Shown one piece after another: positions 1 through 42,717 of a stretch of 42,717 nt of DNA. The stretch covers positions 1 through 42,717 of the IMG/VR virus record IMGVR_UViG_3300009788_000167. One strand, written 5' to 3'. A program made the position numbers and the translations under genes. Source of the stretch: a virus. Numbering within the stretch: the first letter of the stretch is position 1; each line of letters begins with the position of its first letter. Under the pieces are notes generated by a model. It was not told the DNA's origin. It saw only the letters and a list, made by a program, of their open reading frames with translations, and ran no database searches.

Positions 1-123
1 CGCTTTGTTTCATAGGGAAGCATGAGAGGGTGACATGGCGCGTCCCGGCTAGTCACGCCGAGACACCGGACCTGCACCTCCAGCAGCCGGAGATACTGGA
101 GCATCCATTGATCCATGCCGGAC
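1..123. repeat. Terminal direct repeat, left copy (circle junction)
   Basis: Bases 1-123 are identical to bases 42595-42717. A reading frame (DUF1643) passes through the repeat and closes correctly when the two copies are merged. The simplest reading is a circular or circularly permuted genome of 42,594 bp assembled with a redundant overlap. A true short direct terminal repeat of the virion DNA is the alternative, and sequence alone cannot separate the two. Confidence 0.95.
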
Positions 124-506
124 TCCTGCCCCTTGTTACCCCAAGCGATCACCACGCAGGGCGACCAGCCCATGTCCGTTGTGACTCCGTGGGCAACCCA
201 CTTGTCATTCTCTGGACCGATTGGGTACCCAGCCTCTTTCAAATCCCGCGGATCCGTCGCCCGATAGGCGAAGAGATTGACGACGCGGAACCAGGAGTAG
301 AACCATTTCTTAGCGAACCCTCGACACTTGCGGATCGTCGGATCATCCTTGGAGGCATCCGCGGTGCTAGGGTTGAGCATTACGAAGCACACCCCAGGGC
401 CGGACCATGGGAACCCTGGGAAACGCTCTTCCAGGTAGTACCGGAATTTCCCGCATGGAGAAATGATGGCGTCTCGGCTACCCGTGTCTTCTCGGAGTTG
501 GTTCAT
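1..506 (-). CDS. DUF1643 protein, 5' part (gene runs off the left edge and continues at 42594-42582)
   Basis: Reading leftward from ATG 506, 168 codons are open to the window edge. Four more codons and a TAG lie at 42594-42582 on the circle, giving 172 aa. The translation carries the DUF1643 signature: FVMLNPSTADASKDDPT, then a C-x3-FA-x8 stretch into FRVVNLFAYRATDP, then IGPENDKW, AWGNKG and a final HPLMLPY. The family is small, cytoplasmic and has no assigned biochemical role that I can state. The ATG overlaps the stop of the upstream gene (ATGA at 503-506), and the GAGGAG in its last codons serves as ribosome-binding site for the primase. The gene is easily lost because the window cuts it. 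Family call is confident; function is unknown. Confidence 0.9.
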   Translation of the reverse strand, partial: MNQLREDTGSRDAIISPCGKFRYYLEERFPGFPWSGPGVCFVMLNPSTADASKDDPTIRKCRGFAKKWFYSWFRVVNLFAYRATDPRDLKEAGYPIGPENDKWVAHGVTTDMGWSPCVVIAWGNKGQESGMDQWMLQYLRLLEVQVRCLGVTSRDAPCHPLMLPYETK

Positions 507-934
507 TCGAGGTAGTCCTCCAGTTGATCCTGGCCAAAAGCGTGAGGGGCTCGAGCGAGGCGAATCACACCCTCCAGATCCTGTGGGGGGACTTGACTGA
601 TTCGCTCAGCATCATAGGTTTTCAGAATGGCCTTAGCGGAGTCTTTTCCATGTTTCTGTACGTGTTCTCGCAAAGCGCGACGGGCCATCTCTAAGAGTTC
701 GGCCTCATCGAAGTGAGGTTCCATGGAGCGGAGGGCCTCTAGCACTGCTCGCTTGTGTTCACCGGACAGTGCTGCAATCGCAGGGTGGTGGCGGAGGATA
801 ATCAAAACGACAGCCCAGCCGCGGCGAGACCAATACTCGGCAAGCTCTCGATGAAAAGCACCAGGCCTCTCCTTTTTTCCGAGGCTCTCCCACCAACTGG
901 AGTGGTCTACGGCGCCGCGTTCCTGATCCGTCAC
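503..934 (-). CDS. Hypothetical protein with W-x2-L N-terminal and KHG C-terminal segments (143 aa)
   Basis: GTG start overlaps the upstream stop (GTGA, 931-934) and the stop overlaps the DUF1643 ATG, so it sits inside a translationally coupled leftward operon. It looks like two short helical modules. The first 45 residues (W..L....P....R..A..W.R.G) resemble the neighbouring 78-aa protein. Residues about 87-125 (ALREHVQKHGKDSA, then DAERISQVPP) match the C-terminal domain of the rightward 133-aa protein at 1673-2074. This KHG-type helical segment recurs in phage proteins of the replication region; its function is unknown to me. No transmembrane segment or catalytic motif is visible. Confidence 0.8.
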   Translation of the reverse strand: MTDQERGAVDHSSWWESLGKKERPGAFHRELAEYWSRRGWAVVLIILRHHPAIAALSGEHKRAVLEALRSMEPHFDEAELLEMARRALREHVQKHGKDSAKAILKTYDAERISQVPPQDLEGVIRLARAPHAFGQDQLEDYLE

Positions 935-1167
935 GGAGTCTCCTCTCGTTCGATCTCTCCCAGTAGTTGCATCATGGAGCGGAAGTGACGACCAATTAGA
1001 CCCTGGGTTCGGTGGTCCTGGCGTATCCGCTCAAGAAGAGTTGCAACCGCAACGTCATAGCCCCAGCGGGCCCAGTGGCGCGCGAAATCCTCTCGGACTT
1101 CTGGCATTGGTTTGTCTCGGCGGCTGAGTTTCCTCCAGGCCTCTTCAAAAGCGGGAGAGCCTTTCAC
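931..1167 (-). CDS. Small hypothetical protein (78 aa), paralogue of the next gene's N-terminus
   Basis: GTG start in a GTGA overlap with the preceding gene, and a GTGA overlap into the next one. The protein is helical and charged. Its pattern AW..L.RRDKP..E.R..FARHWARWGYDVAV lines up with the N-terminal part of the 143-aa downstream protein (SWW..LGKKERP, EYWSRRGWAVV), which suggests an old tandem duplication with later fusion of a second domain to one copy. No known fold is recognised. The operon context points to an early, host-interaction or regulatory role, but that is inference only. Confidence 0.75.
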   Translation of the reverse strand: MKGSPAFEEAWRKLSRRDKPMPEVREDFARHWARWGYDVAVATLLERIRQDHRTQGLIGRHFRSMMQLLGEIEREETP

Positions 1168-1370
1168 AGTACCGCCTCATCTTTGCCCAGCGCCTCAAAG
1201 CGCTCCCGGAGCACGCACCAAGTACAACGGTTTCTCGGGATTGGTTTCGCCGTCGGTTGATGCGGATTGTGGTCTGAGCAGTCCGTCCCGTGGATGCTGC
1301 TTTCCAAAACTGCAACTACGTCCACGATGGCAGCTTGGTACCCGTCTTTGTAGCCCTCATCGCGACTCAC
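1164..1370 (-). CDS. Small hypothetical protein with Cys/His cluster (68 aa)
   Basis: GTG start at 1370 overlaps the stop of the ribbon-helix-helix gene (GTGA). The protein begins with a helical segment (residues 1-26). It then shows a Cys/His-rich stretch, TDCSDHNPH and later RCTWC, that could bind zinc, followed by a helix. Three cysteines and several histidines in 68 residues are compatible with one metal site. No family was recognised. Coupling by overlapping start and stop codons on both sides is the main evidence that it is real. Confidence 0.72.
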   Translation of the reverse strand: MSRDEGYKDGYQAAIVDVVAVLESSIHGTDCSDHNPHQPTAKPIPRNRCTWCVLRERFEALGKDEAVL

Positions 1371-1555
1371 GCAAAACCACTGTTTTCAATGGCCGCTAGA
1401 TCTTCCGCCTCCCGGTCGATTTTCTCCTGGACCGCGTCTCGGATGACCTTCCCGCGCGACACGTCTCGGTCTTTCGCTTGCTCTAGAATCCACTTCTTCA
1501 TGCCGGCGCTGACATTCAGTGGAATGTATGCCGTCTTGTTGGTCTTCTTGCCCAT
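1367..1555 (-). CDS. Ribbon-helix-helix (CopG/Arc-like) regulator, 62 aa
   Basis: A 62-residue protein with a short beta segment (TAYIPLNVS) followed by two helices (AGMKKWILEQAKDR and SRGKVIRDAVQEKIDREAEDL), which is the RHH fold of dimeric DNA-binding regulators. ATG 1555 is preceded by AAGGAGG at 1565-1559. It is the first gene of the leftward early operon and faces the divergent promoter region, where a perfect TGTTGAC-A-GTCAACA palindrome overlaps the -35 box of the rightward promoter. RHH proteins usually bind such short dyads as dimers or tetramers, so it is the natural candidate for controlling both early operons. The assignment of operator to protein is inference. Confidence 0.8.
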   Translation of the reverse strand: MGKKTNKTAYIPLNVSAGMKKWILEQAKDRDVSRGKVIRDAVQEKIDREAEDLAAIENSGFA

Positions 1556-1593
1556 GGGCCTCCTTTCTCCGCTCGGAGGTTACAACAAATAAG

Positions 1594-1632
1594 TGTTGAC
1601 AGTCAACAGAATATGTTAGATTATGTTGACAG
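1594..1632. promoter_or_regulatory. Candidate operator: 15-bp palindrome plus a repeated half-site
   Basis: TGTTGACAGTCAACA at 1594-1608 is a perfect dyad around a central A. The half-site TGTTGACAG recurs at 1624-1632, exactly 30 bp from the first, about three helical turns. The first copy covers the -35 box of the rightward promoter and the second covers the probable start of transcription. This is the expected geometry for a repressor site, with the divergent RHH protein as likely ligand. Confidence 0.65.
1596..1624 (+). promoter_or_regulatory. Rightward early promoter (sigma70-like)
   Basis: TTGACA at 1596-1601 is followed after 17 bp by GATTAT at 1619-1624, placing transcription start near 1631. 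It lies 49 bp before the first rightward gene, whose ribosome-binding site is AGGAG at 1664-1668. The -35 box is perfect and the -10 box matches four of six positions. It would drive the whole replication and modification operon 1673-13124. A leftward promoter must also lie in this region, but no convincing pair of boxes was seen. Confidence 0.65.
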
Positions 1633-1672
1633 CCGCGGCAAGTCGACCGCGACGACATGAGACAGGAGAACC

Positions 1673-2074
1673 ATGAGTGGTACGGGCGGGGTCCTCGAGG
1701 CCCACACCGCGGCGCTGATTCTTCACGCCGGAGCACTCGAAGCGAACACGAAAGCGTTGGGTGGCAGCGCGGGGAAACCCATGACTGCCGCTGAGAAGAA
1801 GAAAAAGGCAGCCGCTGACAAGAAGAAGGCTGCAGCGGACAAGAAGGCGAGCGGCGCCACGGGTGCCAGTGAGGACGACTGCAAAACGGCGCTGCGTGAG
1901 CACGCCAAGAAGCACGGTCGACAGAGCGCGGAAAACCTCGTCGCCCTCTTCGAAGTCGACCGAGCGAGCAACGTCCCCGAGGACAAGCGTTCCGAATTCA
2001 TCGAGCGAGCCGCTGGCGGCAAGGTCGAAGAGAAGTCGGACGACGATGAGGGAGACGGGAGCCTCTTCGAATGA
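1673..2074 (+). CDS. KHG-domain protein with Lys/Ala linker and acidic tail (133 aa)
   Basis: First gene of the rightward early operon; ATG 1673 follows AGGAG by four bases. Residues 1-35 form an Ala-rich helix. Residues 38-62 are a low-complexity Lys/Ala linker (AEKKKKAAADKKK repeated). Residues about 65-110 carry the helical segment ALREHAKKHGRQSAE...DRASNVPE shared with the leftward 143-aa protein. The end is acidic and finishes in an aromatic tip (SDDDEGDGSLFE), a layout reminiscent of protein-docking tails of single-strand DNA-binding proteins. The role is unknown; position ahead of DUF2800 and DUF2815 suggests recombination or replication support. Confidence 0.75.
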   Translation: MSGTGGVLEAHTAALILHAGALEANTKALGGSAGKPMTAAEKKKKAAADKKKAAADKKASGATGASEDDCKTALREHAKKHGRQSAENLVALFEVDRASNVPEDKRSEFIERAAGGKVEEKSDDDEGDGSLFE

Positions 2075-3330
2075 TCCCCGCGCTTCGCCGATTTCGACCC
2101 TCCAAGGGCAACCGGTGGAGCCAGTGCGCGGGCAGCGTCGCCGCAGAGGCGGCGCTGCCCGACGAGCCATCCTCCCACTATGCAGCGGAGGGGAGCGCCG
2201 CTCATGCGCTGGGAGCCGAGTGCCTACGGGAGGACAGAGACGCCCTCAATTTCCTGGGCGAGGTTTTCGACGCGGAAGGGATTGTCCACCCGGGAGACTG
2301 CTGCGGTGCCCCTGACCAGTTCCAAGTAACCCAGGAAATGGCCGACGCGGTACAGGTCTACCTGGATGACGTGCGCCAGTTCCTCGCCACTGTCAGAGGT
2401 CAAGACTACGATCTTCGAATCGAAGAGACAATCCTCTCCCCGATTCATCCGGAAGCCAGCGGAACCTCTGACGCTGCCGCCCTTCAGAAGTGGGGCTTTG
2501 GCGTCATCTGGGATTACAAGCATGGCGTGGGCCAAGTTGTCGAGATCATCGCCAATATTCAACAGGTCTGCTACGCCATCGCCTGGGCTGAGGAGTACGA
2601 GCTCACCAAGGTTTCCATGCGCATCGTCCAGCCCCGCGCCCGCCATAGGGACGGCAAGATCCGAGAGTGGACGCTCACAGCGAAACAGCTCCGGACATGG
2701 AAGGCGAAGCTGGAGAAGAAGATAGAAGCTGCACTCTCACCAAACGCTCCACTGAAGGGCGGGTCCTGGTGCAAGTGGTGCAAGGCGATTGACACGTGCC
2801 CCGCCTTCCGCAAGTGGACAGCGGAGCGAGCCCAGATAGACTTCTCCAGCGAGATCATCGAGGACATCCTTCCTCCAGTTCCCATGGATGTGATGGACCT
2901 CTACCGCATTCTGATCGTAGCGCCGGCTCTCGAGGATTTCATCGCCAGGGCTCGAGGTCGAGCGCTCGGCGCTATGATGAAAGGCCAGCGCATCCCGGAG
3001 TGGAAACTTGTCCGGGGCACGACCAAGCGGAAATGGATCCTTGGAGAAGTTCGAAACGAGGACGAGCTTGCTGAGATGCTCGGGAGATTCCCTGGTATCG
3101 TGACCCCGTGGAATTCCAAAGTCATCTCACCGAAGCAAATTGAGGACGGAATTAAGTCGGTCCTCCCAGTTGGAGAGGTGAGGGATACAGCTCTCTCCGC
3201 TCTCGCTGCTCTGTGGCAAAAGCCGGAGGGCGCCATTGTGCTCGCCCGGAACACGGATCCCCGGGCGGCCCTGGAGGTCACATCGGCGGAAGATGACTTT
3301 CTCGACGAGACCCTGGAGGACCTCTTATGA
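2071..3330 (+). CDS. DUF2800 family nuclease (PD-(D/E)XK, Cas4-like)
   Basis: A 419-aa protein starting in an ATGA overlap with the previous gene. The opening SKGNRWSQCAGSVAAE and SSHYAAEGSAAH are typical of DUF2800. The nuclease core is visible as IWDYKHGVG (D and K of the D-x(n)-E-x-K active site) near residue 150, followed by Q-x3-Y-x3-W, and a C-terminal cysteine set GGSWCKWCKAIDTCP near residues 231-245 that in Cas4 and AddB relatives holds an iron-sulfur cluster. The family is a phage exonuclease-like recombination enzyme acting with an ssDNA-binding protein, here DUF2815. Its last codons (GAGGACCTCTT) also form the ribosome-binding site for the next ATG. Family call is strong; nuclease activity is inferred. 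Confidence 0.88.
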   Translation: MIPALRRFRPSKGNRWSQCAGSVAAEAALPDEPSSHYAAEGSAAHALGAECLREDRDALNFLGEVFDAEGIVHPGDCCGAPDQFQVTQEMADAVQVYLDDVRQFLATVRGQDYDLRIEETILSPIHPEASGTSDAAALQKWGFGVIWDYKHGVGQVVEIIANIQQVCYAIAWAEEYELTKVSMRIVQPRARHRDGKIREWTLTAKQLRTWKAKLEKKIEAALSPNAPLKGGSWCKWCKAIDTCPAFRKWTAERAQIDFSSEIIEDILPPVPMDVMDLYRILIVAPALEDFIARARGRALGAMMKGQRIPEWKLVRGTTKRKWILGEVRNEDELAEMLGRFPGIVTPWNSKVISPKQIEDGIKSVLPVGEVRDTALSALAALWQKPEGAIVLARNTDPRAALEVTSAEDDFLDETLEDLL

Positions 3331-3770
3331 CCACTGCAGAGCAAATAATCGGCCTGGTACTCGGATTCTCCGTAGTTTTGGGGCTCGTGTCTACCGTCTT
3401 CTTCCGTGGCATTGATAGCCTGGGAGATCGTATCCGAGGCCTCCAGGAGGGTCCCATGACGCTGGTCGACAAATGTCCAGAGGAGACCCGAGCCTGGATG
3501 CGTCGGTGGGCCAAGCGACTGCGGCGCCACGCCCATGCTTCCTTCGATCGCCTCTGGTCTGGGCCAGATAGAAGCATGAGCCGAGGCCAGTCTTATCACT
3601 GGCTCGCCGGACAGATGGGTATCCCAGAACCACAGGCCCACTTTTCGCAAATGTGGTGCCCGTGGCGTCTTCTCCAGGCAATCAAAATCTGCGATGACAA
3701 GCTTCACAAGAAAGCAATAGAATCCGACTACGAGGAGGAACTCGACACCTACGTGGAGGACCTCCTCTAG
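3327..3770 (+). CDS. Membrane-anchored DUF3268-like protein (147 aa)
   Basis: ATG 3327 overlaps the upstream stop. Residues 7-27 are a clear hydrophobic segment (IIGLVLGFSVVLGLVSTVFF), predicted to span the membrane. The C-terminal part reads AHASFDRLW, MSRGQSYHWLAGQMGIP and AHFSQM, then a Q/R helix, which matches the second half of DUF3268 zinc-finger-containing proteins; the usual N-terminal zinc finger is absent. An internal ATG at 3456 (M44) has its own AGGAGGG ribosome-binding site, so a soluble 104-aa form may also be made. Function unknown. It ends in VEDLL like several neighbours, here without a downstream start codon. Confidence 0.75.
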   Translation: MTTAEQIIGLVLGFSVVLGLVSTVFFRGIDSLGDRIRGLQEGPMTLVDKCPEETRAWMRRWAKRLRRHAHASFDRLWSGPDRSMSRGQSYHWLAGQMGIPEPQAHFSQMWCPWRLLQAIKICDDKLHKKAIESDYEEELDTYVEDLL

Positions 3771-3810
3771 ACTGAGCGCCTGCCGCGCGAACCAGAGAGA
3801 AAGGGACCAG

Positions 3811-4392
3811 ATGTCACAGGCAGGACGAAGCGAGAAACTGAAAACACCGGAGGCGAGGGCGAGTTTCGCCTATGTCTTCGAACCTCGGCAGCCCAAGGAC
3901 AAGACCAAGAAGCCGAAGCGCTGCCTCACTTTTCTGTTCGATGAGGATGCAGACCTTGGCCCCATGAAGCGAGCCGCAGAGAAGGCGGTGCGCCAGCGCT
4001 GGGGCGACAACATCCCGAAGAATCTCCGTAGCCCATTTCGCAAGGGCGAAGAGAAGAAACACCTGGAAGGTTACGAAGAGGGGATGACCTTCGTCTACTC
4101 ATCCACCTACGATCAAATCCAGGTAGTGGACCGCCGTGGGCATGCTCTCAAACCAGAAGAATTCTGGGCCGGTTGCTACTGCAAGGCCATGGTGAACGCG
4201 TACACTTATGATGGCGAAGAGGGACCACCCGGCGTGACCTTCGGACTCATCTCCGTCATCAAAATGCGCGAAGGCGAGCGCTTCGACGGCCGTGAGTCTT
4301 CGGACGTGAACGAGGATTTCGCGGACGAACTCGACGAAGACGCATGGACCGGCGACGACGCCCCCAGCACCGCCGAGGGGATTTTCGGCTAG
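3811..4392 (+). CDS. DUF2815 single-stranded DNA-binding protein
   Basis: A 193-aa protein with the DUF2815 pattern: an N-terminal SFAYVFEPRQP strand, then KRCLTFLFDEDADL, a helix AAEKAVRQRWG, KNLRSPFRKGEEK, and a later GCYCKAMVNAYTYD with GVTFGLISVIKMREGERF. DUF2815 proteins are OB-fold ssDNA-binding proteins of phages, comparable in role to T7 gp2.5. The last 40 residues are strongly acidic (NEDFADELDEDAWTGDD), as expected for a protein-docking tail. It lies between the DUF2800 nuclease and the DNA polymerase, a common phage replication arrangement. Start at ATG 3811 after AAAGGGA. Confidence in family is high. Confidence 0.88.
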   Translation: MSQAGRSEKLKTPEARASFAYVFEPRQPKDKTKKPKRCLTFLFDEDADLGPMKRAAEKAVRQRWGDNIPKNLRSPFRKGEEKKHLEGYEEGMTFVYSSTYDQIQVVDRRGHALKPEEFWAGCYCKAMVNAYTYDGEEGPPGVTFGLISVIKMREGERFDGRESSDVNEDFADELDEDAWTGDDAPSTAEGIFG

Positions 4393-4398
4393 GATCTC

Positions 4399-4475
4399 TC
4401 GACCAGCGGCGGCGAACCAGCCTATTAGCGGGTAAACCCCACCTGGACTTACCGAAAGGTGCCGCCGCTGGTCGA
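4399..4475 (+). promoter_or_regulatory. Large structured hairpin upstream of the DNA polymerase
   Basis: A perfect 15-bp inverted repeat (4399-4413 with 4461-4475) encloses 47 bases. Inside, CCAG/CUGG (4417-4420 with 4443-4446) closes a small GGG-UAAA-CCC hairpin, and ACC-GAAA-GGU (4451-4460) forms a hairpin with a GNRA tetraloop. The sum is a plausible three-arm junction. No T-run follows, so it is a poor intrinsic terminator. It ends 20 bases before the polymerase ATG. It may regulate polymerase translation, bind the ssDNA-binding protein, or act as a DNA hairpin in replication. Confidence 0.7.
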
Positions 4476-4495
4476 CTTCTGACCGTGGAGAATTC

Positions 4496-6703
4496 ATGAT
4501 CTACCTAGACGGCGAATGCCGCAGCCGGGCGAATATCAAGCGCCTCGGCGCGCCCGCCTACTGCATGGACCCTTCCACAGAAATACTGTGCATGGTCCTC
4601 GCCGTCGATGACGGACCGCTGGAATTCTTCGACTTCACTGGAGAGACGCACCTTGAGCAACCCTCAGACCTTGAGAGAGCCTGGCGAAATATTGGTATTT
4701 CCCACGTCCTCCGATTCCATGATCGGATGCTGGAGCTTCTTGAAGAGGGCCACGATATTGAGGCCCACAATGCCCTCATGGAGTACTCACTCCTCCGATG
4801 GGTGCTTCCTCGGCACGGCATCACGGTAGAGGTTCCAGTGGAGCGCTTCCGTTGCTCCGCAGCAAAGGCCGCCGCCCACGGCCTCCCCCGAGCGCTGGAA
4901 AACATGGCCAAGGTCCTCATGCTGGAGGAGCAGAAGGACAAGGAGGGGAACAAGCTCATGAAAAAGCTGTGTTCCCCCTACCCTAGGAAAGCGAGCCCGT
5001 TCCATCCGTACACCGTCGAAGAAATCCGACGCCTCATGTTGTACTGCGGCCAGGATGTGCGAACAGAACGGGCGGGCTCGAAGGAGTTGCGAGATCTCTC
5101 AGAAGAGGAGCTCGCCGTCTTTCACGCTGATATGTACATCAATCTCCGTGGCATTCCGGTGGACACCAAGCTCGCCACGGGCGCCGTTCACGTGGCCGAG
5201 CGCTACGCCGAAGAGGTGCACGCCCAGGTCTACGAGATAACAGACCACCGCGTGAAGCGGGCGACGATGCGACAGAAACTCCTCTCCTGGTTCAAGGACA
5301 ACGGCGCCGAGTTCGAAAACACTCAACGTCAAACTGTAGACGAAGCTCTCGAGCGGGAGACCGACCCTCGGGGAGTACCTCTTCGGGCCCGAGTAGTCCA
5401 CGTGCTCCAGGCCATGAAGCGAGTTGGCCGGACCTCCGCCTCCAAGTTCAAGCGAGTCCTAGAGGTGGCACGAAGCGAGGTAGGTGAATTTGACGCTGGC
5501 ATAGATTGGGGAAGACCAAATGCCATAGTTTGGCGGCAACCGGGGGAATCTCTGCCACACCAGACTCGGGGTCGATTGAAAAGCCTGTACCCCCGGGTCT
5601 ACTCGTGCTTTATGTATCACGGTGCCCACACTGGCCGCTGGAGCGGGAAAATTCTACAGCCCCAGAACTTGGCCCGCTGTGATATCAAACCCTGGGAATG
5701 GGATCTTGCCATTGGGCTATTGCGAGCGGATGACGTGGAGAGCTTCTTCCGAGTCTTCGAGGATCCCATGGCCACGCTCCGGGCAGTGGTACGGGCGGTC
5801 ATTCAAGCGGACCCGGGTTTCGAACTGGTAGGCGGAGACTTCTCCCAGGTGGAAGCTCGGGTCCTCTTCTGGCTCGCTGAATGTGAGCGGGGCTTGGAGC
5901 TCTTCCGCGACGCGTCCACGGATCCCTACTGCTACATGGCTTCCCGGATCTTCAATCGAGCAGTGACGAAAGCGGATAAGCCCCGCCGGTGGGTGGGAAA
6001 GCAGACGGTTCTTGGCTGCGGGTTCCAGATGGGGGCGGAGCGTTTTCAGGAGCAGTGCGCGAGCTATGAGGACGTGGGAATTGAAGTAACCGAAGACCTC
6101 TCAGAAGACTGTGTCGCCGAATACAGGGAGACATTTTCCGAGGTTCCAAAGCTGTGGAAAGAAGTCGAGGCCGCAGCGATTGAAGCCGTGCACCGTCGGG
6201 GCGAGGGCTCCGCTGTGGCCTGTGCCGGCGGCCGGGTTCTCTGGGGCATGGACGGGCGGTTCCTGCGGGCTCGCCTCCCCTCCGGCCGAACCATTGCTTA
6301 CCCGTATCCAGAGGTGAAGCTCTATCACCACGTGAAAATCAAGAAGGATGGAACGCGCATCGAGTGGACCAAGGACACTCTGTTTTACCGGGTGGTGAAG
6401 CACGGCACCAAGTTTATCCGAGAGCCTACGTTCGGCGGAAAACTCGTGGAGAATCTAGCCCAGGCTATTGCCAGAGACCTGCAGGCGCGAGCGATGGTAC
6501 GAGCAGAGCGAGAGAATCTCCCAATCATTGCCCACTCTCACGATGAGCTCATGGCGCACGTGAAGAAGGGACACAGATGGGTCACTGGTCCTAATTCCAC
6601 CGCGGAAGAGAAATTTCGAGAGATCTTCCTGGACCTCCCAGAGTGGGCGGAAGGGTTGCCCATCGACTGCGAAACGTGGACAGCGGAGAGGTATGAAAAA
6701 TGA
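4496..6703 (+). CDS. Family A DNA polymerase with 3'-5' exonuclease domain
   Basis: A 735-aa phage replicative polymerase. The N-terminal exonuclease motifs are visible: Exo I YLDGE (D5, E7), Exo II HNALMEYSLL (N92; the usual Asp is Glu96) and Exo III YCGQD (Y183, D187). Polymerase motif A is GGDFSQVEARV (D448), motif B lies in RRWVGKQTVLGCGFQMG (about 497-513) and motif C is SHDEL (H682, D683, E684). All catalytic acids of the polymerase site are present. The Exo I and Exo II motifs deviate slightly from the common D-x-E-T and Asp forms, so proofreading should not be taken for granted. It follows the hairpin at 4399-4475 and is coupled by ATGA to a 47-aa ORF. Confidence 0.95.
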   Translation: MIYLDGECRSRANIKRLGAPAYCMDPSTEILCMVLAVDDGPLEFFDFTGETHLEQPSDLERAWRNIGISHVLRFHDRMLELLEEGHDIEAHNALMEYSLLRWVLPRHGITVEVPVERFRCSAAKAAAHGLPRALENMAKVLMLEEQKDKEGNKLMKKLCSPYPRKASPFHPYTVEEIRRLMLYCGQDVRTERAGSKELRDLSEEELAVFHADMYINLRGIPVDTKLATGAVHVAERYAEEVHAQVYEITDHRVKRATMRQKLLSWFKDNGAEFENTQRQTVDEALERETDPRGVPLRARVVHVLQAMKRVGRTSASKFKRVLEVARSEVGEFDAGIDWGRPNAIVWRQPGESLPHQTRGRLKSLYPRVYSCFMYHGAHTGRWSGKILQPQNLARCDIKPWEWDLAIGLLRADDVESFFRVFEDPMATLRAVVRAVIQADPGFELVGGDFSQVEARVLFWLAECERGLELFRDASTDPYCYMASRIFNRAVTKADKPRRWVGKQTVLGCGFQMGAERFQEQCASYEDVGIEVTEDLSEDCVAEYRETFSEVPKLWKEVEAAAIEAVHRRGEGSAVACAGGRVLWGMDGRFLRARLPSGRTIAYPYPEVKLYHHVKIKKDGTRIEWTKDTLFYRVVKHGTKFIREPTFGGKLVENLAQAIARDLQARAMVRAERENLPIIAHSHDELMAHVKKGHRWVTGPNSTAEEKFREIFLDLPEWAEGLPIDCETWTAERYEK

Positions 6704-6843
6704 GTATCGCCGTGATTTCTGATTCTCTCTACTACACCGAACTCCAGAGAACAGAGACCAGCAAGACGAAGATTTACATGGGGCACTATGGGCTCCGGAT
6801 CATATCTTCAATCAACCACTCTGAACGTGAGGAAAAGAAATGA
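6700..6843 (+). CDS. Small hypothetical protein (47 aa)
   Basis: An ORF from ATG 6700 to TGA 6843 that exactly fills the space between the polymerase and the next gene, overlapping both by ATGA. It reads MSIAVISDSLYYTEL..., contains KIYMGHYGLRIISS and ends in a charged NHSEREEKK. No family was recognised and no membrane segment is seen. The double overlap and the lack of any other content in these 140 bases are the reasons for calling it a gene. Confidence 0.68.
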   Translation: MSIAVISDSLYYTELQRTETSKTKIYMGHYGLRIISSINHSEREEKK

Positions 6844-7052
6844 AACGAGCCGAGAAGAAAATCACACAGTTGCCTGTGAAACGCCGGAGCCAGGATCCCA
6901 GAATGAGGCGCCTTTACCGTGCCGTAGCAGTGTTTTCTGAGATGTACGATTTTGAAGAGAAACTCCAAGCCATCTACTACTTGGTGCACCGATTTCTTGG
7001 GCGTGACTGGTGGTCAGACATGCCGCGGCCAGAAAGGATCAACAAGAAATGA
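6840..7052 (+). CDS. Small basic hypothetical protein (70 aa)
   Basis: ATG 6840 overlaps the stop of the 47-aa gene and the stop overlaps the ATG of the lipoprotein gene. The N-terminal 24 residues are very basic (KRAEKKITQLPVKRRSQDP). The rest is a helical stretch MRRLYRAVAVFSEMYDFEEKL followed by YYLVHRFLGRDWW. It could bind nucleic acid, but no motif proves this and no family was recognised. Confidence 0.68.
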   Translation: MKRAEKKITQLPVKRRSQDPRMRRLYRAVAVFSEMYDFEEKLQAIYYLVHRFLGRDWWSDMPRPERINKK

Positions 7053-7288
7053 TACGCCTACTTCTCGCCCTGGCACTCCTCGTGTCGGGCTGCTCCAACC
7101 ATCAGCCAGCGCCCGCGGTGACTACCGTTCCGCGTTTTCCGCCCAGAGCCTACGGCATTCCGGTGGCGCACATGGGCCCGTGGGATGTTCACGGAGAGTA
7201 CGAGTATTGCCCCTTCGAGGGAGAGCAATACCAGATCTGGGCCGAGTTCGAAGCTGATTGGGAAGAAGCTCAGGAGCGAGAAGAATAG
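7049..7288 (+). CDS. Small predicted lipoprotein (79 aa)
   Basis: ATG 7049 overlaps the upstream stop. The start MIRLLLALALLVSGC is a compact lipoprotein signal peptide with a good lipobox (LVSGC), so the mature protein would begin at Cys15, be acylated and sit in a membrane of the envelope. After a Pro-rich part (QPAPAVTTVPRFPPR) it contains VHGEYEYCPFEGEQYQIWAEF and an acidic helical end. It is encoded among early replication genes, not with the lysis genes. Phage lipoproteins expressed early are known to block superinfection by altering the cell surface; that role is plausible here but unproven. An Rz1-like spanin is the alternative. Confidence 0.75.
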   Translation: MIRLLLALALLVSGCSNHQPAPAVTTVPRFPPRAYGIPVAHMGPWDVHGEYEYCPFEGEQYQIWAEFEADWEEAQEREE

Positions 7289-7290
7289 CC

Positions 7291-8232
7291 ATGGACTGGT
7301 TCCGGGTACTCGAAGGTCACGTCCTCACGAAGCTTGAGCTTGTGCCGAGCGGCTCCGTCCGTTGCTGCGTGACTTCTCCACCCTACTTCCGACAGCGGCG
7401 CTACGGCGTGCCCGATGAGATCGGTTGGGAAGACTCCGTGGATGAGTACTGCGCCCGCTTGGTGGAGATTTTCGCCGAGGTGCATCGCGTTCTCTCAGAT
7501 GACGGTACGCTGTGGGTGAACATTGGCGACAAATTCAATGGAAGCGGAGGGGCCGGCGGCGACTACGTTGGTGGGGGCATCCGAGACGGGCAACGGCGGT
7601 ACAAGGCATGCCGACTACCCGAAGCAAAGCCGAAAGACCTGCTCATGGTTCCGGCGAAGCTGGCTATAGCGCTGCGTGACTGGGGCTGGTATCTCCGCTC
7701 TGACAATATCTGGAACAAGACGAACACGCAGCCCACTGGAGTGGCAGACCGCCCCCTCATCTTCCACGAGTACGTTTTCCAGTTCTCCAAGTCTCGCCGC
7801 TACTTCTATGATCAGGATGCCGTGCGAGAGATCACAGGGCGCGAGGCCAGTTGGGAAGAGTGGAGAGCGTACAAGGGGAGGAACAAAGGCGCTGACGCGG
7901 ACCGCTTCGGCAAGGGCTACCGAAAGCGCTCCCCAGCGATCACCCATCCCCTCGGCCGAGGGTTGCGCTCGGTGTGGAAGATCTCTGGGAACACGAGCAA
8001 CGGGAAGAAGCGGAAGCACTTCTCCAGTTTCCCCACCGGCCTACCCCGCATCCCAATCTTAGCAGGCAGCGCACCGGGAGACGTGGTGCTCGACTGTTTC
8101 TCGGGCTCCGGCTCCACTGGTGTAGAAGCGCTACGGCTGGACCGCCGATATCTGGGCATCGAGCCAGACGCCAAGCATGCCGCCAGTTCTCGAGAGCGTC
8201 TCTCGGATGGATGGCTCGAGGATCTCTTATGA
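7291..8232 (+). CDS. DNA methyltransferase, N4-cytosine/N6-adenine type
   Basis: A 313-aa beta-class amino-methyltransferase. Catalytic motif IV is TSPPY (residues 28-32), the form most common in N4-cytosine enzymes. SAM-binding motif I, DCFSGSGSTG (about 268-277), comes late in the chain, as in this class. Between them lie LWVNIGDKF, a variable target-recognition part and HPLGRGLRSVWKI. ATG 7291 was chosen because it fits the family N-terminus (DWFRVLEGH) and follows AGGAG. The last codons GAGGATCTCTT form the ribosome-binding site for the next gene, the C5 methylase. No restriction endonuclease is encoded next to it, so self-protection against host restriction or expression control is likely. 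Confidence 0.9.
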   Translation: MDWFRVLEGHVLTKLELVPSGSVRCCVTSPPYFRQRRYGVPDEIGWEDSVDEYCARLVEIFAEVHRVLSDDGTLWVNIGDKFNGSGGAGGDYVGGGIRDGQRRYKACRLPEAKPKDLLMVPAKLAIALRDWGWYLRSDNIWNKTNTQPTGVADRPLIFHEYVFQFSKSRRYFYDQDAVREITGREASWEEWRAYKGRNKGADADRFGKGYRKRSPAITHPLGRGLRSVWKISGNTSNGKKRKHFSSFPTGLPRIPILAGSAPGDVVLDCFSGSGSTGVEALRLDRRYLGIEPDAKHAASSRERLSDGWLEDLL

Positions 8233-9314
8233 GTGATGGGCTCTACAATGACGTGGAACCTTTCGTAATCCCATGGTTATGGAATCTCATGGACGTTGGC
8301 TTGATACGGGAGGGCCTGGTAGACGGACGTCCTATCCAAGAACTCCGGAGCGAGGATCTCAATGGCGTCACTCAGTTCCACGCTTTCGCCGGTATCGGGG
8401 CATGGTCTTACGCCCTCCGACTCGCTGGCTGGCCCGATGAGGTTCCTGTGTGGACCGGTTCATGTCCGTGTCAGCCTTTCTCCTGTGCAGGAAAGAAACG
8501 AGGATTCAAAGATGAGCTCCACCTCTGGCCAGAATGGTTCCGGCTTATCCGAGAGTGTCGCCCTCCAGTCGTGTTTGGAGAACAGGTTGCAAGCCCTGAC
8601 GGCCGGGCGTGGATCGACCTTGTTTCGACTGAAATGGAAGCACTGGGTTACTCCTTTGGGGCGGCAGATTTGTGCGCTGCGGGCATCGGTGCTCCGCACA
8701 TCCGACAGCGCCTTTGGTTCGTGGCCATTACTAGTGGTGAACGACTCGGAAGGATACGCCTACAGTTACAGCAACGGGTGGAAAGATCAGAAATGCCTGA
8801 AACTCCTAGAAGTTGCGAGACTGGCGCATTGGCCGACAGCGAAAGCATCCGACTCGGGGCGGGGTGGACAAGCGAAACGTGCCATGGGGACAGCACGCCG
8901 CGCTCATCTGAACGATACCGCCATGCTAGCAAGCTGGGGTACTCCTGCAGCCCGAGATTGGAGAGACGGCCGGGCCAGTCCAGAGACCATGAAGAGGAAT
9001 TCTCGCCCTCTGAACGAACAGACAGTGCAACTAGCGGGTTCTGGGAAGACTGCGGATGGATCCCCTGCCAAGACGGAAAAGCGAGGCCAATTGCACCCGG
9101 AACATTCCCTCTGGCTCATGGGGTTGCCGGTCGCGTGGCTGTGGTGCGCCCCAGGCAACAAACCATACCCACGGTTCCAGGAGAAGTCCACTGGTATAGT
9201 CGACGAGGAGCCTTGAAAGCCATTGGTAATGCTATCGTCGCCGAAGTAGCGGAGATATTCATCCGGGCTGTCATCGACCACCTACTGGAACCCTGCGTGG
9301 GAGATCTCTTGTGA
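8229..9314 (+). CDS. C5-cytosine DNA methyltransferase (Dcm family)
   Basis: A 361-aa protein starting in an ATGA overlap with the upstream methylase. After about 48 extra residues comes motif I FAGIGAWS (53-60), then the catalytic loop GSCPCQPFS (Cys81), GEQVAS and HIRQRLWFVA. The middle, about residues 185-285, is unusually rich in Ser, Arg and Glu. The end has the phage-type GWIPCQDGKARPIAPGTFPLAHG and the cofactor-side motif GALKAIGNAIV. It should methylate C5 of cytosine at an unknown site. A second long ORF (8362-9216) overlaps it in the +1 frame, and the low-complexity middle is where that ORF looks most protein-like. Confidence 0.92.
   Translation: MSDGLYNDVEPFVIPWLWNLMDVGLIREGLVDGRPIQELRSEDLNGVTQFHAFAGIGAWSYALRLAGWPDEVPVWTGSCPCQPFSCAGKKRGFKDELHLWPEWFRLIRECRPPVVFGEQVASPDGRAWIDLVSTEMEALGYSFGAADLCAAGIGAPHIRQRLWFVAITSGERLGRIRLQLQQRVERSEMPETPRSCETGALADSESIRLGAGWTSETCHGDSTPRSSERYRHASKLGYSCSPRLERRPGQSRDHEEEFSPSERTDSATSGFWEDCGWIPCQDGKARPIAPGTFPLAHGVAGRVAVVRPRQQTIPTVPGEVHWYSRRGALKAIGNAIVAEVAEIFIRAVIDHLLEPCVGDLL
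8362..9216 (+). CDS. Overlapping ORF inside the C5 methylase (284 aa, +1 frame)
   Basis: A 284-codon ORF lying wholly inside the cytosine methylase gene in another frame. ATG 8362 is preceded by GAGGA-TCTCA, the same spacing and sequence used by accepted starts at 3327 and 8229. Its translation holds segments I recognise as recurring in phage proteins linked to methylases: STLFRLKWKHWVTPLGRQI, ALRASVLRTSDSAF, LASWGTPAARDWRDG, LNEQTVQLAG, and a last block HPEHSLWLMGLPVAWLWCAP. These blocks are more protein-like than the matching part of the methylase frame. Function unknown. It could be a genuine overprinted gene or a fragment of former methylase sequence; I lean to genuine. Confidence 0.55.
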   Translation: MASLSSTLSPVSGHGLTPSDSLAGPMRFLCGPVHVRVSLSPVQERNEDSKMSSTSGQNGSGLSESVALQSCLENRLQALTAGRGSTLFRLKWKHWVTPLGRQICALRASVLRTSDSAFGSWPLLVVNDSEGYAYSYSNGWKDQKCLKLLEVARLAHWPTAKASDSGRGGQAKRAMGTARRAHLNDTAMLASWGTPAARDWRDGRASPETMKRNSRPLNEQTVQLAGSGKTADGSPAKTEKRGQLHPEHSLWLMGLPVAWLWCAPGNKPYPRFQEKSTGIVDEEP

Positions 9315-10879
9315 CCTTCGCCGAGTCCATTCGGGAGGAGCTCGCCAAAGCAGAGCGCGGCGACGAGGACGCCAAGATACGCGCCCGCCGGCTGGTCTGT
9401 CGACTCATCCCGGAATCTCCCACCGATCCGTATGGACACCAGGAGCGGGAGATAAAGATCTCGGCGCTTCTCCCGGCATGGGCCCGCGAGTGGTCCATGC
9501 GCACTGGCAAGAGCAAGGTGAATATCGGGGAGGCCTCACTTCTCTGGCAGCTCGGGCTCATCGACGCCGTTCTGATCATTTGCCCCTACGGGGTCCATCA
9601 CCAGTGGGTGAAAGATGAGATTCCGCGGCACTCCGGAATTCCGTTCCTCGCTCACGCCTGGGAGTCACGCAGTTCCCGGACGAAATGGCATCAGGCGGCA
9701 ATAGAGGAGCTCGTGAGAGAGCGTCAGATGCTCCCATGGCTCTGTGTGAATGCTGACGCTCTCCGCGGTGATGCTTGCCGGGCCGCCATTCAGAAATTCA
9801 TGCGGCGGCGAAAAATGCTCATCGTGTTCGACGAGTCCCAGCTTTTCAAGAAGCCCGGGGCAAAGCGGACTCGGATCGCTCGTTCTCTGGCGCGCCGCTG
9901 CGAATACCGACGGATCCAGTCGGGCACGATGGTGGGTAACTCACCCCTGGGGCTCTATTCACAGTACGAGCTTCTCGAGAAAGGCTGTCTCGGCTTCACC
10001 AGGTACAAGGATTTCGAGGACCACTTCGCCGTCTTCGCCGATGCCCGGCCGGCGTCGGGGCAGCGCTTTCGCATTCTCAAGGAATACCGCAACCTCGAGG
10101 AGCTCCGGGAACGCCGGGCCCCTTTCACCTCCGTCGTGCGGCGAGAGGATATAGCGGACATGCCGCCCCTGGTGTCCTCTCGCCGCTACTTTGATCTTGA
10201 GACCGCCCAGCGACGCGCTTACGCAAATCTCCGAGACGATCTTATGACCGAAATCGAAGGACGCTTCGTCTCCGCGGCAGAGGGCGGGGCCGCTCTCACC
10301 CGACTCCAGCAAGTGGCATCGGGTTGGGCCATGGATGAGGTGCGGGACTTCGTTACCGTGGTGCTCCCTGGTCGCTGTCCCCGAATGGCGCTTCTGGAAG
10401 AAGTGCTCTCCTTGGAAGAGGGGCGGGCAATTGTCTGGTGTAGATTCCGAAACGATTGCCAGAGGATTGCTTATCACTTTGAGGAAAAAACTGACCGTGG
10501 CATCCATCAGTACCATGGGGGAGTCAAACGCAGCCGGCGGCCATACCTCCTAGACCGCTGGCGCGAGGATCCTGGGGGTATTCTCGTCGCCACTCCTGAC
10601 ACAGGGGGGACCGGGCTAGATCTCTCAGCGGCTCGCCATGTGATCTGGTTCTCTCACACCTGGGATGCGGACCTCCGGCAACAGGCGAGCGAGCGGGCCA
10701 CGAAGAAAGGCGGCGCCCCAGTGGCCGTCACGGACCTGGTGGCCATCGGAACAGTGGACGAGCACATGCTCCGTCTTCTAGATTCTAAGCACACCATCGC
10801 CGAGGTGGTTGGGGGCGAAGGCTTGTACCAGTACCTCCTCCAGGAGCGAGACAGGTGGAGAAGGGGAAGAGCAGCATGA
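9311..10879 (+). CDS. SNF2/superfamily 2 DNA helicase-translocase
   Basis: A 522-aa protein with GTG start in a GTGA overlap. It has the phage SNF2-like plan: Walker A variant SMRTGKSK (62-69), ICPYGVHHQWVKDEI (motif Ia), the DEAH-box equivalent VFDESQLFK (D174-E175), IQSGTMVGNSP (motif III), GRAIVWCRFRNDC, and a C-terminal GGTGLDLSAARHVIWFSHTWD with motif VI QQASERATKKG. It is expected to hydrolyse ATP and move on duplex DNA during replication, recombination or methylation. DUF2800, DUF2815, polymerase, SNF2 and VRR-NUC genes together form a common phage replication set. The stop overlaps the start of a 43-aa membrane protein. Confidence 0.9.
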   Translation: MTFAESIREELAKAERGDEDAKIRARRLVCRLIPESPTDPYGHQEREIKISALLPAWAREWSMRTGKSKVNIGEASLLWQLGLIDAVLIICPYGVHHQWVKDEIPRHSGIPFLAHAWESRSSRTKWHQAAIEELVRERQMLPWLCVNADALRGDACRAAIQKFMRRRKMLIVFDESQLFKKPGAKRTRIARSLARRCEYRRIQSGTMVGNSPLGLYSQYELLEKGCLGFTRYKDFEDHFAVFADARPASGQRFRILKEYRNLEELRERRAPFTSVVRREDIADMPPLVSSRRYFDLETAQRRAYANLRDDLMTEIEGRFVSAAEGGAALTRLQQVASGWAMDEVRDFVTVVLPGRCPRMALLEEVLSLEEGRAIVWCRFRNDCQRIAYHFEEKTDRGIHQYHGGVKRSRRPYLLDRWREDPGGILVATPDTGGTGLDLSAARHVIWFSHTWDADLRQQASERATKKGGAPVAVTDLVAIGTVDEHMLRLLDSKHTIAEVVGGEGLYQYLLQERDRWRRGRAA

Positions 10880-11007
10880 AGGAAAACCCGGAGCGCTGGC
10901 ACCACATCCGTACAGCCGTGAATGACCTGTACGGAATTGCAATGGTCTGCCTTCTCTTCGCTCTCGTCACTCTGTTCATGTCGCTGCTGGGGTGGGCCTC
11001 TAAATGA
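10876..11007 (+). CDS. Small single-span membrane protein (43 aa)
   Basis: ATG 10876 overlaps the helicase stop (ATGA) and TGA 11007 overlaps the start of the next gene. The first 20 residues are polar (MKENPERWHHIRTAVNDLYG) and are followed by a hydrophobic segment IAMVCLLFALVTLFMSLLGW that should span the inner membrane. Only three residues follow it. Double overlap supports a real gene. Role unknown; small early phage membrane proteins are often host-takeover or exclusion factors. Confidence 0.68.
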   Translation: MKENPERWHHIRTAVNDLYGIAMVCLLFALVTLFMSLLGWASK

Positions 11008-11585
11008 AAAACATGCGCTGCGCCTGCGAGTACCTCCCGCCACTTGTCGGACGTCCAATCCGAAAACCAAACATCTGGTGTGATGTGCACGGGGCCTCTG
11101 ACAGGAGAACAATGGACGTGCTACCCGGACCCGAAGAGAAAGAGAAGGAGGAGAAAGAGATCATGGCAAAAGCAGAGATAGAGGGAATCACAGTACCCGT
11201 GGAGGTGGATGTAACCATAGGCTCCCACGACACCGAGCGCGTGAAGAAACACATGCGTTCAGATGAGGTGGCGGCCTTCGTCTTCGAGCGGCTGAAACTC
11301 CAGGACCCACTCACGGTCAAATTCGTGGAGCGACTACTTTCCATGGCCTCGCTCTTCGACGTCAAACAGCTCGACTACGGCCCTCGGAATATCTCTGAGT
11401 TCGGAGAGCCTGGCGTGGTGGTGCGAATGAATGACAAGTTCGCCCGCATCCGGAATCTCCTGTTCCCCAAGGGTCAGTATCGTCCCGTCGCCCCAGCGAA
11501 TGAGTCCATGGATGACACTTACATGGACGTGGCAAATTACGCCGTCATCGCTCTCATGGTCCGCCATGGGGAGTGGCCCTCGTGA
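11004..11585 (+). CDS. Nmad1/DUF1599 protein with N-terminal Cys/His motif (193 aa)
   Basis: The C-terminal 85 residues carry the Nmad1 (nucleotide modification associated domain 1, DUF1599) signature: YGPRNISEFGEPGVVVRMNDK, FARIRNLLF, then NESMDDTYMDVANYAVIALM. The N-terminus has CAC-x(15)-C-x2-H, a possible small zinc site, joined by a charged linker EEKEKEEKE. Two internal in-frame starts have better ribosome-binding sites than ATG 11004: ATG 11112 (CAGGAG) and ATG 11163 (AAGGAGG), so shorter Nmad1-only products are likely. The domain is associated by gene context with modified nucleotides; here it sits between two DNA methylases and a glycosylase. Exact activity unknown. Confidence 0.8.
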   Translation: MKNMRCACEYLPPLVGRPIRKPNIWCDVHGASDRRTMDVLPGPEEKEKEEKEIMAKAEIEGITVPVEVDVTIGSHDTERVKKHMRSDEVAAFVFERLKLQDPLTVKFVERLLSMASLFDVKQLDYGPRNISEFGEPGVVVRMNDKFARIRNLLFPKGQYRPVAPANESMDDTYMDVANYAVIALMVRHGEWPS

Positions 11586-12313
11586 GTCTCTTCAAGCTCG
11601 GAATCGGGGGACTCTCGACAGAGAATCGCGCCATACTGCTCATCTTGACCAAGGTGAACATGGCCGCCGGCACACCCTCAGTGGTGGCAGAGAAGGAACT
11701 CCAGAAGCGCTGCATGGCGGACCGCCGGCCCATGCGGGTGATCGTCGAGGAGCTCCGGCGAGACGCCGCCTCCGGGGCGTGGCCAGCGATGGCCGATCTG
11801 CCTCCCGCTCCCATGGACCCCCTCCCGTTCCAGGTGGATCTAGCGGACGAGTATCTCTGGTTCCTGGTGGCTTGCCAACTGAAGCACAAGACCAAATGGA
11901 AGAAGCTGGAGCCAGTGCTCGCCACGCTTCGGTGCTTCGCCCCCTACTGGGAGACTCTGGACGGTGCTAGCAGCGATGATCTTGAGCAGATACTCCAGCC
12001 CCTGGGGAAGGCGCGCCACCGGGCCACTCAACTGCTGGACCTGGCGTCGCTCTTCCCCAAGTTCTCGGCGATCGTTTCCAGGGTGGGAGTCGAGGATGCC
12101 CGCGCCGCGGTTCTCGCGTTACCGGGCTGCGGAGATTACGTGGCCGACTCCTGGGACCTCTTCGTTGCTGAGAAGGACCCTGACGAGATCTCTCCCACGG
12201 ACCCCACGCTCCTCGAGTACATGGAGCTTCAGAAGAAGGGGCATGGGCCATGCCTCCGGGATATCGACGCAACCGCTGGCTGCCTGGCCTGTTGGGTGGA
12301 CACCTGGAAATGA
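11582..12313 (+). CDS. HhH-GPD DNA glycosylase, MBD4-like (243 aa)
   Basis: GTG 11582 overlaps the Nmad1 stop (GTGA). From about residue 87 the chain follows the glycosylase domain of MBD4: YLWFLVACQLKHKT, a PVL helix, DLEQILQPLGKARHRA, LDLASLF, then the helix-hairpin-helix LPGCGDYVADSWDLF (from L180) and SPTDPTLLEYM. Asp207 in TDPTL aligns with the catalytic Asp of the family. MBD4-type enzymes remove thymine or uracil from mismatches that arise by deamination of methylated CpG. The N-terminal 80 residues are not recognised, and the end has a CLAC pair. Its place downstream of a C5 methylase fits repair of deaminated 5-methylcytosine, or removal of another base. Confidence 0.78.
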   Translation: MSLFKLGIGGLSTENRAILLILTKVNMAAGTPSVVAEKELQKRCMADRRPMRVIVEELRRDAASGAWPAMADLPPAPMDPLPFQVDLADEYLWFLVACQLKHKTKWKKLEPVLATLRCFAPYWETLDGASSDDLEQILQPLGKARHRATQLLDLASLFPKFSAIVSRVGVEDARAAVLALPGCGDYVADSWDLFVAEKDPDEISPTDPTLLEYMELQKKGHGPCLRDIDATAGCLACWVDTWK

Positions 12314-12744
12314 ACACCGCTGAGAAACATCTGTGGGAATGGCTGGAGAAGGGCACCAGGGGTCTTGGCAAACTCCATTTTCAGCGGATCGAAAACACCA
12401 CAGGTACGGGCACCCTCGACACAGAGGGTTGCTGGGGATCGGAGTCCTTCTGGCTGGAGCTCAAGATTGCCGTAGAGAACGAGGACGGGACGCTTGATAC
12501 AGGTCTCCGCCGCGGTCAAGCTCTGTTCATGGCCCGGCGTCGACGCGCCTGTGGCCGGGCAGCCGTACTCATCCAGGTAGACTCAGCGACCAGGGCCCGA
12601 CGCTACTTGATAGATGGGCTCAAGGGAACCGTGTTGCGAGGTGAGCACGTGCGGGAAGAAGACCTTGCCAACTGGAACATGCTCACCTCTCCCCACGCGC
12701 AACCCATGGAGATCCTGGATGCTCTGACCACCTGGGAGCCATGA
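12310..12744 (+). CDS. VRR-NUC-like nuclease (PD-(D/E)XK)
   Basis: ATG 12310 overlaps the glycosylase stop, giving 144 aa. The core reads RIENTTGTGTLDTEGCW, then SFWLELKIA: the acid before the turn and the E-L-K triplet are the PD-(D/E)XK active site (D near residue 36, E53, K55). RRGQALFMARRRRACGRAAVLI provides the Q and the following beta-strand seen in VRR-NUC and Holliday-junction-resolvase-like enzymes. Phages often carry such a nuclease beside an SNF2 helicase, where it probably resolves or trims branched DNA. The exact substrate is not deducible. Confidence 0.8.
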   Translation: MNTAEKHLWEWLEKGTRGLGKLHFQRIENTTGTGTLDTEGCWGSESFWLELKIAVENEDGTLDTGLRRGQALFMARRRRACGRAAVLIQVDSATRARRYLIDGLKGTVLRGEHVREEDLANWNMLTSPHAQPMEILDALTTWEP

Positions 12745-13124
12745 AACCTGAATTCTTCCCAGATCGATTCACAGCGTTACCCCAGGAAAACAATTGGCTA
12801 TTTCATGTTTCTGGGAGCAAGTTCGAACATAAGCCATGGGAAGCGGCTGCCCTCAATACTGTCACAGGCGGAATTTTCCCCAAGATACGCTTTTACAGCA
12901 TCGGCCCCGCCCCGCCCCATCCGCCGGAGCTTCTCCAAGCACTTCGGGAATTCGCTCATGCCCTCGATCGCTGCCGATGGCACGTGAAACGGGGGGACCG
13001 CCTGGCGGCGCAGGACCGTGGCGGGCTAGCTCTAGAGTATCTCCGCAGAGCCCTAGAAAGAGGAAACCCGCCCCGGTGCAAGTCCGGAGCGGGCTCCCCT
13101 GGTCCCATGGATGCGGAGGAGTAG
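12741..13124 (+). CDS. Hypothetical protein, last gene of the rightward operon (127 aa)
   Basis: ATG 12741 overlaps the upstream stop. The protein contains ENNWLFHVSGSKFEHKPWE and GGIFPKIRFYSIGP, followed by a helical ELLQALREFAHALDRC and a basic Gly/Pro-rich tail ending in DAEE. No family was recognised. It closes the rightward operon: the next 34 bases carry no gene, and the convergent late operon ends immediately beyond. Coding is supported by the overlap with its neighbour, but there is no functional clue. Confidence 0.7.
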   Translation: MKPEFFPDRFTALPQENNWLFHVSGSKFEHKPWEAAALNTVTGGIFPKIRFYSIGPAPPHPPELLQALREFAHALDRCRWHVKRGDRLAAQDRGGLALEYLRRALERGNPPRCKSGAGSPGPMDAEE

Positions 13125-13167
13125 AGTCCTCAGCGTAACTCGCCGAGGCAGCTTCTGTCTACTCCTC
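13116..13167. terminator. Candidate bidirectional terminator between convergent operons
   Basis: The two converging genes both end in GAG-GAG-TAG-A, so 13116-13125 and 13158-13167 form a perfect 10-bp inverted repeat. Inside it, CCTCAGCG and CGCCGAGG can pair with one mismatch. The combined hairpin can form in RNA from either strand. No T-run follows on either side, so efficiency as an intrinsic terminator is doubtful. Confidence 0.4.
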
Positions 13168-13458
13168 GGGCTTCGGAGGGGCTGAGGTGCCGTTCTTATA
13201 GACTTCCTCGGCCACTTCGGTGGTCGTCTCAATGTGCCTGTCCCGCTGCCAGGCATCCACCAGGGCGAACGGCACCAGGAAGAAGACGAAGAGAGCCAGC
13301 GCCCTCCAGTGATCGATGGGGATGGTGAGCTCCGTCCCGAGGAGTGCCGACCCCAAGCCTGTGAAGAGCTCCAGGCAGATCAACCCGAACAGATAGACGG
13401 CGGCCCGAAGGAACTCCTTGGCTGTGGTCGGGAGAGACGGCAGAGGGATCTTGCTCAC
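13159..13458 (-). CDS. Holin candidate, two membrane spans (99 aa)
   Basis: GTG 13458 overlaps the endolysin stop (GTGA), so it is translated right after the endolysin and is the last gene of the late operon. Two hydrophobic segments are visible at about residues 17-41 (AAVYLFGLICLELFTGLGSA) and 51-68 (ALALFVFFLVPFALVD), separated by a short polar turn, and followed by a charged tail HIETTTEVAEEVYKNG. Size, topology and position next to the endolysin match class II holins, which form pores in the inner membrane at the lysis time. There is no family signature, so the call rests on topology and context. Confidence 0.65.
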   Translation of the reverse strand: MSKIPLPSLPTTAKEFLRAAVYLFGLICLELFTGLGSALLGTELTIPIDHWRALALFVFFLVPFALVDAWQRDRHIETTTEVAEEVYKNGTSAPPKPEE

Positions 13459-14381
13459 GCGAATAGCCGCCCAATGAGTTTGGGGAGACGGAGGAGCTTC
13501 CCGAAGAGTCCGCCGAGGCGCTCCGTCGCCAAGCTCCGGAGATGGCCGAACAACTGGCCCTGAGCAATCTCCGCCACGTCTTCACGTCGCCCAATGACGA
13601 CAGTGCCCCGTACCCGCACGGCGTACAGGCGGTTCGCCACCTCGACGCGCCCGCGGGCGAGCTCGTGAGGGCTGAGGAATCGGAGCTGAGGTTCGGGACG
13701 CCTATCAGAGCGACACAACACCACCGGCACCACGATAGCTCCGATGCCTCCGGGAAGTCGCTCATTGTCGGTCACATACTCGAACCCGGCCTCCGTCTGG
13801 AAACCATGCGGCCCCTCTTCCAGGGCTTCCACGTCTTCCAGGGACAGTCCTTCCACCTCTTCGGTGTCGTCGCTCATTTCCCCTTCTTTCTGTGGCGCTT
13901 CCGCGTCACCTTCGTTGCTCTCTGTCTCGTCCATCCCCAAGGCCGGCACCAGGCCGCCTCCGCGATCCACAAAGGCGAGCGCCTCTTCCCATGGCATCGT
14001 GCCCGCCTCGGGTCGGTGCACCTGGAAATGAAGATGTGGACCCGTGGCGTTTGGGTGCGTCTCGGGAGTCTCGTAGATAGCCGTCATCTGAATAGGCGTG
14101 CCATCCGGTCCGGGAGGCGCCGGAAATCGGAGGTTGACTTCTTTCTCCAAGCGGAGGGGCACGCCACCGGGCATATCGAAGGTGCGGACGTCCACGCCTC
14201 TGAGATCCGAATGAGGGCTCCCCGGGTCTTTGCGATACACGTCCGTGATAGTGAGCGTGAGGCCTCGAGCAGCGAGCCAGCGGGCCACCCACAGCACCAG
14301 AGCTTGAAGCCGGGCGTCTGTGCTCTGCCATTCCTCGGCATCGGTCAGCCGCTTGAATCTTAGTTCTACTTCCACGGTCAC
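13455..14381 (-). CDS. Endolysin candidate: M15-type zinc peptidase with amphipathic tail (308 aa)
   Basis: GTG 14381 follows AGGAGG by three bases. The N-terminal domain has zinc-ligand motifs of LAS/M15 peptidases: PHSDLRGVDV (H57, D64, the H-x6-D pattern) and a later GPHLHFQV (H116, H118). Such enzymes cut peptide cross-links of peptidoglycan. An acidic linker follows (about 155-190), then a beta-rich domain. The last 34 residues are an amphipathic cationic segment (ERLGGLFGKLLRLPKLIGRLF), like membrane-active peptides. An internal ATG at 13877 with GAAGGGG upstream could make the C-terminal part alone. Placement between two membrane protein genes supports a lysis role; a virion-associated lysin is possible. 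Confidence 0.72.
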   Translation of the reverse strand: MTVEVELRFKRLTDAEEWQSTDARLQALVLWVARWLAARGLTLTITDVYRKDPGSPHSDLRGVDVRTFDMPGGVPLRLEKEVNLRFPAPPGPDGTPIQMTAIYETPETHPNATGPHLHFQVHRPEAGTMPWEEALAFVDRGGGLVPALGMDETESNEGDAEAPQKEGEMSDDTEEVEGLSLEDVEALEEGPHGFQTEAGFEYVTDNERLPGGIGAIVVPVVLCRSDRRPEPQLRFLSPHELARGRVEVANRLYAVRVRGTVVIGRREDVAEIAQGQLFGHLRSLATERLGGLFGKLLRLPKLIGRLFA

Positions 14382-14429
14382 AGGCCTCCTAGGTACAGGG
14401 TACGACGGCGGCGGCGCGGTAGCCAGCAC

Positions 14430-14777
14430 TCAGAACCAGCCTCGAAAGAAACGGGCCCCAAAGGCGAGCACCTGGCCTCGCAACGATGGAGGGGTGAATA
14501 GCAGTATTACGAGGCCCACGAGAAAGCCGGTGCGCTTTGGGTTGTGCCAAGCGTAGGCAGCCAGGTTCGCCACCCACACCGATGGCGGGGCCTTCTGTTT
14601 CTTCTTGATTCCGTGGTCCTCCTCGTGCCCTTCCCGCCACTCCTTCGCGGCCTCGTGTTTCCGGATGCAGATACCGGAGCCAGTTTTCTGGGCGCGCACG
14701 TCTTTGGCGATCTCTTCGAGCTTCTTATCTTGCCGGTTGAACCGGTCAAGGATTACCCGCTGGAAAGCCTCGTCCAC
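14430..14777 (-). CDS. Lysis-region membrane protein (115 aa)
   Basis: GTG 14777 shares its G with the stop of the 31-aa gene (TAGTG). Residues 1-60 are polar and probably coiled-coil (FNRQDKKLEEIAKDVRAQK, KHEAAKEWREGHEEDHGIKKK). A hydrophobic segment GFLVGLVILLF lies at about 84-94, followed by FTPPSLRG and an aromatic basic end FGARFFRGWF. With its position just before the endolysin it may be a holin, antiholin or inner-membrane spanin, but no family signature allows a choice. Confidence 0.65.
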   Translation of the reverse strand: MDEAFQRVILDRFNRQDKKLEEIAKDVRAQKTGSGICIRKHEAAKEWREGHEEDHGIKKKQKAPPSVWVANLAAYAWHNPKRTGFLVGLVILLFTPPSLRGQVLAFGARFFRGWF

Positions 14778-14872
14778 TATTTAAGACACCCCTCCATGTA
14801 GAGTCCAAGCGCCATGGCCGCCGCGCTGAGAAGGACCATGATCGTATCACGGGCGGCGGCTCGCCAATTCAT
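14777..14872 (-). CDS. Very small membrane peptide (31 aa)
   Basis: ATG 14872 overlaps the TAA of the upstream fibre gene (TAATG) and its TAG overlaps the next GTG (TAGTG). The peptide is a basic N-terminus (MNWRAAARDT) followed by one hydrophobic segment IMVLLSAAAMALGLYM and EGCLK. Exact stop-start overlap on both sides in a lysis region is good evidence for translation. A regulator of holin timing is possible; this is inference. Confidence 0.6.
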   Translation of the reverse strand: MNWRAAARDTIMVLLSAAAMALGLYMEGCLK

Positions 14873-16332
14873 TAATTCAGAGACCTCGAAATCTCCCGCC
14901 AGTACGTCCCCTGGAATTCGACGAGCAGCACGCTATCCAGAGTCATTGCTGCGTTGCCTGCCAGTGCAAGCTGATCCGCACCTGGGCTCGCAGTGTCAGT
15001 GAAGTCGAGCGTACCGGGCAGCGTCCCCACAGTGATTTGCAGGACCATACCCTCTACGAATCCTGTACTCGTGATGGTTGCAACCGTGTTGTTACCAACG
15101 TCGCTGGTAATCTCCACGGCTCCGGCTTTGTCGTTTGGATCGATCGCTGTCGCTGCCGCTCCCAGCGTGATGGCTTCGGGTACACCGTAGGACCAACGAT
15201 TTCCGAGATCCGTCGTAACGCGCATCGAGTCAACCCCGAGAGAGTTGCGAGCGATCAGGTGCTCGCCGCCGTCACCGAGTCCATCTCCTGGCTGTAGCTC
15301 CATATCCTCTTCAGCGCCTGAGTGGTAGTCAACCGACCAGAGGTCTGCGAGAGACTTGTCAAAGCCAGCGGTACGTACTCCTGCTGCCCCGCCTACTCGA
15401 CCTATGATGAGACCGAGATGCACGTCTGGTTCGATGCTCAGGTTTGGGATGATCGTGTTTTCTCGGAAAATCCCATCCTCGTCCCAGAACGAGTTTGCGT
15501 TACCGACCCACCCGATTCGTCCTTGGCTCCCAATCCATTCGAGGCTTTCTGTCCGAGCGGAATTGGTGAAGGTGATCCGTGGATTCGTTGCAGAATTCAC
15601 GTCACCTAGCACAAGGCCGCTCAACGCCGTTAGAGCATCATTGGTGCTTCTTATAAACCACTCGGTCCCATCGCACTGCACCTCGACGAAGGAATAGTTC
15701 GAATTGAGTGAAACATTCAGAGCCCCATTAATCGTGTCGGCGCCATTACCCTCGACAACGATTGCATTCGAAGGATCATTACGGAGGATCGTTATTTTAC
15801 GCCTGGCGCTCGATGTAGCGAGAGGGAGCGTGATGATCGTACCCGACCCATCAGCTACGATCAGCTCATCACCAGATCCGACCACGATGGCAAAACTGGT
15901 GCTCTTCGATACGACTCCGGTATAGACCTCCCGGCTGAAGAGATTCCGGAGGCTATTGATTCCACTTCCGAAGTCGTCAAGGCCGTTGCTGGTGGGGAAC
16001 ATCTCGCCATTGATGTTCATTTTCCACTTGTCGACGCCATTCACGCGGAATACGATTTCAGGATTGCCGCCACCAGCGTTGCCCGTGGCCTCTAGAATCA
16101 GGTCGGTTTGGTCAGGCGAAGAGAGCTTCACGACCTCAGAGATATTCCCGGACCCGTCCGCGGTAACCTGGGCGCAGTCGAGGGCTCCACTCCCAGAGTC
16201 GAAGGCAGCGAGCTCGTCGTTACTGCAGCCCGCTAGGTCGGCTACAGCCTGTCGGAAGACCTGGATACCCTGCGCGCTCGCCTGCCCCGCCAGGGCGACG
16301 CATAGCATCAGCGAGAACACTAGACGGCACAT
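14872..16332 (-). CDS. Tail-fibre-like protein with signal peptide (486 aa)
   Basis: ATG 16332 overlaps the upstream stop (TGATG). Residues 1-20 form a classic Sec signal peptide (CRLVFSLMLCVALAGQASA, cleavage before QG). The mature part starts with two cysteines about 20 residues apart, then shows repetitive beta-structure of phage fibres: EIVFRVNGVDKWKMNINGEMFP, GSGTIITLPLATSSARRKI, a receptor-type middle (ITFTNSARTESLEWIG), and a final domain GNNTVATITSTGF with VEFQGTYWREISRS. It is probably a receptor-binding or fibre protein, yet fibres normally fold in the cytoplasm and lack such leaders. One of five successive genes with this property. Confidence 0.78.
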   Translation of the reverse strand: MCRLVFSLMLCVALAGQASAQGIQVFRQAVADLAGCSNDELAAFDSGSGALDCAQVTADGSGNISEVVKLSSPDQTDLILEATGNAGGGNPEIVFRVNGVDKWKMNINGEMFPTSNGLDDFGSGINSLRNLFSREVYTGVVSKSTSFAIVVGSGDELIVADGSGTIITLPLATSSARRKITILRNDPSNAIVVEGNGADTINGALNVSLNSNYSFVEVQCDGTEWFIRSTNDALTALSGLVLGDVNSATNPRITFTNSARTESLEWIGSQGRIGWVGNANSFWDEDGIFRENTIIPNLSIEPDVHLGLIIGRVGGAAGVRTAGFDKSLADLWSVDYHSGAEEDMELQPGDGLGDGGEHLIARNSLGVDSMRVTTDLGNRWSYGVPEAITLGAAATAIDPNDKAGAVEITSDVGNNTVATITSTGFVEGMVLQITVGTLPGTLDFTDTASPGADQLALAGNAAMTLDSVLLVEFQGTYWREISRSLN

Positions 16333-16778
16333 CAGTGGATCACCCGAAGGTTTGCGGCCACGGCAGCGGTTTCACTTTGCCACTGGAGACCATGACAGAA
16401 GACCGGGAAGGAGACAGTAAGCCCCGCCGGAATTCGCTGCACCTCTCCTAGGGTTCCAGTGGTTGTCGGTGTAGTGAGGGGAGCTGAAGCCACGCTTTCC
16501 TCTGGAGGAATGAACCTCACCAGAAGATCGTTGGTGGAGTCTTCATTCTCGATCACCACGGACTGAGAGAGGCTATTCTCTCCGAAGCCAGGTAAGTCGG
16601 AAAAATCGATGGGCTCCGCAGTCAACACATCGATGCTGGCGTCCCGACCGTAGCCACTGCGGCTCGAACGAGTGACGGGGGAGAGCGTGGTGTCTGCTCG
16701 GACCTCCCGAGCCTCGAGCACCCACAGCCCGAGGCAGAGCAACAGGGCTCCGATGTATCGGTAGCTAGATCGTCTCAT
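16332..16778 (-). CDS. Small secreted beta-protein (148 aa)
   Basis: ATG 16778 follows GGAGGAACC. The N-terminus MRRSSYRYIGALLLCLGLWV with a predicted cleavage at VRA before DT is a Sec signal peptide. The mature chain (about 120 aa) is Ser/Thr-rich with strand-like segments (SLSQSVVIENED, DLLVRFIPPEES, RIPAGLTVSFPVF), and looks like a small beta-sandwich. No family was recognised. It lies between fibre-like genes in the late operon and may be an accessory of the exported fibre set. Confidence 0.7.
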   Translation of the reverse strand: MRRSSYRYIGALLLCLGLWVLEAREVRADTTLSPVTRSSRSGYGRDASIDVLTAEPIDFSDLPGFGENSLSQSVVIENEDSTNDLLVRFIPPEESVASAPLTTPTTTGTLGEVQRIPAGLTVSFPVFCHGLQWQSETAAVAANLRVIH

Positions 16779-16788
16779 GGTTCCTCCT

Positions 16789-17262
16789 TCACGGTGTTTC
16801 TAGATCGTCGGCCTTGTTCTTGGCCATAGTGCTCTTGGCGGTCGCTTCAATTGCTGCCGCGGTGTAACTCAGTCGGGAGAGCTCCACTGCAATCAAGCCA
16901 AGGCGTGCTTGCTTCTCGCGTAGCTCCTGGATCTTGCTCGCCTTCTTGCGAGACGCTTCGCGAGCAGTCCAGCCGAACACCTGGACAATCTCCACCCATT
17001 CACCGGAACGAAGCGTCACGGTCCTCGTGGTCAGGCGCCGGTCAGAAACCGGTCCAACGGAAGGGCCTAGCAGCACCGTCGAATCGACTAGTGCTGTCAC
17101 CCACCCGGTGGCGCCCGCTCTCCAGGGAACCGAGGCAGCGACCTTCCCAGAGGGGTCAACTTGGATCAAACGCTTGTGATAATTCCGGATCGACTTTGGC
17201 GGCGCTGCGCTGGCGTTTGACAAGACCGCCAGAAGTATCACGAAGAACAGAATGCAGCGCAT
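16789..17262 (-). CDS. Secreted protein with C-terminal coiled coil (157 aa)
   Basis: The start ATG 17262 is preceded by AGGAGGGA at a good distance; reading frames opening further upstream lack a site. Residues 1-19 (RCILFFVILLAVLSNASA) are a Sec signal peptide cut before AP. The mature protein has a small beta domain of about 75 residues (RLIQVDPSGKVAASVPW, TRTVTLRSGEWVEIVQVFG) and then a charged helix ASRKKASKIQELREKQARL, likely a coiled coil. The beta domain plus trimer-like helix suggests an adhesin or fibre tip. Function is not established. Confidence 0.7.
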   Translation of the reverse strand: MRCILFFVILLAVLSNASAAPPKSIRNYHKRLIQVDPSGKVAASVPWRAGATGWVTALVDSTVLLGPSVGPVSDRRLTTRTVTLRSGEWVEIVQVFGWTAREASRKKASKIQELREKQARLGLIAVELSRLSYTAAAIEATAKSTMAKNKADDLETP

Positions 17263-17276
17263 CAGTATAGTCCCTC

Positions 17277-17588
17277 CTACAGGTCCAGGCGGTGAGTGGT
17301 GACAGTGGTCGCCATGGTCGCTTGTTCGCTGGCGTCTCGAGCGACGGCAAAGCAGATGTGACATTCACTGATATTGCAGTGGATTCGGAAGTCGGTTGCA
17401 GGGAAGAGGGTCTCTATCTCGTCGGCAAGGTTCGTGCCCCGAATGGCGTTGTCAATGTCGAAGCCACCACCCACCACGGTGTTACGGGGATAGCTGTACT
17501 CGATTCGCCCCTCACCACAGGCGAGGATTGCAGCGGACCCGAGGAGCCAGGCTAGGGCGAATACAAGAGCTTTATTCCAAGTCTTCAT
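17277..17588 (-). CDS. Small Cys-containing secreted protein or lipoprotein (103 aa)
   Basis: ATG 17588 follows GAGAGG. The first 23 residues (WNKALVFALAWLLGSAAILA) are a signal peptide; cleavage before Cys24 (AILAC) could be by SPase II, giving a lipoprotein, though the -2 Leu is atypical. The mature part has GRIEYSYPRNTVVGGGFDID and a cluster RIHCNISECHICFA with three cysteines, so together with Cys24 two disulfides would be possible if it is not acylated. No family recognised. Its stop overlaps the ribosome-binding site of the next gene. Confidence 0.68.
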   Translation of the reverse strand: MKTWNKALVFALAWLLGSAAILACGEGRIEYSYPRNTVVGGGFDIDNAIRGTNLADEIETLFPATDFRIHCNISECHICFAVARDASEQATMATTVTTHRLDL

Positions 17589-17596
17589 AGCACCTC

Positions 17597-19927
17597 TCAG
17601 CGGTACACCATTTCAATGGAATGATATCCCGCGGCCCCTCCGATTGCATTATGATCGACCGTCAGCCCGGCATTGTGGCCAGCTAGCAGGCTCGAGAATA
17701 CTGGGGCCAGGTCGATCTTCGTGAAAACGCTCACGGTGTAGGCGTAAGTCGTCGCCACGTCTGCCTCGGAATTCGTTGCGGGGTCCTCGCCATCCAGAGC
17801 GTAGTCAGTGAAGAGGTCGATATCCGCGGTTGCGTTGGTGGAAGTCGGGATCACAATGAGTTCGAGGGAGACGAGTGCATGGAAGTCGTCAGGTATCTTG
17901 AAGCTGAAATTCCCTTGCCCGTTGGCAGCGATGGAGTTCACAGCGTAATCCCCGGATACGGAGTTATAGTCAGTCGCTTCGAAGGTAATCGTCTTGTTCG
18001 TCGGGATCCAATTCACTCCGTCGAACTCCATGCGTTGCCCGGCGAGTGGCGTCGTGGTGATCATATTCACGTCGCTCATGTCGTCGATCGAGAGGAAGCG
18101 ATCGGGGAGGATGATGAGGGTCGAGACGTCCTTCGCCACTCCCACCGATACCCGGAAGGTGGTAGGGAGTGTGCCCGTCACTGCGCCCGAGACATTCTCT
18201 GATAGGTAGTAGCGGGTGTTCGGAACTAGGACCGCGCCCACGTCATCACGGAAGGTGTCGCCCCTCTCTCCGATCGTCTGGACCTGGACCAGAGTCGAGC
18301 TCAGGACCTTTTTCACGACGCCATTCACCCTCGCCGTAGCGGTTGTGTTCGCCTGCGCCTTCGAGACTTGGCCAGAGGTGGTGTCGAGGAAAACCACATC
18401 GTTCGTGGTGAGCGCGGAAGCTGTCGTCGCCAAGTAGGTGACCTGGCTCGGGTCAGTGTTTCGAAGGGCGTAGCCGAGTACTGACGCCTGGAGCCCTCCA
18501 GCTGTCCAAGCGTTGAGCCAGTGGCCTTTAGCTTCCTGATCAGAGTTGACCGTAACCCAGCAATCGTTAACCTCATCTGCCCCGTTCTCATTGCGGATGC
18601 AGATGTGGTCATCGAGGTCTAAGACTGTGACCCCGTTTTCAGTGAGGAAGAGATCAGAAGCCGTCGCTGTGTTGGTGGTCACAACACGGATTTGGGCAGC
18701 GGCGGATCCGACCGGGATCGCCGCTGAGAGGTCAATCACCTGGTCTGCGATGACCGTCTCATCCGGGAAATTTCCGGCCGAACTCCCGACTGTAAGGGCC
18801 ACGGGTTGCTTGAAGAAAAAGACATTCTCGACTTGGCTCGAGACAGTCGCTTCGACCACATATCCGTACACGACGATGAAATGCGCGTTAAATGTCTGAG
18901 CACTTGTGAGGTTCGCCTGGAAAGATTGCGTCCCTGGAGAGAACCAAGCGACCGTACTTCCAGCGCTGAAAGCGCTAGTCCCTGCGGTGACTACTCGGTA
19001 GTTAGTGTCGGACGAATCCCTTCTTACGTTGCCGCCTACTGCCCCTGTAGGAACCTCCATGCCCCACACAATCAGAGCCCCGATAGCGTTCGAAGGCGCA
19101 CCATCTTGACTCAGCTCGATGGTGACGTGTGTCGTATCTATTGGCTCCGGATCTGTTGGGCCGAAAGCCTCTTCTCGAATGATGTTTCGACCCGAGGCAG
19201 CGAAGCCCCAATCAATCCCGCTCGCCCCATCCGAGATTTGCGTCTGACCTTCGGGCGCGGGCAGGCCATCGGTTTTGGAGTTGAAATCGGCACCCTCAAT
19301 GGTTGAAGTCGAAACCGCCGTTCCACGGTTAGATCCATCAGAGACGAAGATGTGCCCGGCCGGGGCAGTGGTCGTGATGGACTCGATTGCTCCTCCACCT
19401 GAGCCCCCACCGGACGCTAGCTGAATATGAGTCGTACTCACTGCCCGACCGACTAGCACAGTCTTGATTCCGGCAGTCTCCACGGATGTGGTTTTTCCTG
19501 CTACGGCGGATGAGATGAAATAGTCCAGGCCTGTAGAGAGAACTAGCCCCGCGTCGTCAGTGATGGGCCCAATGGTCGCGCAAGTTGAAATGGTGGCGGA
19601 GGTGGTGGTGTCCGTCTTCTGGACCATGCCACCGAGCGAGCATTCCACGTTTACCAGGCTGGTGCAGATGGCGAGGTCTATCCGGTCCGTCGTCGTGTCA
19701 TGGAAGACGACGGAGCCAACGTCAAACTGGGAGGTGGTGATGTACTCCCGGGAACAAGAAGCCGCTTCCAGGATGTCCATATTCGCATTGCGACGGTCAT
19801 GGAAATTCCGGTCCCGCTTGGTGGGCTTGTTCAATTCCAGTTCGGTGGTCACCTCATTGGCAGCGAGGAGACCAGAGGCGAGCAGCAGAAAGAAAGCGAT
19901 CACTATGAAATGTCTGTATCGTGTCAT
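17597..19927 (-). CDS. Large tail-fibre-like protein with signal peptide (776 aa)
   Basis: ATG 19927 overlaps the upstream stop (ATGA), so the start is well fixed. It begins TRYRHFIVIAFFLLLASGLL, a basic n-region plus hydrophobic core with a cut near LLA/AN. The mature N-terminus NEVTTELELNKPTKRDRNFH and MDILEAASCSREY look like phage fibre attachment segments. Repetitive beta domains follow, with SGQVSKAQANTTATARVNGV and NTRYYLSENVSGAVTG typical of tail fibres. Six cysteines, four of them in the first quarter, would fit disulfides formed outside the cytoplasm. It is the largest of five consecutive genes with leaders and may be the main receptor-binding protein. Confidence 0.78.
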   Translation of the reverse strand: MTRYRHFIVIAFFLLLASGLLAANEVTTELELNKPTKRDRNFHDRRNANMDILEAASCSREYITTSQFDVGSVVFHDTTTDRIDLAICTSLVNVECSLGGMVQKTDTTTSATISTCATIGPITDDAGLVLSTGLDYFISSAVAGKTTSVETAGIKTVLVGRAVSTTHIQLASGGGSGGGAIESITTTAPAGHIFVSDGSNRGTAVSTSTIEGADFNSKTDGLPAPEGQTQISDGASGIDWGFAASGRNIIREEAFGPTDPEPIDTTHVTIELSQDGAPSNAIGALIVWGMEVPTGAVGGNVRRDSSDTNYRVVTAGTSAFSAGSTVAWFSPGTQSFQANLTSAQTFNAHFIVVYGYVVEATVSSQVENVFFFKQPVALTVGSSAGNFPDETVIADQVIDLSAAIPVGSAAAQIRVVTTNTATASDLFLTENGVTVLDLDDHICIRNENGADEVNDCWVTVNSDQEAKGHWLNAWTAGGLQASVLGYALRNTDPSQVTYLATTASALTTNDVVFLDTTSGQVSKAQANTTATARVNGVVKKVLSSTLVQVQTIGERGDTFRDDVGAVLVPNTRYYLSENVSGAVTGTLPTTFRVSVGVAKDVSTLIILPDRFLSIDDMSDVNMITTTPLAGQRMEFDGVNWIPTNKTITFEATDYNSVSGDYAVNSIAANGQGNFSFKIPDDFHALVSLELIVIPTSTNATADIDLFTDYALDGEDPATNSEADVATTYAYTVSVFTKIDLAPVFSSLLAGHNAGLTVDHNAIGGAAGYHSIEMVYR

Positions 19928-20985
19928 GTGGTGATCACCTTTATCAGGGGTTGCTGGGATCCAACTGCCTTGAAAAGGCCACGGCCATCGGAGCGACGGA
20001 GGTCCGGGAGGTGTTTGTGGTCTCTGTGGCTCGTGTCGTCTGATAGATTCTTGTCACTGGCCATAAGCCCCTGGACTATCTCAATGAGTCCACCATTGGC
20101 AGTTATCTCGCGCCACTTGTGCTCAATCTCAAAGAGCGTTGCCCGCACCAAAAGCTCAGTGGTGATTCCTTTGGTAGGGATCGGCGCAGCGTTCAGGCTT
20201 TCGAGGTACTCAGGAGAAATGCCATTCTTCAGATGCTCGTCAAGGTCTTTGATGTGTTTCGCCTTGACGCGATCCCAGAGCGTTTCTATAGGAACGGAAT
20301 ATTCGCTCAATGAACGGGCGTCAACCATCACGATTTCCTCACCAGGGGGCAAGTCCTCAATTGCCCATCCAAGCGGTACAGGCTGCGCCATCATTCGCCC
20401 GGGGTGATTTTTGTCCAAGGCTGCAAGATCATAGCGGGTGCGGTTCCATGGAACGTCACCACAGGCCCAGATTTTTCTGATCTCGTTCGTTGCCCTGAGC
20501 CTTCGGACAAATACACTGTGCCCAATGTCAGGGATGCTGCCAAAACCCCAGGGTCTAGAAGCAGCGACATACCTGACAATCGTTTCCACTGAAAATGCTT
20601 GGTTTGTTCTCAGGACTTCTGAAAAGCCAATGAACGCCGTACTTGCTGAAGCCGCGGTACTCTGGTTTCCCCAGCCGTAGTTGATTGAGGCCAGCGCGTT
20701 CGTTGTCCTGCCCCGCACCGCGAAAGCAAATTCGGCATTGGTAACCACATCCTGCTCCACAGGGCTACCGGCTGCAGGTGCAGTGGCCTCCGTTTCTGTG
20801 GCGGTTTTCAGTTCTGCCTGTCCCACGGCCGCTGCCAGAATGGATAGCTGGTTGACCAGGTCAGTTCCGATTGCTGTACCTGTAGGGTTGAGGAAGTCGA
20901 GGCGATTCCGAATGGCGTTTCCCACTGTGGTGGTCACTGGCGCATCCGCCGCCACCATTGCCGCCGTGAGGGTATCCCAGGCCAT
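19924..20985 (-). CDS. Tail/baseplate-associated protein (353 aa)
   Basis: ATG 20985 was chosen because it overlaps the upstream TAA (TAATG) after GGGGGTGAG. The N-terminus AWDTLTAAMVAADAPVTTT and AIRNRLDFLNPTGTAIG is of the kind found at the base of phage fibre proteins. Residues about 60-150 are Ala/Thr-rich beta structure, and from about 190 the chain becomes more ordered (PWNRTRYDLAALDKNHPG, PPGEEIVMVDARSLSEY). It has no signal peptide, unlike the five genes downstream. Probably a virion protein joining baseplate and fibres; exact role unknown. Confidence 0.65.
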   Translation of the reverse strand: MAWDTLTAAMVAADAPVTTTVGNAIRNRLDFLNPTGTAIGTDLVNQLSILAAAVGQAELKTATETEATAPAAGSPVEQDVVTNAEFAFAVRGRTTNALASINYGWGNQSTAASASTAFIGFSEVLRTNQAFSVETIVRYVAASRPWGFGSIPDIGHSVFVRRLRATNEIRKIWACGDVPWNRTRYDLAALDKNHPGRMMAQPVPLGWAIEDLPPGEEIVMVDARSLSEYSVPIETLWDRVKAKHIKDLDEHLKNGISPEYLESLNAAPIPTKGITTELLVRATLFEIEHKWREITANGGLIEIVQGLMASDKNLSDDTSHRDHKHLPDLRRSDGRGLFKAVGSQQPLIKVITT

Positions 20986-21347
20986 TACACTCTCACCCCC
21001 CGTTTCACGGTACACACGGTGATCAATTGGGGATACCGACAGAGGAGTTTCGGAGCCCAGTTGTAGGGGTGCTCCCCAATCCCCAGCCGCGGCGCTTCAC
21101 CGTCGTTCTCCTTCGCTGCCTTCGGAGATCCGCACACCAGCGCCTCCCCGTCCCCCTTTTGGTGGGGACACGCCTCACAGCGCTTCCGGTCGACCGTCTT
21201 GTTCGTCTCCGGACACCACCAGCCATCAGTGTGATACTCACAGTCCTTACAGTTCCACTGGTCACGCTCTCCAGCCTCGAGAGGAATGAGCGCGTCGAAA
21301 ATAGGGCACCGGACCAGGAGCTCAATTTCTACTTTAGGTTTTATCAT
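20985..21347 (-). CDS. Cys-rich, probable zinc-binding protein (120 aa)
   Basis: ATG 21347 overlaps the stop of the baseplate gene (ATGA). Nine cysteines are present, several in pairs: NCKDCEYHTDGWWCPE (C33, C36, C45) and KRCEACPHQKG (C57, C60), plus C72, suggesting one or two zinc sites. The remainder is YNWAPKLLCRYPQLITVCTV. There is no signal peptide, so the cysteines more likely bind metal than form disulfides. Small metal-binding proteins are common near phage baseplate genes, but I do not recognise this one. Confidence 0.65.
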   Translation of the reverse strand: MIKPKVEIELLVRCPIFDALIPLEAGERDQWNCKDCEYHTDGWWCPETNKTVDRKRCEACPHQKGDGEALVCGSPKAAKENDGEAPRLGIGEHPYNWAPKLLCRYPQLITVCTVKRGVRV

Positions 21348-23290
21348 GGCGGTGCGAACACGTGAGACGGGTCCGCGTCATCTCCTAGAGTCGGCGTGGC
21401 GGCAGCGCTCGAGAACCACGCGTAGTTTTCAGTGTCGGCTAGTAATGCATCGTCGAAATCTACCCCGTCAAGACGCACCGGGCCGAACTTCCTGTACTCG
21501 TTTTGTTCGAAGCGGGTGTCTGCCAGCACCACATTCATGATGTTTGCCGAGGGGTCGAAGCCAGTCCCGATCACCTCGTAGATAGCATCCTCGACGCCGT
21601 AGAACCCACCCTCCAGGTCAGGGATTTGCGGGTGCGTCACGCGCACGAGCTCACCGACTTCCGTGTCCTGCTCACTGGCAGTACAGCGGATAGGGATAGG
21701 CGGCGGGCCAGAGGAGGACCGGAACAGGTGACGCTGCTGGGCAATGTCAGCAACCACGGTGGTATTGATCACCTTGGATTCGATGAGACGGGTACGCTCC
21801 CCATACTTGGCGATAGAATCAGCATCCAGCAGGGGTGTGGCTTCCACGTCGAACTCATCGGTTGCCACGTTGAAGCTGTGCCGCAACCGAATCCGATTGA
21901 ACAGGTCATCCTTGTTGTGGGTGAAATTCGGGAAGTCCCGGAGGATGTTGGTGCGGTAGTCGAGCAACCGGAGCACCCCGGCACCGATGACCGGCTGTAC
22001 TTTGACGAAGGACAGTAGCCCCCGATTGGTGATCTTGGGGACCAGCCCGAGATCTCGGGTGATCTCCTTCACCAGGGCGAGGAACTCCACAGCCTCTGGG
22101 AATACCCGAGTGATGAGGTCCGCGGGCGTATCTACATTGATGACATCTTCAATCTCGGAAACGGCGAAGAGATCCTGTGGAATCGCTGCCCCTCGATCAG
22201 CGGAGAGGACGTCATAGATTCCATTCGTGCCGTTGCCCGTGGAGGTTCCAATCTGCAGAATAGCGACGAGAGGATGTATGGGCCCGAACGTGATAGGCAC
22301 GTCATCGGTGGCATCCTTGAACACCTCGACTCGGTAACGGTCGAGGTTATCCGCTACCTGCAGCGTCCACATATTTCCCGCCCGGTGTGGAGCTATTCGG
22401 ATAGTGCCCTTGTGGATCGGCTGGAAATTATCATCCGTCTCATCGTCTCCAGTGAAACCCTGGGAGATGTCCATGGCGCGTCCCAGTTGAGCGAACTTCC
22501 CTGCGTCATGGATGAAAGGCTCACCCCCGAAGAATTCGCCGAACTCTGCCCAGAGCCCGCCCCAGCCACCTTCCGCCTCGTGGTCAACGATGGGAACTGA
22601 AGCGCTGGCGATGGAGAGAATTCCCTCCTGTGCTCGGCTCCGACTCATCCCCACGGTGGGGGGTTTCATCCAGAACTTTGTAGGCGCTCGAGCCCCCTTC
22701 AGTCGCCGAGAGGCGTAACGGAACGGGTGCGCCGTCAACGCATCCCACAGGATCCCTGAGAGGAGATCTCCCGCGGCGTCAAAGTTCGTCCCCAGTGCCA
22801 CGTAATCGATGGTGTCGAGGAAATCCGGAGCCCCTACCTCGGACTCTGTGACTCCAGTGGGCTGGAGTTCCTGCGGGAGCATCTCCGTAAGGGCAAGGCG
22901 CAAGTGGGTCCAGCCCACGGAGAGGATGGAGTCCGCGAAGATCCACTGTCGATAGTTCGCGGGATCGTTTCCAAGGCGCACCAAGCCGGACGCCACGTCA
23001 GCGAGTGACGAGAGGAAATTGTAGACGCGCCAGTAGCGATCATTCGAGAGATCCAGGCCCGCGGTGGAGGTGGATATCAGGGCGCTCGCTCCTCCGGCGA
23101 TCTTGTCGTACGAGATGGCGGCGGTACCCTCTTTGATCTCCGCGGCCACTGTGGTGAGGTTGCCGACACCCGAGGGCCCCAGAGACCAGCCGGCGGTTGA
23201 GTCCAGAGACAGACGCACGTTCCCGCCGAACTCTCCCACGAAGACGCGGGGCAATTCGTTGTCGGAGACACGGTCATCGAAGAGAGTCAC
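21344..23290 (-). CDS. Tail/baseplate hub-like protein with jelly-roll N-terminus (648 aa)
   Basis: GTG 23290 overlaps the upstream stop (GTGA). Residues about 30-200 form a carbohydrate-binding-like module (GWSLGPSGVGNLTTVAAEI, EGTAAISYDK, and a late LDTIDYVALGTNF) similar in pattern to the upstream 371-aa protein. The middle and end (HKGTIRIAPHRAGNMWTLQV, TNRGLLSFVKVQPVI, then GELVRVTHPQIPDLEGGFYG) resemble tail-hub proteins with OB-like and strand-rich domains, which open the tail tube at the baseplate. Its position two genes after the tape measure supports a tail-tip or hub role. Confidence 0.72.
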   Translation of the reverse strand: MTLFDDRVSDNELPRVFVGEFGGNVRLSLDSTAGWSLGPSGVGNLTTVAAEIKEGTAAISYDKIAGGASALISTSTAGLDLSNDRYWRVYNFLSSLADVASGLVRLGNDPANYRQWIFADSILSVGWTHLRLALTEMLPQELQPTGVTESEVGAPDFLDTIDYVALGTNFDAAGDLLSGILWDALTAHPFRYASRRLKGARAPTKFWMKPPTVGMSRSRAQEGILSIASASVPIVDHEAEGGWGGLWAEFGEFFGGEPFIHDAGKFAQLGRAMDISQGFTGDDETDDNFQPIHKGTIRIAPHRAGNMWTLQVADNLDRYRVEVFKDATDDVPITFGPIHPLVAILQIGTSTGNGTNGIYDVLSADRGAAIPQDLFAVSEIEDVINVDTPADLITRVFPEAVEFLALVKEITRDLGLVPKITNRGLLSFVKVQPVIGAGVLRLLDYRTNILRDFPNFTHNKDDLFNRIRLRHSFNVATDEFDVEATPLLDADSIAKYGERTRLIESKVINTTVVADIAQQRHLFRSSSGPPPIPIRCTASEQDTEVGELVRVTHPQIPDLEGGFYGVEDAIYEVIGTGFDPSANIMNVVLADTRFEQNEYRKFGPVRLDGVDFDDALLADTENYAWFSSAAATPTLGDDADPSHVFAPP

Positions 23291-24402
23291 AGGACGAACT
23301 CCACCCCCTCAACGGTGAAGGGGACAGCCTGCCCGGTCTCCTGTAGCGCTGGGCCCTGTGAGATCTTTCCCAGGGATGGGTAGTAGCCAGCGCTTCGCAC
23401 CTTGACTCCAGTGGTGTGCGGCATCTTGAGACCCTGCTCCAGGGTGACGACTAGGCCAGCGCGGGACTTCACCTTGACCATTTCCACCTCATCGAAGAGA
23501 TTGGGCCCCACCCGCAGGGAGACCCCAGCGTCCCCGAGAAACTCCACGTCAGTGGAATCTGCCAGGGGGAGGGTGCGACCCCGGACGGAGGTATCCGCGG
23601 TTAGCGTGGTGTCCACGAGCTCATGGGCCGGGTACGCTACGCCCCAGCCTTTCGAGCGAGCCACGAACTGGGAGAAGTAGCGGAGGCTCTCCTCGAGGTG
23701 ACGGAAGAGATCAGATTCATTCCCCACGAAACGGGCTCGCTTGAGTCCAAAACGGATCCGCTCGTCCCGTGCTCGAAAGTCTCGCTGGAAAGCGTCCTTC
23801 GCTTGCTTGAAGGAGGCATCCTCTTTGTGGTTCCGGATCCATGAGTCCAGGGGAGGGACTTGCAGCCGCTCACCGTCGAAGATGAGCACTGCTCCATGGC
23901 GTACGTTCCCCTGGCTGCGAATCTCAATGGCGTCGAACTTGAGATTGATGAAAGTAGCGCCCGGGGCGGTAGGCGTGGCTCGCAGTTGCAAGGCCAGGAG
24001 TTGCCGACGAAGCTCCGGAGTAGAAGGCGTTCCACTCTGCGCCGTAGGGGCAAGCAAGCGCAAGTCCAAGGCATTCCAGCCGGCGGCCGGCGCTGCGATT
24101 TCGTATTCGTCCCAGATGTCTGGAATTCCCGAGCCATCGAGTCGGTACCCGAGACGCACCGCTACGGAGGCAATGTTGGTGAAATCCACATGGTGACTCC
24201 GGAAACGTAGGTGTGGATCGTCGAGAGATACAATGAGTTGCTGGACGTCCACGGCCGCGGGAAGAAGCTTGGTCACGAACACCGGAGATTGTGCCGTAGC
24301 ATCTTTGTCGATCTCCAGGGAGTTGGTGCCTTGCTGGCGCGTCGTGGAAAGTTCCAGGTTTGTGACGGCCGCTCCTGGTACCCACCCGATCAAGCTGTCC
24401 AT
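23287..24402 (-). CDS. Distal tail protein-like, with jelly-roll N-terminus (371 aa)
   Basis: First gene after the tape measure, the usual place for the distal tail protein. An in-frame TTG at 24414 is possible, but ATG 24402 starts the domain MDSLIGWVPGAAVTNL. The first 190 residues follow the pattern of carbohydrate-binding jelly-roll modules (QQGTNSLEIDKD, IASVAVRLGYRL, TFINLKFDAIEIR). The rest contains ARDERIRFGLKRARFVGNE, LDTT-like repeats and VKVKSRAGLVVTLEQGL, a beta-rich tail-tube-like part. A sugar-binding module here could help attachment to the cell surface. Assignment is by position and general pattern. Confidence 0.65.
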   Translation of the reverse strand: MDSLIGWVPGAAVTNLELSTTRQQGTNSLEIDKDATAQSPVFVTKLLPAAVDVQQLIVSLDDPHLRFRSHHVDFTNIASVAVRLGYRLDGSGIPDIWDEYEIAAPAAGWNALDLRLLAPTAQSGTPSTPELRRQLLALQLRATPTAPGATFINLKFDAIEIRSQGNVRHGAVLIFDGERLQVPPLDSWIRNHKEDASFKQAKDAFQRDFRARDERIRFGLKRARFVGNESDLFRHLEESLRYFSQFVARSKGWGVAYPAHELVDTTLTADTSVRGRTLPLADSTDVEFLGDAGVSLRVGPNLFDEVEMVKVKSRAGLVVTLEQGLKMPHTTGVKVRSAGYYPSLGKISQGPALQETGQAVPFTVEGVEFVL

Positions 24403-24406
24403 GGTG

Positions 24407-26686
24407 TCAAGCAATGCCTACCCGCAAATCTGTCGCCAGGACCCCGAGGAATTCGTCCACGGGGTCACCTCGATTTCGGAACAGATTGATGAGACCGCGT
24501 AGAATAGGTGCCGCCTCCTCCATCGAGATAGAAAATCCGGAGGACTCCTGTGCCTGTCCCCCGACTACCAGAGTCAGGCTACCAATGGTGAAACCCCCTC
24601 CGCCCAGCGCTTGGGCCGTATCCGTCGCTGAGGTGACCCGCTCACCCCCTTCGAAGTTCACGAGCTCCGGGCCACCCTCACCCACGACAGCCAAGCCTCG
24701 GGGAGCGGAGGCAACGCCCTCCTGGAATCCGGGTATGCCCAAGAGCCCCCCAAGTTTTCCAAGGAGCTTCTTTCCCAAGCTAGCCACCAAGGCGCGCTTT
24801 GCATTCTGAGCCAGGGTGTCCCCGAACCCCTTCCCGAAGAGATCTCGTGCTTTGCTGACGTCGCCTGAAAGGATACCGGCCACAGCACCCTTGAATGTCC
24901 CTTGAAAGATGGTGCCCGCCAGGCCGCCGGCACCGCGCCCCGTAGGTTTCCCGGTCGCCTTCTTCCCACCAGTTATGATTCCCTCCTTCGTACCAGCGGC
25001 AGCGATATTCTTCCAGAACTTCCGAAACTTGTCGCCCTGCTCTTTCAGTTCGGCACCGCCAAAGGGACCAATCCCCCCAGCACTGACGCCACCCGCTCCG
25101 CCGGCAGCGCCTCCACCGATAGCACCAACCCCTGCCCCACCGAAGCCACCTGGACCAAATGGGTTCGCTACTACTCGGCCAGCAACGTTCGGGACGAATA
25201 ACTCCGGGCCGCCCTCACCAACTACAGCGGTTTGTCCCGCGGCGACAGGGCCACCCGCCTGCCGGAATATCAAGCCAGCGCCGGGGATAAGATTCTTCAG
25301 GGTATTTTTCGCCGCTTCTAGGGCGAGTTGCTGACCACTGGCACCAGCGCCCCCCGTAACAGGGCCTCCTGCTCCCCCAAGCACAGCCCCACCCGGAAGA
25401 CTTCGCAGCGCATTCTTGACCACGGTGAGGCCAAGCTCTGTACCCCCACCTCCTCCCAGGGCTGCAGCAGTCGCCGCCTCCCCACCGGGGCGGATGAATT
25501 GCTCCGCGGCAACAGAGGCAGCCCCAAGGCCCTGAGAAATGAACTTGATCCCGTCCGCCGTCTTCTCGATCACCGAGGCCAGGAGTTCCGCGGTGTCCTG
25601 GATGCTGCCCATGTTTTCTTGCATGAAATTCAGGGCATCCCGCACCCGAGGCATGAGCTTCTCACCGACAGCGATTCCGATTTTCTCCATGGACGCCCGG
25701 ATCTCATCGGCCTGGGCAATTACGGTGCTCGAGGTTTTTTCAAATGCTTCTTCCGTCGTGGTGGCAGAATCCTTTGCCGCCTCACCCATTGCAGCGAAAT
25801 CAGCCTCGGCCACCTCGAGGTTTCCAGTGAGGATCTCAAGACCGGTGGTCGCTTCTACTCGGGTGAAAAATTCTGTGAGACCTGCCTCGGCTCCTTCACC
25901 GGCAACCTTGACCCGCTTAAGCCACTCCTCGAAACCCACTTCTTGGAGTTGCTTGATTTCGATTCCGGCTTCTTTGAGCTGGAGATCTCCGGCACCCTTC
26001 TTGACCGCGGTGAGGATGGCGCGAAGGCTTGTCACAGCCTCAGCAGTAGATAGACCAGACTTGGTCATGGTGGCCAGCGCCGCGGCTACCTTGTCAAAGG
26101 GGAGCCCCACGGACGCGGCAGAAGCAGCCACCTTACCAATGGCAGACGCCAGCTCTGGGAAGGTGGTCTTACCCCGCTTCACCGTCTCGAACATCAGGTT
26201 CGAGATGTTGGTAGCTTTGCTCGCCTCCAGGCCGTAGGAGTTGAGCACGGACGTCATGGCATCCACAGCCGTGAATGTGTCCGTGAGTCCGGCCTTCGCC
26301 GCCTTGGCCGAGGCAGTCAGAAACTCGATGGCCTTGGTGGGCTCGATGCCGGCGGAGATGGTCTGGTAGAGACCCCGAGTAAGATCTGTAGCGGTCCCGA
26401 GTTCCGGCGGGAGCGCTAGAATTTTCTTTTTGAGATTCTCTAGCGTCTTCTCAGACTTGGGCCCGAGGAGGGTGTTGACGTTCTGGAGTTCTTTCTCGAA
26501 CTCAGCGAAGGCCTTGACGCTGGTTACGCCCACACCAATGGCAAAAGTGCCGACAGCCTTACCGGCTCCGAGGAACGCGCGGCTCATCGTTCCCCCGGCC
26601 TTCTTGGCCGTGGAGGTCGAGCCCTTTAGATTCTTCTCGAATTTCCCGGTGTCAAGATCAAGCTCGACAACCAGCACATTCGCCAT
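24407..26686 (-). CDS. Tail tape measure protein (759 aa)
   Basis: ATG 26686 lies four bases after the stop of the tail chaperone T ORF. The N-terminal 400 residues have the TP901-type tape-measure pattern: DTGKFEKNLKGSTSTAKKAG, FAEFEKELQNVNTLLG, TRGLYQTISAG, FPELASAIGKVAASAASVG and GLSTAEAVTSLRAILTAVKKG. The C-terminal half is Gly/Ala-rich with repeated AVVGEGGPELF and AVVGEGGPELV motifs found in many tape-measure ends. The protein sets tail length and enters the cell envelope during injection. At about 1.5 angstrom per residue, a tail near 110 nm would be expected. Confident family call. Confidence 0.92.
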   Translation of the reverse strand: MANVLVVELDLDTGKFEKNLKGSTSTAKKAGGTMSRAFLGAGKAVGTFAIGVGVTSVKAFAEFEKELQNVNTLLGPKSEKTLENLKKKILALPPELGTATDLTRGLYQTISAGIEPTKAIEFLTASAKAAKAGLTDTFTAVDAMTSVLNSYGLEASKATNISNLMFETVKRGKTTFPELASAIGKVAASAASVGLPFDKVAAALATMTKSGLSTAEAVTSLRAILTAVKKGAGDLQLKEAGIEIKQLQEVGFEEWLKRVKVAGEGAEAGLTEFFTRVEATTGLEILTGNLEVAEADFAAMGEAAKDSATTTEEAFEKTSSTVIAQADEIRASMEKIGIAVGEKLMPRVRDALNFMQENMGSIQDTAELLASVIEKTADGIKFISQGLGAASVAAEQFIRPGGEAATAAALGGGGGTELGLTVVKNALRSLPGGAVLGGAGGPVTGGAGASGQQLALEAAKNTLKNLIPGAGLIFRQAGGPVAAGQTAVVGEGGPELFVPNVAGRVVANPFGPGGFGGAGVGAIGGGAAGGAGGVSAGGIGPFGGAELKEQGDKFRKFWKNIAAAGTKEGIITGGKKATGKPTGRGAGGLAGTIFQGTFKGAVAGILSGDVSKARDLFGKGFGDTLAQNAKRALVASLGKKLLGKLGGLLGIPGFQEGVASAPRGLAVVGEGGPELVNFEGGERVTSATDTAQALGGGGFTIGSLTLVVGGQAQESSGFSISMEEAAPILRGLINLFRNRGDPVDEFLGVLATDLRVGIA

Positions 26687-26689
26687 GCG

Positions 26690-26869
26690 TCAACCCATCG
26701 GACCCGCTCCCGGAGTCGCCCGAAGGAATTCCGCCTCAGCGAAGCAGAGCCATCCCATGCGCTCTGACTTCGGGAGGCGGCCGAATTCCTCCAGGGTCAT
26801 CCCCAGCGTGGCCGCCGCCCGGAACAAGAAGTAGACTGAGTCGCCGCTCACGTTTGGAGCGGCATACAT
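26690..26869 (-). CDS. Tail chaperone T ORF (59 aa if translated alone)
   Basis: The downstream half of the G/GT system. ATG 26869 lies two bases after the G stop, so free translation is possible, but the frame is also reached by the -1 slip at 26908-26902, the usual mode. The peptide has GDSVYFLFRAAATLGMTLEE and FGRLPKSERMGWLCFAEAEF, a helical pattern common to these C-terminal T domains, which contact the tape measure protein. Confidence 0.6.
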   Translation of the reverse strand: MYAAPNVSGDSVYFLFRAAATLGMTLEEFGRLPKSERMGWLCFAEAEFLRATPGAGPMG

Positions 26870-27495
26870 CCTCAGCCGTCCCCCGGTTCCGAATCTTCGT
26901 CGAAAAAACCTGCCTGCCCCCCTGCCACGAACGGGGTGAGATCCGCCAGCGTCGACACCAGTGTGACGGCGTGAGCATCCAGCATCCCCTTGGACTTGAA
27001 GAAAGCGATTCGAGCGTCGTGCTGCTTATTGGTTTTCCCTGACAGAAGCTTGCCTTTGTCGTCCCGGACTACGGTCTTGAGCGACCGAGAAAAGGTCTGC
27101 CAGTTGGTCTCCAGAAGATGCTCATGACTTTCCCGTTGGAATTCCTCGTCATCTTCGGGGGCCATGAATACCTTGCGGATGGCCGGCCATGGACCAGTGT
27201 GGCCCGCAGCGATCATGGCCTTTCCCAGCTTGCTCCTGCTACGGATTACCCGCTCCTCGAGAACATGCGTGGGAGCGGGGTATTCCAAGCGCCAGGCGCG
27301 CAAGGACTCTTGCAAGCCTTCGTTGGAAAGCACGATCTTGACCACCCGGCCCCCGATGCGGAGATGCACCGGGAGCTCCTGGATTAGATCCGCCTCCGCC
27401 AGCTTGGAGAAGTCGAGCTCCTCCAGGACGTCCAGTGGATCGGTCCCATTTGCTTTCTTGCTCGTGTTCGTGGTTTCCCCCTGTGCGTCAGACAC
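26690..27495 (-). CDS. Tail assembly chaperone GT fusion made by -1 frameshift
   Basis: The G ORF (27495-26872) contains a canonical slippery heptamer T-TTT-TTC at 26908-26902, with codons GGT TTT TTC in the zero frame. A -1 slip there reads on from 26902 without a stop through 70 codons to TGA at 26692-26690, ending just before the tape measure. The predicted product is 268 aa: 198 residues of G plus RRRFGTGGRLRMYAAPNV and onward. G and GT are the two chaperone forms made in fixed ratio by most siphoviruses to load the tape measure. Frame, direction, position and heptamer all fit; pseudoknot or stem support was not tested. Confidence 0.8.
26872..27495 (-). CDS. Tail assembly chaperone G (207 aa)
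   Basis: GTG 27495 follows GGAGG. The protein is a helical, charged, tape-measure-proximal chaperone: LDVLEELDFSKLAEADLIQE, LRIGGRVVKIVLSNEGL, RVIRSRSKLGKAMIAAGH, and an acidic end FFDEDSEPGDG. It is located between the tail tube operon and the tape measure gene, the fixed place of G in siphoviruses. The slippery T-TTT-TTC covers codons 197-198, so a share of ribosomes makes GT instead. It is cytoplasmic and absent from the finished virion in known systems. Confidence 0.8.
   Translation of the reverse strand: MSDAQGETTNTSKKANGTDPLDVLEELDFSKLAEADLIQELPVHLRIGGRVVKIVLSNEGLQESLRAWRLEYPAPTHVLEERVIRSRSKLGKAMIAAGHTGPWPAIRKVFMAPEDDEEFQRESHEHLLETNWQTFSRSLKTVVRDDKGKLLSGKTNKQHDARIAFFKSKGMLDAHAVTLVSTLADLTPFVAGGQAGFFDEDSEPGDG
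26902..26908 (-). promoter_or_regulatory. Programmed -1 frameshift site TTTTTTC
   Basis: On the minus strand the bases read T TTT TTC with the zero-frame codons GGT TTT TTC, the X-XXY-YYZ form. It lies 10 codons before the G stop and the -1 frame is open for 70 codons. This is the best slippery run in the gene; a nearby GGGGGGC run (in GCA GGG GGG CAG) is a second, weaker candidate. Confidence 0.75.
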
Positions 27496-27504
27496 GTCTG
27501 CCTC

Positions 27505-27765
27505 CTACTTCTTTCCACCCTTGGTGGTCTTACTGGTCTTGGTGCTCGCGCTCTTCCCACCATCGGGATAGAGCTCCTTCGTGATCGCTTTCCTGGCCTC
27601 ATCCGTGAGCCCGGGAAACTCCGTTCCCAGGGCGCCCTTGAACCGGGCGAAACCTGGGGCTCGCTCGTACAGGCCAACGATGCGGAGGGCCTTCCCATCG
27701 TGGAGCATGCCCCTGCACGCTGCCACGAGCCGCTTGTCCAGCGGCTTCCTCTCTTCGACCGTCAT
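27505..27765 (-). CDS. Small hypothetical tail-region protein (86 aa)
   Basis: ATG 27765 follows AAGGGAG. Sits between the tail tube gene and the chaperone G gene. The chain has DKRLVAACRGMLHDGKALRI, FARFKGALGTEFPGLTDEAR and a Lys/Thr/Ser-rich C-terminal tail STKTSKTTKGGKK. The tail suggests nucleic-acid or charge interaction. No family recognised. Overlap with neighbours is absent, but spacing is only 9 bases to the next start. Confidence 0.65.
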   Translation of the reverse strand: MTVEERKPLDKRLVAACRGMLHDGKALRIVGLYERAPGFARFKGALGTEFPGLTDEARKAITKELYPDGGKSASTKTSKTTKGGKK

Positions 27766-27813
27766 GACGGTCTCCCTTCGTGTTGGTGCTTCTCTCCAGG
27801 TCCCAGGTCGGGA

Positions 27814-28425
27814 CTAGGCGATTTCGGCTCCGGCAGTGAAGCCAACGATTTTCGAGATGGCTCCGTAAGCCACGCCCGTGGCGCTCCAGGAAGCGTCTCC
27901 CTCTTCTGGCTTCGGCACCCGGATGCGGTCAGGATCCCAGTAGACGCCCTGGTACCGAAGACCCCAGTTGGCATCTCCGTCCCAGAGGATCTCGAAGTTG
28001 GTCAGGCTCGCTGCCATCACGCTGTCCACCGGAGGCGGCAGAGTGATGGCGGCACCGTCCGCGTTCGTCACAGTCCCCAAGGTGGTGACCGTGATGAAAG
28101 TAGACACGCCACCGGGGGACCAGGTCCCTGCCTCGAATGGGTTGCTCATCGCCTCGAGCAGGTCATCCACGAAATCCGTGGTGTAGGTTTTACCAGAGAG
28201 GGTGATCTCTGGCTTCTCCATCAGCCGCGCATCGGTGGCGATGGTGTGATGGACCTTGGCATCCAGCACACCATTGTTGACCTGGGGCGTTTCCTCCGGA
28301 CGCTTCTGGCGGATCGGCCCGTCCATGTCCCCAATGTAAGATCCCACCACGAAGAGCGGGGTTACTGGGGTTTCATCGTAGATTCGCACTGAGGCGTTTC
28401 GGCCCTGAAAGACCTTGTTGGCCAT
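27814..28425 (-). CDS. Major tail tube protein (203 aa)
   Basis: ATG 28425 is preceded by AGGAGGACGG. The size and composition fit a siphovirus tail tube protein: ASVRIYDETPVTPLFVVG, RPEETPQVNNGVLDAKVHH, ITLSGKTYTTDFVDDLLEAM, LTNFEILWDGDANWGLRYQG and VPKPEEGDASWSATGV. It lies after the tail terminator-like gene and before the chaperones, as expected. Many copies would stack into the hollow tail tube. The identification is by context and pattern; the family is very diverse. Confidence 0.8.
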   Translation of the reverse strand: MANKVFQGRNASVRIYDETPVTPLFVVGSYIGDMDGPIRQKRPEETPQVNNGVLDAKVHHTIATDARLMEKPEITLSGKTYTTDFVDDLLEAMSNPFEAGTWSPGGVSTFITVTTLGTVTNADGAAITLPPPVDSVMAASLTNFEILWDGDANWGLRYQGVYWDPDRIRVPKPEEGDASWSATGVAYGAISKIVGFTAGAEIA

Positions 28426-28440
28426 GTCTTATCCGTCCTC

Positions 28441-28956
28441 CTAGCTCGTGTCTTGCTCGGTCCACTGGTAGCGAACGAGCCAGCCCCCTGCGATCCATCC
28501 AGCGTCAACAGGCTCCCGCGGTTCTCGGGTTTGCAGCCATAGCTTCCCGATCACCGTCAACCCATCCACGTCGTAATTTCGAACCTCTATCGCATCCGAA
28601 TCCTTGAGGATTCCTTTCACTGTGTCCAGAGTCTTGACCAGCAATCGCCGATCATCCGTCTGGCGCACGAACTCCCGGCGCATCATGACGTCCAGCATCA
28701 CATTGATGGAGGTGAGATATCCGGGCGTCCCTCCGGCCCCACCGACCACGGAGGCGTAAGGTACGCCCTCGCTCTCCCGGATCGTCATGCGGAGGAAGTG
28801 GTCTACCTCCTGTGAGTCGAACACCATCCACGGCCACCAGACGTTTTCCGCGGCGAATTCCGTAGGTAGACCGGCGCCGCCGACGATGCTGTCCTCCACG
28901 TGTTTGGAGATGGACTTCTCCAGGTTTTCCATGCGGGCTGTGGAGTGGATAGTCAC
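28441..28956 (-). CDS. Tail terminator/completion protein candidate (171 aa)
   Basis: GTG 28956 overlaps the upstream stop (GTGA). The chain has HVEDSIVGGAGLPTEFAAEN, WWPWMVFDSQEVDHFLRMT and LTSINVMLDVMMRREF, with a final WIAGGWLVRYQWTE. Its position directly before the tail tube gene and its size fit a tail terminator, the ring that closes the tail and joins it to the head. I assign it by order of genes, not by a conserved signature. Confidence 0.6.
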   Translation of the reverse strand: MTIHSTARMENLEKSISKHVEDSIVGGAGLPTEFAAENVWWPWMVFDSQEVDHFLRMTIRESEGVPYASVVGGAGGTPGYLTSINVMLDVMMRREFVRQTDDRRLLVKTLDTVKGILKDSDAIEVRNYDVDGLTVIGKLWLQTREPREPVDAGWIAGGWLVRYQWTEQDTS

Positions 28957-29525
28957 TTGCGCAGCCCCTTTGTCCGGTTGACGCCCAGCGCCCGCAAGAT
29001 GTCACTGGCGCGCAGTGAGGCGCCCTGCTCCAGGCCATTCTTCCGCCAGGTCTCGGCGTAGATCTCGCGCACGCCCTCGGGGATACGCCGGCCGCCAAGC
29101 CGCTGCTGCATCTCTCGGAGGGAGATCTGGAGCATACCGAAGGGCGCCTGTGTGCTCGAGCCCTTCTCCAGGGGTTCTATGTACACCACAGCGTTGGTTA
29201 CGGTGAGGCGGATTCCGGTGGTCCGCTTCTCCTCTTCGAACTTGCTGAGCGCTCGCCCCTCTGCGATGGCCCCATCGTCCTTGGCCGTCGCTCCGGAAAA
29301 GTCGAGCTTAGCGCCCAAGGCATCCGCCCCAGCGCCGAAGCCTCCGCGGGCTCGACCCTCGCGAACAGGAGTCTTGTCAATGACGAGGCCGAGGAGCTCG
29401 AAAAACATGGCCCGGATTATCTCGTCCCGGACATCAGGACTGACCTTTGCGAGGTACTTGGCGACCGACTTGTTATAGCCCGTCTGGTCGAGCTCCATGG
29501 ACAGCTTCAGTCCTATTTCGGCCAC
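28953..29525 (-). CDS. HK97 gp10-like head-tail joining protein (190 aa)
   Basis: GTG 29525 overlaps the TAG of the previous gene (TAGTG); an upstream GTG at 29546 is the alternative. The N-terminal helix GLKLSMELDQTGYNKSVAKY and VRDEIIRAMFFELLGLVIDKTPV with a later AVVYIEPLEKGSS fit the HK97 gp10-like putative tail-component family (minor tail or neck). DTP-like KTPVREGRARGGF is the typical basic turn of that family. It most likely helps join the head to the tail. Confidence 0.7.
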   Translation of the reverse strand: MAEIGLKLSMELDQTGYNKSVAKYLAKVSPDVRDEIIRAMFFELLGLVIDKTPVREGRARGGFGAGADALGAKLDFSGATAKDDGAIAEGRALSKFEEEKRTTGIRLTVTNAVVYIEPLEKGSSTQAPFGMLQISLREMQQRLGGRRIPEGVREIYAETWRKNGLEQGASLRASDILRALGVNRTKGLRK

Positions 29526-29953
29526 TAGGTACCTGCCTCGATGCACATGATGGAGTAGAGCTTTTCCAGGGGGTCATGCCCCCACTCTTTCACCTCGTAG
29601 GTTTTCCCGTTCTTGGAATCAAAGATACGGTCGCGCCGTATGGGTTCAACAATTCCCACGCCATCCGGCGGGGCGTCGAGGAGACGGCGGGCCTCGATGA
29701 GATAGACTCGGGGGCCCTTCTCTGCCTGTTTATCCTTGTCTCGCTGGGAATGCTTGGTGGTGAGGTTCGCCAGAAAGGTGGCACTGACGGGAGCCGCCTC
29801 GGCGATGGTGTCCGTCGTGGCCGTGGTTGTCCGAGCCCCCGGGCGAGTGTAGGTGATGGAGCGGCTTCCATCTGACCCGAGACCCTCGACAGCGATTCGC
29901 ACGTCTTCGGCGATGCCGTCCAGCTCGTCTTCGGATAGGTACTCGTTCGCCAT
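29525..29953 (-). CDS. Head-tail connector candidate (142 aa)
   Basis: ATG 29953 lies close behind the previous gene. The chain has DELDGIAEDVRIAVEGLG, an Thr-rich loop ITYTRPGARTTTATTDT, and RRDRIFDSKNGKTYEVKEWG near the end, a strand pair often seen in connector or head-completion proteins. Identification is by position between the gpW-like gene and the gp10-like gene. It would act at the neck of the virion. Confidence 0.6.
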   Translation of the reverse strand: MANEYLSEDELDGIAEDVRIAVEGLGSDGSRSITYTRPGARTTTATTDTIAEAAPVSATFLANLTTKHSQRDKDKQAEKGPRVYLIEARRLLDAPPDGVGIVEPIRRDRIFDSKNGKTYEVKEWGHDPLEKLYSIMCIEAGT

Positions 29954-29956
29954 GGG

Positions 29957-30220
29957 TCAGATATCCGCGTTATCGTTGAGCCGGTCGACGTCGACACCCG
30001 GCCGTGCTGGTTCGAGAGAGGAACGGCCAGACTTCGAAGCGATCTCCATGCGGAGACGGTAGATTCGTTTCTCTATCACAGCGATCTGCCCGCCCCGCTG
30101 GATCCGGACTTTTCCACCCTGTCCGCCAGTCTCCACTTCCACATCGAATTTGTCCTCGAGTGCCTTGAGCTTCGCCTCTGCGGAGACGAGGTCAGCTTTC
30201 AATGTGGTGAGACTGGCCAT
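29957..30220 (-). CDS. gpW-like small joining protein (87 aa)
   Basis: An 87-residue helical protein whose N-terminal helix LTTLKADLVSAEAKLKALED is followed by a beta turn QGGKVRIQRGGQIAVI and a second helix EKRIYRLRMEIASKS. This order (helix, beta-hairpin, helix) matches lambda gpW-type head completion proteins. It sits three genes after the capsid region, as expected. The assignment rests on pattern and position. Confidence 0.6.
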   Translation of the reverse strand: MASLTTLKADLVSAEAKLKALEDKFDVEVETGGQGGKVRIQRGGQIAVIEKRIYRLRMEIASKSGRSSLEPARPGVDVDRLNDNADI

Positions 30221-30285
30221 GTGATTCTCCAGGTGGGCCGCCCCAGAGGGCCAGGGGGGTGAACCCCCAGGGCGACCCTATTCGT

Positions 30286-30654
30286 TCACTTCTTCGGTTG
30301 CTTCTTGGAATCCTTGCCGTCGGGATTCTTCTCCCCTTCGAGCAAGGGATCGTCGCCGGAGATGAGATACTTCTTCGGCATGTCCCGCTTATCGCGGTAG
30401 CAAGCGATGAGGCGGCGCTTGCCGTCCTTGAGTGCTTTCTCACACTCCCGGATCCCCTCCACCACGTAGTAGGGACCAGCGTAGCTGGCCTCCTTCGCCG
30501 CGCGCTGCGGGTAGGGGACGGTGGCCAGTCGCTTCTTCTTGCGCTCGAAAGCGCTGCGGGCCTTCTTGCGCGACTGCACCTCAGCAAGGAAGTCCTTGCC
30601 TGGCTCGTCGCCCATGAGGGCCTTGGCGCCCGAATCGGGCTCGACTTGCGTCAT
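30286..30654 (-). CDS. Basic hypothetical protein in head region (122 aa)
   Basis: ATG 30654 is preceded by AAGGAG. The protein is rich in lysine and arginine, with KKARSAFERKKKRLATVPYP, YVVEGIRECEKALKDGKRR and a tail KNPDGKDSKKQPKK. It lies between the major capsid gene and the joining genes. It may contact DNA or the capsid interior; no family was recognised. A reading frame extended upstream lacks a ribosome-binding site. Confidence 0.65.
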   Translation of the reverse strand: MTQVEPDSGAKALMGDEPGKDFLAEVQSRKKARSAFERKKKRLATVPYPQRAAKEASYAGPYYVVEGIRECEKALKDGKRRLIACYRDKRDMPKKYLISGDDPLLEGEKNPDGKDSKKQPKK

Positions 30655-30735
30655 GGTCTTCTCCTTCGATCTGCATTTCCCGGCGCCCCGCCAAAGCAGG
30701 ACGCCGGGAGTCAAGCATCTCCCCTAGCCCGAAGG

Positions 30736-31764
30736 TTAGGAGGTCTGCAGGTTCGAGGAGACCACGGTCCGCCAGTCCCAGATTCCAAGCGCCATGTACG
30801 CGTTGGCGTAATAGACGAAGGAATCGGTATTGCCGTCGTGCTCGAACCAGGTCTCCACGCGATCGTCATCGTAGACGATGACTCCCCGCGGCCCCTTACC
30901 CGCTGCCCCGCGATTCTGGCGGGCCATCAGGTACCAGGCGTCGGTGTCCTCGAGGAGGTTCCACGAGATCACTTCGAGCCCGGCATGGGGGTTGGCATCG
31001 TTGAAGTCAGTACCCGCGAGTGCCTGTGCACGCACGATCGCCCTGGCCTGATCCACCTGGCTCGGGTGAACCAGGATCGTCGTGGCCTGTTGAGCGAACT
31101 CACGGTCGAGTTCGTCGAAGGCGATCGTCGCTTGCAGGCGAGTCTTGACCGTTCGGAGATTGGGCTCCGTGAGGGCCAAGGCCACCGCGTTGAAGTAGGA
31201 CGTACCGATCCAGTTCACATGGTCATTTCCTGTCAGGGCAAACCAGGGCTGCCCGTCGAAGATCAGACCATTCTGGATGCCCTGGATGGGGGCGCCCGGG
31301 ACGTGGTTGTTGAACTGGTTATCACCAGCCGTGAACCCTCCCCGGTTCCAGAGGCGAGCGAACTCCCGCTCCTTCTTGAGCGCAAGCTGTTCACCGAAAA
31401 CCTGGGCTCGTTCCTCTGCCCATCCCATGATGGATCCCCAGCCCATGGACTGGATGATCTGTCGGGGGAAGGACCACTTCTTCGAGTACAGGCGGGTCTT
31501 GAAGATGTGGACCCGGGTCTCCTGCTCGGCACCGTCCATGATCGCTTCACCGGGGTCGCGCTCTTCGAGCTCGTAGTCTCCGGAGATGATCGTCTTCTGG
31601 CGCCAGAGCGGAAGCTCCGTTTCCGTGGTTCGCAAGGGCCGAACCTCGGCCAGTTCAGGGATCATCGTGGGAATCTGATCGTAGGATTCCGCAATGACCT
31701 CGTCGAACCGGGCATGGATCTTCTTCAGACTCTCGGAATAGTGGCCTGGAAGATGAATCGTCAA
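30736..31764 (-). CDS. Major capsid protein, HK97 fold (342 aa)
   Basis: The start is TTG 31764, six bases after a perfect GGAGGTGA (31778-31771). No alternative ATG lies nearby, so a rare TTG start for the most abundant virion protein is likely. The chain has RFDEVIAESYDQIPTMIPEL, KWSFPRQIIQSMGWG, GWAEERAQVFGEQLALKKE and a C-terminal TDSFVYYANAYMALGIWDWR, in the pattern of HK97-fold capsid proteins. It follows the scaffold and decoration genes, the usual order. Capsid identification is by size, context and pattern rather than a short motif. Confidence 0.82.
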   Translation of the reverse strand: MTIHLPGHYSESLKKIHARFDEVIAESYDQIPTMIPELAEVRPLRTTETELPLWRQKTIISGDYELEERDPGEAIMDGAEQETRVHIFKTRLYSKKWSFPRQIIQSMGWGSIMGWAEERAQVFGEQLALKKEREFARLWNRGGFTAGDNQFNNHVPGAPIQGIQNGLIFDGQPWFALTGNDHVNWIGTSYFNAVALALTEPNLRTVKTRLQATIAFDELDREFAQQATTILVHPSQVDQARAIVRAQALAGTDFNDANPHAGLEVISWNLLEDTDAWYLMARQNRGAAGKGPRGVIVYDDDRVETWFEHDGNTDSFVYYANAYMALGIWDWRTVVSSNLQTS

Positions 31765-31782
31765 GCTACTTCACCTCCTCTC

Positions 31783-32277
31783 TTAGGTGTCCGACTGCAG
31801 CGCGGCCGCGTCGATCTGGACGAGCGCTTCGGAGAGGCCCTCGTCAATGAGTCGCTGACTTCCGACCACCCGGAGCACATCCGTAGTAGTGGTGCCGAGG
31901 TCCGCGAATTGCTGGTTCGTGGTCACGACGATATCCGCATTCTGCCCCACGTGGGTGGCCGTCAGCGCTTCGTCGGTGGGCATTCGAAAGACCAAGCCCG
32001 GGTCTCCCGGGATGACTCCCGGGTATCTGGTTCCGGCGGTACCACTGGTGACGAAAAGGTCACCAGTCACCTCGGTTGCGCCCGGCGAGAAACCGGGGAC
32101 GTTCCACCATCCGAAGATGACGGTATCCGCAGCGAGAGTGACGCCCATTTGCCCCGAAGCAGCCGCCGTGACGAATGCTCCACCACGCTTATGAAAGCTC
32201 TGCGTGGCCTCGAAGAGGGCCTGGACGGGCACGCCGAAAGACGGTCCGACAGGACCGAACTTTACGGATCGCGACAT
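31783..32277 (-). CDS. Capsid decoration/head protein candidate (164 aa)
   Basis: ATG 32277 is preceded by AAGGAGGC. The chain has FVTAAASGQMGVTLAADTVI, PGATEVTGDLFVTSGTAG and IVVTTNQQFADLGTTTTDV, i.e. short beta-strands with many Gly and Thr, no charge cluster and no signal peptide. It lies between scaffold and capsid genes, the position of lambda gpD-type decoration proteins. Likely sits on the outside of the capsid and stabilises it. Confidence 0.6.
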   Translation of the reverse strand: MSRSVKFGPVGPSFGVPVQALFEATQSFHKRGGAFVTAAASGQMGVTLAADTVIFGWWNVPGFSPGATEVTGDLFVTSGTAGTRYPGVIPGDPGLVFRMPTDEALTATHVGQNADIVVTTNQQFADLGTTTTDVLRVVGSQRLIDEGLSEALVQIDAAALQSDT

Positions 32278-32301
32278 GCTGTCATGCCTCCTTGACGAGC
32301 G

Positions 32302-32943
32302 TTACTGGTTGCTCGCCTTTGCATTTCCAAGGGCAGACGGACGGCCGGCAAGCGACTTGAGTCCACCCCTCCTTTTAGTTTCCCCCTGCGAGTTACTCTG
32401 TCCTTCTCCCTGATTCACGCCTCCGGGCCCGCGCGGGCGGCCCACCGGTGGGGTTCCTCCGGCATCGGAGCCACCAGCGTCACCCTTCTCCTTCTCCCAC
32501 GCCTTGCGCTCCGCGGCAAGGGCGGCCTTCCACGCCTTGCCCACCGCGGTGGCCTCGGTGGTGAGGGCGTCCTCCTTGTCGGGCGCCTGGAACTTACCGG
32601 TGAGAGACTCGGGCAAACCGGCCTTCTCCAGCTCCAGTTTGAAGCGCTCGCCGCGAAGCTCCCGACGCTCGAGGTCCAGGCGCTCCTTTTCATCGAGCTT
32701 CGCGCGATCGGCGGCCTTCTTCTCGTCATCGCGCTCCTTCTTCTCGGCGCGCAACTGCTCGAGTTCGGTGTCCCGAGGATCCGGCTCGTCCTTCTTGCCC
32801 GCGGCTTTCTTGTCCTCGGGAGGAGCGGGCGGGGCGGGATCCGGTACCGGCGGCAACGGAGGTCCGCCGGCCGGCGGGGTCGCGTCCGTCTTGTCCACGG
32901 GCGGAGTGGTCTGGTCGTCTTTGTTTTCGTTTTCCCCTGGCAC
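32302..32943 (-). CDS. Scaffolding protein (213 aa)
   Basis: GTG 32943 shares its base with the stop of the head gene (TAGTG). The sequence is highly charged and low in aromatic residues: a Pro-rich N-terminus (PPAGGPPLPPVPDPAPP), a long coiled-coil-like middle (DTELEQLRAEKKERDDEKKA, ERLDLERRELRGERFKLELE) and a Gly/Ser-rich end. This is the composition of siphovirus scaffolds, which guide shell assembly and leave before packaging. It precedes the decoration and capsid genes. Confidence from pattern and position. Confidence 0.75.
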   Translation of the reverse strand: MPGENENKDDQTTPPVDKTDATPPAGGPPLPPVPDPAPPAPPEDKKAAGKKDEPDPRDTELEQLRAEKKERDDEKKAADRAKLDEKERLDLERRELRGERFKLELEKAGLPESLTGKFQAPDKEDALTTEATAVGKAWKAALAAERKAWEKEKGDAGGSDAGGTPPVGRPRGPGGVNQGEGQSNSQGETKRRGGLKSLAGRPSALGNAKASNQ

Positions 32944-34052
32944 TATGCAGCCTTCTTCCTTCGATCAGAGAGGGCGACTACCTCGGATACCTTCCGTCTG
33001 CGCCCTCTGGTAGTCACGAGATCCGATGGTGTGATGTTTCCAGCCCGGAGCAGCTTGCCAAGCGTGGGCGATTGGAGAACCGCGTCCTGTCGCTTGGCCA
33101 ACCCCGCCCGCTTCTTCTTGCCCTGGGCAGCAGTGTCGTCCTCGATCGGACGGAATCGCCCAAACTTCCCGGTGATCCACTGACTCCATGTCGGGGGGCG
33201 CGGTTGCTTGAAAGGCAGAAGTCCCGCGCGGACCACTGGCTCCAAGAAGCACCGGCACTGCGGATGAATCGGCGGCCGAGGGAAGGAGGAATCGAAGCGG
33301 AGAATTCGCCCGTCCAGCGCTCCACACTGGGGACAGGTGGCGCTGTCCAGGGTGGCAATCCATCGCTCCCCTGAGAGCACCTTGCGGTTCCGCTTGTACA
33401 GGTCACTCGCTGCCTGATTCGCTGCGGACTGAATGGCGGTGCGCGCCGTTACCCGAGCCTCTCGCCGAGAAATATCGGTGACGTCAGAGATGCGCTTAGA
33501 GATGGCGGCGATACTGTCCCCCGCGAACCAGGCCGCCCGGAGCTCCCGGTCAATGCGAGCCGCGGCTTCGGTGGCGTGCCATTGAAACCACCGGGTGTTC
33601 GTCCAGCCGAAAAAGGGACGCTGGACTGCCTGACGAATCTGGGTAGCGGAGAGCCCGTTCACCAGAGACACGTTTACGCCGTGCTCGAGGCTCACATCTT
33701 CCATGATGTTGCGGATGTCCGTTACTCGTCCCCGGGCTGCTGCCACTGCCCCTCTGGCAGACACCTCCCCGAGCTCTCGCACGGTGGCGCCGAGAATCTC
33801 CGTGACTTCTCCGGTCACCCGCTCGAGACGACGCCGAGTTCCTGACCCTTCGGCGAGAGACTCGGAACGAGCGAGGAGCGTGGAACGGATGCCCTGGAGA
33901 TTCCCCTCCGCCTCTGCCAAGGTGTCCCGCTCGGTGCGCCCGAGAAGGATGGCCTGCCCTTCGATGAGGCGGTCCAGCATATCCTCTGCGGGATCGGGTA
34001 GACCCGAGATGAGGCGGAGGCGTACGGAGTCAGGTTTGCCGCGGTCTGCCAT
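32943..34052 (-). CDS. Mu gpF-like minor head protein (369 aa)
   Basis: ATG 34052 follows AGGAGGG with 9 bases; upstream in-frame starts at 34106 or 34079 are less well placed. The start overlaps the portal end by 23 bases. The C-terminal half has the signature of head morphogenesis proteins: ITDRxx-like ISDVTDISRREARVTARTAI, then WIATLDSATCPQCGALDGRI and PIHPQCRCFLEPVV, with the Cys set C-x2-C and C-x-C. These proteins enter the procapsid and are probably injected or aid DNA delivery. The family call is confident. Confidence 0.85.
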   Translation of the reverse strand: MADRGKPDSVRLRLISGLPDPAEDMLDRLIEGQAILLGRTERDTLAEAEGNLQGIRSTLLARSESLAEGSGTRRRLERVTGEVTEILGATVRELGEVSARGAVAAARGRVTDIRNIMEDVSLEHGVNVSLVNGLSATQIRQAVQRPFFGWTNTRWFQWHATEAAARIDRELRAAWFAGDSIAAISKRISDVTDISRREARVTARTAIQSAANQAASDLYKRNRKVLSGERWIATLDSATCPQCGALDGRILRFDSSFPRPPIHPQCRCFLEPVVRAGLLPFKQPRPPTWSQWITGKFGRFRPIEDDTAAQGKKKRAGLAKRQDAVLQSPTLGKLLRAGNITPSDLVTTRGRRRKVSEVVALSDRRKKAA

Positions 34053-35556
34053 CGCCGTTCGCCCTCCTCTCTTCGCCATTCGCTCCCGGGGGCGGCGGAT
34101 TGCCACCCTCTTCAGAGTTGTTGTTCTCCTGGTCTCGGTTGACGATGGCGGCCATCTGCTCCATGCGAGTGGTGGCCTTCTCTTCGTCCATGGCTTCGAT
34201 CTCAGCGGCCATCTCTGCCACGTCCACGTCTTCGTCGATGAGGGCGAGCCGCTGGAACTGGCGAAGCACGTGGATCACCTTGGCCAGGCCTACCTTGAAC
34301 ATTTCTATCCACATTTTCCCGCGCTCTCGCTGCTCCTCGGGATCAGTGTCCAGCTGGTCCGCCATCTCAACGATGAGCGGCGCCTCCGTGCCCACCATCT
34401 TGGGGTTAAGCAGCCACCAGCGGATTGTTGCGAGCATCTCCAGGCCCACCTTGAGCAGGGTGAGCTTTCGGCCGGCGTACCGGTCCATGCCGCGCCGGCC
34501 GATCACCTTGGCCTTGCCAGAGCGCATGTCCGCGCGGGCCGCCTGGTCTTGCTCGCCGCGCCCCTGGCGTCGGAGGCATTCGAGAGAGTCGGAGCGCTGC
34601 TTCTCCAGGCTGGAGAAGTCGACGCTGCCGCCCTTGGGTTCCAAGCGATAGATGAGCACCGCCCCAGGTGTGACTTCGATCTGTGTCGCTCCGCGGCCGT
34701 CCTCATCTCCGGCCAGCGCCATGGCAGTGATCTCGTCCATGGGCACCCACACTGGGAAAGCAGCGTACTTGTTCGCCACGTTGCGCATGTACGTGGCCCA
34801 CAGGAAATTCAGGTATCCCTGAATCAGCTCACCAATGCCAGAGCTCCCGATCGGGGAGCCCTTGACGATATTCCGGGGCACGACCACCATGGGGATGAAT
34901 CCGAGCCCGTGCTCCTCCTCCTCGATGGACTTTCCGCCACTCTTAAGGGTCCGCGTCTGAGCAGTAACTACCTCGACGAATTCGGCGGCGGGTTGGGATC
35001 CGGAAGCCTTTCGAGTCCAGCGGAGCTCCCAACCAGTCACCAGGGCCGGGTTGTCAGGCTCCCCATACAGGGGCATGATGCGAGCGGCGTCTCGGGCCTC
35101 GGCCCACACCTTTGTCTCCCCATCCTTCTCCACCGTCCCCATGGACACGGCGGTGCGGCCGTCCTTCTCCTGATCCTCGGTCATCACTTGGAAGAGGGAC
35201 ACTAGGTCATGGCCATCTGGCGTGACGCGCCCGGCCGCCCACTCGTTCGTCTCCTCGGCGAGTTTAACCGCTTCGGGAGTCTCCTCGGAGGCCTTGTATT
35301 CGAACGCTGTGGGCACCGCTTCGATTCGCTCATCCACCAGGGGCTTGAGCTCGTTCTCCACCAGGATGTTGCGGTCACTGACCTCGAGGCCAGAGGTGAG
35401 TGTGGTGGAGGAACTGAGGAGCGCCCCGGCCACGAAGCGATCCTTGAACATGCCAATTGTGGCGTTCTGCTCGCCCACGTAGACAGCGCGCAGGGAGAGC
35501 ACGTCATCATGGAGATTCGGGCGGCCGGTGCGGTCAACCTTGTGTCCGTGGGCCAC
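34030..35556 (-). CDS. Portal protein (508 aa)
   Basis: GTG 35556 directly follows the upstream TAA. A portal of the SPP1/HK97 type by size, position (after terminase, before gpF-like) and features: helical core LSLRAVYVGEQNATIGMFKD, VENELKPLVDERIEAVPTAF, GIGELIQGYLNFLWATYMRN, and a late helix LGLEMLATIRWWLLNPK-like. The C-terminus is acidic and Asn-rich (NRDQENNNSEEGGNPPPPG). Twelve copies form the ring through which DNA is packaged and ejected. Confident from context and length. Confidence 0.85.
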   Translation of the reverse strand: MAHGHKVDRTGRPNLHDDVLSLRAVYVGEQNATIGMFKDRFVAGALLSSSTTLTSGLEVSDRNILVENELKPLVDERIEAVPTAFEYKASEETPEAVKLAEETNEWAAGRVTPDGHDLVSLFQVMTEDQEKDGRTAVSMGTVEKDGETKVWAEARDAARIMPLYGEPDNPALVTGWELRWTRKASGSQPAAEFVEVVTAQTRTLKSGGKSIEEEEHGLGFIPMVVVPRNIVKGSPIGSSGIGELIQGYLNFLWATYMRNVANKYAAFPVWVPMDEITAMALAGDEDGRGATQIEVTPGAVLIYRLEPKGGSVDFSSLEKQRSDSLECLRRQGRGEQDQAARADMRSGKAKVIGRRGMDRYAGRKLTLLKVGLEMLATIRWWLLNPKMVGTEAPLIVEMADQLDTDPEEQRERGKMWIEMFKVGLAKVIHVLRQFQRLALIDEDVDVAEMAAEIEAMDEEKATTRMEQMAAIVNRDQENNNSEEGGNPPPPGANGEERRANGDGRPRQT

Positions 35557-35928
35557 TTATCCCACCGTCTTCCCGCAAGTCAAGGACCGATGGCCCTTGG
35601 TGGCTGGTGGGGGTAAGCCCCGATCGATGCGCGCCACCGAGACAATCCGATCCGCTCGGTACATGGACTCTCGGCCCCAGAGGTCCTCGAGGAGCACGAA
35701 TGAATGCCCCTCGATTTCTACAGTGCTCACCCGGCGAATGTTCACAAAGGTTACAGAGGTCTCGCCTTGCCCATCGACGCCCGTAAATCGCAGGCGGACA
35801 GCGCCATACAGGACCCCGGGCTCCGTCCATTGCATGAAGCGCACGCAGGCGCGACGAAGGAAATCGACCACGGTACGGCGCATCTGTCTCAAGAGTCGCA
35901 CGGGAAGAGGATACGGCAGACGTACCAC
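35557..35928 (-). CDS. Hypothetical head-region protein (123 aa)
   Basis: GTG 35928 is a weak start without a clear ribosome-binding site; ATG at about 35883 is an alternative. The chain has LRQMRRTVVDFLRRACVRFM and GETSVTFVNIRRVSTVEIEG, then LLEDLWGRESMYRADRIVSV, a beta-strand domain. It lies between the zinc-ribbon gene and the portal. No family recognised. Confidence 0.6.
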   Translation of the reverse strand: MVRLPYPLPVRLLRQMRRTVVDFLRRACVRFMQWTEPGVLYGAVRLRFTGVDGQGETSVTFVNIRRVSTVEIEGHSFVLLEDLWGRESMYRADRIVSVARIDRGLPPPATKGHRSLTCGKTVG

Positions 35929-35952
35929 TACCGGTAGCGTGGCCGAATCTTT

Positions 35953-36183
35953 CTACACCCGGGGCAAGTGGTAGGTCAGGAGCTCGTTTGAGTCGAGATC
36001 TATCCCAACGGAGGAGAGGCCCGCTATGGTCTTGCGGGTGATGGGGATTTCGTAGGTGGACCAGCGTTCCCCACAGACTACGCATTCCCGGCGTCGCCGG
36101 ATTGCCCCTTGCCGGGGACGCGTGTCGATCACCTTTGCCACAGAGCGACAGGTGGGTTGGGGGCAACGGTCCGGGCGGTCCAC
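35953..36183 (-). CDS. NrdR-like zinc-ribbon protein (76 aa)
   Basis: The start is GTG 36183, seven bases after the terminase stop, with GAGGAG overlapping that stop. The chain CPQPTCRSVAKVIDTRPRQG then RRRRECVVCGERWSTYEIPI follows the zinc-ribbon of NrdR: two CxxC-like pairs around a basic strand, then the Thr-Tyr-Glu turn. The ATP-cone domain of NrdR is absent; only a short C-terminal part (ITRKTIAGLSSVGIDL) remains. Phages also use small zinc-ribbon proteins to steer transcription. A nucleic-acid-binding role is likely, target unknown. Confidence 0.78.
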   Translation of the reverse strand: MDRPDRCPQPTCRSVAKVIDTRPRQGAIRRRRECVVCGERWSTYEIPITRKTIAGLSSVGIDLDSNELLTYHLPRV

Positions 36184-36190
36184 GGTCTCC

Positions 36191-37648
36191 TCACATGCCC
36201 GGTGGCCGAGTGGAGGACGGGCGAGACGTCCCCAGGTTCCGGGCAGCCAGATAGTACCGCAGGGCATCAGTGTCATGATCGTTTACGCCGTCTTTCAGGC
36301 TCGTGGTGGGCGACGCCTTCCCCGGCTTTTTCTCTGGGTACTTGAGATTCGCATGGGCCTTGAAAGAGTTCCGAGCGATGGGCATGAGGCCACCCGCCGG
36401 ATGCTCTTCACCAGTCGTCGCCCATACGAGGCGCCGCAGCGCCGCGGCGTCCCGGACCCACTTCGCTACGAGCTCCTCGCCCGCCTCCTTCGACCGCTGG
36501 AACGCCACGGGCCGCTTGAAGGGAACCCCCAGGCGCCGGCACAGATCGGAGGCAGAGGTAATGTAGGTCTGGTCGTTTCTCGAGTCCCCCGCGGGATCAC
36601 CGTAGACGGCAGCGATTCGGAGCCCAATGTCCTGCACCGATTCGGCCATCTCGCGGACCAGTCTGTCCTCTGGAGGCTGGCCGTCTTCCTCTTGCCACTC
36701 GCCTACCACCACGTCCAGATGGACAGAGTAATCGGTCTGCGGATGGATGGCGCGCACCCGCTGAATGAGGAGGGCACGCGGATTGACCCGCCCGAAGTCG
36801 ACGGCCACGTAAGTGGGAGCGAAGAAATCCGGCTCATACACCAGGCAGTTTCCATCGGGCCAGCGGTCCCGCGAAAGCTCCGAGTAGACGGACCCCATGG
36901 CCGTTACGATGAGGCCCAGCACTTCCTGATCGTAGTAGCGCCGGGAGTAGACGGAGCGGAGAGTCTCCTCGTAGCCCTCGGGCAGGTGCGGATTGTCCGA
37001 GGTCTTGCCTCGCACACAGGCGAAGCCCTCTTTCGGGGTGATAACGAAATCTTCCGCTACCCAGTCCTCGCCGTTCGGCGTAGTAGTGCCCCACCCGCCC
37101 CGCACGAGGCCCGGCCCGCGGAGACGCCCAACCGCCACATGGAAGGGCTCCCGATCTCGAAGGAGGCGCACCTCATCGAAGTCAAACCACGTGAGCTCCA
37201 GCCCACGGATGCGCTGGTAGGCTTGGTTCTCGAGAGACCGAAACAGGATTTTCGTGCCGTTCTTGAGCACCAGGGCAAAGGCTGATTTCTCGAAAGCCTT
37301 ATCCCAGGAGCCCCCGCGCAGCACTGCCGGTGGGAAGAATTCCCGATAGGCTGGCACCTTGACGTCTGCCAACATCCGGTACGTAGGCGCTCCCGCTAAA
37401 CCAAGGTGCGGCACGTGGCGGTTGTACCCGCAAGCGTGGTAGTAGGCCTCCGCTGTCCCGGCGATGGTCTTTCCCCAGCCCACTCCCGCTAGGCCCAACT
37501 TGAAGGGTTGCTCTAATGCGTGGAAGGCCGCTTGTCCATCATGGGGCACGTACTCCCGAACGGTGGGCCGGCTGTCGGGCTCCTTGTACCCAGAAGATTC
37601 GGGATCCGGCGGGAAGGCCTCGCAGAGCAGCGCGAGTTCGTTATCCAC
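36191..37648 (-). CDS. Terminase large subunit (485 aa)
   Basis: GTG 37648 overlaps the small-subunit stop and follows GAGGACCTCT, the recurring ribosome-binding module of this genome. The ATPase domain has Walker A LGLAGVGWGKTIAG (G55-T61 approx.) and Walker B WFDFDE (about 154-159). The nuclease domain has YVAVDFGRVNPRA, VYGDPAGDSRND and a final VNDHDTDALRY, i.e. the three Asp of an RNase H-type fold. The enzyme cuts concatemers and drives DNA into the procapsid. Confident. Confidence 0.93.
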   Translation of the reverse strand: MDNELALLCEAFPPDPESSGYKEPDSRPTVREYVPHDGQAAFHALEQPFKLGLAGVGWGKTIAGTAEAYYHACGYNRHVPHLGLAGAPTYRMLADVKVPAYREFFPPAVLRGGSWDKAFEKSAFALVLKNGTKILFRSLENQAYQRIRGLELTWFDFDEVRLLRDREPFHVAVGRLRGPGLVRGGWGTTTPNGEDWVAEDFVITPKEGFACVRGKTSDNPHLPEGYEETLRSVYSRRYYDQEVLGLIVTAMGSVYSELSRDRWPDGNCLVYEPDFFAPTYVAVDFGRVNPRALLIQRVRAIHPQTDYSVHLDVVVGEWQEEDGQPPEDRLVREMAESVQDIGLRIAAVYGDPAGDSRNDQTYITSASDLCRRLGVPFKRPVAFQRSKEAGEELVAKWVRDAAALRRLVWATTGEEHPAGGLMPIARNSFKAHANLKYPEKKPGKASPTTSLKDGVNDHDTDALRYYLAARNLGTSRPSSTRPPGM

Positions 37649-38207
37649 AGAGGTCCTCGACGTCCACATCGAACTCAGCGTCTACGGTGTCCTCGTCCTC
37701 TTCCGGAGGAGGGGATGGAGGCTGCGCCCGTCGCTCATCCATCATGCGCTGTAGCCGAGGGGGCACGTACAGGACGGGAATCTCTCGCTCATCCTGAGAG
37801 AGGTCTTCCTCTCGAATGCCGAGGCAGAGAGACGCGTTTTTCAGTTGCTGCGTGAGGGCTCGAGCCCAGGCAAAATGGTAGCGCATGTTCCACTCATCAC
37901 CGTAGATCCGGCGGAGGGATTCCAGCTGCTGCATGTGCTCCACAGCCATCTCATAGCCGCGGCGCCGAACCGTGCGCATCCCTTCGACTTGATCACAGAA
38001 GGCGTCGAGGATCGACATGCGGGAGGCGAAGCGGAAGAAGTCCCGGCGCTGCTCGGCCCATCGGTTTTCCGTGGCGTGCCGAGACACCACGTGATACGGG
38101 ACCTTGAATTCCTCACAGATCGACCGCAGCGAACGCTTCTCACTATCGAAGTAGGCGACTTTGATGTGCTCGAAAGGGATATCGTCCGGTTGTGCCTTCT
38201 TCGGCAT
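37641..38207 (-). CDS. Terminase small subunit-like protein (188 aa)
   Basis: ATG 38207 follows GGGGAGG. Residues 12-50 form a helix-turn-helix typical of small terminases: FEHIKVAYFDSEKRSLRSIC, EEFKVPYHVVSRHATENRWA and EQRRDFF. A helical middle (EMAVEHMQQLESLRRIYGDE) and an acidic Pro-rich C-terminus (PPSPPPEEDEDTVDAEFDVD) follow. It binds the packaging site on DNA and activates the large subunit. Position directly before the large subunit supports the call. Confidence 0.82.
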   Translation of the reverse strand: MPKKAQPDDIPFEHIKVAYFDSEKRSLRSICEEFKVPYHVVSRHATENRWAEQRRDFFRFASRMSILDAFCDQVEGMRTVRRRGYEMAVEHMQQLESLRRIYGDEWNMRYHFAWARALTQQLKNASLCLGIREEDLSQDEREIPVLYVPPRLQRMMDERRAQPPSPPPEEDEDTVDAEFDVDVEDLCG

Positions 38208-38244
38208 GGGACCTCCCCTCGGAGCCTACCACGGAGGGGCGCCG

Positions 38245-38973
38245 TCAGATGTTCGGCAGTGTGTCCGAGAAACCGAGAGTCATGATGCCCTTGCGTCGCT
38301 GCTCGGGAATGAGGACTTTCAACTCGAACCACCGGAGCATCATGTTTAGCTGGACCCGCACATCCATGGAGAGCTCCACCTCTTGACCATCCACTTGCGT
38401 GAACTTCTCCGTTACGAGGCCAGCGGCCGGGTCCGCGCACCAAGCGTGCAAGCACTGGCCAAGTTGCTTCGGTGAGGTGGTGGGCTGCGCGTAGGAGCGC
38501 CCATCGATGACCGCCAGTTTCTGGCAGATGTACCGATGCCCCGTCTCGTAGCAGTTGCGCCCCAGGAGGATTCGGAGGTCCGCCTCCACGGGACCACTGG
38601 GCGTCACCCGGTTCACCTTGTGAGCGTCAAACGGTTTCCCATTCTGGACACAGGAGCCGCCTCGGAGCCACCACTCGAGAAGAAGATCGCCCGCACCCTT
38701 GTGGAGGACCTCATCCGCCTCATCTGAGACAACCTTGCCACCGCGAACGTCGATGATATCCATAACGGCGCTGCGGTCGACCGGGATGAGCTCCACTTGA
38801 GGCGCCGGGCGGATGGCTGCGATAGCGCCCGCACCATTCCGCTTGATCTTCTTCGGGGCCTTGCGTTCTCGGCGGCGGCGTTGCGCTCGAGTCTCGGCTT
38901 TCCCCTCTGGTTCGTTTTCGTTGAAGCCCAGAGTAGAAAGTGCTGGCCCATCATGTGGGCGGTCATCGTTCAC
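38245..38973 (-). CDS. Hypothetical protein, first gene of the late operon (242 aa)
   Basis: GTG 38973 follows GGAGG, which can be sequestered in the hairpin 38980-39034. The N-terminal 50 residues are basic and disordered (AETRAQRRRRERKAPKKIKR). A fold follows with VVSDEADEVLHKGAGDLLLE, CYETGHRYICQKLAVIDGRS and LSMDVRVQLNMMLRWFELKV. No family recognised. Its place before the small terminase suggests a packaging or regulatory factor; the basic N-terminus points to nucleic-acid contact. The coding start is well defined by the ribosome-binding site. Confidence 0.7.
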   Translation of the reverse strand: MNDDRPHDGPALSTLGFNENEPEGKAETRAQRRRRERKAPKKIKRNGAGAIAAIRPAPQVELIPVDRSAVMDIIDVRGGKVVSDEADEVLHKGAGDLLLEWWLRGGSCVQNGKPFDAHKVNRVTPSGPVEADLRILLGRNCYETGHRYICQKLAVIDGRSYAQPTTSPKQLGQCLHAWCADPAAGLVTEKFTQVDGQEVELSMDVRVQLNMMLRWFELKVLIPEQRRKGIMTLGFSDTLPNI

Positions 38974-38979
38974 AGGGAA

Positions 38980-39034
38980 CCTCCACGGTCAAGTGAGTGA
39001 GCGCCCCCAGAGGCGCCGTGAAGGACCGTGGAGG
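38980..39034 (-). promoter_or_regulatory. Ribosome-binding-site-sequestering hairpin of the late leader
   Basis: On the minus strand CCTCCACGGTC (39034-39024) pairs perfectly over 11 bp with GACCGTGGAGG (38990-38980). The latter holds the GGAGG that serves GTG 38973. The loop has an inner GCGCC/GGCGC stem. In this state the first late gene should be poorly translated, so the leader could be a translational switch. The DNA polymerase leader carries the same GACCGTGGAG sequence. Confidence 0.6.
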
Positions 39035-39588
39035 AACTTCCGTCGCTGACGGGGCTAACTCACTCGGGTACCCAAGATGCCATGGGCAAACGCCAGAGGT
39101 CAAGCGAAAGCCCCAGAAATAGCCGAATTTCGAATCATGTTTCTCTGCCATACGTTTAAAAGAGTCCTAGAGCCAGTCTGTCACAACCTGCCATACCTTT
39201 CGGCATACCTTGAGATTAGTAATAGCCTGTCTGAGAGCAAATGCGTCATTGCGTCATAGGTCATGTGCCTCATGCGCATGGGGAAAAAGACAGATGTTCA
39301 CCTACTAGTGTACACGTGTCTGTCGCGCACATGGAGAAATCGATTTTTAGGTATGACGCAACGCCGAAACAGCTTTGAGGGCGACTCTCAAGAAAACACA
39401 GGTATGCCGCAACGTATGCCGGCTTGTGACGTAAGCGCTCTGGAAGCCCGTTAAAGGTATGGCAGAGAATTGCGATTCAACCTTTAACCAACGAAGCCCC
39501 AGACCTGTGTCCGAGGCTTCTTTGAGACTTCCACACCTGTGGATCCCTGAAAATCGTATACCCATTGTACCGGCTGGTGCACCGCCAG
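39000..39588. other. Long non-coding region
   Basis: About 590 bases without a credible gene. It contains the late leader hairpin, the GTATGnC repeat array, a 9-bp inverted repeat at 39450-39458 and 39480-39488, a GAAGCC/GGCTTC hairpin at 39493-39520 and the leftward promoter. A short ORF at 38963-39151 and another at 39347-39592 have no ribosome-binding site; the second gets repeated RHT residues from the repeat motif itself. Confidence 0.7.
39141..39469. repeat. Iteron-like array of GTATGnC motifs between inverted repeats
   Basis: Seven copies of [G/C]GTATG[G/C/A]C lie within about 320 bp. Three are reversed (39147, 39190, 39202) and four are forward (39350, 39401, 39413, 39456). The outer copies are part of an inverted repeat: 13 bp perfect (39141-39153 with 39457-39469) and 18 of 20 when extended. 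Two forward copies share a 14-base unit GGTATG[A/C]CGCAACG. A tandem TGCGTCAT pair lies at 39242-39257. Such symmetry suggests protein binding sites, an origin or an operator cluster. Confidence 0.7.
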
Positions 39589-39592
39589 TCAA
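39564..39592 (-). promoter_or_regulatory. Leftward late promoter
   Basis: On the minus strand TTGACT (39592-39587), a 17-bp spacer and TACAAT (39569-39564) form a strong sigma70-like promoter, with transcription start near 39557. The -35 overlaps the end of the Ea22-like gene. No coding region lies between it and the late operon start, so it should drive terminase through lysis genes with a leader of about 580 nt that contains the repeat array and the hairpin. Confidence 0.7.
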
Positions 39593-39999
39593 GTTCCTGT
39601 GTCATCCGCTTCTGTTGCGGGTTCCAGGGGCGTCGTGTAGTCCGGGAATTCCGGCCGAAGCACCCGAAGCGCCGTCGCTGTGTCCCCATTTTCCAGGGCT
39701 TGCATGGCCGTCAGCATCGCCTGACGCTGTCGGGTTACTTCCAGAAGTGCCCTCGGCCAGCCCTCGCGAGCGGCGGCGATGAACTTTGCATCTTGTCTCA
39801 CATGCTTTTCCGAATCTGCTGAGGGAGCACACCTAATTCCAGATCTATCACTGTGAACCCAACCATGAGCAGTAGTCCATGCAACGTGGTTCAAAGTTCC
39901 GTGGTCAGTGCTGGTTGTCCATGGACCAGGCGTAGCCTCATCCGCGAGCAACAACCCCTCGTCAATCTCTTCCACGGTGAGGGGTTTCTCGTCGCTCAC
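39589..39999 (-). CDS. Ea22-like protein (136 aa)
   Basis: GTG 39999 overlaps the MerR-like stop (GTGA). It shows the phage Ea22-like pattern: EIDEGLLLADEATPGPW near the start and QDAKFIAAAREGWPRALLEV in the middle, as in ATPGPW...DAxFIAAAR proteins. The rest is a helical Gln/Ala-rich part. Ea22-type proteins are phage accessory proteins of no firmly known function. It is the last gene of the leftward early operon. Confidence 0.75.
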   Translation of the reverse strand: MSDEKPLTVEEIDEGLLLADEATPGPWTTSTDHGTLNHVAWTTAHGWVHSDRSGIRCAPSADSEKHVRQDAKFIAAAREGWPRALLEVTRQRQAMLTAMQALENGDTATALRVLRPEFPDYTTPLEPATEADDTGT

Positions 40000-40352
40000 C
40001 CCTGGAGCTTCTTCTCTATTCGTCGCAGTTTCTCCTCAATCCGCTGTCCAAGTAAGAGCAGTTGCAAAGCTTGCCACTGCAACTGCTCAAGGGCACACAG
40101 TTCCGGAGATTTACCCTGTGGGCGTGCCAAGTGGCCACGGAAGTAGTCTTTCAGCTTTGAAAAAGGGAGACCCTCTCTTTTGAGAGTCACCGCTTCTTGC
40201 AGGATTTGCACGGCTTCAGGGGAGTAGAGTGTTGTGCGGTTGGACCCCTGGAAGAGAGGAAGCAACTCTCCCATGTGGCGTTCGTACACCCGAAGAGTCG
40301 AATAGGAAATCCCCAGGGATCGGGCAACATCTCGCCGAGTCTCTTTCACCAT
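39996..40352 (-). CDS. MerR-like DNA-binding regulator with coiled-coil C-terminus (118 aa)
   Basis: ATG 40352 lies at the end of the primase gene with GGAAGGA upstream. The N-terminal part DVARSLGISYSTLRVYERHM, YSPEAVQILQEAVTLKREGL and PFSKLKDYF follows the MerR winged-helix pattern (helix-turn-helix, wing, helix). The C-terminus LGQRIEEKLRRIEKKLQG is a coiled coil for dimerization. MerR-type proteins bind between -35 and -10 boxes. It may act on the repeat array or late promoter just downstream, but no proof is visible. Confidence 0.75.
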   Translation of the reverse strand: MVKETRRDVARSLGISYSTLRVYERHMGELLPLFQGSNRTTLYSPEAVQILQEAVTLKREGLPFSKLKDYFRGHLARPQGKSPELCALEQLQWQALQLLLLGQRIEEKLRRIEKKLQG

Positions 40353-42580
40353 TCCATCCTTCCACCGATGCGCTTCTCGAAGGCCCGCCGGCACTCTGAC
40401 AGTGGGGGCATCACGTAGGCCACAGCCCGGCCGGCGGCATCGGCTTTGATTGCTTTCTCCTCCACGGCGATCCTCTTTCGCTGCATGAGGGGTACCAGGG
40501 TTCGCAGCCGGAGGCCCAGTGCGGTACCGATCGACCGCCGGCCCTTGGCGCGCACGACGTGGGCCGGGAGATCTCGCTCGAGGTCCTCGACGAGCTCCTG
40601 GACGAAGACCACTTGTGCCTCGTCATCCCAGGTCCGTTCTCCACCGGGCAGCATCCCCACGGTGAGCATGTCGAGCCACCAGGAATCCACATCGTCCATG
40701 GTCCGGAGTTTCTGCTCGAGAAGGGCTCCAGTCCGCGGGACTCCTTGGCGCGGGTGCCACCCTCGAAGGTCTCGACGGAGAAGCTCATGGAGCATCCCAG
40801 CGAGGCCACCCGTCTCCAGCTGGGCGGCGATGGCGTCGAACCTGTCATAGTCCTCGATCGCCGAATCATTCGCCTGGAAGACAGCGAATCGGCGCTCCCG
40901 GTCCAGGCCAGCGGGTACTACCCATTCCTTGTTCGATGCCATCATGACGTGGACGTGGTTGCGCCCCTGCATGACGTCGATGCCCTTTGGCTCGTAGGCG
41001 AGAGTTTGCTCTGTGATGATCGCTTTGAGCACGGACTCCCCCTCCATGTTCCCAGCCCAGTGGGCCTCATCCACGAAGAGGAAAACGCAGTCTCGCAGGT
41101 GCTTGTTGAACCGGCCCGTCAGGTGCTTGCGGTTGGTGATGGGCAGACCGTGGCGCCCAGCCAGTGCGCAGAGGGCGCGACCGAGGGTCCCCTTCCCACA
41201 GCCCTTGTCGCCCTTGAACACGATGGCCACTTCCGCCGGCTTCCACGGAGTCTGGAGGTAGTAGGCGATCCAGTCGAGCACGTACTCGTGGCACTCCCAA
41301 TCCCAATCGCAGAGGACACCGAATATGAGCTCCCGGAGGTGCGACCAGTCGCCCCGCGCAGGCTCGACAGCCCACCCGGTCCACAGATTCAAGAGGTCTT
41401 GATGTTCCCGCTGCGGGTCGAAAATCACGCCCAGGTATTGCCGGCGGCGCGGACTCTCCAGCCACCACTTGCCGACTGGAACCACCTTGTCCCCGCGCTC
41501 CACGAAGCGGTTGCAGTAGAAGTTCTCGAAGTCCTGGCGTCGGGCGAACCTCCAGTAGCTCCGACCCATGCCCGGATCCTCATCCAGGTAGGCAATGCGG
41601 AAATGCCCGCCATTCAGGACGGCCGAATAAGTGGCATTCATCTCCTCAAGGAGTGTCGGTCCCGCGGGAGGCTCCTCGCCATTTTCGTCGGCTTCCAGTT
41701 CCTCCTTGAAGTCCTCTTCCGGTCGACCCTGGGGAAGCGATCCACCCCAGAGGAGCACCTCCCGATACAGCGTGGCGGCCGTGACCGGGATGCGGCCCGG
41801 GGGCTCGCGGGAGAGGGAGTCCCATCGAGCGCCCACGTCTCCGCCGTGGTCCATGTAGCGCTCATCCGTCGCGGACCAGTCGACGAAGACCTCTCGCCCA
41901 ATGCCTCCGCTCGCGTGGTGACAGGCCATCATTATGCGGAGCCACTCGTCATGGTCGGAGTACTCCTGAGCCGGTAGGAATGTGAGGAGCTCCTCGAGTT
42001 CTTCCAGGGAGACGCCAGCACCCTCGGCGCCGCCGGTCTGCGGGAGCGGATGGCGCAGCAGAGCGAGGAGCGCGTCCGACACCTCTTGGGCGCCCACATC
42101 TGAAAGGGTCGGTGATTCTGGATCCCAGCAGTAGCGCCCACCAGTAGGATGGAGGCTGCCGGCCGCCACGACGTAGCCGCCCACCGTCTTGAAGTCCAGC
42201 CCCTTGTAATCCTTGAGGCCGCCTGTTGTGGGAACCTCTGGAGGTTTGGACAGGTAGAGATGTCGGCCCGCGTCCTCGCCGCCAGTGAGCACCGTAGGAA
42301 TGCGATCAGGATCGAGGCCCGTGTCCCGGATCAACCGGGCGAACGGGTCATCCCCCTCCAGGAAGTTGCGCGGGTCCACGTCCAGAATGAGGTCACCCGG
42401 CTCGAGGCGTACGCCCACATTGAAACCCTGGACGGCTGCAGCAGACATCTTCACAGCGCCGTATTTTCTCGACCGCCACCCGAAATCTCGGGGGCGCTTG
42501 CCCTTCTTGTGCAGGACGAAGAGTTGCTCCGCCCACCCCGCTTCTATGTACTCCTCAACCTCCCGGAAATCGCAATTCAC
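40346..42580 (-). CDS. Primase-helicase (prim-pol plus superfamily 3 helicase), 744 aa
   Basis: GTG 42580 is chosen: it lies one base after the DUF1643 stop with GAGGAG seven bases upstream. An ATG at 42607 would overlap DUF1643. The N-terminal prim-pol domain has LILDVDPRN (D67, D69) and GRHLYL (H about 107), residues for metal and nucleotide. The C-terminal helicase domain has Walker A FKGDKGCGKGTLG (about 457-465), Walker B FLFVDEAHWAG (500-506) and VMMASN (sensor). It is the D5/P4-type primase-helicase that unwinds and primes DNA during replication. In this genome it pairs with the family A polymerase encoded on the other strand. Confidence 0.9.
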   Translation of the reverse strand: MNCDFREVEEYIEAGWAEQLFVLHKKGKRPRDFGWRSRKYGAVKMSAAAVQGFNVGVRLEPGDLILDVDPRNFLEGDDPFARLIRDTGLDPDRIPTVLTGGEDAGRHLYLSKPPEVPTTGGLKDYKGLDFKTVGGYVVAAGSLHPTGGRYCWDPESPTLSDVGAQEVSDALLALLRHPLPQTGGAEGAGVSLEELEELLTFLPAQEYSDHDEWLRIMMACHHASGGIGREVFVDWSATDERYMDHGGDVGARWDSLSREPPGRIPVTAATLYREVLLWGGSLPQGRPEEDFKEELEADENGEEPPAGPTLLEEMNATYSAVLNGGHFRIAYLDEDPGMGRSYWRFARRQDFENFYCNRFVERGDKVVPVGKWWLESPRRRQYLGVIFDPQREHQDLLNLWTGWAVEPARGDWSHLRELIFGVLCDWDWECHEYVLDWIAYYLQTPWKPAEVAIVFKGDKGCGKGTLGRALCALAGRHGLPITNRKHLTGRFNKHLRDCVFLFVDEAHWAGNMEGESVLKAIITEQTLAYEPKGIDVMQGRNHVHVMMASNKEWVVPAGLDRERRFAVFQANDSAIEDYDRFDAIAAQLETGGLAGMLHELLRRDLRGWHPRQGVPRTGALLEQKLRTMDDVDSWWLDMLTVGMLPGGERTWDDEAQVVFVQELVEDLERDLPAHVVRAKGRRSIGTALGLRLRTLVPLMQRKRIAVEEKAIKADAAGRAVAYVMPPLSECRRAFEKRIGGRMEW

Positions 42581-42581
42581 T

Positions 42582-42717
42582 CTAGAACTCCTCGCGCTTT
42601 GTTTCATAGGGAAGCATGAGAGGGTGACATGGCGCGTCCCGGCTAGTCACGCCGAGACACCGGACCTGCACCTCCAGCAGCCGGAGATACTGGAGCATCC
42701 ATTGATCCATGCCGGAC
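42582..42717 (-). CDS. DUF1643 protein, 3' end repeated at the right edge
   Basis: The last 45 residues of the DUF1643 gene described at 1-506, including the HPLMLPY motif and the stop TAG at 42584-42582. Bases 42595-42717 duplicate 123-1, so only 42594-42582 is new sequence. Joined across the circle it makes one gene of 172 codons. Confidence 0.85.
   Translation of the reverse strand, partial: SGMDQWMLQYLRLLEVQVRCLGVTSRDAPCHPLMLPYETKREEF
42595..42717. repeat. Terminal direct repeat, right copy
   Basis: Identical to bases 1-123. It should be counted once in a circular map. Confidence 0.95.

Follow-up and report, generated by a model that had tools for sequence, protein, structure and literature searches.

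We analysed a viral DNA stretch of 42,717 nucleotides (IMG/VR record IMGVR_UViG_3300009788_000167, positions 1 to 42,717; hereafter the window), in which a series of plus-strand genes belongs to a phage replication operon with two methylase genes set into it. The upstream part of the replication module is a DNA polymerase I gene (4496..6703; PF00476 8e-11, phrog_17 3.6e-82). Downstream lie a beta-class N6-adenine/N4-cytosine methylase with TSPPY in its sequence (7291..8232; PF01555 E=2.3e-43, phrog_67 2e-52), a C5 methylase (8229..9314, hereafter the main frame; PF00145 6.2e-17, phrog_363 1e-66), and an SNF2-type helicase/translocase (9311..10879; PF00176 4e-7, PF00271 4.7e-12, phrog_62 1.1e-89) that follows PolA in relatives as well and whose SNF2-related and helicase C domains both exceed their Pfam cut-offs (29.9 bits against 24.9 and 46.6 bits against 23.5). 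These are followed by a small ORF of 43 aa without a Pfam or PHROG family match (10876..11007), an Nmad1 (DUF1599) protein (11004..11585; PF07659 at 26.5 bits with a cut-off of 25, phrog_1485 3.5e-13), an MBD4-like HhH-GPD DNA glycosylase (11582..12313), and a small nuclease (12310..12744; phrog_2165 2.5e-22). Successive genes overlap by 4 bases throughout (8229/8232, 9311/9314, 10876/10879, 11004/11007, 11582/11585, 12310/12313, and 12741/12744 in the sequence), and the initial annotation of this region as one coupled operon with a TSPPY-type methylase, a C5 methylase, an SNF2 protein, and Nmad1 therefore stands. Absent from that reading was a gene nested in the +1 frame of the C5 methylase (8362..9216).

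Taken alone, the glycosylase of the window had no Pfam or PHROG match, and as a single sequence it gave only noise against the PDB and no relatives among viral contigs, although an alignment-based search did find relatives. Of these, L001 matches HhH-GPD at 29.6 bits (cut-off 26.2) and L002 falls just below at 25.7. The family profile compared to the PDB identified MBD4 with E=2.4e-29, followed by the next family at 5.9e-12, and the fold comparison confirmed an HhH-GPD fold with MBD4 structures on top (Z 17.3-18.3 versus 14.8 for the next), at 22-24% identity to MBD4 over the domain. Two active-site residues align with MBD4, namely the catalytic Asp (codon 12200-12202) and the Tyr that replaces the EndoIII Lys (codon 12137-12139). 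The MBD4-like layout proposed previously is therefore strongly supported, and the Asp had been correctly numbered as D207 if translation starts at GTG 11582, the preferred start, which overlaps the Nmad1 stop; from the possible start at GTG 11573 the same residue is D210. The HhH-GPD fold, the active-site Asp and Tyr, and the lack of the EndoIII lysine are shared with both MBD4 and the MIG thymine-DNA glycosylase. Unlike MBD4, this enzyme is found in a phage setting, and because no Pfam family for a methyl-CpG-binding domain was detected in it at E up to 1, we refer to it as MBD4-like rather than as MBD4. Judging from its fold, it would be a monofunctional glycosylase excising a U or T that lies opposite G. 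We also considered whether its N-terminal 90 aa are a fusion with a neighbouring phage protein, and found no match. Titles and abstracts in the literature yielded nothing relevant on a phage MBD4.

It had been proposed that this phage may combine methylation of cytosine with its own MBD4-type repair, directed at the T:G mismatches that follow. The C5 methylase and glycosylase genes do lie in one operon in the window, MBD4 acts on such mismatches, and T:G structures are among the fold-comparison matches. However, the 19 related glycosylase loci, which include near-identical pairs and contig ends, point in another direction. Thymidylate synthase is found near the glycosylase in all 19, dCMP deaminase and a MazG-like pyrophosphohydrolase in 18 each, and DHFR in 16, whereas a PF00145 C5 methylase is present in only one of the 19 records (G015, the most distant relative) and a PF01555 N6/N4 methylase in none. 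As the neighbours common to these relatives are thymidylate-synthesis genes, we consider the pairing unlikely, although it may hold in this one phage; the glycosylase would have its ancestral place in thymidylate and dCMP-deaminase metabolism and not in methylation. In relatives that do not have such methylases, SNF2, PolA, and the nuclease share one replication module, and so they are not specific to modification. Another suggestion, that the glycosylase acts on an unusual base made through Nmad1, received no support, as the Nmad1 of the window is unmatched in the 19 loci. A weak pairwise hint that Nmad1 is a remnant of the C-terminus of a MazG-like protein was discarded after hhalign returned a probability of 2.3, and our literature search found nothing relevant on Nmad1. 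The identification of the nuclease as VRR-NUC was not borne out either. None of 13 aligned members reached a Pfam cut-off, the best match being RecU in a single member (E=0.087, below the cut-off), and profile searches of Pfam and the PDB, which could miss a distant member, gave no VRR-NUC match; the family alignment does show conserved PD-(D/E)XK-like residues.

The nested gene is predicted to encode a protein of 284 aa, and a Shine-Dalgarno-like GAGG (8352..8355) is located 6 bases 5' of its ATG. It matches phrog_1008 (3.6e-21) and phrog_31772 (6.3e-14), and there are two PHROGs, one per frame, that are both named DNA methyltransferase. The protein has no relative in Pfam, NCBIfam, or the PDB, and relatives among viral contigs were found by an alignment-based search but not with the single sequence as query. 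To 92 C5-selected genes (the window, 11 phage genes, and 80 IMG/VR loci, which are the best 80 of 587 relatives) we applied motif patterns of our own, and these demonstrate a partition of the methylase motifs between the frames. Motifs IV (92 genes), VI (92), VIII (89), and X (84) occur in the main frame and never in the nested frame, and motif IX is missing from all 92 main frames; the nested frame contains it in 88 genes under the strict pattern and with small variants in 3 more, while the remaining one is cut at a contig end. Motif I of the main frame was read by eye in the alignment. With a slightly looser pattern, motif IX was found in 73/80 nested frames and 1/80 main frames of bacterial-genome loci (the best 80 of 227 relatives). 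In the window, the motif IX-like stretch (LHPEHSLWLMGLP) is encoded at 9091..9129 and corresponds to the conserved columns L244-P256 of the nested-family alignment. Profiles of the nested family align with single-chain actinophage enzymes at motif IX (hhalign E 7.9e-5 and 4.3e-5), in a short match of 21-23 columns with a probability of 61-69%. Among 8 other phage C5 genes, five have motif IX in the main frame and none in the +1 frame, and the other three show the reverse.

M.EcoHK31I is a two-polypeptide cytosine-5 methylase (YGGCCR) in which the gene for the small subunit lies inside the large gene in another frame. Here, too, the small chain is coded in the other frame of the same DNA, but the nested protein has about 285 aa and the beta subunit of M.EcoHK31I about 176 aa. 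According to the account of M.EcoHK31I in PMC3404938, motif IX alone is on the small polypeptide and the large subunit carries motifs I-VIII and X, a split that is thus already published and that is here, unlike there, carried by phages and prophages. Because the main and nested frames divide their motifs in the same way, we take the gene to encode a cytosine methylase of two subunits, the frames probably being two halves of one enzyme. The main frame would encode the catalytic large (alpha) subunit with motifs I-VIII and X and no motif IX, while the +1 frame, which lies wholly inside it and has a separate start and ribosome site, would encode a basic small (beta) subunit ending in motif IX. 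As in M.EcoHK31I, the two chains would come together as one active cytosine methylase; we infer the expression of the nested frame, the formation of the heterodimer, and its substrates. The same account locates the target-recognition domain of M.EcoHK31I in the large subunit (PMC3404938), whereas in our alignments (W/L)PTP repeats, a possible recognition region, are conserved in the nested frame, so the two splits may differ. The main frame shows little conservation in its variable region. M.AquI is likewise one C5 methylase made of two chains, as we propose here, but its small subunit is described as carrying motifs IX and X and half of the variable region (PMC3404938), whereas motif X is kept in the large chain here.

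A nested protein that is real but independent of the methylase, such as a regulator or an anti-defence factor, would be consistent with its basic character (pI 9.7 in the window, median 10.0 over 70 members), with a long N-terminal part that has no known counterpart, and with a poorly predicted structure (mean pLDDT 58.4, pTM 0.28). This reading is improbable, as motif IX is found in the nested frame and missing from the main frame, the complementarity extends to 8/8 of the other phage enzymes, and only 2 loci among the matches listed in the selected sets have the nested family without an overlapping C5 frame. A C5 frame lies in the same phase in 80/80 nested-selected loci (the best 80 of 586 relatives) plus ST20 and in 80/80 bacterial-genome loci (the best 80 of 227), and both frames are in the same phase in 78/80 motif-selected loci (80 loci of at least 120 stretches); because some contigs (e.g., L096 and L120) recur between these sets, the sets are not independent and their counts are not to be summed. 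The same layout recurs in related phages and prophages, and annotations there usually list only one gene. Thirteen plasmid records also carry the nested protein, none of them annotated as EcoHK31I.

The two-subunit reading also requires that the nested frame is more than a shadow of codon bias and methylase conservation without a product of its own. Long +1 frames are indeed common in GC-rich genes (in several genes the shuffle null averages 150-260 codons), and the single-gene test for an open +1 frame did not reach p 0.05 in 10 of the 92 genes; nevertheless, all 92 have a +1 frame that stays open over 200 codons or more, with a median of 307 codons versus 148 in synonymous shuffles. After 13 redundant genes were dropped, the remaining 79 had 3 stops in the +1 frame over 238 overlap columns, compared to a mean of 235 and a minimum of 214 in 30 shuffles, while 5' of the overlap the same frame held 135 stops versus 108 in shuffles. 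The BLOSUM similarity of the +1 frame in the overlap was 1.80 versus 0.40 in shuffles, with no excess upstream of the nested start. Similarity of a frame is weak evidence by itself, as the +2 frame also exceeded its null (1.32 versus 0.33) yet was rich in stops (750 versus 669), and five single-coding control genes had +1 similarity above shuffles with stop counts near the null; a second gene set tested alongside these controls had zero stops, which is by construction. The silent third bases of the C5 gene are constrained within the overlap, where, at four-fold sites encoding an unchanged amino acid, they differ in 37% of comparisons, versus 71% upstream and 53% downstream. The nested ATG is preceded by Shine-Dalgarno matches of 4 or more bases in 48/73 genes, whereas the null gave a mean of 18.8 of about 55 and a maximum of 27. 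At the level of sequence statistics, this demonstrates that the C5-methylase gene is dual-coding, and with a conserved motif IX that the main frame does not have, a shadow is highly improbable. Programmed frameshifting into one chain, which would give the order of a classical enzyme (I-VIII in the main frame, IX in the nested, X in the main) after two frame switches, is just as hard to credit, since two shifts are required and the nested frame, which has a start and an enriched ribosome site of its own, is already open well ahead of the point at which it would be needed.

Taken together, the best explanation, which we consider likely, is that a dual-frame C5 gene encodes a heterodimeric methylase and that the MBD4-like U/T:G glycosylase belongs to a thymidylate setting. 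With this glycosylase, MBD4-like enzymes gain a phage branch that is tied to thymidylate synthesis. The nearest literature to the nested gene is the M.EcoHK31I account (PMC3404938) and the paper on the ShiLan element (PMC11855218). As described in the latter, a hidden HNH gene lies out of frame within an actinophage methylase gene, but ShiLan is an inserted homing element coding for an endonuclease, whereas the nested frame here overlaps the methylase core and has no HNH match. We found no treatment of the nested gene in PMC8227390 and PMC9936078, and a literature search that covered few subscription papers found no phage dual-frame C5 methylases, which is not a claim that none has been published. 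It is conceivable, although we lean against it, that in a large lineage of phage C5 methylases the DNA-recognition/motif IX part changed frame in evolution, being nested over the catalytic core in most phages and in frame in actinophages; one DNA stretch would then code for both halves of a heterodimeric enzyme, and a domain would have moved between overlapping frames. If the two-subunit reading is right, such methylases would be widespread in phages and mostly unannotated, with records and family libraries naming one frame or the other, and a common phage methylase family would really be two overlapping genes, forming a long and deeply conserved overlapping pair. Gene 58 of phage N15 belongs to this same family.

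The 42,717-base virus record carries a tightly packed operon 3' of the PolA gene (4496-6703, + strand), with 4-base overlaps between successive genes, in keeping with the single coupled operon described in the initial annotation. The two methylases (N6/N4, 7291-8232; C5, 8229-9314), the SNF2-type helicase (9311-10879) and the Nmad1 protein (11004-11585; all + strand) proposed there were borne out by Pfam. Its VRR-NUC identity for the nuclease (12310-12744, + strand) was not confirmed, as no Pfam model exceeded its cut-off for the 13 aligned members, across which PD-(D/E)XK-like residues are kept. The PHROG family of this nuclease, phrog_2165, is labelled as a DNA helicase, a label that the conserved residues do not support. 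Two long open reading frames on the - strand (13455-14429 and 17597-19927) are without any PHROG match.

One frame of the C5 gene hits phrog_363, and the +1 frame, in which a nested gene lies at 8362-9216 (+ strand), hits phrog_1008 and phrog_31772. The C5-frame query had 414 matches in phage records, 182 of them with query coverage of 80% or more, and those below this coverage were mostly to the catalytic core only (among the matches listed); the nested-frame query had 196, with 140 over at least 80%. To avoid selection on the nested frame, the set for analysis of dual coding was chosen by the C5 protein and comprised 92 genes, namely the window's own, 11 phage genes and 80 IMG/VR loci (the best 80 of 587 relatives); redundancy removal at 80% identity left 79, with a median identity of 54%. 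The +1 frame is open for at least 200 codons in all 92 genes, and the overlaps of the 79 non-redundant genes contain 3 stops versus 235 in synonymous shuffles, a deficit not seen in five single-coding control genes from related phages. Third codon positions are normally the commonest place of change, and the share of changes at the third base falls from 60% upstream of the overlap to 41% inside it. Four-fold sites likewise go from 71% differing to 37%, and before the nested start the +1 frame has almost no similarity excess (0.52 vs 0.46). In most genes this start falls 73-133 bases downstream of the C5 start, with ribosome sites enriched before it, and in 84 of the 92 the nested frame ends ahead of the C5 stop.

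When loci were selected by the nested frame, the C5 frame was found in the same phase in 80/80 viral loci (the best 80 of 586 relatives) plus ST20, and in 80/80 bacterial-genome loci (the best 80 of 227), 78 of which overlap by at least 200 codons. The same phase was found in 78 of 80 loci, among at least 120 stretches, picked by a motif of a more distant branch; the selected sets share some contigs and are not independent, and their counts cannot be summed. Among 12 fetched phage loci of the nested family, annotation covers only the C5 frame in nine (L021-L025, L027-L030), both frames in one (PhiXhv-28, L026) and only the nested frame in two (ST20, L031; Cr-LKS3, L032). Gene 58 of N15 belongs to the group annotated in the C5 frame only.

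Motifs IV, VI, VIII and X were found in the main frame, from which motif IX is missing, and the nested frame holds motif IX only. The nested C-terminus aligns with single-chain actinophage enzymes at their motif IX site, and each of 8 further phage enzymes has motif IX in one frame but not in the other. The small gene of M.EcoHK31I reportedly lies inside the large one, in another frame. The large subunit of this enzyme carries motifs I-VIII and X and the small one motif IX only, and M.AquI is split after motif VIII (PMC3404938). Given the motif partition and the subunit split of M.EcoHK31I, we read the C5 gene and its family as predicted cytosine methylases made of two chains, each encoded by its own frame of the same DNA. 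The nested protein gave no confident fold prediction.

The C5 protein of the window also has an insertion of ~23 residues just before motif X relative to ten relatives. Single-chain actinophage C5 genes (L313-L316, L320) have a partial +1 open frame too, of 107-250 codons, which shows similarity to the nested protein's N-terminal half and stops before motif IX; it may be a relic, or may have arisen by chance because the DNA is rich in GC.

The glycosylase (11582-12313, + strand; alternative start 11573) alone has no family match in Pfam or PHROG, but its relatives do. Relatives at 36-38% identity occur in four phages (7 records), and 15 IMG/VR loci with relatives were recovered by alignment search. 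In an alignment of 14 sequences LPGCGxY, a Ser and P-x-D are conserved, and the alignment profile matches MBD4 chains at E=2.4e-29, followed by MIG (5.9e-12) and EndoIII (2e-11). In the profile alignment, the Asp of P-x-D falls on that of P-E-D-H-K in MBD4. For the structure model, confident over residues ~81-220, both Foldseek and VIA-align ranked MBD4 entries first, and the MBD4-like assignment of the initial annotation is strongly supported by both profile and model. A Pfam search gave no match to a methyl-CpG-binding domain. The N-terminal ~80 residues (11582-11815), which none of the 13 relatives in the alignment shares, are poorly predicted, as three helices of low confidence.

We surveyed the neighbourhood with 19 query proteins against 19 related glycosylase loci, some of them cut by contig ends. 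Thymidylate synthase was found in 19, dCMP deaminase, a MazG-like pyrophosphohydrolase and the nuclease in 18 each, the SNF2-type helicase in 17, and PolA and DHFR in 16 each; the window's two methylases and Nmad1 had no match in any of these loci. In whole-record searches, a C5 methylase was present in 1/19 glycosylase-bearing records and an N6/N4 methylase in 0/19. The shared setting of the glycosylase is therefore pyrimidine metabolism inside the replication module. These counts speak against the earlier proposal that methylation is paired with repair, a pairing that, if it exists, would be confined to this phage. The simplest candidate substrate would be U or T mispaired with G, as left by cytosine deamination. 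The sole record with a C5 methylase, L019, holds the most distant glycosylase relative, and its methylase belongs to another subfamily. No member of the thymidylate cassette was found in the window, whose record may be incomplete. Around the glycosylase of the other relatives (L001-L018), the pyrophosphohydrolase, thymidylate synthase, dCMP deaminase and DHFR form a conserved cassette, which might supply a modified pyrimidine.

Follow-up and report, generated by a model that had tools for sequence, protein, structure and literature searches.

The methylase gene and its nested reading frame

The window, meaning the whole stretch of DNA that was analysed, was a virus record from IMG/VR, 42,717 bases long. 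One of its genes encodes a methylase, whose product we named alpha (frame 0), and an ORF nested in the same gene encodes in frame +1 a product that we named beta. An N4/N6-type methylase ORF (PF01555) was located upstream of alpha and a helicase-like ORF downstream. The features were as follows.

8229..9314, + strand: alpha, C5 cytosine methyltransferase (361 aa, pI 5.7; PF00145, phrog_363)
8362..9216, + strand: beta, overprinted ORF, proposed target-recognition plus motif IX subunit (284 aa, pI 9.7; phrog_1008, phrog_31772, tblastn, purifying selection)
8352..8356, + strand: GAGGA, candidate Shine-Dalgarno for beta, read from the sequence, 5 nt ahead of ATG 8362
8512..8514, + strand: second candidate start of beta, Met51, with GAGGA at 8500-8504
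8545..8691, + strand: conserved core of beta, predicted as a helix (62-82) plus two strands (88-110), overlapping alpha motifs VI-VIII; block pLDDT 75-93
8830..8946, + strand: W[PG]T[PA] repeats of beta (8830-8841 and 8935-8946), between alpha motifs VIII and X
9091..9138, + strand: LHPEHSLWLMGLPVAW of beta, putative counterpart of motif IX, aligned to single-frame MTases in which it stands just before motif X

By its sequence, alpha is a C5 cytosine DNA methyltransferase. It matched PF00145 (6.2e-17, confined to residues 72-206) and phrog_363 (1e-66, residues 5-348), and carried motifs I (FAGIG, 8385), IV (PCQPFS with its PCQ, 8466), VI (GEQV, 8577), VIII (IRQRL, 8700) and X (IGNAI, 9222). 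The sequence-only reading of this DNA had placed a 284-codon +1 ORF wholly inside the methylase, and this was confirmed at 8362-9216 (+) with an ATG start. The +1 open stretch in the window methylase was 297 codons long, a length reached by none of 100 synonymous-codon shuffles (mean 128, largest 260). Among relatives, +1 openness beat all 100 of a gene's own shuffles in 66/136 distinct genes and was matched by some shuffle in the other 70. Since GC was high and only 66/136 relatives exceeded all shuffles, openness by itself was weak evidence, and the case for beta as a gene rests on the conservation tests instead. Between GRV and GALKAIGN (window 9126-9225), alpha had an insertion of about two dozen residues absent from relatives, and the C-terminal tail of beta was read from the same stretch.

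Homologues of beta and spread of the nested pair

A search of the 284-aa product against phage proteins, which had been suggested as a check, returned homologues. By hmmscan, beta matched phrog_1008 (3.6e-21, residues 32-263 to 42-282 of 329) and phrog_31772 (6e-14) but nothing in Pfam or NCBIfam; phrog_1008 was matched by 120/120 aligned betas, among which Pfam and NCBIfam gave scattered chance matches only. Against PDB sequences beta had 0 matches up to E 10. With tblastn at E 1e-5, beta found 196 of 50,697 phage records (in 140 of these the match spanned 80% or more of the query) and 16 of 72,556 plasmids. A single-sequence back-translated beta query found no relative in viral_contigs; an alignment query did.

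We then determined where these homologues lay. A beta homologue was nested in frame +1 of alpha in 378/378 alpha-type loci, which repeat contigs and amount to 327 distinct by alpha DNA. The first set (164/164 loci, both profiles matching) was composed of the window, 4 phage records, 80 loci retrieved by a beta query and 79 that came first from a query with alpha alone. The second (L165-L247, 83/83) consisted of 80 bacterial contigs fetched with beta and 3 phage records chosen as annotating both genes, and the third (131/131) was fetched with the alphas of K1ind3, Sitara and N15. Beta profiles fetched no locus with a free-standing beta, that is, one without alpha over it. Absence of +1 homologues from related phages, or stops in that frame while the methylase was kept, had been named as outcomes that would speak against overprinting. 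Homologues were present at every one of the 378 loci, and a stop was seen in only 1 of 131 loci (L271, with a TAA inside the +1 frame and alpha kept). In a remoter set of 77 loci fetched with ShiLan gp70, the window-type beta profile matched 67, in frame +1 only (51), frames 0 and +1 (8), frame 0 only (5) or other (3). In 12 bacterial genomes, where 30 loci of 40 rows were examined, none of 17 genes whose PF00145 match reached motif X had a beta match, whereas all 11 genes whose match ended near VIII had one; the genomes were picked as beta holders, so that only the 0/17 is informative.

Annotation of beta lagged behind that of alpha. In the first four records opened (Bordetella PHB09, SEN5, BcepC6B and N15) alpha was annotated and beta was not. 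Both genes were annotated in K1ind3 ("putative Mte8-like protein"), Xanthomonas PhiXhv-18 (two "DNA methyltransferase" entries) and Paenibacillus Sitara ("g59 internal gene"). The nested pair is of a known kind, under-annotated and very widespread. The recurring phage ORFs that the sequence-only reading had put next to cytosine methylases are real, but they are nested inside the methylases and not adjacent to them.

Start sites in frame +1

One ribosome-binding module had been proposed for the starts at 3327, 8229 and 8362. GAGGATCTC was exact at 8218-8226, ahead of ATG 8229, and at 8352-8360, ahead of ATG 8362, whereas start 3327 was preceded by GAGGACCTC at 3316-3324, off by one mismatch. 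With up to one mismatch, GAGGATCTC occurred 49 times in the window versus 21.7 expected. At 3316-3330, 8218-8231 and 9301-9313 the upstream ORFs ended in ..DLL with the next start immediately after, and the stop, an SD-like GAGGA or GGAGA and the start were packed together.

The start of beta may be ATG 8362 or ATG 8512, both of which are candidates behind GAGGA. Strong SD sequences at the internal +124/+127 starts were dropped as evidence, because Gly-rich alpha codons yield GGAGG anyway, and the start argument therefore rests on the choice between NAT and NAC in alpha. For the +1 ATG 41 nt before motif I, NAT was picked over NAC in 151/187 genes with 72.6 expected (p 1e-31, a guide only, as genes of one family are not independent). 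At the +127 position NAT was picked in 77/103 genes (42.3 expected). No ATG preference was found at +130 (33/181 versus 75.2 expected), or at +28 and +55. Relatives thus favour codons that create a +1 start over their synonymous counterparts. The window had neither preferred ATG at its exact position, and ATG 8512 sat one codon off +127. In N15 the +1 frame opened only after motif I, leaving no open frame over the first part of beta, so a short beta suffices in that phage.

Selection in the two frames

Sites were counted by a simple Nei-Gojobori-like method devised here, with same-gene controls guarding against bias. In the overlap, dNN/dNS of beta in frame +1 was 0.62 (95% interval 0.50-0.75) over 41 disjoint pairs, and dSN/dSS was 0.39 (0.24-0.60). 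Outside the overlap in the same genes, dNN/dNS of frame +1 was 0.86 (0.75-1.03). Frame +2 in the overlap gave 1.39, with dSN/dSS 0.71 from few sites. For the 18 pairs fetched by methylase only, beta dNN/dNS was 0.53 (0.40-0.66), and SN/SS was 0.66 with an interval (0.33-1.31) too wide to inform. Along the gene, the beta ratio was 1.08 before the overlap, then 0.81, 0.71, 0.43, 0.58 and 0.31, and 1.05 after it. The first ~45 codons of beta were weakly constrained (0.81, 0.66-1.01), and the value of 0.43 belonged to the alpha region from EQVAS to QRLWFV. Between motifs VIII and X, alpha was nearly neutral (NN/SN 0.89, 0.79-0.98) whereas beta was constrained (NN/NS 0.58). Divergence at alpha-synonymous, beta-nonsynonymous sites was 0.548 before the overlap versus 0.096 over the motif IX segment of beta. 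Site conservation in both frames had been suggested as a further check, and in the overlap purifying selection acts on both frames, with no constraint on +1 outside it.

These data bear on the possibility that the +1 frame is untranslated, its openness and conservation being a shadow of alpha codon choice or of a constraint on DNA or RNA. Long open frames are usual in high-GC genes, and some shuffle reached the observed length in 70/136 relatives. However, constraint fell on +1 and not on +2, the +1 product was conserved where alpha was nearly neutral, +1 start codons were preferred, and an RNA constraint would not track codon positions. We regard an untranslated frame as very improbable. The proposal of a genuine overprinted gene thus held up, through +1 homologues in hundreds of phages and prophages, purifying selection in both frames and preferred +1 starts; the ORF itself had been called correctly, though no function had been offered for it.

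Division of motifs between alpha and beta

In C5-MTases a large domain holds most of the motifs, and the variable region and motif IX lie in a small domain that makes the specific DNA contacts (PMC3404938). No motif IX-like string was found in the window alpha. Beta contained an element of the pattern LxPxxxxxLMGxPxxW, which we identify through intermediates as the putative C5-MTase motif IX. Among 315 whole distinct loci, a motif IX regex matched beta only in 281, alpha only in 3, neither in 31 and both in 0. Direct hhalign of beta versus 17 canonical MTases did not find motif IX (probability 0.4%). One intermediate was L373, which PF00145 covered up to profile position 294 of 324; by phmmer its copy of the element fell on M.HhaI 266-292, which is motif IX of that enzyme, in a weak second stretch (7 bits) within a strong overall match. 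The structure model of beta was poor (pLDDT 59.9, pTM 0.31), the conserved core being the sole confidently predicted part, and no TRD fold was evident in it for that reason. The basic pI of beta (9.7 versus 5.7 for alpha) is in keeping with beta touching DNA.

Single-frame, split and fused relatives

ShiLan gp70, Gordonia Rabbitrun gp78 and L373 had beta-like segments in the methylase's own frame. We aligned 15 single-frame actinophage enzymes into a profile and compared it by hhalign with the other proteins. The profile matched canonical I-VIII at 1.1e-37, window-type alpha over columns 84-208 (IV-VIII, 1.5e-20), beta over columns 282-416 (7.1e-8, probability 94.6%), and alpha motif X weakly over columns 417-443 (E 0.025). 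The beta and motif X matches abut, and the order along the single chain was alpha I-VIII, then the beta-homologous segment, then alpha motif X. Judged from these alignments, alpha and beta complement each other as parts of a single enzyme, and by homology alpha would be the large domain and beta the small domain of a C5-MTase. An AF2 model of the single-frame enzyme L391 (pLDDT 69.3, pTM 0.71) superposed end to end, over its residues 1-372, on M.HhaI 12-326 (Z 20.9, rmsd 4.1, 244 aligned). Because its low-confidence stretch (175-242) fell within the variable region, no TRD fold was evident in this model either.

The alignments also address whether beta is real but separate from the enzyme, as an anti-restriction protein or a regulator, say, with alpha alone as the methylase. 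Alpha retains motif X and the catalytic Cys, Glu and Arg motifs, beta is without a Pfam match, and the alpha-beta complex is a prediction. However, the C-terminal half of beta aligned to the in-chain VIII-X segment of single-frame MTases, alpha was without motif IX, and a free-acting protein should sometimes stand alone, whereas no lone beta was present in the beta-fetched loci. We consider a separate function unlikely.

In L241, L307 and L373, indels fused alpha I-VIII in frame with the WPTP and motif IX part of beta. After the indel, motif X was in another frame in L241 and L307 and was not found in that ORF in L373. These frame-swapping indels may be natural or assembly errors. Such fusions, along with the existence of single-frame actinophage enzymes, would fit a ribosomal frameshift that produces one chain of alpha I-VIII and the C-terminal half of beta. 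But the most conserved core of beta overlaps alpha VI-VIII and so cannot be in the fusion, the frame-0 position of motif X in the window would call for two shifts, and +1 ATGs were preferred. A frameshifted fusion is accordingly held to be highly improbable.

L380 (1502-1960) and L384 (1370-1948) were single-frame for IX and X, yet had a +1 ORF with the hairpin core matching phrog_1008; a shorter beta may persist in these actinophages.

A probable two-polypeptide methyltransferase

Our preferred reading, which we think likely, is that one C5-MTase is made as two polypeptides from fully overlapping frames that assemble into an active enzyme. Alpha would hold the SAM-binding and catalytic motifs I, IV, VI and VIII and the C-terminal X. 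Beta, made from its own start codon in frame +1, would hold the helix-hairpin core, the WPTP-type repeats and motif IX, and would supply the piece that in single-chain enzymes lies between VIII and X and contacts DNA; it is very probably the half for DNA recognition that alpha lacks. From the sequence comparisons we infer that beta is translated, assembles with alpha and is needed for activity, and beta would presumably set the target sequence. The assembled enzyme would methylate phage, and perhaps host, DNA, for which escape from restriction would be the simplest role.

On balance we lean towards a broader interpretation, in which the C5-MTases of phages and prophages include a very large class of obligate two-polypeptide, overlapping-frame enzymes. 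The class would span phages of Proteobacteria, Firmicutes, Bacteroidota and Actinobacteria. The recognition half would evolve in +1, freeing the recognition region of alpha itself from selection, and pieces would have moved between frames across lineages, giving nested, split and single-frame versions. Most records with the pair annotate alpha only, and a conserved protein is thus absent from phage annotation; alpha cloned by itself may seem inactive. The pair would offer for study a long same-strand overprint with a clear function in both frames, for which the single-frame relatives are an internal reference on the way an enzyme is shared out between frames.

Comparison with known systems

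We found no paper describing a nested ORF in phage C5-MTases in a search that took in few subscription journals and is no proof of novelty. The small-subunit gene of M.EcoHK31I reportedly lies within that of the large subunit, in a different frame (Lee, Kam and Shaw in 1995), as the beta ORF lies inside alpha. M.EcoHK31I (YGGCCR) is described with motifs I-VIII and X in its large subunit and IX in the small one, and halves made by splitting other C5-MTases complement one another (PMC3404938). Likewise, the window alpha had I-VIII and X without IX (3/315 loci with an alpha match to the IX regex), and the small chain, beta, had a putative motif IX, as judged through single-frame relatives and the weak L373/M.HhaI alignment. 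The likeness is one of motif layout. Unlike the M.EcoHK31I account, which places the predicted TRD in the large subunit (PMC3404938), the VIII-X region here was close to neutral in alpha and under constraint in beta. Moreover, the present gene is a phage gene, with no restriction enzyme seen.

Beta and alpha matched phrog_1008 and phrog_363, respectively, both phage "DNA methyltransferase" families; the PHROG label is silent on their overlap in one gene and on the division of the enzyme. The ShiLan gp65 methylase gene contains an out-of-frame HNH protein, a mobile insertion with an endonuclease (PMC11855218). Like beta, it is encoded out of frame within the methylase gene of a phage, but beta is no insertion, matched no HNH, and lies in a different methylase (gp65, not gp70, being the ShiLan gene concerned), and this parallel was set aside.

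In M.AquI, also a C5-MTase of two chains, the division falls between VIII and IX, and the small subunit carries both IX and X (PMC3404938). The window pair would similarly be two chains cut after VIII, but motif X stays in alpha (9222), and the pair falls outside the M.AquI type of split. Streptomyces phage Euratis is closer to M.AquI: gp33 stopped after VIII, and a +1 protein carried the rest, IX and X. In this phage (L379, 1462-2521) gp33 and gp34, both annotated "DNA methylase", seem to be a single C5-MTase divided after VIII, and the +1 frame was already open well before the annotated start of gp34.

Follow-up and report, generated by a model that had tools for sequence, protein, structure and literature searches.

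Five consecutive late genes of a tailed, siphophage-like virus encode proteins of 776, 103, 157, 148 and 486 aa that each begin with a Sec signal peptide, an observation that is confirmed and statistically strong. The five open reading frames are present at 14872-19927 on the minus strand of IMG/VR record IMGVR_UViG_3300009788_000167, the whole 42,717-nucleotide stretch of which is referred to here as the window. The genes follow the tail genes in the order of transcription, are in part coupled by stop-start overlaps, and the last of them encodes a fibre/tailspike-type domain. In kind these are phage fibre-locus proteins; what is new here is their export signals. The reading that we favour, though tentatively, is that of a Sec-exported fibre/tailspike set that would be matured in the cell envelope and would join virions at lysis.

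Organization of the late region

The first 123 bases of the window recur exactly at its other end (1-123 and 42595-42717), and the record is thus a complete genome, circular or terminally redundant, of about 42.6 kb, with a G+C content of 60%. The plus strand carries the early genes, including those for a DNA polymerase, a helicase, a PD-(D/E)XK nuclease and a DNA methyltransferase (PF01555; 7258-8232). The late genes are on the minus strand and run, in the order of transcription, from primase, terminase, head morphogenesis, neck and tape measure through further tail genes to the five-gene block, which a lysis cassette follows. Leaderless tail genes, for the tape measure (24407-26686) and for proteins of 648 and 375 aa, occupy 21344-26686 (minus strand), and a leaderless 363-aa late protein in tail-tip position is encoded directly upstream of the block (19924-21015, minus strand). 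Amid the tail genes there is also a gene for a 120-aa protein with nine cysteines (20985-21347, minus strand), which has a zinc-ribbon-like look and matches no family above threshold. Directly downstream of the block, before the lysis genes, lies a 31-aa mini-ORF with one hydrophobic segment (MNWRAAARDTIMVLLSAAAMALGLYMEGCLK; 14780-14872, minus strand). The lysis cassette (13159-14777, minus strand) comprises a 115-aa single-TM protein, a 324-aa M15-like peptidase and a 99-aa two-TM holin-like protein; the M15-like assignment of the 324-aa candidate endolysin follows the motifs SPHSDLRGVD...HLHFQV, and profile searches with the lysis-cassette proteins gave no match above threshold. With a leaderless tail-tip gene on one side and an M15-like endolysin/holin cassette on the other, the block has the usual position of tail-fibre genes.

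Nothing close to the late region turned up in a DNA-level search of phage records, and close relatives were returned neither by searches of IMG/VR with the 776-aa, 648-aa, TerL, tape-measure and 363-aa proteins nor by searches of phage records with several proteins and sub-domains; no relative of the five-gene block was found in these searches. Relatives of the DNA polymerase (L002-L005) were considered as possible relatives of the block and set aside, as they have only early genes in common with this phage.

The earlier note had fixed the five starts by stop-start overlaps or strong ribosome-binding sites, and this holds throughout. The 776-aa gene (17597-19927) starts at 19927 in an ATGA overlap with the stop of the 363-aa gene, and the 486-aa gene (14872-16332) starts at 16332 in a TGATG overlap with the stop of the 148-aa gene. 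Shine-Dalgarno sequences precede the other three starts: GAGAGGTG before the 103-aa gene (17277-17588, start at 17588), AGGAGG before the 157-aa gene (16789-17262, start at 17262) and GGAGG before the 148-aa gene (16332-16778, start at 16778). The 157-aa start is internal to a 191-aa ORF, the upstream part of which overlaps the 103-aa gene.

Signal peptides

All five products are predicted to be exported. With a slash at the predicted cleavage site, the leaders are MTRYRHFIVIAFFLLLASGLLA/ANEVTT in the 776-aa protein, AILA/CGEG at the end of that of the 103-aa protein, MRCILFFVILLAVLSNASA/APPK in the basic 157-aa protein, MRRSSYRYIGALLLCLGLWVLEAREVRA/DTTL in the 148-aa protein and MCRLVFSLMLCVALAGQASA/QGIQ in the 486-aa protein. 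A Sec signal peptide is defined by a basic n-region, a hydrophobic core of about 7-15 residues and a small-x-small site; all five leaders answer to this at the level of the controls, the site of the 148-aa protein being weak. Leaders were scored with a home-made scorer built on n-region charge, an uncharged hydrophobic core and a small-x-small cleavage site, and nine well-known E. coli leaders, their sequences typed from general knowledge, served as positive controls. The block proteins score 13.85 (776 aa), 11.82 (103 aa), 15.83 (157 aa), 12.17 (148 aa) and 13.60 (486 aa), a range of 11.8-15.8 as against 10.3-15.2 for the E. coli leaders under the same scorer; the next-best late gene of the window reaches 8.15, and all other late genes are at 8.2 or below.

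The pass threshold of 11.5, which was set after the block scores had been seen, is reached by 5 of 510 ORFs in 14 control phage records (longest run, one) and by 16 of 1062 ORFs in 68 endolysin-bearing viral contigs (longest run, two), a base rate of about 1.3% with no comparable run among the 1572 control ORFs. Since the base rate is only 1-2%, the run of five is not due to chance. Given the longest run of two in the second set, a general tendency of leader genes to form runs close to endolysin genes was considered and rejected. The leaderless late proteins of this phage, cut into 4613 pieces, and the mature parts of the block proteins, cut into 1333, yield not one piece that reaches 11.5. 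The central claim of the earlier note, five consecutive late genes with Sec signal peptides, is thereby borne out, and sequence and statistics together give good support to Sec export of the five products. In the literature, PMC5723332 reports no more than one or two leaders in a genome. In Marinobacter phage PS3 (L019, 19354-19767), a 137-aa leader-bearing gene lies directly before the tape measure gene.

Cleavage of the leaders is predicted from their sites. The earlier note had given five plausible sites; four are canonical small-x-small, the 148-aa site is the weakest of the five, and ILA/CG in the 103-aa sequence can also be read as a lipobox of the permissive form (I at -3, L at -2, A at -1), not of the strict form L-[AS]-[GA]-C. 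For this protein, lipoprotein processing may be no less likely than processing by signal peptidase I. Alternatively, the N-terminal segments could stay uncleaved, as inner-membrane anchors or as virion tail-tip segments that insert into the target membrane at infection. Some phage proteins do keep hydrophobic N-termini in the membrane, signal-anchor-release endolysins among them (PMC6116005), and the 148-aa protein has a charged c-region, EAREVRA, and a poor site. The canonical sites of the other four, the cores of 13-19 uncharged residues and the basic n-regions stand against this alternative, which is judged improbable; leaders fit better than membrane anchors because the cores are short and no membrane-like segment was found in the mature parts of the five proteins.

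Composition and search results for the five proteins

The mature parts contain six (776 aa), four (103 aa, counting the putative lipidated one), zero (157 aa), one (148 aa) and three (486 aa) cysteines. Relative to the leaderless virion-type proteins (8/4766), the block (14/1557) is enriched roughly fivefold in cysteine (Fisher p 1e-4), with a p value that depends on the choice of comparison set: 0.003 when the 103-aa protein is left out and 0.026 when the terminase and the Cys-rich 120-aa protein join the comparison set. The Cys pairs that the earlier note had seen as suiting oxidising folding stand only for the 776-aa protein and possibly for the 103-aa protein; the disulfide argument is weakened because the numbers are odd or zero in three proteins.

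None of the five proteins has a significant match in PHROGs, Pfam, NCBIfam or PADLOC, the last giving no anti-phage defence identity for any of them, and no hydrolase domain is apparent in any. The 776- and 486-aa proteins have no match among PDB sequences, and for the 776-aa protein the searches were also blank in phage records, IMG/VR and GTDB genomes. For the 776-, 103-, 157- and 148-aa proteins no relatives of any kind were detected, and thus no fibre homology. The mature part of the 776-aa protein (pI 4.4, 21% Ser+Thr), taken with its locus and coupling, would be consistent with a fibre nature; its mature N- and C-termini were considered as common fibre motifs, and the search did not bear this out. 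The mature 157-aa protein has a pI of 10.3. The structure model of the 148-aa protein is all-beta, of low confidence and too poor for a fold search.

The fibre/tailspike domain of the 486-aa protein

Two of the proteins had been called fibre-like from their composition; for the 486-aa protein this is upheld by domain homologues and fold matches, and for the 776-aa protein no match in any database searched stands behind it. Weak tblastn matches cover aa 144-227 of the 486-aa protein in three phages, and aa 140-231 (15640-15915, minus strand) are 41% identical to a leaderless 271-aa protein (leader score 1.0) in viral contig L025 (IMGVR_UViG_3300035698_003040), the neighbours of which belong to a conventional tail module where the tape measure and tail fibres are also encoded. 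Of the other homologues, those in L015 and L017 match PHROG baseplate and tail-fibre families, that in L017 also matches PF07880 below the family cutoff, and all four phage homologues (L015, L016, L017 and L025) are leaderless by the scorer. Canonical cytoplasmic tail fibres have no signal peptide, as is the case for these homologues and not for the 486-aa protein.

The AlphaFold model of the 486-aa protein, built on a three-row alignment, has a mean pLDDT of 43, with the better or matched parts at about 60-70. Its fold matches include the tailspike depolymerase gp83 of Solidus (E 7e-6) and the anchor region of CBA120 TSP4 (E 2.8e-4); the matches of this fold search span E 7e-6 to 1.4e-3, with low TM-scores and from a low-confidence model. 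Against the tail-fibre models in BFVD there are 93 matches with E <= 0.001. Judging by the model and the homologous tail-protein domains, we class the 486-aa protein as tail-fibre/tailspike-type. An internal duplication was suspected in it and found no support.

In the fold search, with the low-confidence model, the beta domain of the 486-aa protein matches the anchor and assembly domains of the T4 gp10-like/CBA120 TSP4-N group (PMC8825819), and its gene lies in a tail-fibre locus; it differs in having a leader and in that no enzymatic beta-helix was recognised in it. To our knowledge, the known members of this group belong to the virion and have no Sec leader.

The sole cellular relative found is a 465-aa protein of a Bacteroidales MAG (L026, 2347-3744), a bacterial exoprotein with a signal peptide, a region matching a PHROG tail-spike family and a C-terminal fibre domain of the 486-aa type, encoded on a bacterial contig and not in a phage late operon. 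Sec export of the fibre domain is hence not unique to this phage, because the Bacteroidales protein has a leader of its own. That an exoprotein carries this domain also favours an alternative in which the block is a non-virion set, for which leaders would be normal: exported fibre-type proteins would stay on or be shed from the infected cell and would block receptors or decorate the surface, with superinfection exclusion, or progeny kept from sticking to debris, as the outcome. The leaderless 363-, 648- and 375-aa tail-tip proteins could then be the virion's own receptor binders, and the lipobox of the 103-aa protein recalls the small superinfection-exclusion lipoprotein of T5. However, late genes directly before lysis would come late for superinfection exclusion, and crossing an outer membrane, if present, needs a further route that is not encoded in the block; we consider this alternative, the main rival of the favoured reading, unlikely. 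The earlier note had put forward both functions, and its interpretation is supported in part. The T5 lytic-conversion lipoprotein, Llp, is phage-made and exported and blocks FhuA. Its likeness to the 103-aa protein lies only in the latter being a putative lipoprotein, and it is a single gene as against a five-gene block here; T5 receptor and exclusion structures are presented in PMC9586334.

Relation to lysis

The block adjoins the lysis cassette and includes a candidate lipoprotein, and no spanin pair was recognised elsewhere in the window, all of which would suit lysis-linked envelope proteins, spanin-like or outer-membrane-disrupting, in which case the 486-aa protein would resemble fibres only incidentally. 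This is very improbable in view of the size and Ser/Thr-richness of two of the proteins (776 and 486 aa), the tailspike fold matches and the absence of a spanin-type pair of membrane protein and lipoprotein; neither an overlapping nor an embedded spanin pair was seen when the block and the region of the early lipoprotein were read through. The early region has a small lipoprotein gene (7052-7288, plus strand; MIRLLLALALLVSG/CSNHQPAPAV...), with a mature part that is Pro-rich and then acidic. It was dropped as a spanin, the overlapping upstream gene being without a membrane segment, and its product could be an early envelope protein, e.g. an exclusion factor.

Sec-exported endolysins (fOg44 Lys44 and the SAR endolysins; PMC6116005) are likewise made late by the phage and engage the host Sec machinery before lysis. 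They are murein hydrolases, unlike the block proteins, and the endolysin candidate of this phage is leaderless by the scorer, unlike fOg44 Lys44 and the SAR endolysins.

Possible assembly route and implications

The favoured reading of a fibre/tailspike set that joins virions would run as follows. The five genes would be expressed together as a late set and would specify proteins of fibre/tailspike type along with accessory ones. All five products would leave the cytoplasm through the host Sec machinery and then lose their leaders, to lipoprotein signal peptidase in the case of the 103-aa protein (should it be a lipoprotein) and to signal peptidase I in the other four. Maturation would follow in the envelope, where disulfides might form in the 776-aa protein. 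Expressed just before the lysis genes, the proteins would gather outside the cytoplasm a short time ahead of lysis, would most likely combine via domains of the tailspike-anchor type such as the 486-aa protein has, and would join virion tails as the particles cross the breached membrane. We infer actual export and cleavage, disulfides and, above all, virion attachment.

For joining the virion speak the position between tail-tip and lysis genes and the ATGA/TGATG coupling; against it, tails are built in the cytoplasm. Two points favour it over secreted blockers: the locus, and the role of the matched domain type in CBA120, where, according to PMC8825819, TSP4-N both brings the tailspike complex together and fastens it to the baseplate. 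The open-licence literature searched gave no precedent for Sec leaders on tail-fibre or other virion proteins of tailed phages, nor for fibres that join the tail after Sec export, which does not prove that none exists. In its full form, two-compartment assembly, with head and tail made in the cytoplasm and a multi-protein fibre/tailspike complex that is Sec-exported, folded in the oxidising envelope and attached only during lysis, is rather unlikely.

The usual view is that tail fibres fold in the cytoplasm, under reducing conditions, and are added to the virion in that compartment. If true, an all-leader fibre-locus operon would mean either two-compartment virion assembly or an extracellular phage fibre set that manipulates adsorption. 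Either outcome would alter genome searches for receptor-binding proteins, because leader-bearing genes in tail loci are easily dismissed as host-like extras, and envelope-matured phage adhesins would become a testable class.
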